Of a DNA stretch of 33,619 bases, positions 1 through 33,619 are shown piece by piece. The DNA is taken from the IMG/VR virus record IMGVR_UViG_3300028706_000024, positions 1-33,619 of that record; one strand, given 5' to 3'. Source of the DNA: a virus. Both the position numbers and the translations under genes were made by a program. The stretch's first letter is position 1, and every line of letters begins with the position of its first letter. The notes below the pieces were generated by a model. The model saw only the letters and a program-made list of their open reading frames with translations. It was not told the origin of the DNA and searched no databases.

Positions 1-2
1 AA

Positions 3-53
3 ATCCATGACACTTACGGAATTGAATTACATTACGATTCATCTATCCAATAG
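3..53 (+). CDS. Major capsid protein, 3' fragment (rest at right end)
   Basis: This is the last 16 codons plus the TAG stop of the major capsid gene, whose full copy is at 32692-33534. It reads through the contig joint. The only difference is ACT (Thr) at codon 12-14 here against TCT (Ser) in the right copy. It is a product of linearising a circle, not a second gene. Confidence 0.93.
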   Translation: MHDTYGIELHYDSSIQ

Positions 54-63
54 TATGATACTT

Positions 64-89
64 TGTGAGGGCGAGAAATCGCCCTTACA
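64..89 (+). terminator. Strong GAAA-tetraloop hairpin after capsid gene
   Basis: Eleven bases (64-74) pair with 79-89 around a GAAA loop at 75-78, with one G-U pair; the core is GGGCGA/TCGCCC. It starts 10 bases after the capsid stop and precedes the ribosome site of the next gene. No T-run follows, so it may be a partial terminator, a processing site or a 3' stabiliser of the abundant capsid message. The same hairpin is at 33545-33570 in the right copy. Confidence 0.7.
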
Positions 90-112
90 TCAAAATTAAA
101 TAGGAGAATAAA

Positions 113-352
113 ATGGTTAAATTAGTATTATCAAATCAAAAAATGATTACCTTAACTAGAGGTAACAAAACAATTAAAAGAACTGAAATAGATTACGAAA
201 CAAATAAAGTTATGTATGATTTTAGAGGTTTTAAAGTTACATCTAATGATGTACAAGAGAATATTAACGAGGTTGATAAGACCTATGAAAATGAAGCAAA
301 AGTAATACCTCTTAAAAAGAGAACAAAAAAAAGAAAGAAAAAAGATGAATAA
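113..352 (+). CDS. Small basic-tailed protein downstream of major capsid
   Basis: This is a 79-residue protein I do not recognise. It begins with a short beta-like stretch (MVKLVLSNQKMITLTRG) and ends in a strongly basic tail of Lys and Arg (residues about 68-77). A GGAG site at 103-106 fits the ATG at 113. It lies between the capsid gene and the first connector gene, where small decoration or head-accessory proteins are often found, so a virion role is possible. That is position-based inference only. The next gene starts inside its last codons. Confidence 0.7.
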   Translation: MVKLVLSNQKMITLTRGNKTIKRTEIDYETNKVMYDFRGFKVTSNDVQENINEVDKTYENEAKVIPLKKRTKKRKKKDE

Positions 353-467
353 AATAATTATAATGAAAGCTAAAAAGTGGTCTAAATGGGTTTGGATTAA
401 AGCTAAAAATAACCCAATGTATTCAATACCCTTAGTTTTAGTAATTGCTTATTTAATTTGGAAGTAA
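345..467 (+). CDS. 40-residue single-pass membrane peptide
   Basis: The start overlaps the end of the preceding gene and the stop lies 3 bases before the next ATG, so it fills the gap exactly. The N-terminal half is basic and tryptophan-rich (KKWSKWVWIKAK); the C-terminal third is a hydrophobic run (IPLVLVIAYLIW) that would make one short membrane segment. An internal ATG at 363 would give 34 residues. The function is unknown. Tiny membrane peptides recur in this genome (19382, 25108). Confidence 0.5.
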   Translation: MNKIIIMKAKKWSKWVWIKAKNNPMYSIPLVLVIAYLIWK

Positions 468-470
468 ATT

Positions 471-956
471 ATGGCTAATTATACAGGTGCTAACGTTATC
501 ACAACATCAGATATACAAAAGTATCAACCTGATGCGTTTGATTTTGGTATCTCTACAACAGCTACTGAAACAACTAATTTTTTAGCACAAACTACTAATG
601 ATATTTTAAGACAGTTAAGAGTAGAATGGTGGCCTGTATATAAAACAAATATATTTACTGATATTACAGTTCTTAACACAGCAGAAATGGTTAATACAAA
701 AGTTAACCTAGATCAGTTTGAACGTGCTGGTGTTTATCTATTTCTTGGAAGATTCTATTTACCAGCATTAACTAAATTTAGACCAGAAACAGAAAAAGAT
801 AGATTTGAAAGAATGGCTGAATATTATATGAGCCAATACAATATCGAATGGAGAATGATATTAGAAGATGGTGTAGAATATGATGTAGATTCTTCTGGAA
901 CTATTGTAGCAAACGAGAGAGAACCTTTACATGGATTTAGAAGATTGACTAGATAA
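471..956 (+). CDS. Head-tail connector (adaptor) protein, probable
   Basis: This is a 161-residue protein placed after the capsid genes and before the gp10-like and tail-terminator genes, which is the usual site of the first head-tail connector. The N-terminus is Thr-rich, the middle has a helical stretch with LRVEWWPVYK, and a second helical part (ETEKDRFERMAEYYMSQYNIEWRMI) resembles the helical bundle of gp6-type adaptors. The length is normal for that group. The stop overlaps the next start (TAATG at 954-958). The role is inferred from order more than sequence. Confidence 0.6.
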   Translation: MANYTGANVITTSDIQKYQPDAFDFGISTTATETTNFLAQTTNDILRQLRVEWWPVYKTNIFTDITVLNTAEMVNTKVNLDQFERAGVYLFLGRFYLPALTKFRPETEKDRFERMAEYYMSQYNIEWRMILEDGVEYDVDSSGTIVANEREPLHGFRRLTR

Positions 957-1438
957 TGGCTTTAGATTTAAAGATCAAAACTAACGCAAAATTTGTCGAA
1001 AAAAGATTTAAAAGAATAGAGAAAAAGTTTAAAGGCATAATCCAAAAAGGAATACTACAAGCTGGTTTTCAATTACTAGATATTATTAGAACTAAAACAC
1101 AAAAAGGAATAGATTTTAGAGATATACCTTTTGTTCCATATTCATCAGGATATTTAAAAAAATTACAAAGAGAGGGTAAATCAACAAAAGTAGATTTATT
1201 TTATAGTGGTAGAATGTTAGGTGCATTAACTCCATCTGGTAGAACGATTAGAAAAACAGGAACTAATAAAGTTAGTGTTAATTTTAGTAATGCACAGATG
1301 AGGCAAAGAGCAGTATTTAATCAGGTATTAGGAAAAAATAAGAGGGAATTTTTTGGATTTAATGATAGAACTGCTAATATAATAAGAAAACAATTTAACA
1401 GATTTGTTGCAAAAGAATTTAGGAAAGCAAGAATATGA
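956..1438 (+). CDS. HK97 gp10-like head-tail joining / tail completion protein
   Basis: This is a 160-residue, very basic protein. The N-terminus is a Lys/Arg-rich helix (residues 12-35) followed by a helix that begins QAGFQLLDIIRTKT. The C-terminal part has AVFNQVLGKNKREFFGFNDR, which corresponds to the conserved FHQFG...PxRxFxG segment of gp10 and Mu virion-morphogenesis proteins. Such proteins cap the connector or complete the tail before joining. It overlaps the next gene by four bases (ATGA), as expected for translational coupling. Confidence 0.7.
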   Translation: MALDLKIKTNAKFVEKRFKRIEKKFKGIIQKGILQAGFQLLDIIRTKTQKGIDFRDIPFVPYSSGYLKKLQREGKSTKVDLFYSGRMLGALTPSGRTIRKTGTNKVSVNFSNAQMRQRAVFNQVLGKNKREFFGFNDRTANIIRKQFNRFVAKEFRKARI

Positions 1439-1872
1439 GTGTAAGAGAAAACATAGCATCTAATTTATTAACTGTATTATCTAATATATCTAGCCCAGAT
1501 ATTATAAAAGCAACTAGACAACCTTTTTTATTAGACGAATTATCAGATAAACAATATCCAGCAGTAATAGTACAAACATCAGAAGAAAATAGAGATGACT
1601 CTGAATTAGGAAGTGGTGCTAAAACTAGGCATGGTACGATTGATTTTGTAGTGTTAGGATTTGTAAAAGGTGCAGAGGCCAATATAGATACTAAAAGAAA
1701 TGAATTAATTACAGCTATTGAAACTGCAATAGAAACTGATATTACTCGAAGTGGTAATGCACTTGATTCTGAAGTTATACAAGTAGAAACTGACGAGGGT
1801 TCTTTATTTCCTGTTGGTGGAATAAGAATGACTATTAGATGTATGTACGAATATCAAGCTGGAACACCATAG
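1435..1872 (+). CDS. Tail terminator protein (gpU-like)
   Basis: This is a 145-residue protein. The pattern is typical of tail terminators: an N-terminal helix (VRENIASNLLTVLSNI), a strand with YPAVIVQTSEE, a central strand TIDFVVLGFVKG, a long helix TKRNELITAIETAIE and a final strand pair ending in IRMTIRCMYEYQ. These proteins form a ring that stops tail-tube growth and docks to the connector. The gene sits just before the tail-tube gene, as usual. A long antisense ORF over it has no support. Confidence 0.72.
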   Translation: MSVRENIASNLLTVLSNISSPDIIKATRQPFLLDELSDKQYPAVIVQTSEENRDDSELGSGAKTRHGTIDFVVLGFVKGAEANIDTKRNELITAIETAIETDITRSGNALDSEVIQVETDEGSLFPVGGIRMTIRCMYEYQAGTP

Positions 1873-1880
1873 GAGAATAA

Positions 1881-2096
1881 ATGACTACTAAAATTATAAA
1901 TAGAATAGAAAAAAAAATAGATCAAATAGAAAAAATGCACGATAAAGAGTCTATGTTATGTGAAGAAGTAAAAGACTTATTAGCTGAATTAAAAGAAAAC
2001 CAAGAAGATGAAAGTAAAGAGTGGGAAGAAGATTTAGATGATGATAATTTTGACGAAGATGAAGAAGATATTGACGAAGAAGATGATAAACTGTAA
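1881..2096 (+). CDS. Small highly acidic protein
   Basis: This is a 71-residue protein. The first part is a mixed-charge helix (IINRIEKKIDQIEKM), and from about residue 38 it is almost entirely Glu and Asp. An AGGAG site just upstream (1871-1875) supports the start. No family is recognised. The charge would suit a DNA mimic or a chaperone for basic tail proteins; its place between the tail terminator and tail-tube genes favours a morphogenesis role. Both ideas are inference. Confidence 0.6.
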   Translation: MTTKIINRIEKKIDQIEKMHDKESMLCEEVKDLLAELKENQEDESKEWEEDLDDDNFDEDEEDIDEEDDKL

Positions 2097-2104
2097 AAGG
2101 ACTT

Positions 2105-2269
2105 ATGGCTAAAGATATTAAATTATATAAAGGTAATTCAGAGATAGTTATTAATGAATCTAATCTTGAACATTTTATAAGTTTAGGCTATAAGCAAGAA
2201 AAAGAAACTAAACAAACACAATCTAATAAGGATAAAAAATGGCAACACATCACGGAAAAGAAGGCGTAG
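2105..2269 (+). CDS. 54-residue protein overlapping tail-tube start
   Basis: AAGGA at 2097-2101 is well placed for the ATG at 2105, and the frame runs 31 bases into the tail-tube gene. The protein starts MAKDIKLYKGNSEIVI and has NLEHFISLGYKQ, a pattern seen in small phage proteins that end in a hydrophobic-GY/GW segment. The Lys-rich tail covers the overlap. The function is unknown, and its position implies expression with the tail genes. Confidence 0.55.
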   Translation: MAKDIKLYKGNSEIVINESNLEHFISLGYKQEKETKQTQSNKDKKWQHITEKKA

Positions 2270-2625
2270 TTACTGCTGGTGGAACTGGTGTTGGGGAACT
2301 AACATCATTCACACTTGAAACTACAGGAGATGTTGTAGAAGATACAGCTTTAACAGATGCTACTAAATCATTTGTTGCTGGTCGAACATCATTCTCTGGT
2401 ACTTTAGAAATGCACTTTGACGAAACTGATACACCTCAAACAACTTTAGTTGCTGGTGCTTCAATCTCATTTATTTTATTACCTGAGGGTAACGCAAGTG
2501 GCGATAGAAGTTTTTCAGGAACAGGACTTGTTACAGGAATGTCAGTTAATAACTCAATGGACGCAATTATTTCAAGAACTGTTACTTTTCAAGGCACAGG
2601 TGCACTTACAATAGGAACTGTATAA
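2239..2625 (+). CDS. Major tail (tube) protein
   Basis: This is a 128-residue beta-rich protein with the features of a small siphovirus tube subunit: it starts GKEGVVTAGGTGVGELTSFTLE, continues with GRTSFSGTLEMHFDE and IISRTVTFQGTGAL, and consists of alternating strands rich in Gly and Thr. Tube subunits stack in rings around the tape-measure protein. AAGGA at 2228-2232 supports the start. It is followed by the chaperone and tape-measure genes in the canonical order. The base composition is less A/T-extreme than in neighbouring genes, which suits high expression. Confidence 0.85.
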   Translation: MATHHGKEGVVTAGGTGVGELTSFTLETTGDVVEDTALTDATKSFVAGRTSFSGTLEMHFDETDTPQTTLVAGASISFILLPEGNASGDRSFSGTGLVTGMSVNNSMDAIISRTVTFQGTGALTIGTV

Positions 2626-2634
2626 TCTTAATTT

Positions 2635-2988
2635 ATGTCAGTTATTGATAGAGTTAAATCTCATTTTGAAACTCTTAAAACTATCACTATTGAAGTTGAG
2701 GAGTGGAAAGATGAGCATGGTAATCCGAGTGTATTTTATTCAGAGCCATTAACCCTTGAAGAAAAAAACATTATCTTTAAGAAGTCTAATAATTTTCAAG
2801 ATTTAACTATTCTTGTAGATTTGCTTATAATGAAGTTGCAAGTCAAAAACGATAAAGGCGAAATGATTAAAGCCTTTAGTCCAGAAGATAAATTTGCACT
2901 TAGAAAAAAAGCAGATACAAATGTTATTTCAACTATTGCTAATCAAATACTTTTAGATACTAGTCACGAGGAAGCCGAAAAAAAGTAA
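2635..2988 (+). CDS. Tail assembly chaperone, zero-frame product (gpG-like)
   Basis: This is a 117-residue product, mostly helical and charged, with no membrane segment. Its place between tube and tape-measure genes is that of lambda G. Near its end the codons GAA AAA AAG TAA contain the heptamer A AAA AAG, which allows a -1 shift into a 59-codon extension. The chaperone coats the tape-measure protein and recruits tube subunits and is not part of the finished virion (family knowledge). The start at 2635 has no strong ribosome site. Confidence 0.83.
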   Translation: MSVIDRVKSHFETLKTITIEVEEWKDEHGNPSVFYSEPLTLEEKNIIFKKSNNFQDLTILVDLLIMKLQVKNDKGEMIKAFSPEDKFALRKKADTNVISTIANQILLDTSHEEAEKK

Positions 2989-3164
2989 ATAGCGACCCTG
3001 AGATTAGGTCGCTTTTAGTCGTAGCAGATAGATTACACATTACAATCCAACAAGTTCTTGATATGCCTATTAGTCATTATAATCTTTGGTTAGCATACTT
3101 GAAAAAAGAACAAGAACAGTATAAAACAAGTCAATCACTAGCAGAAGCAAGGAAATTTAAGTAA
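2635..3164 (+). CDS. Tail assembly chaperone, -1 frameshift product (gpGT-like)
   Basis: The first 117 codons are read in frame from 2635 to 2985. Then, after a -1 slip, 59 more codons are read from 2985 to 3161, with TAA at 3162-3164, giving about 176 residues. The extension begins VNSDPEIRSLLVVADRLH and contains QQVLDMPISHYNLWLAYLKK, which resembles gpT-type extensions. The frame is open with no start codon needed, and its stop overlaps the tape-measure ATG (TAATG). In lambda the rarer long form bridges tube subunits to the tape measure. Confidence 0.82.
2979..3013 (+). promoter_or_regulatory. Programmed -1 ribosomal frameshift signal
   Basis: The slippery heptamer A AAA AAG lies at 2979-2985 in the correct phase of the chaperone gene. 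After a 5-base spacer (which includes the zero-frame stop), AGCGACC (2991-2997) pairs perfectly with GGTCGCT (3007-3013) around a 9-base loop. Heptamer, spacer and stem match the known layout of bacterial -1 sites. The efficiency cannot be read from sequence. Confidence 0.85.
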
Positions 3165-5131
3165 TGGCACAAAAACTCAATATAGACATAGTAGCAAAAG
3201 ATAAATCCAAACAGGCTTTAAATGGTGTTCAGAAATCTTTAGGAAGACTAAAAAATTCTGTATTTAATTTAAGAAATGCTTTTTTAGGTTTAGGTGCTGG
3301 TCTTGTTGTTAGAAATTTAGTTAATACAGGAAAACAATTAGAGAATTTAAGAGTTAGATTAAAGTTCTTATTAAAAGATACTAATGAAGGTGCAAAGGCA
3401 TTTGATAATATGACCAAGTTTGCATCTAAAGTTCCTTTTTCATTGGAACAAATACAATCAGGTGCTGGTATTCTTGCAACAGTAACAGATAATGCAGAAG
3501 ATTTACAAGAAATGTTAGAGATAACAGGAAATGTTGCAGCAGTAACAGGATTAGATTTTAGAACTGCTGGAGAACAAATACAAAGATCATTTAGTGCTGG
3601 TATAGGTGCAGCAGATTTATTTAGAGAAAAAGGTGTTAGAAATATGCTTGGCTTTAAAGCTGGTGCAACTGTAACTATTGAAGAAACAGTACAAGCATTT
3701 GAAAAGGTTTTTGGAAAAGATGGAAGATTTGGAAAAGCTACAGATGAATTAGCAAAAACTTTTGAGGGTACTATGTCTATGATTGGAGATAAAGTATTTA
3801 ATTTTAAAAAGGTAATATTAGAAGCTGGATTTTTTGAAGAACTTAAAAAACAATTTGGAAGTTTAGATAAATTTTTGGAAGATAACGCAAAAGAATTAGA
3901 TCAGATAGCAACAACAATAGGAAAAAATTTAGCAAAAGGAATGGTTGCTGTAGTTAAAATAGGTAAAGATTTAATTCCTACTTTAGAAAAAATTGGAATG
4001 ATTATGAGAAGTATAGCAGATGGTTTTATGGCTTTACCACCTTTTATACAACAAAGTGGAATTATAGGTGCATTTTTATTTGGTAAAAAAGGATTAGTAG
4101 CATTAGCAAGTGTTAGTTTATTTGTTGATAAAGTACAGGATTTAATTAAGGAATCTAAAGTTAGAATGGGTATTTTTGATATAGATAACCTTAAAGAAGT
4201 AACTTTAGCAGTTGATACAATTAGCAATCAAGTAAGTGAACTTGAATTACAAAAATCACTTTTAGGAGATATTGATACTCCTAACATAGATAAAAAGTTA
4301 AAAAGTTTAAGAACAGAATTAGAAATGTTGGAAGAAAGACGAAAGGTTTTACAACATAGTGCTAACATTAGAAAGTTTGAAGCATTTGAACATCAAAAAG
4401 AATTACATAAAGGTTTAAAAACTCACAAAGAAATTAATGCAGAATTAGAAAAAAGAATGGAAAATACGAGTAGAGAAAATGGTTTAATTAGAAATCAAAA
4501 CCAACATATAGAAACTCTAATGGATAAAATTCAAAACTTAAATGAAAAATCATTAAGTAAAGTTGAAAGTAAATTTAAAAATATTAAAGGAACAATATCA
4601 GAGGGAATTAACAATGGTATTACAACAATGTCTCAAGGTCTTGCAAGAGCATTTGTTTTTGGAGAAAAATTATCGGATACATTAAGAAATATGGCACAGA
4701 AATTTTTAGCAAATATAATAAGTGCATTAATTGAAGTTGTTGCAAGAAAAGGTGTTGAACTTGCAATAGAAAAAATGATTACTAATGAAAAGAAAAAACA
4801 AGCTATGTTAAGTGGTGTTAGTGGTGGTGGGAGTATATTTAGTGCTATTGGAAGTTTTTTTGGTGGTGGGAAAAAAGCATCAGGTGGTGCAGTATCAAAA
4901 GGACAACCATACATGGTAGGAGAACAAGGTGCTGAATTATTTGTACCTAACCAATCAGGTCAAATACAACAATCAGCTAGAGGTACAAGTGGTGGCGCAA
5001 CAACAGTTAATTTTAATATTAACACAGTAGATGCTAGAGGATTTAATGAACTATTAACTCAAAGCAGAGGAACTATAACTCAATTAATTAATCAAGCTGT
5101 TAATGAGAGAGGTGCAAAAAGTATAATATAA
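3164..5131 (+). CDS. Tape measure protein
   Basis: This is a 655-residue protein. It has a basic N-terminal helical part, a long helical middle with hydrophobic stretches near residues 290-325 (FIQQSGIIGAFLFG...LVALASVSLFV), coiled-coil segments at about 375-470, then a Gly-rich hinge (GVSGGGSIFSAIGSFFGGG). The C-terminal motif YMVGEQGAELFVP is typical of tape-measure ends. It sets tail length and is released on infection. It is short for the family, which predicts a tail near 100 nm. Antisense ORFs across it are shadows. Confidence 0.88.
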   Translation: MAQKLNIDIVAKDKSKQALNGVQKSLGRLKNSVFNLRNAFLGLGAGLVVRNLVNTGKQLENLRVRLKFLLKDTNEGAKAFDNMTKFASKVPFSLEQIQSGAGILATVTDNAEDLQEMLEITGNVAAVTGLDFRTAGEQIQRSFSAGIGAADLFREKGVRNMLGFKAGATVTIEETVQAFEKVFGKDGRFGKATDELAKTFEGTMSMIGDKVFNFKKVILEAGFFEELKKQFGSLDKFLEDNAKELDQIATTIGKNLAKGMVAVVKIGKDLIPTLEKIGMIMRSIADGFMALPPFIQQSGIIGAFLFGKKGLVALASVSLFVDKVQDLIKESKVRMGIFDIDNLKEVTLAVDTISNQVSELELQKSLLGDIDTPNIDKKLKSLRTELEMLEERRKVLQHSANIRKFEAFEHQKELHKGLKTHKEINAELEKRMENTSRENGLIRNQNQHIETLMDKIQNLNEKSLSKVESKFKNIKGTISEGINNGITTMSQGLARAFVFGEKLSDTLRNMAQKFLANIISALIEVVARKGVELAIEKMITNEKKKQAMLSGVSGGGSIFSAIGSFFGGGKKASGGAVSKGQPYMVGEQGAELFVPNQSGQIQQSARGTSGGATTVNFNINTVDARGFNELLTQSRGTITQLINQAVNERGAKSII

Positions 5132-5751
5132 TGTCAGGTGCATTTCCTATATCAACTGCTAAATTTGGAACTTTAGGAATAAAGTCAATTCAAAATACTA
5201 TTATATCTAAATCAGTATCAGGTAAAAGATTAGTTAGACAAATAGATAACCAAAGATTTGCTTTTACAGTTCAAATTATTACAGGAACAAGATCAAGCAC
5301 TTATGGAGAGTTGATGGCTTTTATAATGAAACAAAGAGGCCAGAAAGAAACCTTTACAATTATCCCACCAGAACTTGAAGATGCTAGAGGTAACGAGTCA
5401 GGTACAGTTTTAGTTAACGGAGTTCACGCAGTTGGAGATACAACCATTGCTATGGACGGACACCACAACGATAATCCACACGCATTCAAAGCTGGAGATT
5501 TTATAAAATTTGCTTCACATAATAAAGTTTATATGGTTGTAGCAGATGTTCAGGCTTCTAGTAATGCTTCAACAGTTACAATAGAGCCACCTTTACTTGT
5601 AGCACTAGCAAACGATTCAGTAGTTACATATGACAATGTTCCATTTACAGTATCTTTAACAACTGACATTCAAGAATTTGGAGTATCAGGTGCAGATAAT
5701 GAAGGCAAATTATATTACGAGTATCAATTTGATGTTGAAGAAGCATTGTAG
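5131..5751 (+). CDS. Minor tail protein at tail tip (gpM/Dit position)
   Basis: This is a 206-residue protein directly after the tape measure (the stop and start overlap at 5131). The N-terminal half carries KRLVRQIDNQRFAFTVQI and YGELMAFIMKQRGQKETFTIIPP, a pattern of marine-phage tail-tip proteins. The middle (about 90-150) seems to be an inserted beta domain with FKAGDFIKFASHNKVYMVV. The last part returns to the tail fold (PFTVSLTTDIQEFGV). It probably forms the ring joining tube and tip. The exact family was not tested. Confidence 0.68.
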   Translation: MSGAFPISTAKFGTLGIKSIQNTIISKSVSGKRLVRQIDNQRFAFTVQIITGTRSSTYGELMAFIMKQRGQKETFTIIPPELEDARGNESGTVLVNGVHAVGDTTIAMDGHHNDNPHAFKAGDFIKFASHNKVYMVVADVQASSNASTVTIEPPLLVALANDSVVTYDNVPFTVSLTTDIQEFGVSGADNEGKLYYEYQFDVEEAL

Positions 5752-5976
5752 ATGAAATATAAAGTTAAGTATTGGATAAGTGTTGATTTTTTAGCTGAAG
5801 AAATAATAGATGCTGATGATTTTAATTCTCAATCCTTTAATCAGGGTAAGTATAGCGAACCATCTAAAAATGCTCGTTATATGGTCAATGATACAGTAAA
5901 AATTAACAGAAGAACATTTGAGGAACATGACGAGAAGCCTGACAACAGCATTAAAGAACGAATTAGCAACAAATGA
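5752..5976 (+). CDS. Small protein between tail-tip genes
   Basis: This is a 74-residue protein starting at the base after the previous stop and overlapping the next gene by about 50 bases. It has an N-terminal beta-like segment (YKVKYWISVDFLAEEII) and a polar, charged rest. No family is recognised. Without it, 175 bases would lie empty inside an otherwise gapless tail operon, which argues that it is real. It could be a tail-tip accessory protein or an unrelated small gene. Confidence 0.55.
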   Translation: MKYKVKYWISVDFLAEEIIDADDFNSQSFNQGKYSEPSKNARYMVNDTVKINRRTFEEHDEKPDNSIKERISNK

Positions 5977-6493
5977 TATTAGACCATTCCATCTTATCAC
6001 ACTTGGCTTTGGTACTCCTGTCAATATTACTGATTGCTCATTTCCATTAATTTCTTCTATATCAGGTAGTTCAGTTACTTATGCAGTAAGTGATTTTATA
6101 TTAGGTTTTTCTAATTTTACTGAACAAGCAGATGTAACTAAATCAAGTTTAACAATATCTTTATCAGGTGCAGATCAATCATTTATATCAATTTGTTTAG
6201 CAGAGAATGTAGTTAATGATGCTGTAACTATTTATAGAGGTTTATTAGCTGATGATAATTCTATTATTGCTGATCCATTTCTTTTGTATGCTGGAAACAT
6301 AGAAAGTTTTAGTGTGAATGAATCTGAAACAGATAGTGCAGTTAATTTAAGTGTTGTATCTCATTGGGCAGATTTTGATAAAAAGAATGGTCGTAAAACA
6401 AACAACACATCACAACAAAGATTCTTTAGTGCAGATGTAGGAATGGATTTTAGTTCTGAAACAGTACAAGATATTAAATGGGGTAGAGCATAA
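5927..6493 (+). CDS. Tail-tip hub-associated protein, DUF2163-like
   Basis: The ATG at 5927 gives 188 residues beginning MTRSLTTALKNELATNDIRPFHL, which matches the usual start of DUF2163 proteins. A TTG at 5918 in frame would add three residues. Neither has an ideal ribosome site (AGGA lies 2 bases before the ATG). The C-terminal motif HWADFDKKNGRKTNN...QRFFSADVGMDF...DIKWG is shared by hub-side proteins just before the J-like protein. It is shorter than gene-transfer-agent homologues, with no added C-terminal domain. Confidence 0.68.
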   Translation: MTRSLTTALKNELATNDIRPFHLITLGFGTPVNITDCSFPLISSISGSSVTYAVSDFILGFSNFTEQADVTKSSLTISLSGADQSFISICLAENVVNDAVTIYRGLLADDNSIIADPFLLYAGNIESFSVNESETDSAVNLSVVSHWADFDKKNGRKTNNTSQQRFFSADVGMDFSSETVQDIKWGRA

Positions 6494-9351
6494 TGGGAGT
6501 ATTAAGTTCTGTTGTAGGTTGGGTAACTAAAACAGTTTTAAACATGAATCCAATAGTAGGTTTAGTTATTAGTGTTGCGTTAGCTTGGTTAATGCGACCT
6601 AAAGTTCCTGAAATGCCAGACTTTGGAACTAATGATTTTGATAATTACGAAAAAGGTATCTTATTAAATAAACAATCTAATGACGCAAATATTCCTGTAA
6701 TCTATGGAACAAGAATGATTGGTGGAACTAGAGTCTTTATGGAAACTTCAGGTACAGATAACACCCATTTATATATGGCAATAATTTTATCAGAAGGAGA
6801 AATAAACGATATAACTTCAATTAAAATAGATGATAAAACTGTAACATGGTCAGGCGATCTATCAGATAATACACAAAGAACAGTAGGAAGTGGAGATAGT
6901 AATTTTTATAAAGATTCAGCAAGTTTAATTACAGTAGAACCTCATTATGGAACTGATGGACAATCTGCATCATCATTATTATCAACATTATCTAGTTGGG
7001 GAAGTACACATAAACTATCAGGTCTTTCTTATTTAGCTTTAAAATTTACTTGGAACGCAGACGCATTTACAGGAATACCAAAGGTTCAATCAATAGTACA
7101 AGGAAAAAAAGTTGTTGCTTATAATTCAAGTTCAGTTGCACAAACTGCTACATATTCAGATAATCCAGCTTGGTGTTTATTAGATTATTTAACAAACGAA
7201 AGATATGGAAAAGGTTTAGCAATAGCAAATATTGATATACCAAGTTTTTATACTGCTTCAGGAATTTGTGATACAGATGTTACAGCTTATGGTTCAACTA
7301 CAATAGATGTTATGGATTGTAATGCCATTATAGACACATCAAGTCCTGTTATAGATAATGTTAGAGAATTTTTAAAAGGTTGTAGAGGTTATTTACCTTA
7401 TGTTTCAGGAAAATATAAATTAATTTGTGAAACAACAGGCTCATCATCAATAACAGTTACAGAAGATGATATTATAGGTGGTTATACTTTATCAAGTCCA
7501 ACAAAAAATTCAAAATATAATAGAGTAATTATTTCTTATGTTAATCCAGCAAGAAACTATCAAGTTGATGAAGTACAATTTCCTGAAATAGATGATAGTG
7601 GTTATACCTCAGCAGATAGACACGCAACTATGAAAACTGCTGATGGGGATATATTATTAGAGGGAAGATTTGACATGAAAACATTGACTTCGCCATACCA
7701 AAGTTTGGAGATGGCAGAGGTTATATTAAGAAGATCAAGAGAAGCATTAGGTTTAACAATCAATGTTAGCTTTAGTGCTTATGATGTAGCAATAGGAGAT
7801 ATTTTAGGAGTAACACATTCTAGTTTAGGATTTTCAAACAAACAATTTAGAGTATTAGGAATTAATTTTAATGCAGATTTTACATTAGGTTTAGACTTAA
7901 TGGAACACCAAGACGCACATTATACTTGGGCAACTAAAACACAAGTATCATCAACTCCATCTACTAATTTACCTAACCCTTATACTATCCAACCACCAGC
8001 TAGTGTTACTTTAGATGATGAATTAATTGAATATAATGATGGAACTGTAATTGTAGCTTTAAATGTAACTGTTGGTGCAAGTACAGATAAATTTGTGGAC
8101 TATTACCAAGTGGAATATAAATTAAGTACAGATTCAGATTATATTATTTATGCACAAGGTTCAGGATTAATTCATAGAGTTTTAAATGTTATTGACCAAA
8201 AAATTTATAATGTAAGAGTTAAAGCTGTCAACTCTATGGGTGTATCATCAACTTATGTAACAGCAACTAGAACTATTGTAGGTGCTATTGATCCACCCTC
8301 AGATGTTGATGATTTTGCTTGTAATATTTTAGGACAAGAAGCACATTTAAGCTGGACACAAGTAGCAGATTTAGATTTAGCTTATTATCAAATTAGATAT
8401 TCTTCTGTAACAGATGGAACAGGAGATTGGGCAAACTCTGTATCTTTAGTTGAAAAAGTATCAAGACCAGCAACTTCAATTAATGTACCAGCTAGAGTTG
8501 GAACTTATTTAATTAAAGCAGTAGATAAATTAGGAAACTTTAGTTCTAACGCAACAGGTATTATTTCTAATGTTACATCAATTCAAAATTTTAATGCAAT
8601 AACATCAGTATCAGAACACCCAGATTTTGATGGAACACTAACAAATACAGCAATAGTAGATGATACTTTAAGATTAGATTCATCAGAATTATTTGATTCA
8701 GCTAGTGGAAATTTTGATGCAGAAACAACTAGATTTTTTGATTCAGGTGTTGCTAATGCAGATTTTTATGCAAGTGGTAATTATTTATTTGCAGATGTAG
8801 TTGATATAGGTGCTAAACATACTTGCCGACTTACAGCTAGTTTGAAACAAACTTCATCTGACCCTGATGATTTATTTGATAATAGAAGTGGTAATTTTGA
8901 TTCTGCTTCTGGTGCATTTGATGGAGATACACCATCTAATTCTAACGCACATATTGAGATTGCAACAAGTGATGATAACTCTACATACACAGCTTTTCAG
9001 AACTTTGTTATAGGAAATTACACAGCAAGATATTTTAAATTTAGAGTTATTTTAACTTCAACCGATTTAGCTTCAACTCCTGTTGTAGAAGAAGTGTCAG
9101 TTACAATAGATATGGAAGATAGAATATTTAGTGGAAATGATATAACTTCTGGTGCTGGTGCTAAAACTGTTACATTTACAAACCCTTATAAAACTGATAA
9201 TTATGCAGTTGGAATTACAGGACAAGGAATGGCAACAGGAGATTTCTTTTTAGTAGATACAAAAACTATTAATGGATTTAATGTAACCTTTAAAAATTCA
9301 AGTGGAACATCAGTATCAAAAGTATTTGATTATATTGCAAAAGGGTATTAA
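6493..9351 (+). CDS. Central tail-tip / host-specificity protein (J-like)
   Basis: This is a 952-residue protein. A hydrophobic segment at about 16-36 is followed by NDANIPVIYGTRMIGGTRVF and LSEGEINDITSIKIDD, the signature of lambda J / phage-tail_3 tip proteins. Two fibronectin-III-like domains lie near residues 500-600 and 600-700 (PPASVTLDDE and PPSDVDDFA starts). Further on are two related segments, FDSASGNFDAETTRFFDSG and FDNRSGNFDSASGAFDGD, then a C-terminal beta domain. It forms the tip that contacts the cell. It starts on the previous gene's stop. Confidence 0.85.
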   Translation: MGVLSSVVGWVTKTVLNMNPIVGLVISVALAWLMRPKVPEMPDFGTNDFDNYEKGILLNKQSNDANIPVIYGTRMIGGTRVFMETSGTDNTHLYMAIILSEGEINDITSIKIDDKTVTWSGDLSDNTQRTVGSGDSNFYKDSASLITVEPHYGTDGQSASSLLSTLSSWGSTHKLSGLSYLALKFTWNADAFTGIPKVQSIVQGKKVVAYNSSSVAQTATYSDNPAWCLLDYLTNERYGKGLAIANIDIPSFYTASGICDTDVTAYGSTTIDVMDCNAIIDTSSPVIDNVREFLKGCRGYLPYVSGKYKLICETTGSSSITVTEDDIIGGYTLSSPTKNSKYNRVIISYVNPARNYQVDEVQFPEIDDSGYTSADRHATMKTADGDILLEGRFDMKTLTSPYQSLEMAEVILRRSREALGLTINVSFSAYDVAIGDILGVTHSSLGFSNKQFRVLGINFNADFTLGLDLMEHQDAHYTWATKTQVSSTPSTNLPNPYTIQPPASVTLDDELIEYNDGTVIVALNVTVGASTDKFVDYYQVEYKLSTDSDYIIYAQGSGLIHRVLNVIDQKIYNVRVKAVNSMGVSSTYVTATRTIVGAIDPPSDVDDFACNILGQEAHLSWTQVADLDLAYYQIRYSSVTDGTGDWANSVSLVEKVSRPATSINVPARVGTYLIKAVDKLGNFSSNATGIISNVTSIQNFNAITSVSEHPDFDGTLTNTAIVDDTLRLDSSELFDSASGNFDAETTRFFDSGVANADFYASGNYLFADVVDIGAKHTCRLTASLKQTSSDPDDLFDNRSGNFDSASGAFDGDTPSNSNAHIEIATSDDNSTYTAFQNFVIGNYTARYFKFRVILTSTDLASTPVVEEVSVTIDMEDRIFSGNDITSGAGAKTVTFTNPYKTDNYAVGITGQGMATGDFFLVDTKTINGFNVTFKNSSGTSVSKVFDYIAKGY

Positions 9352-9371
9352 AAGGGATATAAATAAAAATT

Positions 9372-10403
9372 ATGGCACAGCACGATTATAACATAGCTAA
9401 CGATTCATTTCCAACAGTAAGAACAGATATAAATAATGTTTTATCTGCAATAAATACATCTAACTCTGGTACATCAAGACCAAGTGGTGCTGTTGCTGGT
9501 ACGATTTGGCTAGACACTTCTGGTGGTGCAACTGCTCATGTTTTAAAATTTTTTGATGGAACTGATGATATTACTTTAGGAACAATTAATACAACAGCTA
9601 ACACAGTTGATTGGACAGACAGTTCAGTTACTTTTGATATAGTGAATGATACCTCTCCACAACTAGGTGGTCAATTAGATGTTAATGGTAATGCTATTGG
9701 AGATGGTACTTTAGAATTATTAAAATTTTCAGAAACAGGAAGTGCAGTTAATGAATTTACAATCGCAAATGCAGCAACTGGTGCTGGCCCAACTTTATCT
9801 GCAACTGGTACTGATACAAATGTTGATATTAATATAACTCCTAAAGGAACAGGAGATGTCGTTCTTGCTGGAGATACAGCTAAAGTAGGAGATAGTGGTG
9901 CGGCAGCAACTCTAACTTCAAATGGTGCTGGAACTTTAACAGTAACAACAGGTGGAGCAAACGATTTAATTTTAAATACAAATAGTGGAACTAACTCTGG
10001 AACAATTCAAATTACAGATGGAGCAAATGGAGCAATAGATTTTACAACAAATGGAACAGGAGCAATTAAATTTAATGATATGGCTTATGTTCCACAACAA
10101 GCAATTACATCATCATCAAATGCAGTAGCATGGGACGCACAAGCAAAATCAAACGCAGTACATATCACTACGGAGAACACTACATTTTCTGCACCAAGTA
10201 ATGGAGTAGAGGGTGCTTTTATTTGTTTAGAAATTAATTATAACGGAGCGCACACTATTGCTTGGAACACAGTATTTGAATTTGCGGCAAGTACAGAACC
10301 TACTACAACAGACACAGATGCAAAAACTGACATTTTTGTCTTTAGATACAATGGAGCAATTTGGCAAGAAGTTGGTAGAACATTAAATTTAAGTGAAAGT
10401 TAA
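9372..10403 (+). CDS. Tail fibre-like protein
   Basis: This is a 343-residue protein directly after the J-like gene. The N-terminus (HDYNIANDSFPTVRTDINNVLSAI, then PSGAVAGTIWLDTSGG) is a common start of marine-phage fibre proteins and probably anchors to the tip. The middle is a Gly/Thr/Asn-rich repeat region (TPKGTGDVVLAGDTAKVGD and similar), suggesting a trimeric beta-fibre. The C-terminus (about 255-343) is a compact head domain. There are no charged clusters or signal peptide. Its receptor is unknown. Confidence 0.75.
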   Translation: MAQHDYNIANDSFPTVRTDINNVLSAINTSNSGTSRPSGAVAGTIWLDTSGGATAHVLKFFDGTDDITLGTINTTANTVDWTDSSVTFDIVNDTSPQLGGQLDVNGNAIGDGTLELLKFSETGSAVNEFTIANAATGAGPTLSATGTDTNVDINITPKGTGDVVLAGDTAKVGDSGAAATLTSNGAGTLTVTTGGANDLILNTNSGTNSGTIQITDGANGAIDFTTNGTGAIKFNDMAYVPQQAITSSSNAVAWDAQAKSNAVHITTENTTFSAPSNGVEGAFICLEINYNGAHTIAWNTVFEFAASTEPTTTDTDAKTDIFVFRYNGAIWQEVGRTLNLSES

Positions 10404-10406
10404 AAT

Positions 10407-11033
10407 ATGTGGGCATTAATAGAAGATAACACAATAGTAAAAACAATTAATAATCCAAAAGGAATGGTTATTGGAGATACTCGTTATTCAAGAAATATAT
10501 TTTCTTTTAGATGGAGTAACGCAGAAAGAGAAGCCATTGGAATTTATGAAATTGTAATTGATAATTCAAACAAACGAGATGAAGAATATTACAATAATAC
10601 AAATCAATCTTTTAATTATGCAGATGGAGTAGCAACAGCAAGTTTTGGAAGTGCAACAGCAAAACTATTAGAAGATAGAAATGAAGTTGATGAAGCTGGA
10701 GAACCTTTATTAGATGATAATGGAGATCAAGTTGTTACTAAAGGTTTAAAATCTCAAAAGAAAGATATTATAAAACAACAAGCAAGTGGATTATTAACTC
10801 CGACAGATTGGTATATTTTAAAAGCAACTGATGTAGAAAGTTATTCAGTACCAAGTGCTGTTACAACTTTTAGATCAAACGTAAGAACAAAATCAAATAC
10901 AATGGAAACTGCTATTAATAACGCAAGTGATGTAGATGCTTTAGCAACTTTATATCAATATGTTAATACAGGCACAGAAGAAAATCCTGTTATGGAAAGA
11001 CCATTAGGCGAGTTTCCAACATTGGAGATTTAA
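10407..11033 (+). CDS. Tail fibre-associated protein
   Basis: This is a 208-residue protein. It starts MWALIEDNTIVKTINNPKGMVIGD, like many small fibre-associated proteins with an N-terminal beta hairpin. It has an acidic middle (EVDEAGEPLLDDNGDQ) and a helical C-terminus beginning DWYILKATDVESYSVPSAV. This helical end resembles fibre-assembly (Tfa-like) proteins. It sits between a fibre gene and an adhesin gene and overlaps the next ATG by one base. It could be a chaperone or a structural part of the fibre. Confidence 0.6.
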   Translation: MWALIEDNTIVKTINNPKGMVIGDTRYSRNIFSFRWSNAEREAIGIYEIVIDNSNKRDEEYYNNTNQSFNYADGVATASFGSATAKLLEDRNEVDEAGEPLLDDNGDQVVTKGLKSQKKDIIKQQASGLLTPTDWYILKATDVESYSVPSAVTTFRSNVRTKSNTMETAINNASDVDALATLYQYVNTGTEENPVMERPLGEFPTLEI

Positions 11034-12508
11034 TGTTACCCACAATAGCAACAGGAAATGTATCTTCATCTTTAGGTGGTGGTTATGAAGTAGCCAACTC
11101 ATGTAGGTTTAATGATGGCGATAGTGCTTATATGCACAAGACACCTGGAAGTGCTGGAAATAGAAGAACATTTACATTTAGTTGTTGGATAAAAAGAGGT
11201 GTTTTAGGAATACAGACATTTTTTTCATCTTATAATGCTGATGATGCTACAAGACCAGATGGTATAAGATTCTCAGCAGATGATAGATTATATGTTAATT
11301 TTAGAAATACTGAAGATGCCATTGTATCGACAGCAAGATTATTTAGAGATGTTTCAGCTTGGTATCATATCTGCGTTGCTGTAGATACAACACAAGGCGT
11401 TGCCGCTAATAGAGTTAAAATCTATATTAATGGTGGTAGTGTTGAAACTTCTTTAACAGGCGATGGTGCAGTTGATAGTGCATCTTATATGGCTCAAAAC
11501 TTTGAGTGTGGTGGTTTTAATAGAGATAGCAAACATCAAATTGGTTCAAGAGCAATAGGTACACCAACTTTATATTTTGATGGTTACATGGCAGAAGTTT
11601 GCTTTATAGATGGATCAGCTTTAACACCAACTTCCTTTGGAGAATTTGATGAAGATAGTCCGACAATTTGGAAACCGAAAGATGTATCAGGATTAACATT
11701 TGGTACGAATGGATTTTATTTAGATTTTGAAGATAGTGCTAATTTAGGCAACGATGCAAATGGTGGAACAGATTTAACAGAAGTTAATCTAGCCGCAACA
11801 GATCAAGCTACAGATACACCGACTAATAATTTTGCAACATTAAATCCTTTAGGTATGCCAAGTACAAACACAACTTTTTCAGAAGGTAATCTTACTGTTA
11901 ATGTAGCCTCTGGTTCAAGTTTTTTTAGTATTCCAACAATCGGTGTATCAAGTGGCAAATGGTATGTTGAAGGAAAATTAGTAACAGGAACAGTAGATGG
12001 TGGACTTACTTATTCTGATTATGGATTTGCTGATAGATCAGATAGTGCTGGACAATCCTTATATAGTAGTTCTGCTAGAGTTTTTTGGTTATCAGCTTGG
12101 GATTCGAAAATAAATTATAGAACTGGTGGATCAACAACTGCTGGATTACAAACTGGTAAAACTGGGTTATCTCAAGGAGATTTTTTTCAATTATATTTAG
12201 ATATGGATAATGAATTAATGTATTGGGGTAGGAATGGTTCAGTAACAAACTCAACAGGAATATCTTTTAATGGAAAAGAAAGTTTAACTGGAGAATATTT
12301 TTTTGCTTTTGGAGATCAATTTACTTCTGGAACATATAAATACTCAACTAATTTTGGACAAGGTTCTATTGATGGTGCAGCAGTAACAGCTTATAGTGAC
12401 GCAAATGGATATGGTAGTTTTAAATATAATCCTACAGTTACAACAGATGAAGGTAGTAAAGATTTCTTGGCACTTTGTACAAAAAATTTAGGAGCATATG
12501 GAGGTTAA
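11033..12508 (+). CDS. Adhesin with LamG-like and SPRY-like domains
   Basis: This is a 491-residue protein. Residues about 20-220 form a concanavalin/LamG-like domain (RTFTFSCWIKRG, WYHICVAVDT, RVKIYINGG, FDGYMAEVCFIDG). A linker leads to a second beta domain from about 290 (SGKWYVEGKLVTG, YGFADRSD, YLDMDNELMYWGRNG, YFFAFGDQ) that resembles B30.2/SPRY folds. Both domain types bind glycans or proteins, so a receptor-binding role is likely. No signal peptide is present, as expected for a virion protein. The start follows the previous stop closely and lacks a clear ribosome site. Confidence 0.72.
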   Translation: MLPTIATGNVSSSLGGGYEVANSCRFNDGDSAYMHKTPGSAGNRRTFTFSCWIKRGVLGIQTFFSSYNADDATRPDGIRFSADDRLYVNFRNTEDAIVSTARLFRDVSAWYHICVAVDTTQGVAANRVKIYINGGSVETSLTGDGAVDSASYMAQNFECGGFNRDSKHQIGSRAIGTPTLYFDGYMAEVCFIDGSALTPTSFGEFDEDSPTIWKPKDVSGLTFGTNGFYLDFEDSANLGNDANGGTDLTEVNLAATDQATDTPTNNFATLNPLGMPSTNTTFSEGNLTVNVASGSSFFSIPTIGVSSGKWYVEGKLVTGTVDGGLTYSDYGFADRSDSAGQSLYSSSARVFWLSAWDSKINYRTGGSTTAGLQTGKTGLSQGDFFQLYLDMDNELMYWGRNGSVTNSTGISFNGKESLTGEYFFAFGDQFTSGTYKYSTNFGQGSIDGAAVTAYSDANGYGSFKYNPTVTTDEGSKDFLALCTKNLGAYGG

Positions 12509-13543
12509 ATGGCAGTTTATACAACAATAGACGATCCAGGATTATATTTTAATACTAAACTTTATAATGGAACAGGTAGTTCTAATGCTATTACAGGTGT
12601 TGGATTTCAACCAGATTTTACATGGATTAAAAGACGAAACGTTGCAACAGCTCATCATTTACACAATGCAATATCTGGTGCTACAAAAGTTTTAAATTCT
12701 AATACTGTTAATGCTGAAAGCACAGACGCACAAAAACTTTCTTCATTTGATAGTGATGGATTTACAGTAGGTACAAATGGAGATGCAAATAATTCTTCTG
12801 GTACTTTCGCATCATGGAACTGGAAAGCAAATGGTGCAGGTTCAGCTAATACAGATGGTACTATAAGTTCTACAGTTTCAGTTAATACTACAAGTGGATT
12901 TAGTATTGTGTCTTATACAGGAACAGGAAGTGCAGCAACAGTAGGTCATGGCTTAGGGTCTGCACCATCAGTAATTTTTTATAAAAACAGAAGTGAATCA
13001 CAGAATTGGAGAGTGGTTACAACTGCAATAGATGGAAGTTTAGACAATTTATTTTTAAATACAACTGATGCAAAAAGTGATGACAGCATAACAGTTCCAT
13101 CAAGCACAGTTTTTACTATAGATGGATCAACTCAAACAAATAAAAGTTCACAAAATATTATTGCCTACTGCTTCGCAGAAAAAAAAGGCTTCAGTTCTAT
13201 GGGTTCTTACATTGGAAATGGAAATGCTGATGGAACATTTATTTATACAGGATTTAAACCAGCATTTTTTTTAGGTAAAAGAACTAACTCAACAGGAGAA
13301 TGGTTTTTACTTGATAATAGAAGAAGTAATTCATTTAATCCACAAGACAGAATATTAGAGCCAAATAGCAATTCAGCAGATATTTCAGGAGCAAGTTATA
13401 AGTATGATTTTGTCAGTAATGGAATTAAAATTAGAACAACATCAGGTGCATATGGAAATGGAAATGGAGATACCTTTATCTACATGGCTTTCGCTGAACA
13501 ACCATTCACAACATCAACTGGTGTACCAGCTACTGCGAGATAA
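12509..13543 (+). CDS. Receptor-binding adhesin with three related repeats
   Basis: This is a 344-residue protein starting at the base after the previous stop. Three related units can be seen at residues about 16-108, 131-225 and 229-333. They share openings like TGVGFQPDFTWIKRRN, GLGSAPSVIFYKN and YTGFKPAFFLGKR, and closings like FASWNWKANG, IIAYCFAEKKG and FIYMAFAEQPF. This repeat is common at the end of marine-phage tail modules (DUF7483-like, named from memory). It is probably the outermost host-binding part. Confidence 0.7.
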   Translation: MAVYTTIDDPGLYFNTKLYNGTGSSNAITGVGFQPDFTWIKRRNVATAHHLHNAISGATKVLNSNTVNAESTDAQKLSSFDSDGFTVGTNGDANNSSGTFASWNWKANGAGSANTDGTISSTVSVNTTSGFSIVSYTGTGSAATVGHGLGSAPSVIFYKNRSESQNWRVVTTAIDGSLDNLFLNTTDAKSDDSITVPSSTVFTIDGSTQTNKSSQNIIAYCFAEKKGFSSMGSYIGNGNADGTFIYTGFKPAFFLGKRTNSTGEWFLLDNRRSNSFNPQDRILEPNSNSADISGASYKYDFVSNGIKIRTTSGAYGNGNGDTFIYMAFAEQPFTTSTGVPATAR

Positions 13544-13561
13544 TCAACATAGGAGATAGTT

Positions 13562-14044
13562 ATGCAACTTTCAAAAAATTTTTCTTTAGAGGAGATGGAA
13601 AAATCAAGTACAGGAATTAGACTCGGTATAAAAAATAAAGCTGGTAGTGGAGAGATTAAAAATCTAGGAGATATTTGTCATGAAATATTAGAAAAATGTC
13701 GTGCTAAATTTGATGATAAAGCTGTTACGATTACTAGCGGATTTAGGTCAGAAGAATTATGTGAAGCAATAGGTTCAAAAAAAACATCACAACACGCAAA
13801 AGGAGAAGCAGTAGATTTTGAAATAGCTGGTGTATCTAATCTTGAAGTAGCTTTATGGATTCAAAACCATTGTGATTTTGACCAATTAATTTTAGAGTAT
13901 TATACAGGCGAAGCAAATAGTGGTTGGATTCATGTTTCATATTCAGAGGGTTCTAATAGAAAACAAGTATTAACATTTGATGGAAAATCATATACTAATG
14001 GATTACCAGATACTAAATGGTCTGGTGGAAAGTTAAGAAATTAA
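13562..14044 (+). CDS. Endolysin, M15-family peptidase
   Basis: This is a 160-residue, one-domain peptidoglycan peptidase. The zinc site is visible: SQHAKGEAVD gives H78 and D85, and the third ligand is H124 in WIHVS; E112 in LILEYY is the likely catalytic base. SGFRS at 59-63 is the conserved substrate loop. Family members cut D-Ala or L-Ala/D-Glu bonds of the stem peptide. There is no signal peptide, so it needs a holin for release; two candidates follow downstream. AGGAGA at 13551-13556 supports the start. Confidence 0.9.
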   Translation: MQLSKNFSLEEMEKSSTGIRLGIKNKAGSGEIKNLGDICHEILEKCRAKFDDKAVTITSGFRSEELCEAIGSKKTSQHAKGEAVDFEIAGVSNLEVALWIQNHCDFDQLILEYYTGEANSGWIHVSYSEGSNRKQVLTFDGKSYTNGLPDTKWSGGKLRN

Positions 14045-14056
14045 AATGAAAAACAA

Positions 14057-14248
14057 ATGAGCAAAACAGCTTTACAAAAAATAGAATCACACGAAAAGCT
14101 ATGTCGTATCATGCAGAAATTAACCCATCAAAAAATTAGTCTTATAGAAGAAAGAGTTAAGAGATTAGAAAAGATTTTACTAATCTGCACAGGCTCATTA
14201 ATAAGTGCTATGGGTTATGTAATAGTAACTTTGCTTGATAAAGTCTAA
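14057..14248 (+). CDS. Small membrane protein, XhlA-like holin candidate
   Basis: This is a 63-residue protein. An amphipathic, coiled-coil N-terminal part (residues 1-38, ending IEERVKRLEKI) leads into one C-terminal membrane segment (LLICTGSLISAMGYVIVTLL) and a short basic end. This is the layout of XhlA-type holin or holin-accessory proteins, and it directly follows the endolysin. The ribosome site is weak. It could instead anchor or regulate a different holin such as the product of 15322. Confidence 0.55.
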   Translation: MSKTALQKIESHEKLCRIMQKLTHQKISLIEERVKRLEKILLICTGSLISAMGYVIVTLLDKV

Positions 14249-14289
14249 ACCTTTACAAACACTTAAAAATAAGTACAAGTATTAATTGT

Positions 14290-14991
14290 ATGAGTCATAA
14301 GAGAATACTTATTATATCTGATATGCACATTCCATATCATCACAAAGACGCAATCAAATTTTTAAAAGAAATAAAAAAAGAATTTAAACCTGATACAGTT
14401 GTTAATATTGGAGATAGCTTAGACTTTCATGCGATCTCAATGCACGATAGTAACCCTGATCTATATTCTGCTGGACACGAATTAAAAGAAGCTAGAAAAT
14501 ATATAAAAGAATTAGAAGATATATTTCCAGAAGTTACAGAAGTAGATTCAAACCACTCTAGTCTAGTTTATAGACGAGCATTAAAGTATGGAATGAGTAA
14601 AGAATTTTTAAGAGATTATGGAGATTTTCTAGGAACTAAAAAATGGAAGTGGATAGATGATTTAACACTTACTATGGCCAATGGTCAAAGATGTTTTTTT
14701 ACACATGGAAGATCAGCAGATGTATTAAAAACAAGTCAAGCTATGGGAATGAGTTGTGTTCAAGGTCATTATCATACTAAGTTTGTTATTAGTTGGTGGG
14801 CGAACCCAGATAACCTATTTTTTGGAATGAACGTAGGTTGTTTAATTAATCAAAAGAGCATGGCTTTTGCTTATGCTAAAAATTTTAAGACTAGGTTTAT
14901 CATAGGTTGTGCAGTTATACTAAATGGTATTCCAAGACTACTCCCTATGGTTTTAGACAATAAAGGTAAGTGGATAGGCAAAATTGTTTAA
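14290..14991 (+). CDS. Calcineurin-like metallophosphoesterase
   Basis: This is a 233-residue protein with the metallophosphatase motifs in order: D11-x-H13 (SDMH), G41-D42 (NIGDSLDFH), N88-H89 (DSNHSS), H139 (THG) and GHYH with H160 and H162. Two metal ions are bound by these residues in the family, which cleaves phosphoesters of nucleotides, nucleic acids or proteins. The substrate is not evident. It lies between lysis genes and the DUF3310 gene, an odd place, and overlaps the next gene by eight bases. Confidence 0.82.
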   Translation: MSHKRILIISDMHIPYHHKDAIKFLKEIKKEFKPDTVVNIGDSLDFHAISMHDSNPDLYSAGHELKEARKYIKELEDIFPEVTEVDSNHSSLVYRRALKYGMSKEFLRDYGDFLGTKKWKWIDDLTLTMANGQRCFFTHGRSADVLKTSQAMGMSCVQGHYHTKFVISWWANPDNLFFGMNVGCLINQKSMAFAYAKNFKTRFIIGCAVILNGIPRLLPMVLDNKGKWIGKIV

Positions 14992-15226
14992 GTTAAAGCC
15001 ACAGAGAGCCACAGAGAAAGCTACTGACAAGCAAATAGGTGGTACACACTACAAACAATATAAGATACAGCCTATTGAGTTTATAGTAGCAAATAAACTT
15101 GATTTCATACAAGGTAATATTGTAAAATACGCACTCCGAAAAAAAGATGGAGAAAACCCTGATGAGAAGTGGAATAAGATAATTCACTACTGCGAACTCG
15201 CAAAAGAGTTGCAAAATAAAAAATAA
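14984..15226 (+). CDS. DUF3310 (SaV-like) protein, TTG start
   Basis: This is an 80-residue protein with the DUF3310 signature IGGTHYKQYKIQPIEFI, LDFIQGNIVKYALR and the C-terminal helix IIHYCELAKEL. The family is widespread in phages and its biochemical role is unsettled. An in-frame TAG at 14975 leaves TTG at 14984 as the only usable start; AGG at 14976-14978 is five bases upstream. The gene overlaps the phosphoesterase, so they are probably translated together. Confidence 0.82.
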   Translation: MFKLKPQRATEKATDKQIGGTHYKQYKIQPIEFIVANKLDFIQGNIVKYALRKKDGENPDEKWNKIIHYCELAKELQNKK

Positions 15227-15242
15227 GGAATATTAGAAATGA

Positions 15243-15320
15243 ATGAACTTCACTTATTTAATTTATTCAATTCTTATGGTATATTGGACAGTAATAATAT
15301 TCGTAACAGGAAGTATATAA
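15243..15320 (+). CDS. 25-residue hydrophobic peptide (possible)
   Basis: A short frame encodes an almost wholly hydrophobic peptide (FTYLIYSILMVYWTVIIFVTG) that would span the membrane once. It ends one base before the ATG of the holin-like gene at 15322. A competing frame from ATG 15239 encodes 30 unremarkable residues to 15331. The ribosome site (AAGGA at 15225-15229) is 13 bases away, which weakens the case. Confidence 0.3.
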   Translation: MNFTYLIYSILMVYWTVIIFVTGSI

Positions 15321-15321
15321 T

Positions 15322-15687
15322 ATGTGGTTAGCTTTATTAAAAAATCCTCTGACAAAAATGGTGTTCAACAAGGCTACCGAACATTTTAAACATAAAGCAG
15401 AAAAAGTTAAGACTATTAGACAAGCTGAAATAGAGGCCTGTAAAGAAGTTGATGTTCAAAGAATTAAATCACAAGATAAATCATTTAAAGATGAGATATT
15501 ATTAATTTGGCTTGTAGGAATGTTGACTACTGGGTTTTTTGAAAGCACAAGAGATAACTTTAGAGCATGGGTAGAGATTATTAATGATTTACCTGATTCA
15601 GTATGGTACTTGTTAATTATAGTATTCACAGCAACATTCTCAACTAAAATGACAGATAAGGTTTTAAACCGAAACAAAAAGAAGTAA
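15322..15687 (+). CDS. Holin-like membrane protein
   Basis: This is a 121-residue protein. A charged helical N-terminus (residues 14-55, HKAEKVKTIRQAEIEA) is followed by SFKDEILLIWLVGMLTTGFF as membrane segment 1 (58-73), a loop with WVEIINDLPDSVWY, membrane segment 2 (94-107) and a basic tail. This resembles the holin group of phages and gene transfer agents with KDE before the first segment and a Trp/Pro loop before the second. It lies 1.3 kb past the endolysin. It is a better holin candidate than the product of 14057, though both may act. Confidence 0.6.
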   Translation: MWLALLKNPLTKMVFNKATEHFKHKAEKVKTIRQAEIEACKEVDVQRIKSQDKSFKDEILLIWLVGMLTTGFFESTRDNFRAWVEIINDLPDSVWYLLIIVFTATFSTKMTDKVLNRNKKK

Positions 15688-15695
15688 TATGTCTA

Positions 15696-15935
15696 ATGGA
15701 CATAGACGCAGTAATTATAGATGTAGAATTTAGATTAGAAATTTCTCAAAATCCATATGGGGGTCATTTTTGTTCTTTTCGATTTATAGATGTTGTACCT
15801 AATAAGACTAAATTAAATAGAATGATTTCTGATATAAAAAAGAACCCAGAAGTAGAACTTATAGATTATAACTATACAGAAACTCCCATCACATCTAAAA
15901 CTAGTTTAAAATATTTTGAAATTACTAGACATTAA
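15696..15935 (+). CDS. Unknown small protein, last rightward gene
   Basis: This is a 79-residue protein with alternating beta and polar segments (DAVIIDVEFRLEISQ, GGHFCSFRFIDVV) and no membrane segment. No family is recognised. It is the last gene on the plus strand before the convergent junction. The ATG at 15696 lies inside a very short out-of-frame ORF (15689-15733), so the start is slightly uncertain. Confidence 0.5.
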   Translation: MDIDAVIIDVEFRLEISQNPYGGHFCSFRFIDVVPNKTKLNRMISDIKKNPEVELIDYNYTETPITSKTSLKYFEITRH

Positions 15936-15936
15936 A

Positions 15937-15966
15937 TAGGGTGGCAAGAGAGAGCAAACCACCCTA
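15937..15966. terminator. Hairpin at convergent junction (terminator candidate)
   Basis: TAGGGTGG (15937-15944) pairs perfectly with CCACCCTA (15959-15966) around a 14-base loop. It begins just after the stop of the last rightward gene. On the minus strand the stem is followed by TTTAAT, a weak T-run; on the plus strand no T-run follows. It is placed to separate the two converging transcripts. Confidence 0.5.
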
Positions 15967-15996
15967 CCAAATCATTAACTCTCGCTAATGACTTTA

Positions 15997-16042
15997 TCTA
16001 CTAACAGATAAACAAAGGAGCAATCCAACTTTCGTTAGTAGA
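15997..16042. repeat. 9-bp inverted repeat in convergent junction
   Basis: TCTACTAAC (15997-16005) is exactly inverted as GTTAGTAGA (16034-16042) with 28 bases between. It ends just before the stop of the leftward gene at 16048. It could form a second stem in readthrough RNA from either side or be a protein site. Between 15967 and 16047 nothing else coding is seen. Confidence 0.4.
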
Positions 16043-16047
16043 ATTCA

Positions 16048-16380
16048 TTAAACTTTATTATTCAAAGCTAAATCTCTTTTTAACTCTGATTGTTTTAAAC
16101 TTACATACTTATCTAAATTATTATAATGATAACGACATTTTACTAAATTAATTTCAGCTTCTGCATAAGCATCAACAATTTTTTTATAATCTTCATCTTG
16201 TCTGGCCTTATGTTCAGCTTCAATAACTGTTTTAGAGTCTAGCTTATGTCTTAAAAAACATTTTGAATACATGGCTTTTAATCCCTCGTGTAGAATTATA
16301 GCTTTACCATGTGCTATACTCCATTCGTTAGATGCTTTTTCTAATTCTTCATACGATTTATTACTTAATAGGTTGCTCAT
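16048..16380 (-). CDS. Unknown helical protein, end of leftward block
   Basis: This is a 110-residue, mostly helical and charged protein containing EAEHKARQDEDYKKIVDAYAEAEINLVKCRYHYNNLDKY, split here as a run of heptad-like helices. Similar small helical proteins are often found beside phage recombination genes, and here the nuclease and SSB-tail genes are upstream in the same transcript. AAGGAG lies about 8 bases before the ATG at 16380. The small lipoprotein gene overlaps its start by 20 bases. No biochemical role can be assigned. Confidence 0.6.
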   Translation of the reverse strand: MSNLLSNKSYEELEKASNEWSIAHGKAIILHEGLKAMYSKCFLRHKLDSKTVIEAEHKARQDEDYKKIVDAYAEAEINLVKCRYHYNNLDKYVSLKQSELKRDLALNNKV

Positions 16381-16534
16381 TCTTTTTCTCCTTTAAAATA
16401 TATTTTAGTGTAGTTGTTGTTGGGTCAAAATCTAACTTATCACAAGACATTAAAGTTATTGCTATAACAATAAAAAATATTATAGCAATTATCTTTAAGA
16501 ATCCATTTCGTATTGGGCGACCATATATCATCAT
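16361..16534 (-). CDS. 57-residue lipoprotein
   Basis: This frame reads leftward from the ATG at 16534-16532 to TAA at 16363-16361. A basic start (MMIYGRPIRNGFLK) is followed by a hydrophobic core (IIAIIFFIVIAITL) and LMSC, a lipobox with Cys 31. The mature part would be only 27 residues. It overlaps the upstream gene by ATGA and the downstream gene by 20 bases, the same coupling as its neighbours. A role at the host envelope, for example superinfection exclusion, is inference. Confidence 0.55.
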   Translation of the reverse strand: MMIYGRPIRNGFLKIIAIIFFIVIAITLMSCDKLDFDPTTTTLKYILKEKKNEQPIK

Positions 16535-16749
16535 GGATATAATAACATCTCCTCTGCTTCTTCTTCTAACTGTTTTATTTGTTGTTTTAAATGTTTATTT
16601 TCTAATTCGTATTTTTCAGCTAAATTTCTTTGTTGTTTAACTTCCATATACAAGCATTGTATTTCCTCTAACTTAATAGCGAAATCTTTTTTTAATTTAT
16701 AGAGATCGCTAACAAGATTATAATGAGTATCGCTAACTTTATCGATCAT
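16531..16749 (-). CDS. Small coiled-coil protein
   Basis: This is a 72-residue protein, nearly all helix with heptad spacing (VSDLYKLKKDFAIKLEEI, ENKHLKQQIKQLEEEAEEM). No membrane segment or motif is seen. It lies between the SSB-tail gene and the small lipoprotein gene on the same strand, with 2 bases and 4 overlapping bases respectively. It may be an oligomerisation or accessory protein for the recombination genes. A hydrophobic plus-strand ORF over this region (16332-16640) is a shadow. Confidence 0.55.
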   Translation of the reverse strand: MIDKVSDTHYNLVSDLYKLKKDFAIKLEEIQCLYMEVKQQRNLAEKYELENKHLKQQIKQLEEEAEEMLLYP

Positions 16750-16751
16750 AA

Positions 16752-17213
16752 TTAAAATGGAATCTCATCATCCATATCAGACATATTATTAACAGGAACA
16801 GCATTATCTGGTGCAGAGGGTTGAGCCTGTGTCATTGGTTGTGGTGTGTACTGTGGAATAGATTGACCAACAGTTTTCATTCCATCTACATTGGCACTAG
16901 GTTTGTAAGGTTTAATCATAATATAACTTAACTTCATTTGCGTATCTCCTTTATCGTATGGTTTTGGAGTTTCTATCATTTGAGTTTTAGCATACCATTT
17001 AGGCGTATGACCTTGTTTGGCAAAGTTTTGAACTCCCTCTGTCATATACCATTCATTAAATTGTGATAGTTTATATTTTTTTTTTGTTAAGCTACAAGTA
17101 AATAGACTTTCAGCATTTGCCTTAAATTCATATTTAGGCGATTTATTGCCTGTCGGATTTAAGTATAAATCTAAGGCACAGTAATCATTATTTGATTTAT
17201 TTTGTTGATACAT
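16752..17213 (-). CDS. Single-strand DNA-binding protein-like, SSB acidic tip
   Basis: This is a 153-residue protein. The first 105 residues form a mixed domain (CALDLYLNPTGNKSPKYEFKA, WYAKTQMIETPKPYDKG) followed by a Pro/Gln-rich linker (QSIPQYTPQPMTQAQPSAP) and the tip DMDDEIPF. This tip is almost the same as that of bacterial SSB (DDDIPF), which recruits repair and replication proteins. The OB fold itself is not obvious by eye. GGA before the ATG supports the start. It is overlapped by the nuclease gene, which suggests a paired recombination role. Confidence 0.68.
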   Translation of the reverse strand: MYQQNKSNNDYCALDLYLNPTGNKSPKYEFKANAESLFTCSLTKKKYKLSQFNEWYMTEGVQNFAKQGHTPKWYAKTQMIETPKPYDKGDTQMKLSYIMIKPYKPSANVDGMKTVGQSIPQYTPQPMTQAQPSAPDNAVPVNNMSDMDDEIPF

Positions 17214-17973
17214 TTTTTTTTCCTTTTTTTAGTTTGTTATAATTGCGTACTGACTCGTTAAACAACAACTCGGACTTATGACAACTTAATAATCCAAGAA
17301 ATGCTTTTAAGTGTTCCTTTTTGTATAAGACGTGTCTAGCTTCAAAATCTCCACTATCTTTTGGGAGTCTAACTATATACATCTTATTGATTTTCTTTCC
17401 TGTTTGTTCTTCATAGGCCAACTTATATCCATGTAGTTGATGAACCATATTTAGAAACAAACCTTTTGAAGTTTTTATATCTATAAGCCATAGGTTATTC
17501 TGTGAGTCTTTAGCAATTAAATCTAAAGTTCCACAAAACCCACGTTCAGAATATAAAACCTTTTCAGACTCAACAACTTTTAACTTATGTTTAGTCCAAA
17601 ACCTTTTAAACTTTTCAAAGCAACTTAATATAACAGGGTCGCTTGGGTCAGTAAATTTTTCTCCTTTAAGCCACATCTCACAAAACTTATGAACCATAGA
17701 GCCTATATTTAAAATATTATCTCCTGACTTTCTTGCATTAGATTTAGCATTAGTAACTATTTTTTGTATTTGATCTATTGGAATACCTGATCTTTCCATT
17801 TCAGTTTTAATAGCATTAACTTGTTGGCTAATCTTCCAATTCTCTAATGCTGGACTTGCTAACTTTCCAAGTAGTGTACTCATTCCAACTACATAATCGT
17901 TGTTATGTATATAGACGTGCTTTTCTTCATTAAACTCAATCGTATGACCATGTTCTAGCTTATGAATTGCCAT
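17197..17973 (-). CDS. PD-(D/E)XK exonuclease (RecB/Cas4-like)
   Basis: The ATG at 17973 gives 258 residues and has GGGAGAG at the right distance; a longer frame to 18018 has no ribosome site. The nuclease core is visible: H95 in GSMVHKFCEMW, D151 in CGTLDLIAK, D165-x-K167 in LWLIDIKTSK, and Q179/Y183 in HQLHGYKLAYEE. Family members digest DNA ends during recombination or replication. With the SSB-tail protein downstream it probably forms a two-gene recombination unit; no annealing protein is recognised. Confidence 0.8.
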   Translation of the reverse strand: MAIHKLEHGHTIEFNEEKHVYIHNNDYVVGMSTLLGKLASPALENWKISQQVNAIKTEMERSGIPIDQIQKIVTNAKSNARKSGDNILNIGSMVHKFCEMWLKGEKFTDPSDPVILSCFEKFKRFWTKHKLKVVESEKVLYSERGFCGTLDLIAKDSQNNLWLIDIKTSKGLFLNMVHQLHGYKLAYEEQTGKKINKMYIVRLPKDSGDFEARHVLYKKEHLKAFLGLLSCHKSELLFNESVRNYNKLKKGKKNVSTK

Positions 17974-18136
17974 TATTCTCTCCCTTATATTGTTGTTTGT
18001 TTTTAGCTTTTGAAACACACACCCTATTATATTCTTCTATAAAGTGTTCTGTTTTAAAATGATTTTTCTTAATTATTCTATTCATGGCTTTGATACGTTT
18101 ATCTTGCCACAAAGTCTTGCTTGATCTGATATACAT
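17960..18136 (-). CDS. 58-residue basic protein between regulator and nuclease
   Basis: AAGGAGAGAG lies just before the ATG at 18136, one of the best ribosome sites in the block. The frame runs to TAA at 17962-17960, overlapping the regulator by 38 bases and the nuclease by 14. The protein is basic and polar (WQDKRIKAMNRIIKKNHFK), with one Cys. No family is recognised. The overlaps at both ends suggest coupled translation of regulator, this protein and nuclease. Confidence 0.55.
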   Translation of the reverse strand: MYIRSSKTLWQDKRIKAMNRIIKKNHFKTEHFIEEYNRVCVSKAKNKQQYKGENNGNS

Positions 18137-18473
18137 TCTCTCTCCTTTTTAAAAATGTTAATTGCTTATCTTCTAATGGCTTAATAAAAAAGTCAACTGA
18201 TACATCTAAATATTCACATAATTTCATCATTATATTTATAGATATAGCATTTTGTCCTCTCTCATATTTCTGTATTTGTTGGAACGTAACATTTACAGCT
18301 TTGGCCACTCTTGATTGGGTTCTACCTCTCATCAATCTAATCTTTCTTAATTGTAACCCTATAATACAAGTTGCTATTTTAAGATTATCTTTTTCACTAA
18401 CATTCCATTGTAGTGATAGTTCCTCGATTGATTTATTTACTTCTTCTATTGTTGTATTAGTTCTTCTGTGCAT
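18099..18473 (-). CDS. XRE-family transcriptional regulator
   Basis: The ATG at 18473 gives 124 residues; AGGA is six bases upstream and this start leaves the lipoprotein stop at 18496 clear. A GTG at 18509 would overlap it. Residues 43-95 form a Cro/C1-type helix-turn-helix (LRKIRLMRGRTQSRVAKAV, then VTFQQIQKYERGQNAI), the FQQIQKYERG form being typical of alphaproteobacterial proteins. It has no peptidase domain for self-cleavage. It may control the divergent region near 19.75 kb or act in lysogeny, though no integrase is seen. Confidence 0.8.
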   Translation of the reverse strand: MHRRTNTTIEEVNKSIEELSLQWNVSEKDNLKIATCIIGLQLRKIRLMRGRTQSRVAKAVNVTFQQIQKYERGQNAISINIMMKLCEYLDVSVDFFIKPLEDKQLTFLKRRENVYQIKQDFVAR

Positions 18474-18495
18474 TGGTATTCCTATTTGGTTATTA

Positions 18496-18774
18496 TTAGT
18501 TAAGTACACTATGACCTCTCTTTGTTAAACATTTTCTAGTAATAGACTCGTATTTTGTGTCCATAGTTGGGCTTAAAGACCAATAAACAATATTGCCAAC
18601 AAAAGTAGTATTTTCTTTTGCAAGTGTTTTACAATGTTGAGTATCGTTAGTTATTTCTCTAGCCTGATCTGTGTTAAAAGTTCCTGACCTACCACTCGTA
18701 TCTATTAAGGGTTTATACGCACACGCAGATAATAGGGTGCAAGAGATCGCTAGGGTAAGTATCATTTTTTTCAT
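18496..18774 (-). CDS. Small lipoprotein
   Basis: This is a 92-residue protein with a lipoprotein signal: MKKMILTLAISCTLLSAC, lipobox LSAC with Cys 18. The mature 75 residues start AYKPLIDTSGRSGTFNTDQAR and have further Cys at about 48 and 82, which may pair in the periplasm. Aspartate is not at position +2, so transport to the outer membrane is expected by the E. coli rule. Phage lipoproteins expressed early often block reinfection; that role is inference. GAGAGGAT lies before the ATG. Confidence 0.72.
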   Translation of the reverse strand: MKKMILTLAISCTLLSACAYKPLIDTSGRSGTFNTDQAREITNDTQHCKTLAKENTTFVGNIVYWSLSPTMDTKYESITRKCLTKRGHSVLN

Positions 18775-18816
18775 ATCTTTTTTATCCTCTCTCGTTATAA
18801 AGTTACTTGATGGTAT

Positions 18817-19122
18817 TTAATTTGATGTAGTTTCCAAGCTGTAACTTTTTTCTTTTCCTTTAGTGCTAACAGTTTCTGCAACAAATCCTTTTCTTTCGTT
18901 ATGAACTTGTCGTACTGCATTTGCAACTTTGGAAGTTTCTTGTCCATTTGCTTTTTCCTTTAGTTGACTCACTTGATTTAACAAATGAGTATCTACAGGG
19001 TTAATCATCTTCATCTCGTCCTGTAAATTTTGTAACTCCTCTAATGTAGTTTGAGGATTAAGTATTCTTTGTAGTTTTTTTTGTATCTCTTTAGTAAAGT
19101 TTGAGTTAGTTGGTATTCTCAT
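18817..19122 (-). CDS. Unknown helical protein
   Basis: This is a 101-residue, polar protein that is helical in its first 70 residues (FTKEIQKKLQRILNPQTTLEELQNLQDEM). No motif is recognised. GGAG lies before the ATG at 19122, which overlaps the stop of the upstream gene by one base. It could be an early host-directed protein, like others in this block. Nothing in the sequence decides. Confidence 0.6.
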   Translation of the reverse strand: MRIPTNSNFTKEIQKKLQRILNPQTTLEELQNLQDEMKMINPVDTHLLNQVSQLKEKANGQETSKVANAVRQVHNERKGFVAETVSTKGKEKSYSLETTSN

Positions 19123-19382
19123 TAATACTCCTCTCTATAAAAATCTTCTTGATTTTCTGATTTTATTCCATGAATATTTGATTGATATAAAATATATTGA
19201 TTATCATCAAAATTTTCATAGTGGTGTTTTGCATCTATTAAGGCAGTTTTTTTTGTATAAACTCCCTCATCAAAAGTAATTAACATTGAAGATGCTTCAT
19301 TATTAATTATACCTTTTTTAATATCTTTAGGTAATTGGTTAAAAGATAAATTTTCTTTAATAACTTTTATAACTTCTTTCAT
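19122..19382 (-). CDS. Unknown small protein
   Basis: The ATG at 19382 with GGAG seven bases upstream gives 86 residues starting MKEVIKVIKENLSFNQL; a longer frame to 19523 crosses the peptide gene at 19382-19477 and lacks a ribosome site. The protein is mixed-charge with an acidic end and no membrane segment. No family is recognised. Its start overlaps the stop of the membrane peptide (TAATG), so it is coupled to it. Confidence 0.58.
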   Translation of the reverse strand: MKEVIKVIKENLSFNQLPKDIKKGIINNEASSMLITFDEGVYTKKTALIDAKHHYENFDDNQYILYQSNIHGIKSENQEDFYREEY

Positions 19383-19477
19383 TATATACTCCAAACGTGT
19401 AAGCAACCTAACATGATTGCAGTTAAACTTAATACTGAAAAAGTAAAACCTAAAGTGTAGTATGCTATTTTTTTCAT
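19382..19477 (-). CDS. 31-residue membrane or lipo-peptide
   Basis: AAGGAGAG precedes the ATG at 19477 by eight bases. The peptide starts MKKIAYYTLGFTFSVLSLTA, continues IMLGCLHVWSI and ends at 19382 overlapping the next start. MLGC is a weak lipobox (Met at -3), so it is either a very short lipoprotein or a membrane peptide. Both ends are coupled to neighbours by TAATG, which supports translation. Confidence 0.5.
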   Translation of the reverse strand: MKKIAYYTLGFTFSVLSLTAIMLGCLHVWSI

Positions 19478-19707
19478 TATTTACTCTCCTTAAATTTAAA
19501 CTTAGATGTTCTATAAAAATCAATCATAAAATATTTATTATTTTTAGAAAGATAATCACATACATCATCAGGGTGTGTATTTAGATTTGAATTAATAAAT
19601 TTTCTAAAAGCAGAATCTTGTACAAAACTTCCATAAAGTACATTTTTTGCAATTTCAAAATTTAAACTAATCGCATCAAATAATTTACTTATTCCTATTT
19701 TTTTCAT
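19477..19707 (-). CDS. First gene of leftward block, unknown
   Basis: The ATG at 19707 with AAGGAGAG upstream gives 76 residues starting MKKIGISKLFDAISLNFEI; a frame from 19749 would lack a ribosome site. It contains HPDDVCDYLSKNNKYFM and a Lys-rich end. No family is recognised. As the first gene after the leftward promoter region it would be the earliest made, a position often held by host-takeover or regulatory proteins. Confidence 0.58.
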   Translation of the reverse strand: MKKIGISKLFDAISLNFEIAKNVLYGSFVQDSAFRKFINSNLNTHPDDVCDYLSKNNKYFMIDFYRTSKFKFKESK

Positions 19708-19771
19708 TATGCTCTCTCCTTGTTTGTTGTTAGTTAATTTATTTAACATACGAATAATCTATAAAAATAGG

Positions 19772-19784
19772 TTGCATTATGCAA
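19772..19784. promoter_or_regulatory. Palindrome, candidate operator
   Basis: TTGCAT-T-ATGCAA is a perfect 13-bp inverted repeat between the first leftward gene and the rightward leader. It is followed at 19785-19790 by TAGCTA, also self-complementary. The location, downstream of a leftward promoter candidate, suits a dimeric repressor such as the XRE protein of this genome. No second copy was noticed. Confidence 0.42.
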
Positions 19785-19803
19785 TAGCTAATTTATCGCA
19801 TAA

Positions 19804-19831
19804 AATATAGCTTTTTTAACTATTTTAACAA
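19804..19831 (-). promoter_or_regulatory. Candidate leftward early promoter
   Basis: Read on the minus strand, TTGTTA (19831-19826) and TATATT (19809-19804) are 16 bases apart, matching four and five of six consensus sigma-70 positions. Transcription would start near 19797 and run through the palindrome into the leftward block. In such AT-rich DNA promoter-like matches are common, so the support is modest. Confidence 0.35.
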
Positions 19832-19846
19832 CTTGTGTTTTAATTC

Positions 19847-19873
19847 TTGCAATTTAAACAAATCAAATATAAA
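19847..19873 (+). promoter_or_regulatory. Candidate rightward promoter
   Basis: TTGCAA (19847-19852) and TATAAA (19868-19873) are 15 bases apart, slightly short for sigma-70. A start near 19880 would place the hairpin-rich leader 19926-20016 at the front of the transcript that begins with the gene at 20023. Weak on its own; the divergent layout is the main argument. Confidence 0.27.
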
Positions 19874-19925
19874 AAACGAATCAATTAAAGATATGATTAT
19901 AAATAAAAAATATGTTAGAGAGAAT

Positions 19926-20016
19926 TATCCGAAAGGATATAAGTATTTATTTTCATATCATATACTTAATCGTGTTGGGTTGGCCTCTCTCTCCGACCCA
20001 GCACCTACAAGAGAGA
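19926..20016 (+). ncRNA. Structured leader with three hairpins
   Basis: Three stems follow one another: TATCC-GAAA-GGATA (19926-19939), AAGTAT/ATACTT (19941-19967), and a 12-bp stem GTGTTGGGTTGG (19972-19983) with CCGACCCAGCAC (19993-20004), two pairs being G-U. Its loop CCTCTCTCT can pair with AGAGAGA at 20010-20016, the ribosome site of the gene at 20023. This suggests RNA-based control of the rightward genes. A weak 49-codon frame (from 19893) crosses it. The stretch 19708-19925 otherwise holds only the promoter-like sites. Confidence 0.5.
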
Positions 20017-20022
20017 TAAAAA

Positions 20023-20478
20023 ATGAAAATATACTTAAATGATATGGCACAAAAAATGCTATTTGATTATTTAACAGGAGTTGATTGGCAAATAGATTTA
20101 TGTGAAATTGACCCTAACGATAAATCAGAAAATCCAAAATATATTTTACTTCCAGAAAAAGAACAGAATAGAATACATGATAAAGTTCTTGATTGGATTG
20201 CTGATTACAAAAAAAAATATAATGGCAAATATTCTGAAATAGATTTAGATAAAGAAGTAAATCATTATTTAAACATAGATTCAGAAAATCAAATATCTTT
20301 AATAGATAGTGAAGTTTTAGACCCAGCAAATGATGTTGAAGATATGTTTGAAGCATATATGTCAAGTAATGGTAGAGAGTATGATAGAGTTAAGAAAGAT
20401 AAAAAAAATCTCTATGACCAATATGTATTAGCTAAAAAACAATTAAGTAAATTAATTAAATTAACGGAGAACAAATGA
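20023..20478 (+). CDS. Unknown acidic protein, first rightward gene
   Basis: This is a 151-residue protein, helical and acidic, with KEQNRIHDKVLDWIADYKKK near the middle, an acidic stretch (SLIDSEVLDPANDVEDM) and a Lys-rich helical C-terminus. No family is recognised. GAGAGAT lies seven bases before the ATG. It opens the rightward DNA-metabolism genes and overlaps the next gene by ATGA. A replication or regulatory role would fit the place, but there is no motif for it. Confidence 0.6.
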   Translation: MKIYLNDMAQKMLFDYLTGVDWQIDLCEIDPNDKSENPKYILLPEKEQNRIHDKVLDWIADYKKKYNGKYSEIDLDKEVNHYLNIDSENQISLIDSEVLDPANDVEDMFEAYMSSNGREYDRVKKDKKNLYDQYVLAKKQLSKLIKLTENK

Positions 20479-20771
20479 AACAGTTAGATATATTTGATAC
20501 TGATTATAAATCGCACAACTATACCGATACTAGCAAATCTGCCTATAACAAACAAAAGCCAAAATTAAAGACTAAAAGAGAGCAAGTCTATGATCTTATA
20601 AAACTTAACGCATTAACTAATTATGAAATATCAGATGAGTTAGATATGCCTTTAAGTTCTGTTTGTGGTAGGGTTCACGAACTACAAGAATTAAACTTAA
20701 TAGAAAATTCTGGTAAGACTAGAAAAACTAAATATGGAAAACAAGCAATCGTATGGCAAAGAAGAAAGTAG
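20475..20771 (+). CDS. Winged-helix DNA-binding protein
   Basis: This is a 98-residue protein. After a polar N-terminus, residues about 34-95 form a winged helix: REQVYDLIKLNALTNYEISDELDMPLSSVCGRVHELQEL, given in parts, then a wing (LIENSGKTRKTKYGKQAIVW). The L-P-x-S-S-V-x-x-R-V recognition helix is common in phage replication-region regulators. It starts on the stop of the previous gene (ATGA) and overlaps the nuclease gene by 19 bases. It could be a regulator or part of an origin-binding set. Confidence 0.68.
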   Translation: MKQLDIFDTDYKSHNYTDTSKSAYNKQKPKLKTKREQVYDLIKLNALTNYEISDELDMPLSSVCGRVHELQELNLIENSGKTRKTKYGKQAIVWQRRK

Positions 20772-21082
20772 CGACAAGGCTCGAAAGAGAGCATTTAAAC
20801 AAGGTTGCTAGTTTAGGGTGTCTTGTATGTCAAAGACCAGCTAACGTACATCACATCAGGCCGATAGGCTTGGGAATGGGTATGAGATCGAGCCACTACC
20901 AAACAATTCCTCTTTGCAGAGAACATCATCAAGGACAATTCAGTATTCACAACTGTAAGCAAGAGTTTGAAGCTATGTATGGTACAGAACACGAAATGTT
21001 ACAAAAAACTTTAAAAGAGATTGAAAATATAGAAGAAGCTAATAATTTTTTTAACTATAACAATGGAGAGAACAATGGCTGA
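20753..21082 (+). CDS. HNH-type nuclease, Ref/DUF968-like
   Basis: This is a 109-residue protein with a zinc/HNH layout: C23-x2-C26 in LGCLVCQRP, H33-H34 in VHHIRP, H48 in RSSHYQTIPLC, C55, H58-H59 in REHHQG and H66 in SIHN, then FEAMYGTEHEML. This order is that of the phage P1 Ref protein, a RecA-dependent nuclease, and of DUF968/HNHc_6 proteins (family knowledge). A role in recombination or processing of replicating DNA is probable. It overlaps the preceding winged-helix gene. Confidence 0.78.
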   Translation: MAKKKVATRLEREHLNKVASLGCLVCQRPANVHHIRPIGLGMGMRSSHYQTIPLCREHHQGQFSIHNCKQEFEAMYGTEHEMLQKTLKEIENIEEANNFFNYNNGENNG

Positions 21083-21230
21083 AATGAGAGATGAGCATTT
21101 TGAGGTTGTATCTAGTAATAAAGCTAGAGAATATGAGAAACAAAAAAAGACCACAAATATAATTAAGACTCTATTAAATAGATATTCAAAAAAACAATTA
21201 ATCGAGATGATCGAGAAAGAGAGTGAGTAA
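21075..21230 (+). CDS. 51-residue helical protein
   Basis: GGAGAG at 21065-21070 is well spaced for the ATG at 21075, and the TAA overlaps the ATG of the next gene (TAATG). The protein is charged and helical (NIIKTLLNRYSKKQLIEMI). No family is recognised. It overlaps the end of the nuclease gene by eight bases. The coupling at both ends supports it as a real gene. Confidence 0.58.
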   Translation: MAEMRDEHFEVVSSNKAREYEKQKKTTNIIKTLLNRYSKKQLIEMIEKESE

Positions 21231-21805
21231 TGGCTAAAAAGAGAGGTTATTTTATTTTATATAGGGATATATATTCTAGCCCTGTATTTAAAAACTTATT
21301 ACAGGCGAGTTGTTGGATATATTTTATATCATCTGCATCACATAGAGATGTTACTCTAAAATTTTTAGACTCAGATGTTTTTATAAAACGAGGCGAGGCC
21401 ATTATGCCTTTAAGGGTTACAGCTAAAAGATTTGGTATGACATATTCTGAAATGAGGTCTTTCATACTACGGCTTGTGCGTAGGAAAATGATAAGCACTA
21501 GAACGACCCAGCTACAGCCCAGCAACAACCACCCTAGCCGAAAAGTATCGATTATTAACCTTATAAATTACGACTTATATCAGTATGTAGATTCAGAAAA
21601 ACCACCTACAGCCCACCTATCGCAACAAGTGTCAATACACAGTATCAATACACATATATCAAATGGTAAGTCTAGCAAAGATAAGGTTGTGAATAATGGG
21701 TATAAAAATATTGGAGATTGGGGAGAGTATAATATTCTGCAAAAAGGCCAAAAAAAATACTTAAAACATAAATGGAAAGATGAGCCTATTAAAGATTATC
21801 AATGA
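21230..21805 (+). CDS. Replication initiator-like protein, winged helix
   Basis: This is a 191-residue protein. The N-terminal part (about 1-105) opens RGYFILYRDIYSSPVFKN and includes WIYFISSASHRDV, IKRGEAIMPLRVTAKRFGM and EMRSFILRLVRRKMI, the layout of DnaD/O-type replication proteins of phages. The C-terminal half is polar and probably flexible, with a Trp-rich end (WGEYNIL). It may bind the phage origin and load host helicase; that function is inferred. No helicase or polymerase gene is present to assist it. Confidence 0.6.
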   Translation: MAKKRGYFILYRDIYSSPVFKNLLQASCWIYFISSASHRDVTLKFLDSDVFIKRGEAIMPLRVTAKRFGMTYSEMRSFILRLVRRKMISTRTTQLQPSNNHPSRKVSIINLINYDLYQYVDSEKPPTAHLSQQVSIHSINTHISNGKSSKDKVVNNGYKNIGDWGEYNILQKGQKKYLKHKWKDEPIKDYQ

Positions 21806-21936
21806 TTGGTTTATTAAGAATTTTTAAGTATGTAAGAAAAAGATTGATTAATCTCTCTATTGAAAATAAAAGGTTAAAGATGCAACTTGAATTTTATAAG
21901 GCCATAGTAGAAAGCGATAATAATAAAAAGCACTAA
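21802..21936 (+). CDS. 44-residue helical protein
   Basis: The ATG at 21802 overlaps the previous stop (ATGA) and the TAA is followed at once by the next ATG at 21937. The protein is basic and helical (LLRIFKYVRKRLINLSIENK then LKMQLEFYKAIV), consistent with a short coiled coil. No family is recognised. Exact fit between two genes is the main support. Confidence 0.5.
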   Translation: MIGLLRIFKYVRKRLINLSIENKRLKMQLEFYKAIVESDNNKKH

Positions 21937-22221
21937 ATGGTCAGAAAAAAGTCAAAATTTAGACACATTTCAATTTCTAACAAGAAGTACTACTTTTATG
22001 AGATTAAATGGTATGACATTCTAGGAGATTCAGGCCATGCTGGAATTAAAGAATTTGATTTAATGAAACCAGCTTTAATGACAACTACAGGATATGTCTA
22101 TTCTAAAGATAATAAACATTTAAAAACATTTGCTAGTTATGATGAGAATGAAGAATCTTTTAGTGATAGAAATGTCTTTCCTATTGGTTGCATAAAAGAG
22201 ATGAAAAAATTGGAGATATAA
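21937..22221 (+). CDS. Conserved-looking small phage protein, unknown
   Basis: This is a 94-residue protein with a distinctive sequence: YYFYEIKWYDILGDSGHAG, EFDLMKPALMTTTGYVY, LKTFASYDENEESFSDRNV and FPIGCI. I recall very similar proteins from other marine phages with D-x-x-GDSGHA and FSDRNVFP blocks but no assigned function. There is no membrane segment. It overlaps the ParB-methyltransferase gene by TAATG, so the pair may act together. Confidence 0.65.
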   Translation: MVRKKSKFRHISISNKKYYFYEIKWYDILGDSGHAGIKEFDLMKPALMTTTGYVYSKDNKHLKTFASYDENEESFSDRNVFPIGCIKEMKKLEI

Positions 22222-23405
22222 TGAAAATAGAAACAGCCGATATAAATACTATAAAACCTTATGAGAACAATCCGAGAAAATTAAAAGATTCAGCTATTGA
22301 TAAAGTTGCCATGTCTTTAAAAGAATATGGCTTTAGACAGCCTATTGTAGTTGATAAAGATAGAATTATTGTTGTAGGCCACACTAGGTATAGAGCCTCT
22401 AAAAAATTAGGCTATAAAGAAGTACCAATAACTATTGCTGATAATCTCACACCTGAACAGATAAACGCATATAGAATAGCTGATAATAGAACTGCTGAAG
22501 AATCTGAGTGGGATAGTGAATTACTTAAAATGGAAATAAAAGATTTAGAGGATAAAGACTTTAAATTAGATTTATTAGGTTTTAACGAAGATCAATTAAA
22601 CGATATATTATTCGAGGAAAAACAAGGTTTAACTGATGAAGATGCAGTTCCTGAAGCACCTGAAGAACCTATAACTAAACTAGGAGATATTTGGAAACTT
22701 GGTAATCATAGAGTTATGTGTGGGGATAGCACTAAAGAAGATGATGTTAAAAAACTTATAAATAATAACAAGATAGATTTAATCTATACCGACCCACCTT
22801 ATGGAATTAATGAATCAGGCAATAGAGTAGGAAGAGGAAATTTAGGAAATTCTAATAGTAAAATTATAGCTAAAGGTGTTGTTTATAAAGATTTTAAAGA
22901 TGACACAATAGATTATGCAATAGAAGCATATAATATTGTAGAGGGAGTTTTAAATATACCAAGACAAGTATGGTGGGGTGCTAATTATTATTGTCATTCT
23001 TTACCACAATCAAATAATTGGTTTGTATGGGATAAACGAACAGAAGATAAATATAAAAATACTAATTCTGATGCAGAAATGGCATGGGTTAAATCAAAAT
23101 GGTCATCAATTAGAGTATTTAGACATTTATGGATGGGACTAGTAAAAGGGTCAGAGCATGGTCAAAAAAGAGTTCATCCTACTCAAAAACCAGTTGCATT
23201 AGCAGAATGGAGTTTTGATTATTTTAGAGAATTTGATAGTGTGTTAGACTTATTTGGTGGTAGTGGTTCAACATTAATTGCTTCTGAAAAAAAAAATAAA
23301 AAATGTTATATGATGGAGTTTGAACCTCATTATGTAGATGTTATTATTAAAAGATGGGAAGATTTTACAGGCTTAAAAGCAGAATTGGAAAATGGACAAA
23401 ATTAA
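22221..23405 (+). CDS. ParB-like domain fused to DNA adenine methyltransferase
   Basis: The ATG at 22221 with GGAG upstream gives 394 residues; a TTG at 22188 is less likely. Residues 1-130 are a ParB/Srx-type domain (NNPRKL, IVVGHTRYRAS at 50-60). Residues 150-390 are a methyltransferase with TDPPYG (DPPY at 191-194), HPTQKP (319-324) and the S-adenosylmethionine loop LDLFGGSGST (342-351), i.e. motif IV before motif I (beta class). It probably methylates adenine, or cytosine-N4, protecting phage DNA or marking it before packaging. The TerS-like gene follows. Confidence 0.85.
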   Translation: MKIETADINTIKPYENNPRKLKDSAIDKVAMSLKEYGFRQPIVVDKDRIIVVGHTRYRASKKLGYKEVPITIADNLTPEQINAYRIADNRTAEESEWDSELLKMEIKDLEDKDFKLDLLGFNEDQLNDILFEEKQGLTDEDAVPEAPEEPITKLGDIWKLGNHRVMCGDSTKEDDVKKLINNNKIDLIYTDPPYGINESGNRVGRGNLGNSNSKIIAKGVVYKDFKDDTIDYAIEAYNIVEGVLNIPRQVWWGANYYCHSLPQSNNWFVWDKRTEDKYKNTNSDAEMAWVKSKWSSIRVFRHLWMGLVKGSEHGQKRVHPTQKPVALAEWSFDYFREFDSVLDLFGGSGSTLIASEKKNKKCYMMEFEPHYVDVIIKRWEDFTGLKAELENGQN

Positions 23406-23784
23406 GGCAAATACAACAGAAAAAAGGCAAGGTGCTGGAAGACCTAAAATAGTGGTTGATATAGAAATCTTAAAGAATCTAGCATCTATTGGCTGTCCAG
23501 ACTATGAAATTGCTAGTGTTTTAAATATATCAGCTAAAACACTTAAACGAAATTATGCAGATATTGTAGAGCAGTTTAAAGAAAAGGGAAAAGCTAGTTT
23601 AAGAAAGAAGATGTGGGATAAAGCTGTTAAGAAAGATAATACTCATATGCAGATATGGTTAAGTAAAAACTATCTAGGTATGAAAGATAGAACACAAACC
23701 GAGTCTATTGTTGAGCCTTTACCATTAATTATAGAAGCTAAAGCAGAAGAAGTAAAAGACTTGAATGGCAAAGAAAAAGGGTAA
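23392..23784 (+). CDS. Small terminase subunit-like DNA-binding protein
   Basis: This is a 130-residue protein. GAGRPKIVVDIEIL leads to a helix-turn-helix (ASIGCPDYEIASVLNISAKTL, in parts residues 30-52), then EKGKASLRKKMWDKAVKKDN and MQIWLSKNYLGMKDR. The last segment is typical of TerS-like proteins that select DNA for packaging. It overlaps the methyltransferase gene by 14 bases. Unusually it lies about 3.2 kb before TerL, with the exported-protein cassette between them. Confidence 0.76.
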   Translation: MDKIKANTTEKRQGAGRPKIVVDIEILKNLASIGCPDYEIASVLNISAKTLKRNYADIVEQFKEKGKASLRKKMWDKAVKKDNTHMQIWLSKNYLGMKDRTQTESIVEPLPLIIEAKAEEVKDLNGKEKG

Positions 23785-23917
23785 TGTATATGGCACGATT
23801 GTTGTCTATGAAAAGAAACATAAAAGAACTTCAATAGGTGGTGGGAGAGTTAAGACTTCATCTATGAATAAAAATAAACGAAGATCATATAAAAAATATA
23901 ATCAACAAGGAATATGA
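23765..23917 (+). CDS. 50-residue very basic protein
   Basis: The ATG at 23765 overlaps the TerS-like gene by 20 bases. The protein begins MAKKKGNVYGTIVVYEKKHK and is Lys/Arg-rich to the end (NKNKRRSYKKYNQQG). Small basic proteins with a VYGxIxVYxK start are recurrent next to packaging genes of related phages, as I recall. It is likely to bind nucleic acid. Function unknown. Confidence 0.58.
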   Translation: MAKKKGNVYGTIVVYEKKHKRTSIGGGRVKTSSMNKNKRRSYKKYNQQGI

Positions 23918-23918
23918 T

Positions 23919-24080
23919 ATGCAAATAGATCAAAGAATAGGTAATAATATTAATTTAAAATTAAGATTAGAAAAAGAAAAAATGAAAGAAGAATTAGAAC
24001 AAGTTAAGATACAAAGAGATATTGCTTTAAGAAAATTAAATAAAATAGTAGAGATGATTAATGGACAAAAAAAGAAGTAA
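23919..24080 (+). CDS. 53-residue coiled-coil protein
   Basis: The frame starts one base after the previous stop and overlaps the next gene by 20 bases. The sequence is one long charged helix (NLKLRLEKEKMKEELEQVK, then RDIALRKLNKIVEMI). No motif is seen. A GGA lies 10 bases before the start. A small oligomerising accessory protein is likely; its partner is unknown. Confidence 0.5.
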   Translation: MQIDQRIGNNINLKLRLEKEKMKEELEQVKIQRDIALRKLNKIVEMINGQKKK

Positions 24081-24270
24081 TTTTTATCCTAATGGAGAGA
24101 TCATAGATTATTCTTTACCACAATCATTTCATAAAAGTTTAAAATCAGAGGCCTGTGGTAACTGTGGACTTTACAGTAATCGTAGATCATTCTGTGGTAG
24201 GTGGGGAAGCAAAGGTGTTAAAGATACCTATGTTTGCCACGAATGGAGAAAAAGGTTTTTTAAAAGATAG
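24061..24270 (+). CDS. Small four-cysteine (zinc-binding) protein
   Basis: This is a 69-residue protein with C32-x2-C35-x9-C45-x13-C59 (ACGNCGLYSN, SFCGRWGS, YVCHEW). Four spaced cysteines in a short basic protein suggest a zinc ribbon, or less likely an iron-sulfur site. The ATG lies in the end of the previous gene. Candidate roles are nucleic-acid binding or protein contact in packaging or transcription. A hydrophobic ORF in another frame (24155-24361) is a shadow. Confidence 0.6.
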   Translation: MDKKRSNFYPNGEIIDYSLPQSFHKSLKSEACGNCGLYSNRRSFCGRWGSKGVKDTYVCHEWRKRFFKR

Positions 24271-24302
24271 TTTTATGATATTTATGCCACATGAGGTTAG
24301 GC

Positions 24303-24926
24303 ATGAATTATTATTTTACAGGGATATTAGTAGTTTTATTTTGTTTGTTAGCATTTATTAAACCAGCATATCCTGATAGTACACAAACAAATACATCAGG
24401 CTCAAATACATCTATTGAGGGTGGATATACCTCAGAATCTAGTACAACCTATCAATCAGGTTCATCATCAAGCACTACATCAAACTCTACTAATCATTCT
24501 AATGTTAAGTCTGCACCACCAACTGCGTCAGCACCATCTTTTTCTGCTCAATCACAAGATGTTTGTGCAACAGGAGTATCAGTAGGTATTCAAACATTTG
24601 GTACAGGCTTTTCAGGTGGTAAAACAAACAGAGATATGAACTGTGAAAGAATTAAATTAGCAAAAGTATTATATGACTTTGGAATGAAAGTAGGAAGTGT
24701 GGCTTTATTGTGTCAAGATGAACGAGTCTTTGAGGCTATGATTAATGCTGGAACTCCATGCCCTGTAGATGGAAAGATTGGTAAAGAAGCACTAGCAATA
24801 TGGAATAAATATGAATTTGAAAGACCAGATTATGAAACTTATGTAAAACGAATTAAAAAAAGAGAAAAGATTGATAAGAGGATTAATAAAGCAGAAGCTA
24901 AAAAATTAGAACTACACACTAAATGA
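24303..24926 (+). CDS. Secreted protein with Ser/Thr linker and Cys domain
   Basis: The ATG at 24303 has GAGG at 24293-24296, better placed than for an ATG at 24291; it gives 207 residues. MNYYFTGILVVLFCLLAFIK is a signal peptide, followed by a Ser/Thr/Gly-rich linker (about 26-85), then a domain with four Cys (88, 114, 137, 153) including GFSGGKTNRDMNCERIKLA and LLCQDERVFEAMINAGTPC. The end is a charged helix. I recall this Cys domain from other marine phages without a known role. It opens the exported cassette. Confidence 0.68.
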   Translation: MNYYFTGILVVLFCLLAFIKPAYPDSTQTNTSGSNTSIEGGYTSESSTTYQSGSSSSTTSNSTNHSNVKSAPPTASAPSFSAQSQDVCATGVSVGIQTFGTGFSGGKTNRDMNCERIKLAKVLYDFGMKVGSVALLCQDERVFEAMINAGTPCPVDGKIGKEALAIWNKYEFERPDYETYVKRIKKREKIDKRINKAEAKKLELHTK

Positions 24927-25108
24927 CAAGAAAAACTAATACAATGTTAATAGGTTTACTAGGTACAATTCTATTAGGTTTAGCAACATGGACATTAGTT
25001 ACATTAATGGAATTACAAATTTTAGTTAATATGATACAACAAGATTTAATAAGTATTGATAAACAATTTGGTAGAGTTTATAATTTTATAGATTCAGTAA
25101 GGCAATAA
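24923..25108 (+). CDS. Small membrane protein of exported cassette
   Basis: This is a 61-residue protein. A short basic N-terminus is followed by one membrane segment (MLIGLLGTILLGLATWTLVT) and a helical tail (LQILVNMIQQDLISIDKQF) that should lie in the periplasm by the positive-inside rule. It overlaps the genes on both sides (ATGA at 24923, TAATG at 25106). It resembles a spanin- or holin-accessory layout but shows no diagnostic motif. Confidence 0.6.
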   Translation: MTRKTNTMLIGLLGTILLGLATWTLVTLMELQILVNMIQQDLISIDKQFGRVYNFIDSVRQ

Positions 25109-25218
25109 TGATTTGGATAATAACAATAATAATAGGATTTGCATATGCGAATTATCTTTCTAATAAGTGGGCTGATGCTCTTAACCCTTACAACTTCTTT
25201 AGCAGAAACAACAAATAA
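25108..25218 (+). CDS. 36-residue membrane peptide
   Basis: The start overlaps the previous stop (TAATG). It starts MIWIITIIIGFAYANYLSNK, a short hydrophobic segment, and has a polar end. It overlaps the signal-peptide region of the next gene by 74 bases in another frame, which makes one of the two frames constrained by the other. It may only serve to bring ribosomes to the gene at 25145, or be a real membrane peptide. Confidence 0.42.
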   Translation: MIWIITIIIGFAYANYLSNKWADALNPYNFFSRNNK

Positions 25219-26452
25219 TTTAGTTTCACAAGATTTTACTTCTGGTTGGTCAGGCACAAACATAAATACTAAACATGGTAATAGTACAATAGCTGGAGTA
25301 AATGGTAAGTATGTAGAATCTGATAGTATTTCTTTAAATGATTCTAATGTAAATAAAGGTTCACTAAACAACGGATTTGAAATAATAGGTTCATCAGAAG
25401 TTTGGTTTTGGAATAATAATTCACAATCAGTTACACAAACTATTAAAACAACAGACGATAGTGGAAATATATTAACACAGAATAGAATATTATCAGGGAA
25501 TTGTGCTACCTTTAATGGTTGTGGTTATGGCACTATGACAGATACTATGATATTTAATTCTAATACTGCTCAAGATTATGATGTTAGTTTAAAATATGAA
25601 TTTTCTGTTCCTAATACTACAGGACACTATGGTGCTGATTTAAAAAACCCATCACTTATTATTGATTATACCTATTCTCCAGATATAGAAGAATTAGTAG
25701 AGCAAGAATTAATTGATTTATTTACTGAGTTTAAACCAGAAGAAGATTTACAATTTGAAGAAAAGTTTGAAGTTATAGAATTTTTTAATGAGCCTATGAC
25801 TATGGAATTAGTGGAAGAAGAAATAGAGATCAAAGAATTTATTGAGATAATAACTATGCCTGAAAAAGAGCCTGAGATTATAGAAGAAATGCCTGAAGCT
25901 GTAAAAGAAATTATTGAAGAAAAGCCAGAAGAAGAAGTTATCACAGAAGAAATAATTAAAGAGGCTAAAGAGGAAATGCCAGAAGAAATAATTGAGGAAG
26001 AACCAGAGCAGATTGCAGAAGAAACTAAAGAGGAAGAAGTTATTGAGGAAGCACCACAAGAAGCTAAAGAAGAAGCACCTAAAGAAGAAGTTAAAACAAA
26101 AGTAGTAAGTAAGAAAACTAAAAAGCCAAAGATAGATAAGATTATGGCCAAAGTAGATGCCCAGATAAAAGATAGTGCTAAGAACTTGACTATTAAAAAC
26201 ATAATAAAACTAGATGCTATGCAAAGCGATCAGGCTTCATTAGTAGCTTATAATAATGTGGAGTTTTACAAGCCTAAAGATATTTATTTGAAACAGATCG
26301 AGATATTTGATAATAGGTCTATATATGCAAATGTTGATTTAGTTAAATATACTGCTAATGATATAATGGAAGTTAAGATTAAAAAACTAAATGAAATTAA
26401 GTCAAAGAAAAGACTATTACTTTTAGAATTACAGGAGTTGAAGAATGGTTAA
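25145..26452 (+). CDS. Large secreted protein with Glu-rich spacer
   Basis: The ATG at 25145, with AGGA at 25134-25137, gives 435 residues; a TTG at 25139 is less likely. Residues 1-20 are a signal peptide (cleavage after TTSLA). Residues 21-177 form a beta-rich domain with C120 and C126 (QDFTSGWSG, YEFSVPNTTGHYG), lectin-like in style. Residues 181-316 are extremely Glu-rich with spaced Pro (EEKPEEEVITEE). Residues 317-435 are basic and helical. A Glu/Pro spacer like this could cross the periplasm. Function unknown. Long Ser-rich antisense frames are shadows. Confidence 0.65.
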   Translation: MRIIFLISGLMLLTLTTSLAETTNNLVSQDFTSGWSGTNINTKHGNSTIAGVNGKYVESDSISLNDSNVNKGSLNNGFEIIGSSEVWFWNNNSQSVTQTIKTTDDSGNILTQNRILSGNCATFNGCGYGTMTDTMIFNSNTAQDYDVSLKYEFSVPNTTGHYGADLKNPSLIIDYTYSPDIEELVEQELIDLFTEFKPEEDLQFEEKFEVIEFFNEPMTMELVEEEIEIKEFIEIITMPEKEPEIIEEMPEAVKEIIEEKPEEEVITEEIIKEAKEEMPEEIIEEEPEQIAEETKEEEVIEEAPQEAKEEAPKEEVKTKVVSKKTKKPKIDKIMAKVDAQIKDSAKNLTIKNIIKLDAMQSDQASLVAYNNVEFYKPKDIYLKQIEIFDNRSIYANVDLVKYTANDIMEVKIKKLNEIKSKKRLLLLELQELKNG

Positions 26453-26819
26453 TGAAATAAAGAAAAATCTTACAAATATTGTTGTAGTTATTGGGCTTAT
26501 ATCTTCAATAGGTGTAGGATTTAGTAAGTTTGCAAAAATGGAATTAAGAGTTAATCAATTAACGGAAGCCTCAAAGTCAATAGATATTGCGTCAGTTGAA
26601 TTAGTAGAATCTAATAGACTAGCAATAGAAACTAATGGATTTACAATAACAGATAACAACACAGATATTGCTGTGATTAAAGAGAAACTTAAAACACATG
26701 GTCATAATAACGATCATGTTCATGATAATTCTGCTATTAAAATATTACAAAAAGAAATAGAAGTTTTAAAGTTAGAGATACAAGAGTTAAAAGAATCATC
26801 TAAAAACCCATTAAGCTAA
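26445..26819 (+). CDS. Membrane-anchored coiled-coil protein
   Basis: This is a 124-residue protein. An N-terminal membrane segment (IVVVIGLISSIGVGF, about 12-26) is followed by helical stretches, a His-rich bit HGHNNDHVHD at about 85-94 that might bind metal, and a coiled-coil end (ILQKEIEVLKLEIQELKES). It overlaps the previous gene by eight bases and the next by one. The layout (short inside end, long outside coil) is like an inner-membrane spanin, but the lysis genes are elsewhere. Confidence 0.6.
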   Translation: MVNEIKKNLTNIVVVIGLISSIGVGFSKFAKMELRVNQLTEASKSIDIASVELVESNRLAIETNGFTITDNNTDIAVIKEKLKTHGHNNDHVHDNSAIKILQKEIEVLKLEIQELKESSKNPLS

Positions 26820-27040
26820 TGAAATTTATATTAGCTTATGCAATATGTTCTGCAATTACAGGAATGTGTAATACTCCTGTAGTACATGATAAAGTTTATA
26901 ATTCATGGACAGAATGTACCAAAGCTGGTGCAGTTGCAACAATTCAAGTAACTAATAAACTTGAAGAAAAATTTAACAAGGAAAAATTATATATTACTTA
27001 TTTCTGTAATGAAAATAACCCTGACAAAACCCCAACTTAA
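26819..27040 (+). CDS. Small exported Cys protein
   Basis: This is a 73-residue protein with a short hydrophobic start (MKFILAYAICSAITGMC) and Cys at 10, 17, 33 and 63. VHDKVYNSWTECTKAGAVA and LYITYFCNEN resemble small proteins I recall from other marine phages. The hydrophobic part is short for a signal peptide, so export is probable but not certain. It overlaps the TerL gene by 32 bases and closes the cassette. Confidence 0.58.
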   Translation: MKFILAYAICSAITGMCNTPVVHDKVYNSWTECTKAGAVATIQVTNKLEEKFNKEKLYITYFCNENNPDKTPT

Positions 27041-28244
27041 AGTATCATCTAGTCAAGCAAGATTTAGAGTTCTTATAAGTGGTCGTAGATTTGGTAAAAC
27101 ATATCTTTGTATAACAGAGATGATGAAATATGCATCACAACCAAATCAAAAAATATGGTATGTAGCACCAACATTTAAAATGGCTAAAGAGATTGCATGG
27201 GCTAGTCTTAAAGAATTATTAAATCAATTTAATTGGATAGAAGATATTAACGAAACCACTATGACTATCACAGTTAGAAAATCTAATAGTACAATCTCAT
27301 TAAAAGGTGCTGATAACTATGACTCATTAAGAGGTAGTGGATTAAACTTTTTAATATTAGATGAATTTGCAGATATAGATAAACGAGCATGGTTTGAAGT
27401 TTTACGTGCTAGTGTTAGTGATACACTTGGAAGTGTTTTAATGTGTGGAACTCCTAAAGGCTATGGAAATTGGTCTTATGAAATGTATCTTAAAGGTAAG
27501 CAAGATGATGAATGGGATAGTTACCAATTCACTACTGTTCAAGGTGGAATGGTTACAAAAGAAGAAATAGAACAAGCTAAACAAGACATAGATATAAGAA
27601 CTTTTAGACAAGAGTTTGAGGGTACATTTGAAAATTATGCTGGAAGTGTTTATTATAATTTCCACCCTGTAGATAATGTTGTTAAACGACAGATAGATTG
27701 GGAAAAGCCTTTACATATTGGCATGGACTTTAACGTTGATCCAATGAGTGCTTGTGTTGGACAGATAGAAAAAGATAAAATTTATTTTTTAGATGAAGTA
27801 GTCATTTATTCAAGTAATACTGACGAAATGTGTCAAGAATTACGAGATAGATATGGAACAAAGATTCCTATATTTATATATCCTGACCCAGCTTCAAGAC
27901 AAAGAAAAACATCTGCTGGTGGAAGAACTGATTTATCTATTTTACAAAATGCTGGATTTAAAGTTAAAGTAAAATTTAAACACCCAGCGATACGAGATAG
28001 AGTTAATGCAGTTAATTCTAAACTCAAAGATTCTAATGGGGTTAGGCATATTTTTGTTTCACATTCTTGCAAAACATTGATAAAAGGTTTACAAAGACAA
28101 ATATATAAGGAGAATACAAATATTCCTGATAAGGAAGATGGATTCGATCATATGAATGATGCTTTAGGTTACATGATTGATTATTTAAAACCATTAACTA
28201 CTCAGAGTATTTATTCTAAACCGACAAGATGGGCAATTAAATAG
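27009..28244 (+). CDS. terL: Large terminase subunit (TerL)
   Basis: The ATG at 27009 gives 411 residues; a TTG at 26961 would add 16 atypical residues. Neither has a clear ribosome site. ATPase motifs: Walker A SGRRFGKTY (24-32), Walker B LNFLILDEFAD (112-122), coupling GTP (147-149). Nuclease motifs: D240 in HIGMDFNVDP, YPDPA (291-295), and D380/D384 in DHMNDALGYMID. It packages DNA into the head and cuts it. The sequence type suits headful packaging, consistent with a circularly permuted contig, but that is not proven. Confidence 0.93.
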   Translation: MKITLTKPQLKVSSSQARFRVLISGRRFGKTYLCITEMMKYASQPNQKIWYVAPTFKMAKEIAWASLKELLNQFNWIEDINETTMTITVRKSNSTISLKGADNYDSLRGSGLNFLILDEFADIDKRAWFEVLRASVSDTLGSVLMCGTPKGYGNWSYEMYLKGKQDDEWDSYQFTTVQGGMVTKEEIEQAKQDIDIRTFRQEFEGTFENYAGSVYYNFHPVDNVVKRQIDWEKPLHIGMDFNVDPMSACVGQIEKDKIYFLDEVVIYSSNTDEMCQELRDRYGTKIPIFIYPDPASRQRKTSAGGRTDLSILQNAGFKVKVKFKHPAIRDRVNAVNSKLKDSNGVRHIFVSHSCKTLIKGLQRQIYKENTNIPDKEDGFDHMNDALGYMIDYLKPLTTQSIYSKPTRWAIK

Positions 28245-28246
28245 TT

Positions 28247-29653
28247 ATGGCATATAATAGAGATTCAGTTACAGAACTTCATAAAGATTATCAAGAAACA
28301 GTTACTAATTGGCAGTATTACATCAGATCGTATAATGGTGGCTATGATTATATGGTAGGACAATATCTTAACAGATATAATTTAGAATTAGATAACGAGT
28401 TTAATCAAAGATTAGCAAATACTCCATGTGATAATCATTGTAAAAATATTATACAAATTTATTCATCATTTTTATTTAGAGTTAGACCGAGTAGAGATTT
28501 TGCTTCTATGCAAGATGAGGCTAGTTTAGAATCATTTTTAAAAGATGCTGATTTAGAGGGTAATAATTTAAACTCTGTAATTAAACAGGCTCAAAACTAT
28601 GCGTCTATTTATGGTCATTGTTTTATGATTTTAGATAAACCTAATATCACGACTAACACACAAGCAGAAGAACTAGAACAAAATATCAGACCCTACTTAT
28701 CAATCTTAACTCCTGAAAATGTTTTTGATTGGAATTTTACAAGACTTCAAAATGGTAAGTATGAACTTGACTATCTAAAAGTAAGAGAAGAAGTAGATAG
28801 ACAAGGTGGACAGTATTTTAGACTATGGTTTCCTGATAGGATTGACACAGTATATCTTCCTAAAGATTCAGAACCTAGATTACTAGATACTGCCACAAAC
28901 CAGATTGGCAAAATACCAGCAGTTATTTTATACAATTCTAAATCTCATAAGAGAGGAATTGGTCAATCAGATTTAACAGATATAGCTGACTTACAAAAAT
29001 CTATTTATAACGAATACTCTGAAATGGAACAATTAATTAGATTAACAAACCACCCATCATTAGTTAAGACTCCAAGTGTTAATGCAAGTGCTGGTGCTGG
29101 TGCTGTTATAGAAATGCCTGATGAGATGGAACCAAATTTAAAACCATACTTACTACAACCATCTGGTCAAAACTTACAAGCTATTATGGAATCAATAAGA
29201 CACAAAGTAGATGCTATAAATAGAATTGCACATACAGGTGCTATCAGAAGTACAAAGACACAAGTATCATCTGGTGTAGCTTTACAAACAGAATTTGAAT
29301 TACTTAATGCTAGACTATCTGAAAAAGCTGATAACTTACAAATAGCAGAAGAACAATTATTTAAACTATATGCACTATTTCAAAATGTAAAATATGATGG
29401 AGAAATAAATTATCCTGATTCATTTAACATTAGAGATTATGCAAGTGATCTTATGTATTTCCAACAAGCTAAAGCATTAAACATTGGATCTCCTACTTTT
29501 AATAAAGAAGTAGATAAAGAAATTGCAAGAGCAGTAGTTGATGATGATGAAAAGCTAAATGATATATTTGATGAGATAGATGCTAAATCAGAAGTTGGAG
29601 AATTTACACAAGACGAAGTACAACAAGAAACAGTAGCTGAAGAAGAAATTTAA
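28247..29653 (+). CDS. Portal protein
   Basis: This is a 468-residue protein following TerL by two bases. It has portal-type features: an N-terminal helical part (DYQETVTNWQYYIRSYNGGYD), a wing region with GHCFMILDKP and YLSILTPENVFDW, a stem/tunnel part (SDLTDIADLQKSIYNEYSEM, MESIRHKVDAINRIAHTG) and an acidic end. It matches the SPP1 gp6 / DUF4055 type in order and style. The portal forms the dodecameric vertex for DNA entry and tail joining. Confidence 0.86.
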   Translation: MAYNRDSVTELHKDYQETVTNWQYYIRSYNGGYDYMVGQYLNRYNLELDNEFNQRLANTPCDNHCKNIIQIYSSFLFRVRPSRDFASMQDEASLESFLKDADLEGNNLNSVIKQAQNYASIYGHCFMILDKPNITTNTQAEELEQNIRPYLSILTPENVFDWNFTRLQNGKYELDYLKVREEVDRQGGQYFRLWFPDRIDTVYLPKDSEPRLLDTATNQIGKIPAVILYNSKSHKRGIGQSDLTDIADLQKSIYNEYSEMEQLIRLTNHPSLVKTPSVNASAGAGAVIEMPDEMEPNLKPYLLQPSGQNLQAIMESIRHKVDAINRIAHTGAIRSTKTQVSSGVALQTEFELLNARLSEKADNLQIAEEQLFKLYALFQNVKYDGEINYPDSFNIRDYASDLMYFQQAKALNIGSPTFNKEVDKEIARAVVDDDEKLNDIFDEIDAKSEVGEFTQDEVQQETVAEEEI

Positions 29654-29656
29654 TGA

Positions 29657-31723
29657 ATGTCAGATATAGTAAAAGATTTAACGAAATATCGTATTAGTGG
29701 CATAGAGAAAGCCGAGATAGAATATTACAAACAACTTACCCAAACATTAGACAGAATAGAAGCACAAATCGTATCATTAGCAGATCAACAACTTCCAAGA
29801 CAAGCTGGTAAATTAATTGAGTTACAAAGTGCAATAGCAATAAGACCAAAGATTAAAGCAATACTTGATAAAGAATATTTACCATTTGCAGATAGGGTTG
29901 TTAGAAAAGGATTTGGAGAACAAGCAAAAAGAGTAGAAAGACAATTTAAAACTATTGGACTTATACCACCTGAATTTCAAGAATTAACAAAAGGAGATTT
30001 AGCATTAGTTCAGAATCTTAAAAAACAATATTACACACAGTTTAAAGATGTATCTAATAACTTCACAAGAATACTGTCAGATAAAGTCTATCAAAACACA
30101 TTAGTTGGAACTGAATTTACTGTATTAGAAAAAGAATTACGAGAATCAATCAATGGAATCTATGCTACTTCAAGCGACCCAGCAGTAAATAGATTAGTAG
30201 ATTATGTAAAAAACAACAGAGATAACCCAGCATTAGCATCAAGAGTAGATAGTGCAGTTAAGATACTTCAAACTAAATACGCAAGTACAAGAGTTGGCGA
30301 AAATATGAAACGATATGCTGGTCAGATATTAAACGACTCATTAAGAGATTTTGATGCCACACTAAACTTTAATAAAGCTAAAGATGCTGGTTTAACTTAT
30401 GTAAAATACTATGGAGATATAATACCTACATCAAGATCACATTGTAAAAATATGATTAATGGAGTTTATGATAGAAGTGGAAAAGGTATTTACACTATTG
30501 ATGATATAACTAGAATATGGAATAGCAATCCATGGAAAGGTAAGAAGTCAGGAACTCCAATGGTAGTTAGAGGTGGATATAATTGCAGACATCAATTTAG
30601 TTATGTTAATCCTGATTGGTACGAAGAAGATGGAGATGATGCAGTATCTTTAATAGATTCTAAACAAGATACAAAACCAGCACAATCTATATTTGGAGAT
30701 ACTTCTACAGAAGAAAAAACTTGGCTACCTTTAGCATTTGGTACTACTGCAACAAACTTTACTAGAATGATTAAGAAAACACCTAAATTACCACCAATTC
30801 AAAAAATAAAAGAGAGTGCATTTTATAGACCATCTAATGACTCAATTAATATGAGTGAATTAGATTTTGAAAATATAGCTACATTAAGAACTTTTACACA
30901 TGAATATGGACATAGATTAGATCATAATATAGCAAGAATATTAGTTGCTGATAGAAAATTAGCAGAAAAATTTATTCCAAATGCCAATAAAAAAATATTA
31001 GGAACTAAATTAATAGATGATGTTTTAGATTCATCAAAAAATCCAAAAGGGTTACAAATTAGTAATATTGCTCAACAAGAAATTATGTCAGATAGAAAAT
31101 TATTAAAAGACAATCTTAAAATTGGATTACCTAGTATTGAAAATGAAAAAAGATCAATTATTAACAAAATTACAGGAAAATCAATATCAGAAAAAATTGC
31201 CATACAAACAAAATTTATAGAAGATACTATTAATGCAAAAAATTTTCCTTTAAATGTTAATGAAGTAAAAGCATTGTTATCAGATGTTGGAATTACTTAT
31301 GACCCAACTTCATTAACTACTGTCAATTATGTATTACAAATTAAATACAAAGTAGTTGCTTCAAGATATGGTAAATTTACAAAATACACATTAGCAAATG
31401 GTGTATCTGAAAATCTATCAACTAGACAATATTTTAATAATGGCAGTTTTTTAACTAAATTTGCAGATTATGTAGGTTCTATATCTGATAACACTATTGG
31501 ATATGGACATAAACAAGCATATTACAAAAAAGCATTTAGAACTAAAACATTTGCTAGAGGTTATGGAGATGTAACATATTTACATTCCACAGAAGCATTT
31601 GCTCAATATAATGTATTATCAAATACTAAAAATAAAGAAGCATATATAAAATTAATGAATTATTTTGCACCTAATACAACTAAATCATTTAATGAAATAA
31701 TGGAAAGGAGTAAATTATTATAA
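29657..31723 (+). CDS. MuF-like head protein fused to zincin-like domain
   Basis: This is a 688-residue protein. Residues about 1-325 are helical and end in the Mu F / SPP1 gp7 segment: TSRSHCKNMINGVYD (H262, C263), GTPMVVRGGYNCRHQF (C310, H312). A linker (330-355) leads to a second domain with HEYGHRLDH (H415, E416, H419, H423) and HSTEAFAQY (E646), the pattern of a zinc metallopeptidase. MuF proteins enter the capsid, and fusions of MuF to toxin domains are known, so this tail may be an injected protease. It is about twice the usual MuF length. Confidence 0.8.
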   Translation: MSDIVKDLTKYRISGIEKAEIEYYKQLTQTLDRIEAQIVSLADQQLPRQAGKLIELQSAIAIRPKIKAILDKEYLPFADRVVRKGFGEQAKRVERQFKTIGLIPPEFQELTKGDLALVQNLKKQYYTQFKDVSNNFTRILSDKVYQNTLVGTEFTVLEKELRESINGIYATSSDPAVNRLVDYVKNNRDNPALASRVDSAVKILQTKYASTRVGENMKRYAGQILNDSLRDFDATLNFNKAKDAGLTYVKYYGDIIPTSRSHCKNMINGVYDRSGKGIYTIDDITRIWNSNPWKGKKSGTPMVVRGGYNCRHQFSYVNPDWYEEDGDDAVSLIDSKQDTKPAQSIFGDTSTEEKTWLPLAFGTTATNFTRMIKKTPKLPPIQKIKESAFYRPSNDSINMSELDFENIATLRTFTHEYGHRLDHNIARILVADRKLAEKFIPNANKKILGTKLIDDVLDSSKNPKGLQISNIAQQEIMSDRKLLKDNLKIGLPSIENEKRSIINKITGKSISEKIAIQTKFIEDTINAKNFPLNVNEVKALLSDVGITYDPTSLTTVNYVLQIKYKVVASRYGKFTKYTLANGVSENLSTRQYFNNGSFLTKFADYVGSISDNTIGYGHKQAYYKKAFRTKTFARGYGDVTYLHSTEAFAQYNVLSNTKNKEAYIKLMNYFAPNTTKSFNEIMERSKLL

Positions 31724-31926
31724 TGGATTTTGAACAATTATTAGGAATATATGTTGATAGATTCGGAGAAGATCACGATTTAGACACTATTAATTTAAAA
31801 GAAGATAGTAAAAATGAGTTGATTTATATGATGAATAAAGCCATGTCTGACAATAAACCTATATCTAAAACAGAATTAATTGAATTTCTTGGTTATGATG
31901 CAAATGACCCAGACATATTGATTTAA
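31723..31926 (+). CDS. Small acidic protein coupled to MuF-zincin gene
   Basis: This is a 67-residue acidic protein (FEQLLGIYVDRFGEDHDLD, LIEFLGYDANDPDILI). Its ATG overlaps the stop of the fusion gene (TAATG), so the two are co-translated. No family is recognised. Tight coupling behind a toxin-like domain is the arrangement of immunity proteins or inhibitors, but it may equally be a capsid accessory protein. Confidence 0.58.
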   Translation: MDFEQLLGIYVDRFGEDHDLDTINLKEDSKNELIYMMNKAMSDNKPISKTELIEFLGYDANDPDILI

Positions 31927-31971
31927 TTAAAAAGTAATGATAAACGATAACAATTAACCAATAGGAGTCTT

Positions 31972-32673
31972 ATGACGCAAGAAACAGAGGTAGTTCAACC
32001 GACAAACGAACAAGCAGAAACAAAAGAAGAAGTAAAAGTAGAAACACCAAAGCAACAAACTTTTACACAAGAGCAATTAGATAACATAATCAAAACAAGA
32101 CTTGAAGCTGAACAAAGAAAAACACAAAAGATTCTTGAAGCAGAAGAAAGTAAAAAAGCTGAACTGCTAAAAGAACAGCAATTAAAAGAAGCTAAATCTA
32201 AAGCTGATATTGAGAAGATTATGCAAGATAGATTATCTGAAAAAGACTCTGAACTTAACAGATATAAAACACAGATTAAAAAAGAAAAAGTTGATAACTC
32301 AATCTTATCTGTTGCTAATAGAGAAAAATCTATCAATGCACAACAAGTCGTATCTTTATTAAAAGATGAAGTTAAATATACTGATGATGGTCGTATAGAA
32401 ATAGTTGATAATAATTCTAATGTAAGATATAATCCACAAGGAGAACTATTAACGATAGAAGATAGAGTTAAAGAGTTTTTAGATGCTAACCCACATTTCC
32501 GTCAAGGGTCTTTGTCTGGTTCAGGAAGCCAGAGTGCTATCGGTGGTAAAACTGTAAAACCCTTTTCATTACAGGACTTAGACTTAACAAAACCAGAGGA
32601 TAAAAAAGCCTATGCAGAATATAGGAAAAAAAGAGATTCTGGTGCTGTTGAGATTAATTTAAACAATAAATAA
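31972..32673 (+). CDS. Capsid scaffolding protein
   Basis: This is a 233-residue protein between the MuF and capsid genes. An acidic, Thr/Gln-rich start is followed by a long charged coiled coil (QEQLDNIIKTRLEAEQRK to about residue 110) and a C-terminal part with VKEFLDANPHFRQG and GSGSQSAIGGKTVKP. This is the DUF4355-type scaffold layout. Scaffolds organise capsid subunits and leave before packaging. AGGAG at 31963-31967 supports the start. Confidence 0.82.
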   Translation: MTQETEVVQPTNEQAETKEEVKVETPKQQTFTQEQLDNIIKTRLEAEQRKTQKILEAEESKKAELLKEQQLKEAKSKADIEKIMQDRLSEKDSELNRYKTQIKKEKVDNSILSVANREKSINAQQVVSLLKDEVKYTDDGRIEIVDNNSNVRYNPQGELLTIEDRVKEFLDANPHFRQGSLSGSGSQSAIGGKTVKPFSLQDLDLTKPEDKKAYAEYRKKRDSGAVEINLNNK

Positions 32674-32691
32674 ACTTAATAGGATAATAAC

Positions 32692-33534
32692 ATGGCAAAC
32701 GAAAGCACAAGTTCTACACTATCGGAACTATACACAGAGATAGTAGCAGAAGCTCAATTCGTAGCATCTGAAAAATCCATCATGAGAAACTTAGTTAAAA
32801 ACTATGCGATCACAGGTGGTGGAAAAGCAGTTGAAGTTCCTGTCTATGCACAAGTTAGTGCGGCGGCAGTAGCAGAAGCAACTGATCTTTCTAACACAGC
32901 AATCAACCCAACATCTGTTACTATTACAGCATCAGAAGTTGGTGTTATGACTACTCTAACTGATTTAGCAAGAAACTCAGCACCAAGAAATGTTGCTGGA
33001 GATATTGGTAAATTGTTTGGAGAGGGATTAGCAAGAAAACAAGACGCAGATTTAACTGTATTGTTTGATGGCTTTTCAACTGCATTAGGAGATGGCACAG
33101 GTGCTATTTCTCCAGCTGTAATCTTTAATGCTCTTTCAACTTTAAGAGCAAGTTCTTTACCGACTAATGAATGTGCAGTTGTTCTACACCCTAAAATCGC
33201 TTATGACCTAAAATCTGGCATGACTAATACTTTTGCTGGTTTAGACACAGAAAGTTCTAACGAAGCACTAAGATCAGGCTTTGTTGGTAAATTAGCTGGT
33301 ATGAATGTATTTGAAACTTCAAATTTAGCAAATACAGGAACAGCTGGTGATTACAAAGGTGGTGCGTTCCACAAAGACGCATTAGCAATCGCTATGATGC
33401 AAGATGTTAAAGTGGAAACTCAAAGAGATGCTTCTCTTAGAGCAGACGAAATCGTTGCAACTTCTGTATATGGTGTTGGAGAAATCCATGACTCTTACGG
33501 AATTGAATTACATTACGATTCATCTATCCAATAG
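32692..33534 (+). CDS. Major capsid protein (HK97 fold)
   Basis: This is a 280-residue protein with capsid features: an N-terminal arm (SELYTEIVAEAQFVASEKS), VEVPVYAQVSAAAVAEATD, a spine helix region (VAGDIGKLFGEGLARKQDADL), AVVLHPKIAYDLKSG and a C-terminal beta part (FHKDALAIAMMQDVKVE). It has no N-terminal delta domain, in keeping with the separate scaffold gene. AGGAT at 32681-32685 lies before the ATG. A hairpin follows the stop. The last 53 bases are repeated at the left end. Confidence 0.9.
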   Translation: MANESTSSTLSELYTEIVAEAQFVASEKSIMRNLVKNYAITGGGKAVEVPVYAQVSAAAVAEATDLSNTAINPTSVTITASEVGVMTTLTDLARNSAPRNVAGDIGKLFGEGLARKQDADLTVLFDGFSTALGDGTGAISPAVIFNALSTLRASSLPTNECAVVLHPKIAYDLKSGMTNTFAGLDTESSNEALRSGFVGKLAGMNVFETSNLANTGTAGDYKGGAFHKDALAIAMMQDVKVETQRDASLRADEIVATSVYGVGEIHDSYGIELHYDSSIQ

Positions 33535-33544
33535 TATGATACTT

Positions 33545-33570
33545 TGTGAGGGCGAGAAATCGCCCTTACA
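33545..33570 (+). terminator. Right copy of capsid-gene hairpin
   Basis: This is the same 11-bp stem with GAAA loop as at 64-89, inside the right copy of the terminal redundancy. It is one site on the circular genome, not two. Confidence 0.7.
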
Positions 33571-33593
33571 TCAAAATTAAATAGGAGAATAAA

Positions 33594-33619
33594 ATGGTTA
33601 AATTAGTATTATCAAATCA
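33594..33619 (+). CDS. 5' fragment of the small gene at 113-352
   Basis: The first 26 bases of the small basic-tailed gene reappear here in the right copy of the redundancy. It is cut by the contig end and is not an independent gene; the complete reading is at 113-352. Confidence 0.93.

Follow-up and report, generated by a model that had tools for sequence, protein, structure and literature searches.

An exported and membrane protein cassette between the terminase genes of a pelagiphage-type genome: a candidate envelope-spanning lysis module

What does a run of overlapping genes for exported and membrane proteins do between the two terminase genes of a phage? The question is raised by an IMG/VR virus record (IMGVR_UViG_3300028706_000024), which was analysed over its full length of 33,619 nucleotides and is referred to here as the window. 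The ends of the window (1–130 and 33490–33619) repeat one another over about 120 bases, and it is therefore probably a complete, permuted genome, although it is classed as linear. Judged by its gene order and by gene A of the cassette, which is 87% identical to that of Pelagibacter phage HTVC202P, it is a pelagiphage-type genome related to this phage.

All six frames of a preliminary description of this DNA are present where it had placed them, and profile searches bear out its assignment of the flanking genes, with the terminase small subunit gene (terS, 23392..23784; PHROG terminase small subunit, E = 7.9e-8) upstream and the terminase large subunit gene (terL, 27009..28244; PHROG E = 1.8e-46, Pfam Terminase_6C/6N) downstream. 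All eight genes lie on the plus strand. The six frames encode, in order, A (24303..24926), an exported protein with four invariant cysteines (PHROG 20531, E = 1e-11); TM1 (24923..25108), an accessory 61-residue single-span membrane protein (PHROG 33111, E = 2e-37); TM2 (25108..25218), a 36-residue membrane peptide that is kept in relatives; B (25145..26452), an exported protein with a head, an acidic Glu/Pro spacer and a helical tail, as delineated with AlphaFold2, Foldseek and VIA; C (26445..26819), in which hydropathy and heptad pattern indicate a membrane anchor and a coiled coil, together with a His-rich stretch and a terminal NPL; and D (26819..27040), an accessory 73-residue exported Cys protein (PHROG 19893, E = 1.6e-20). 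The junctions had been described as ATGA or TAATG overlaps throughout, which holds for A/TM1 (ATGA) and for TM1/TM2 and C/D (TAATG); B and C overlap by 8 nt and D and terL by 32 nt, and the TM2/B overlap exceeds the description, with B starting inside TM2 in a different frame and overlapping it by 74 nt. This last overlap is retained in all 11 sequences that were read (the window and ten close relatives), among which two sequence variants of both frames occur. In the HTVC202P record TM2 and D are unannotated, and the start of B is probably annotated too late, an upstream start (MQYIVSILLLM) lying inside TM2 as in the window (the positions concerned are 8008–8038 and 9674–9892 of locus L096).

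Scanning IMG/VR with a profile of A gave matches in at least 599 stretches, with relatives of A encoded in at least 598, and 80 loci were kept. B is present in 70 of 90 loci with A; in 18 of the 20 others the sequence stops no more than 661 bases from A, and the remaining two are divergent forms. The order A, B, C is found nearly everywhere that it can be read, with C always following B on the same strand, and its carriers include siphophage, podophage, T7-like and myophage genomes. Named carriers of A are HTVC202P, HTVC023P, HTVC033P, Baldr, HTVC115P, the myophage Mosig, the T7-like S28-C10, the roseophage CRP-207 and the spring-water ctXG6705. A further 20 loci with A lie in MAGs, marine and other, of varied assignment; many of them also have B and C, or else exported and membrane-coil proteins that are divergent but keep the order. 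These loci may be phage contigs binned with bacteria. The recurrence of A–B–C, with its order unchanged, across dozens of loci, and not as scattered homologues, places the cassette far beyond chance. Of the six-gene unit originally proposed, A–B–C is the part that is conserved; TM1, TM2 and D are accessory, being gained and lost (TM1 is absent from HTVC202P, and D is found in 32 phage records and is common in pelagiphages). In one locus (L087) A–B–C is surrounded by radical-SAM-like genes of a 328-kb viral contig, and no lysis gene was recognised in its vicinity.

By hydropathy, 88 of 89 A proteins have an N-terminal export or anchor segment, as do 68 of 70 B proteins and 54 of 58 C proteins. 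In A the signal segment is followed by an S/T/N-rich linker and then by a domain with four cysteines (C88, C114, C137 and C153), which are invariant among 51 sequences; no fold is claimed for A, because the confidence of its AlphaFold2 model is low (mean pLDDT 54). C is composed of an N-terminal TM segment, a coiled coil and often a His-rich stretch, and its C-terminal NPL is invariant (36/36). The charges flanking the TM segment are ambiguous, and the coiled coil is taken to be periplasmic. PDB sequence-profile searches with A and B gave no match, Pfam and NCBIfam searches gave no function for the cassette proteins, the PHROGs that cover A, TM1 and D are all of unknown function, and PADLOC gave no match to a known anti-phage defence system; the earlier remark that no named system has this make-up thus agrees with the curated libraries, which give no family of known function.

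B can be divided into a head (residues ~19–178), the acidic spacer (~180–330) and a conserved helical tail (330–435). The AlphaFold2 model of the head is a β-sandwich with a pLDDT of about 80–90 over most of its length, and the predicted fold (Foldseek, VIA) matches sugar-binding domains (Fbs1 with a Z-score of 13.4, CBM16 with one of about 11) as well as phage tailspike modules. As modelled, the head is a CBM-type β-sandwich and carbohydrate-binding-like; the sequence match of B to CBM_4_9 is only weak (3/43). The spacer, with 54 Glu in 151 residues and a net charge of −39, is disordered. Pairwise identities among 59 complete loci gave a Mantel r of 0.90 between A and the last 105 residues of B, of 0.71 between A and C and of 0.65 between the B tail and C, and of only 0.33 between the B head and A and 0.34 between the B head and its own tail. 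In sequence terms, A co-evolves with the B tail, and the B head is exchanged between lineages; the window and locus L011, for example, are 93% identical in A and 99% in the B tail, with 27–37% identity in the B head. At least 12 classes of head can be distinguished at 55% identity. The export signals, the invariant order and the co-evolution of A with the B tail uphold the proposal of one envelope-acting unit.

The position between terS and terL, which had been regarded as odd, is not so, because T7 keeps its spanins there, in the order TerS (18), Rz/Rz1 (18.5/18.7) and TerL (19), and in the relatives HTVC111P, HTVC026P and HTVC112P this slot is filled by other small membrane genes. In the T7-like S28-C10 the order is XhlA-like, holin-like, A, B, C, two small genes and terL, so that the cassette lies between the holin-like gene and TerL, the zone of Rz/Rz1 in T7. 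Lysis-type genes were counted as 3TM holin-like genes or peptidoglycan hydrolases (M15, lysozyme, amidase and GH19). After dereplication at 90% A identity, 14 of 36 loci have one at most two genes from the cassette, and after dereplication at 80% 7 of 21 do; the control figure is 13% of the genes in the window. Related loci do not count as independent events, and a single genome serves as a rough control, so that the count lends moderate support; most loci have no lysis gene inside the two-gene distance. The order 3TM holin–A–B–C occurs in Mosig (Pfam GTA_holin_3TM) and L102, M15 directly follows C in L041, L047, L062, L070 and HTVC023P, and L016 and L027 have the order holin–A..B–C–lysozyme; Pfam confirms M15_3, Phage_lysozyme and GTA_holin_3TM in example loci. 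In the window itself, about 10 kb separates the cassette from the endolysin and holin-like genes: on the plus strand there are a probable endolysin of the peptidase M15 type (13562..14044; Pfam M15_3, E = 3e-16), a coiled-coil protein with a C-terminal TM segment that is XhlA-like by layout (14057..14248; PHROG 38642, of unknown function) and a 3TM holin-like protein (15322..15687; phrog_2524). PHROGs gives no function for this small 3TM family, but homologues in two uvMED records are annotated as DUF3154, which we take to be the earlier name of the GTA_holin_3TM family. Phages also park unrelated envelope genes next to lysis genes.

The best explanation, to which we give a probability of roughly 0.4, is that A–B–C acts late in infection as an envelope-spanning lysis module in place of spanins and tethers the inner membrane to an envelope glycan. 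C would be held in the inner membrane by its anchor and extend its coiled coil into the periplasm, B would dock on A and C through its helical tail, the acidic spacer would span the periplasm, and the exchangeable head would grip an envelope glycan, which may be LPS or peptidoglycan; A, with its flexible linker and disulphide-type exported domain, would stabilize or locate the complex. After removal of the cell wall by holin and endolysin, the tether would draw the membranes together or tear the outer membrane. The analysis shows the genes, their export signals and order, the co-evolution of A with the B tail, the predicted fold of the head and the lysis genes nearby in many genomes, whereas topology, docking, ligand, late timing and the role in lysis are inferred. 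Expression would then be expected to be late; the published transcriptomes are those of HTVC027P and HTVC022P, neither of which is among the A matches in the phage collection. A survey of spanins found about 13% of genomes without one, many of them marine, and discussed non-canonical routes (PMC6139136). If the lysis reading is correct, A–B–C would represent an unrecognised route for breaking the outer membrane, a step for which many marine phages have no known gene. It is conceivable, albeit doubtful, that spanin-less marine phages thereby possess a third, lipid-free class of outer-membrane disruptor, made of an inner-membrane coiled coil, a long acidic spacer and an exchangeable glycan-binding head.

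The likeness to the two-component spanins (lambda Rz/Rz1 and T7 18.5/18.7) lies in the position between terS and terL, shared with T7, in an overlapping-frame gene architecture (TM2/B) and in C, which has an N-terminal TM segment and a coiled coil as the inner-membrane subunit does, provided that the coil is periplasmic. In contrast, the window cassette has no linked outer-membrane lipoprotein subunit, its B protein is exported, soluble and large and bears a carbohydrate-binding-like head, and nothing in spanins corresponds to A. All frames were scanned for a lipobox with a simple motif and hydropathy rule, not a trained predictor; no credible spanin lipoprotein was found in the complete genomes of HTVC202P, Baldr, S28-C10 and HTVC111P, and the lipobox gene that a two-component spanin should have linked to the cassette was found in neither the window nor HTVC202P. 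As for a unimolecular spanin, A and B of the window have no lipobox, and a second TM-like segment is found in none of 70 B proteins. The window does encode a 92-residue lipoprotein with an LLSAC lipobox (18496–18774, minus strand) in a leftward operon unlinked to the cassette and with no PHROG match; HTVC202P yielded no such lipobox gene. In about ten other loci a mini-lipoprotein, with a Cys-containing mature part of about 35 residues, is encoded directly beside A (L055, 3400–3567; L058, 3314–3475; L032, 4756–4914; L071, 6334–6492; also L065, L074 and L075, among others) and is a possible outer-membrane partner. Lipobox-like motifs also occur in some of the B or A proteins, and such a motif or the mini-lipoprotein would suit an outer-membrane anchor in those lineages.

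The corresponding slot can also be occupied by E–D2, an unnamed pair present in more than 40 pelagiphage records (L092, 16517–17088; L094, 3918–4501; L095, 3835–4379), which consists of a TM coiled coil (in uvMED, 'fibrinogen-like coiled coil protein') and a small Cys protein and lies near the holin-like and terL genes in T7-like pelagiphages. E–D2 replaces A–B–C in HTVC111P and HTVC026P when these are compared with HTVC202P, and in the T7-like HTVC022P (XhlA-like, D, holin-like, E, D2, two small genes, terL) when it is compared with S28-C10. That one set takes the place of the other in two unrelated lineages suggests that A–B–C and E–D2 have a related role, although E–D2 is without an A-like or B-like protein and no sequence relation was detected; both are specific candidates in some of the most abundant ocean phages. 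In the phage collection A occurs in 9 records and E in 45, and both only in HTVC115P. Strict alternation of the two fails, as many IMG/VR loci carry both (24 loci with E). In HTVC112P the slot holds an XhlA-like gene, TM1 and a short frame, MNYYFTGGIIILFVLLTMLVAPL (at about 4540 of L093), that resembles the signal peptide of A and is possibly the relic of a lost cassette.

The chief rival, already named in the preliminary description, is superinfection exclusion or adsorption control, in which the exported head would coat or block surface glycans, much as the small outer-membrane lipoprotein Llp of T5 excludes superinfecting phages by blocking a protein receptor. Foreign phages would thus be kept from adsorbing, or else the phage's own progeny when they encounter debris, and head swapping would reflect competition among phages. 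Like Llp, B would be an exported phage protein acting at the host surface, although the parts of A–B–C show no similarity to Llp. An exported sugar-binding-like head of at least 12 classes exchanged among lineages would suit such a role, as would the finding that phages of one host, HTCC1062, carry both head classes. That head class matches host strain is unsupported, since these same-host phages carry different classes and host strain alone does not set the class. The B proteins of S28-C10 and HTVC033P are annotated 'putative carbohydrate binding domain containing protein', the name of the commonest annotated gene in the metaviromic islands of marine phages (PMC3909814), which is a further point for exclusion. 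It is opposed by the frequent position of the cassette beside lysis genes and in late-type operons, by a three-part complex whose inner-membrane coiled coil and long spacer exceed the needs of a simple blocker, and by the phage collection, in which the heads were found only in B proteins and none in tail fibres. The neighbourhood points more to lysis, and exclusion is held to be less likely; were it correct, the cassette would amount to a modular system of surface competition with swappable heads, and to a widespread one.

Control of lysis timing or lysis inhibition, in which A and C would sense the state of the envelope and hold or trigger the holin without any disruption of the outer membrane, would explain the holin-like gene immediately upstream of A in several loci, and an exported Cys domain with a membrane coiled coil would suit an antiholin-type regulator. 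However, such a regulator has no need for a carbohydrate-binding-like head or a 150-residue spacer, and searches of PHROGs, Pfam and NCBIfam found no similarity to known antiholins, which makes this reading improbable. More improbable still is a virion component, an accessory fibre or decoration whose signal-like N-terminus is not used for export: the cassette of the window does lie inside a late packaging and head operon, and Mizuno and coworkers place such genes under host recognition (PMC3909814), but nearly all A, B and C proteins have a hydrophobic N-terminal signal or anchor, and Sec export is hard to reconcile with virion assembly in the cytoplasm. A TonB-like or other uptake or secretion helper was rejected as very improbable, and the nutrient uptake once suggested finds no support, because, despite an acidic, Pro-containing spacer resembling that of TonB and one divergent locus annotated 'transport protein tonB', the domain order is reversed, with the anchor on C and the head of B coming first, and no TonB domain is matched by Pfam in B or 42 relatives or by NCBIfam in B.

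Two features lie outside the cassette of the window. Upstream of terS, a ParB-like domain is fused to a DNA methyltransferase (22188–23405), and a 31-residue hydrophobic peptide ending in LTAIMLGCLHVWSI is encoded on the minus strand (19382–19477) and is kept, unannotated, in HTVC202P and HTVC111P.
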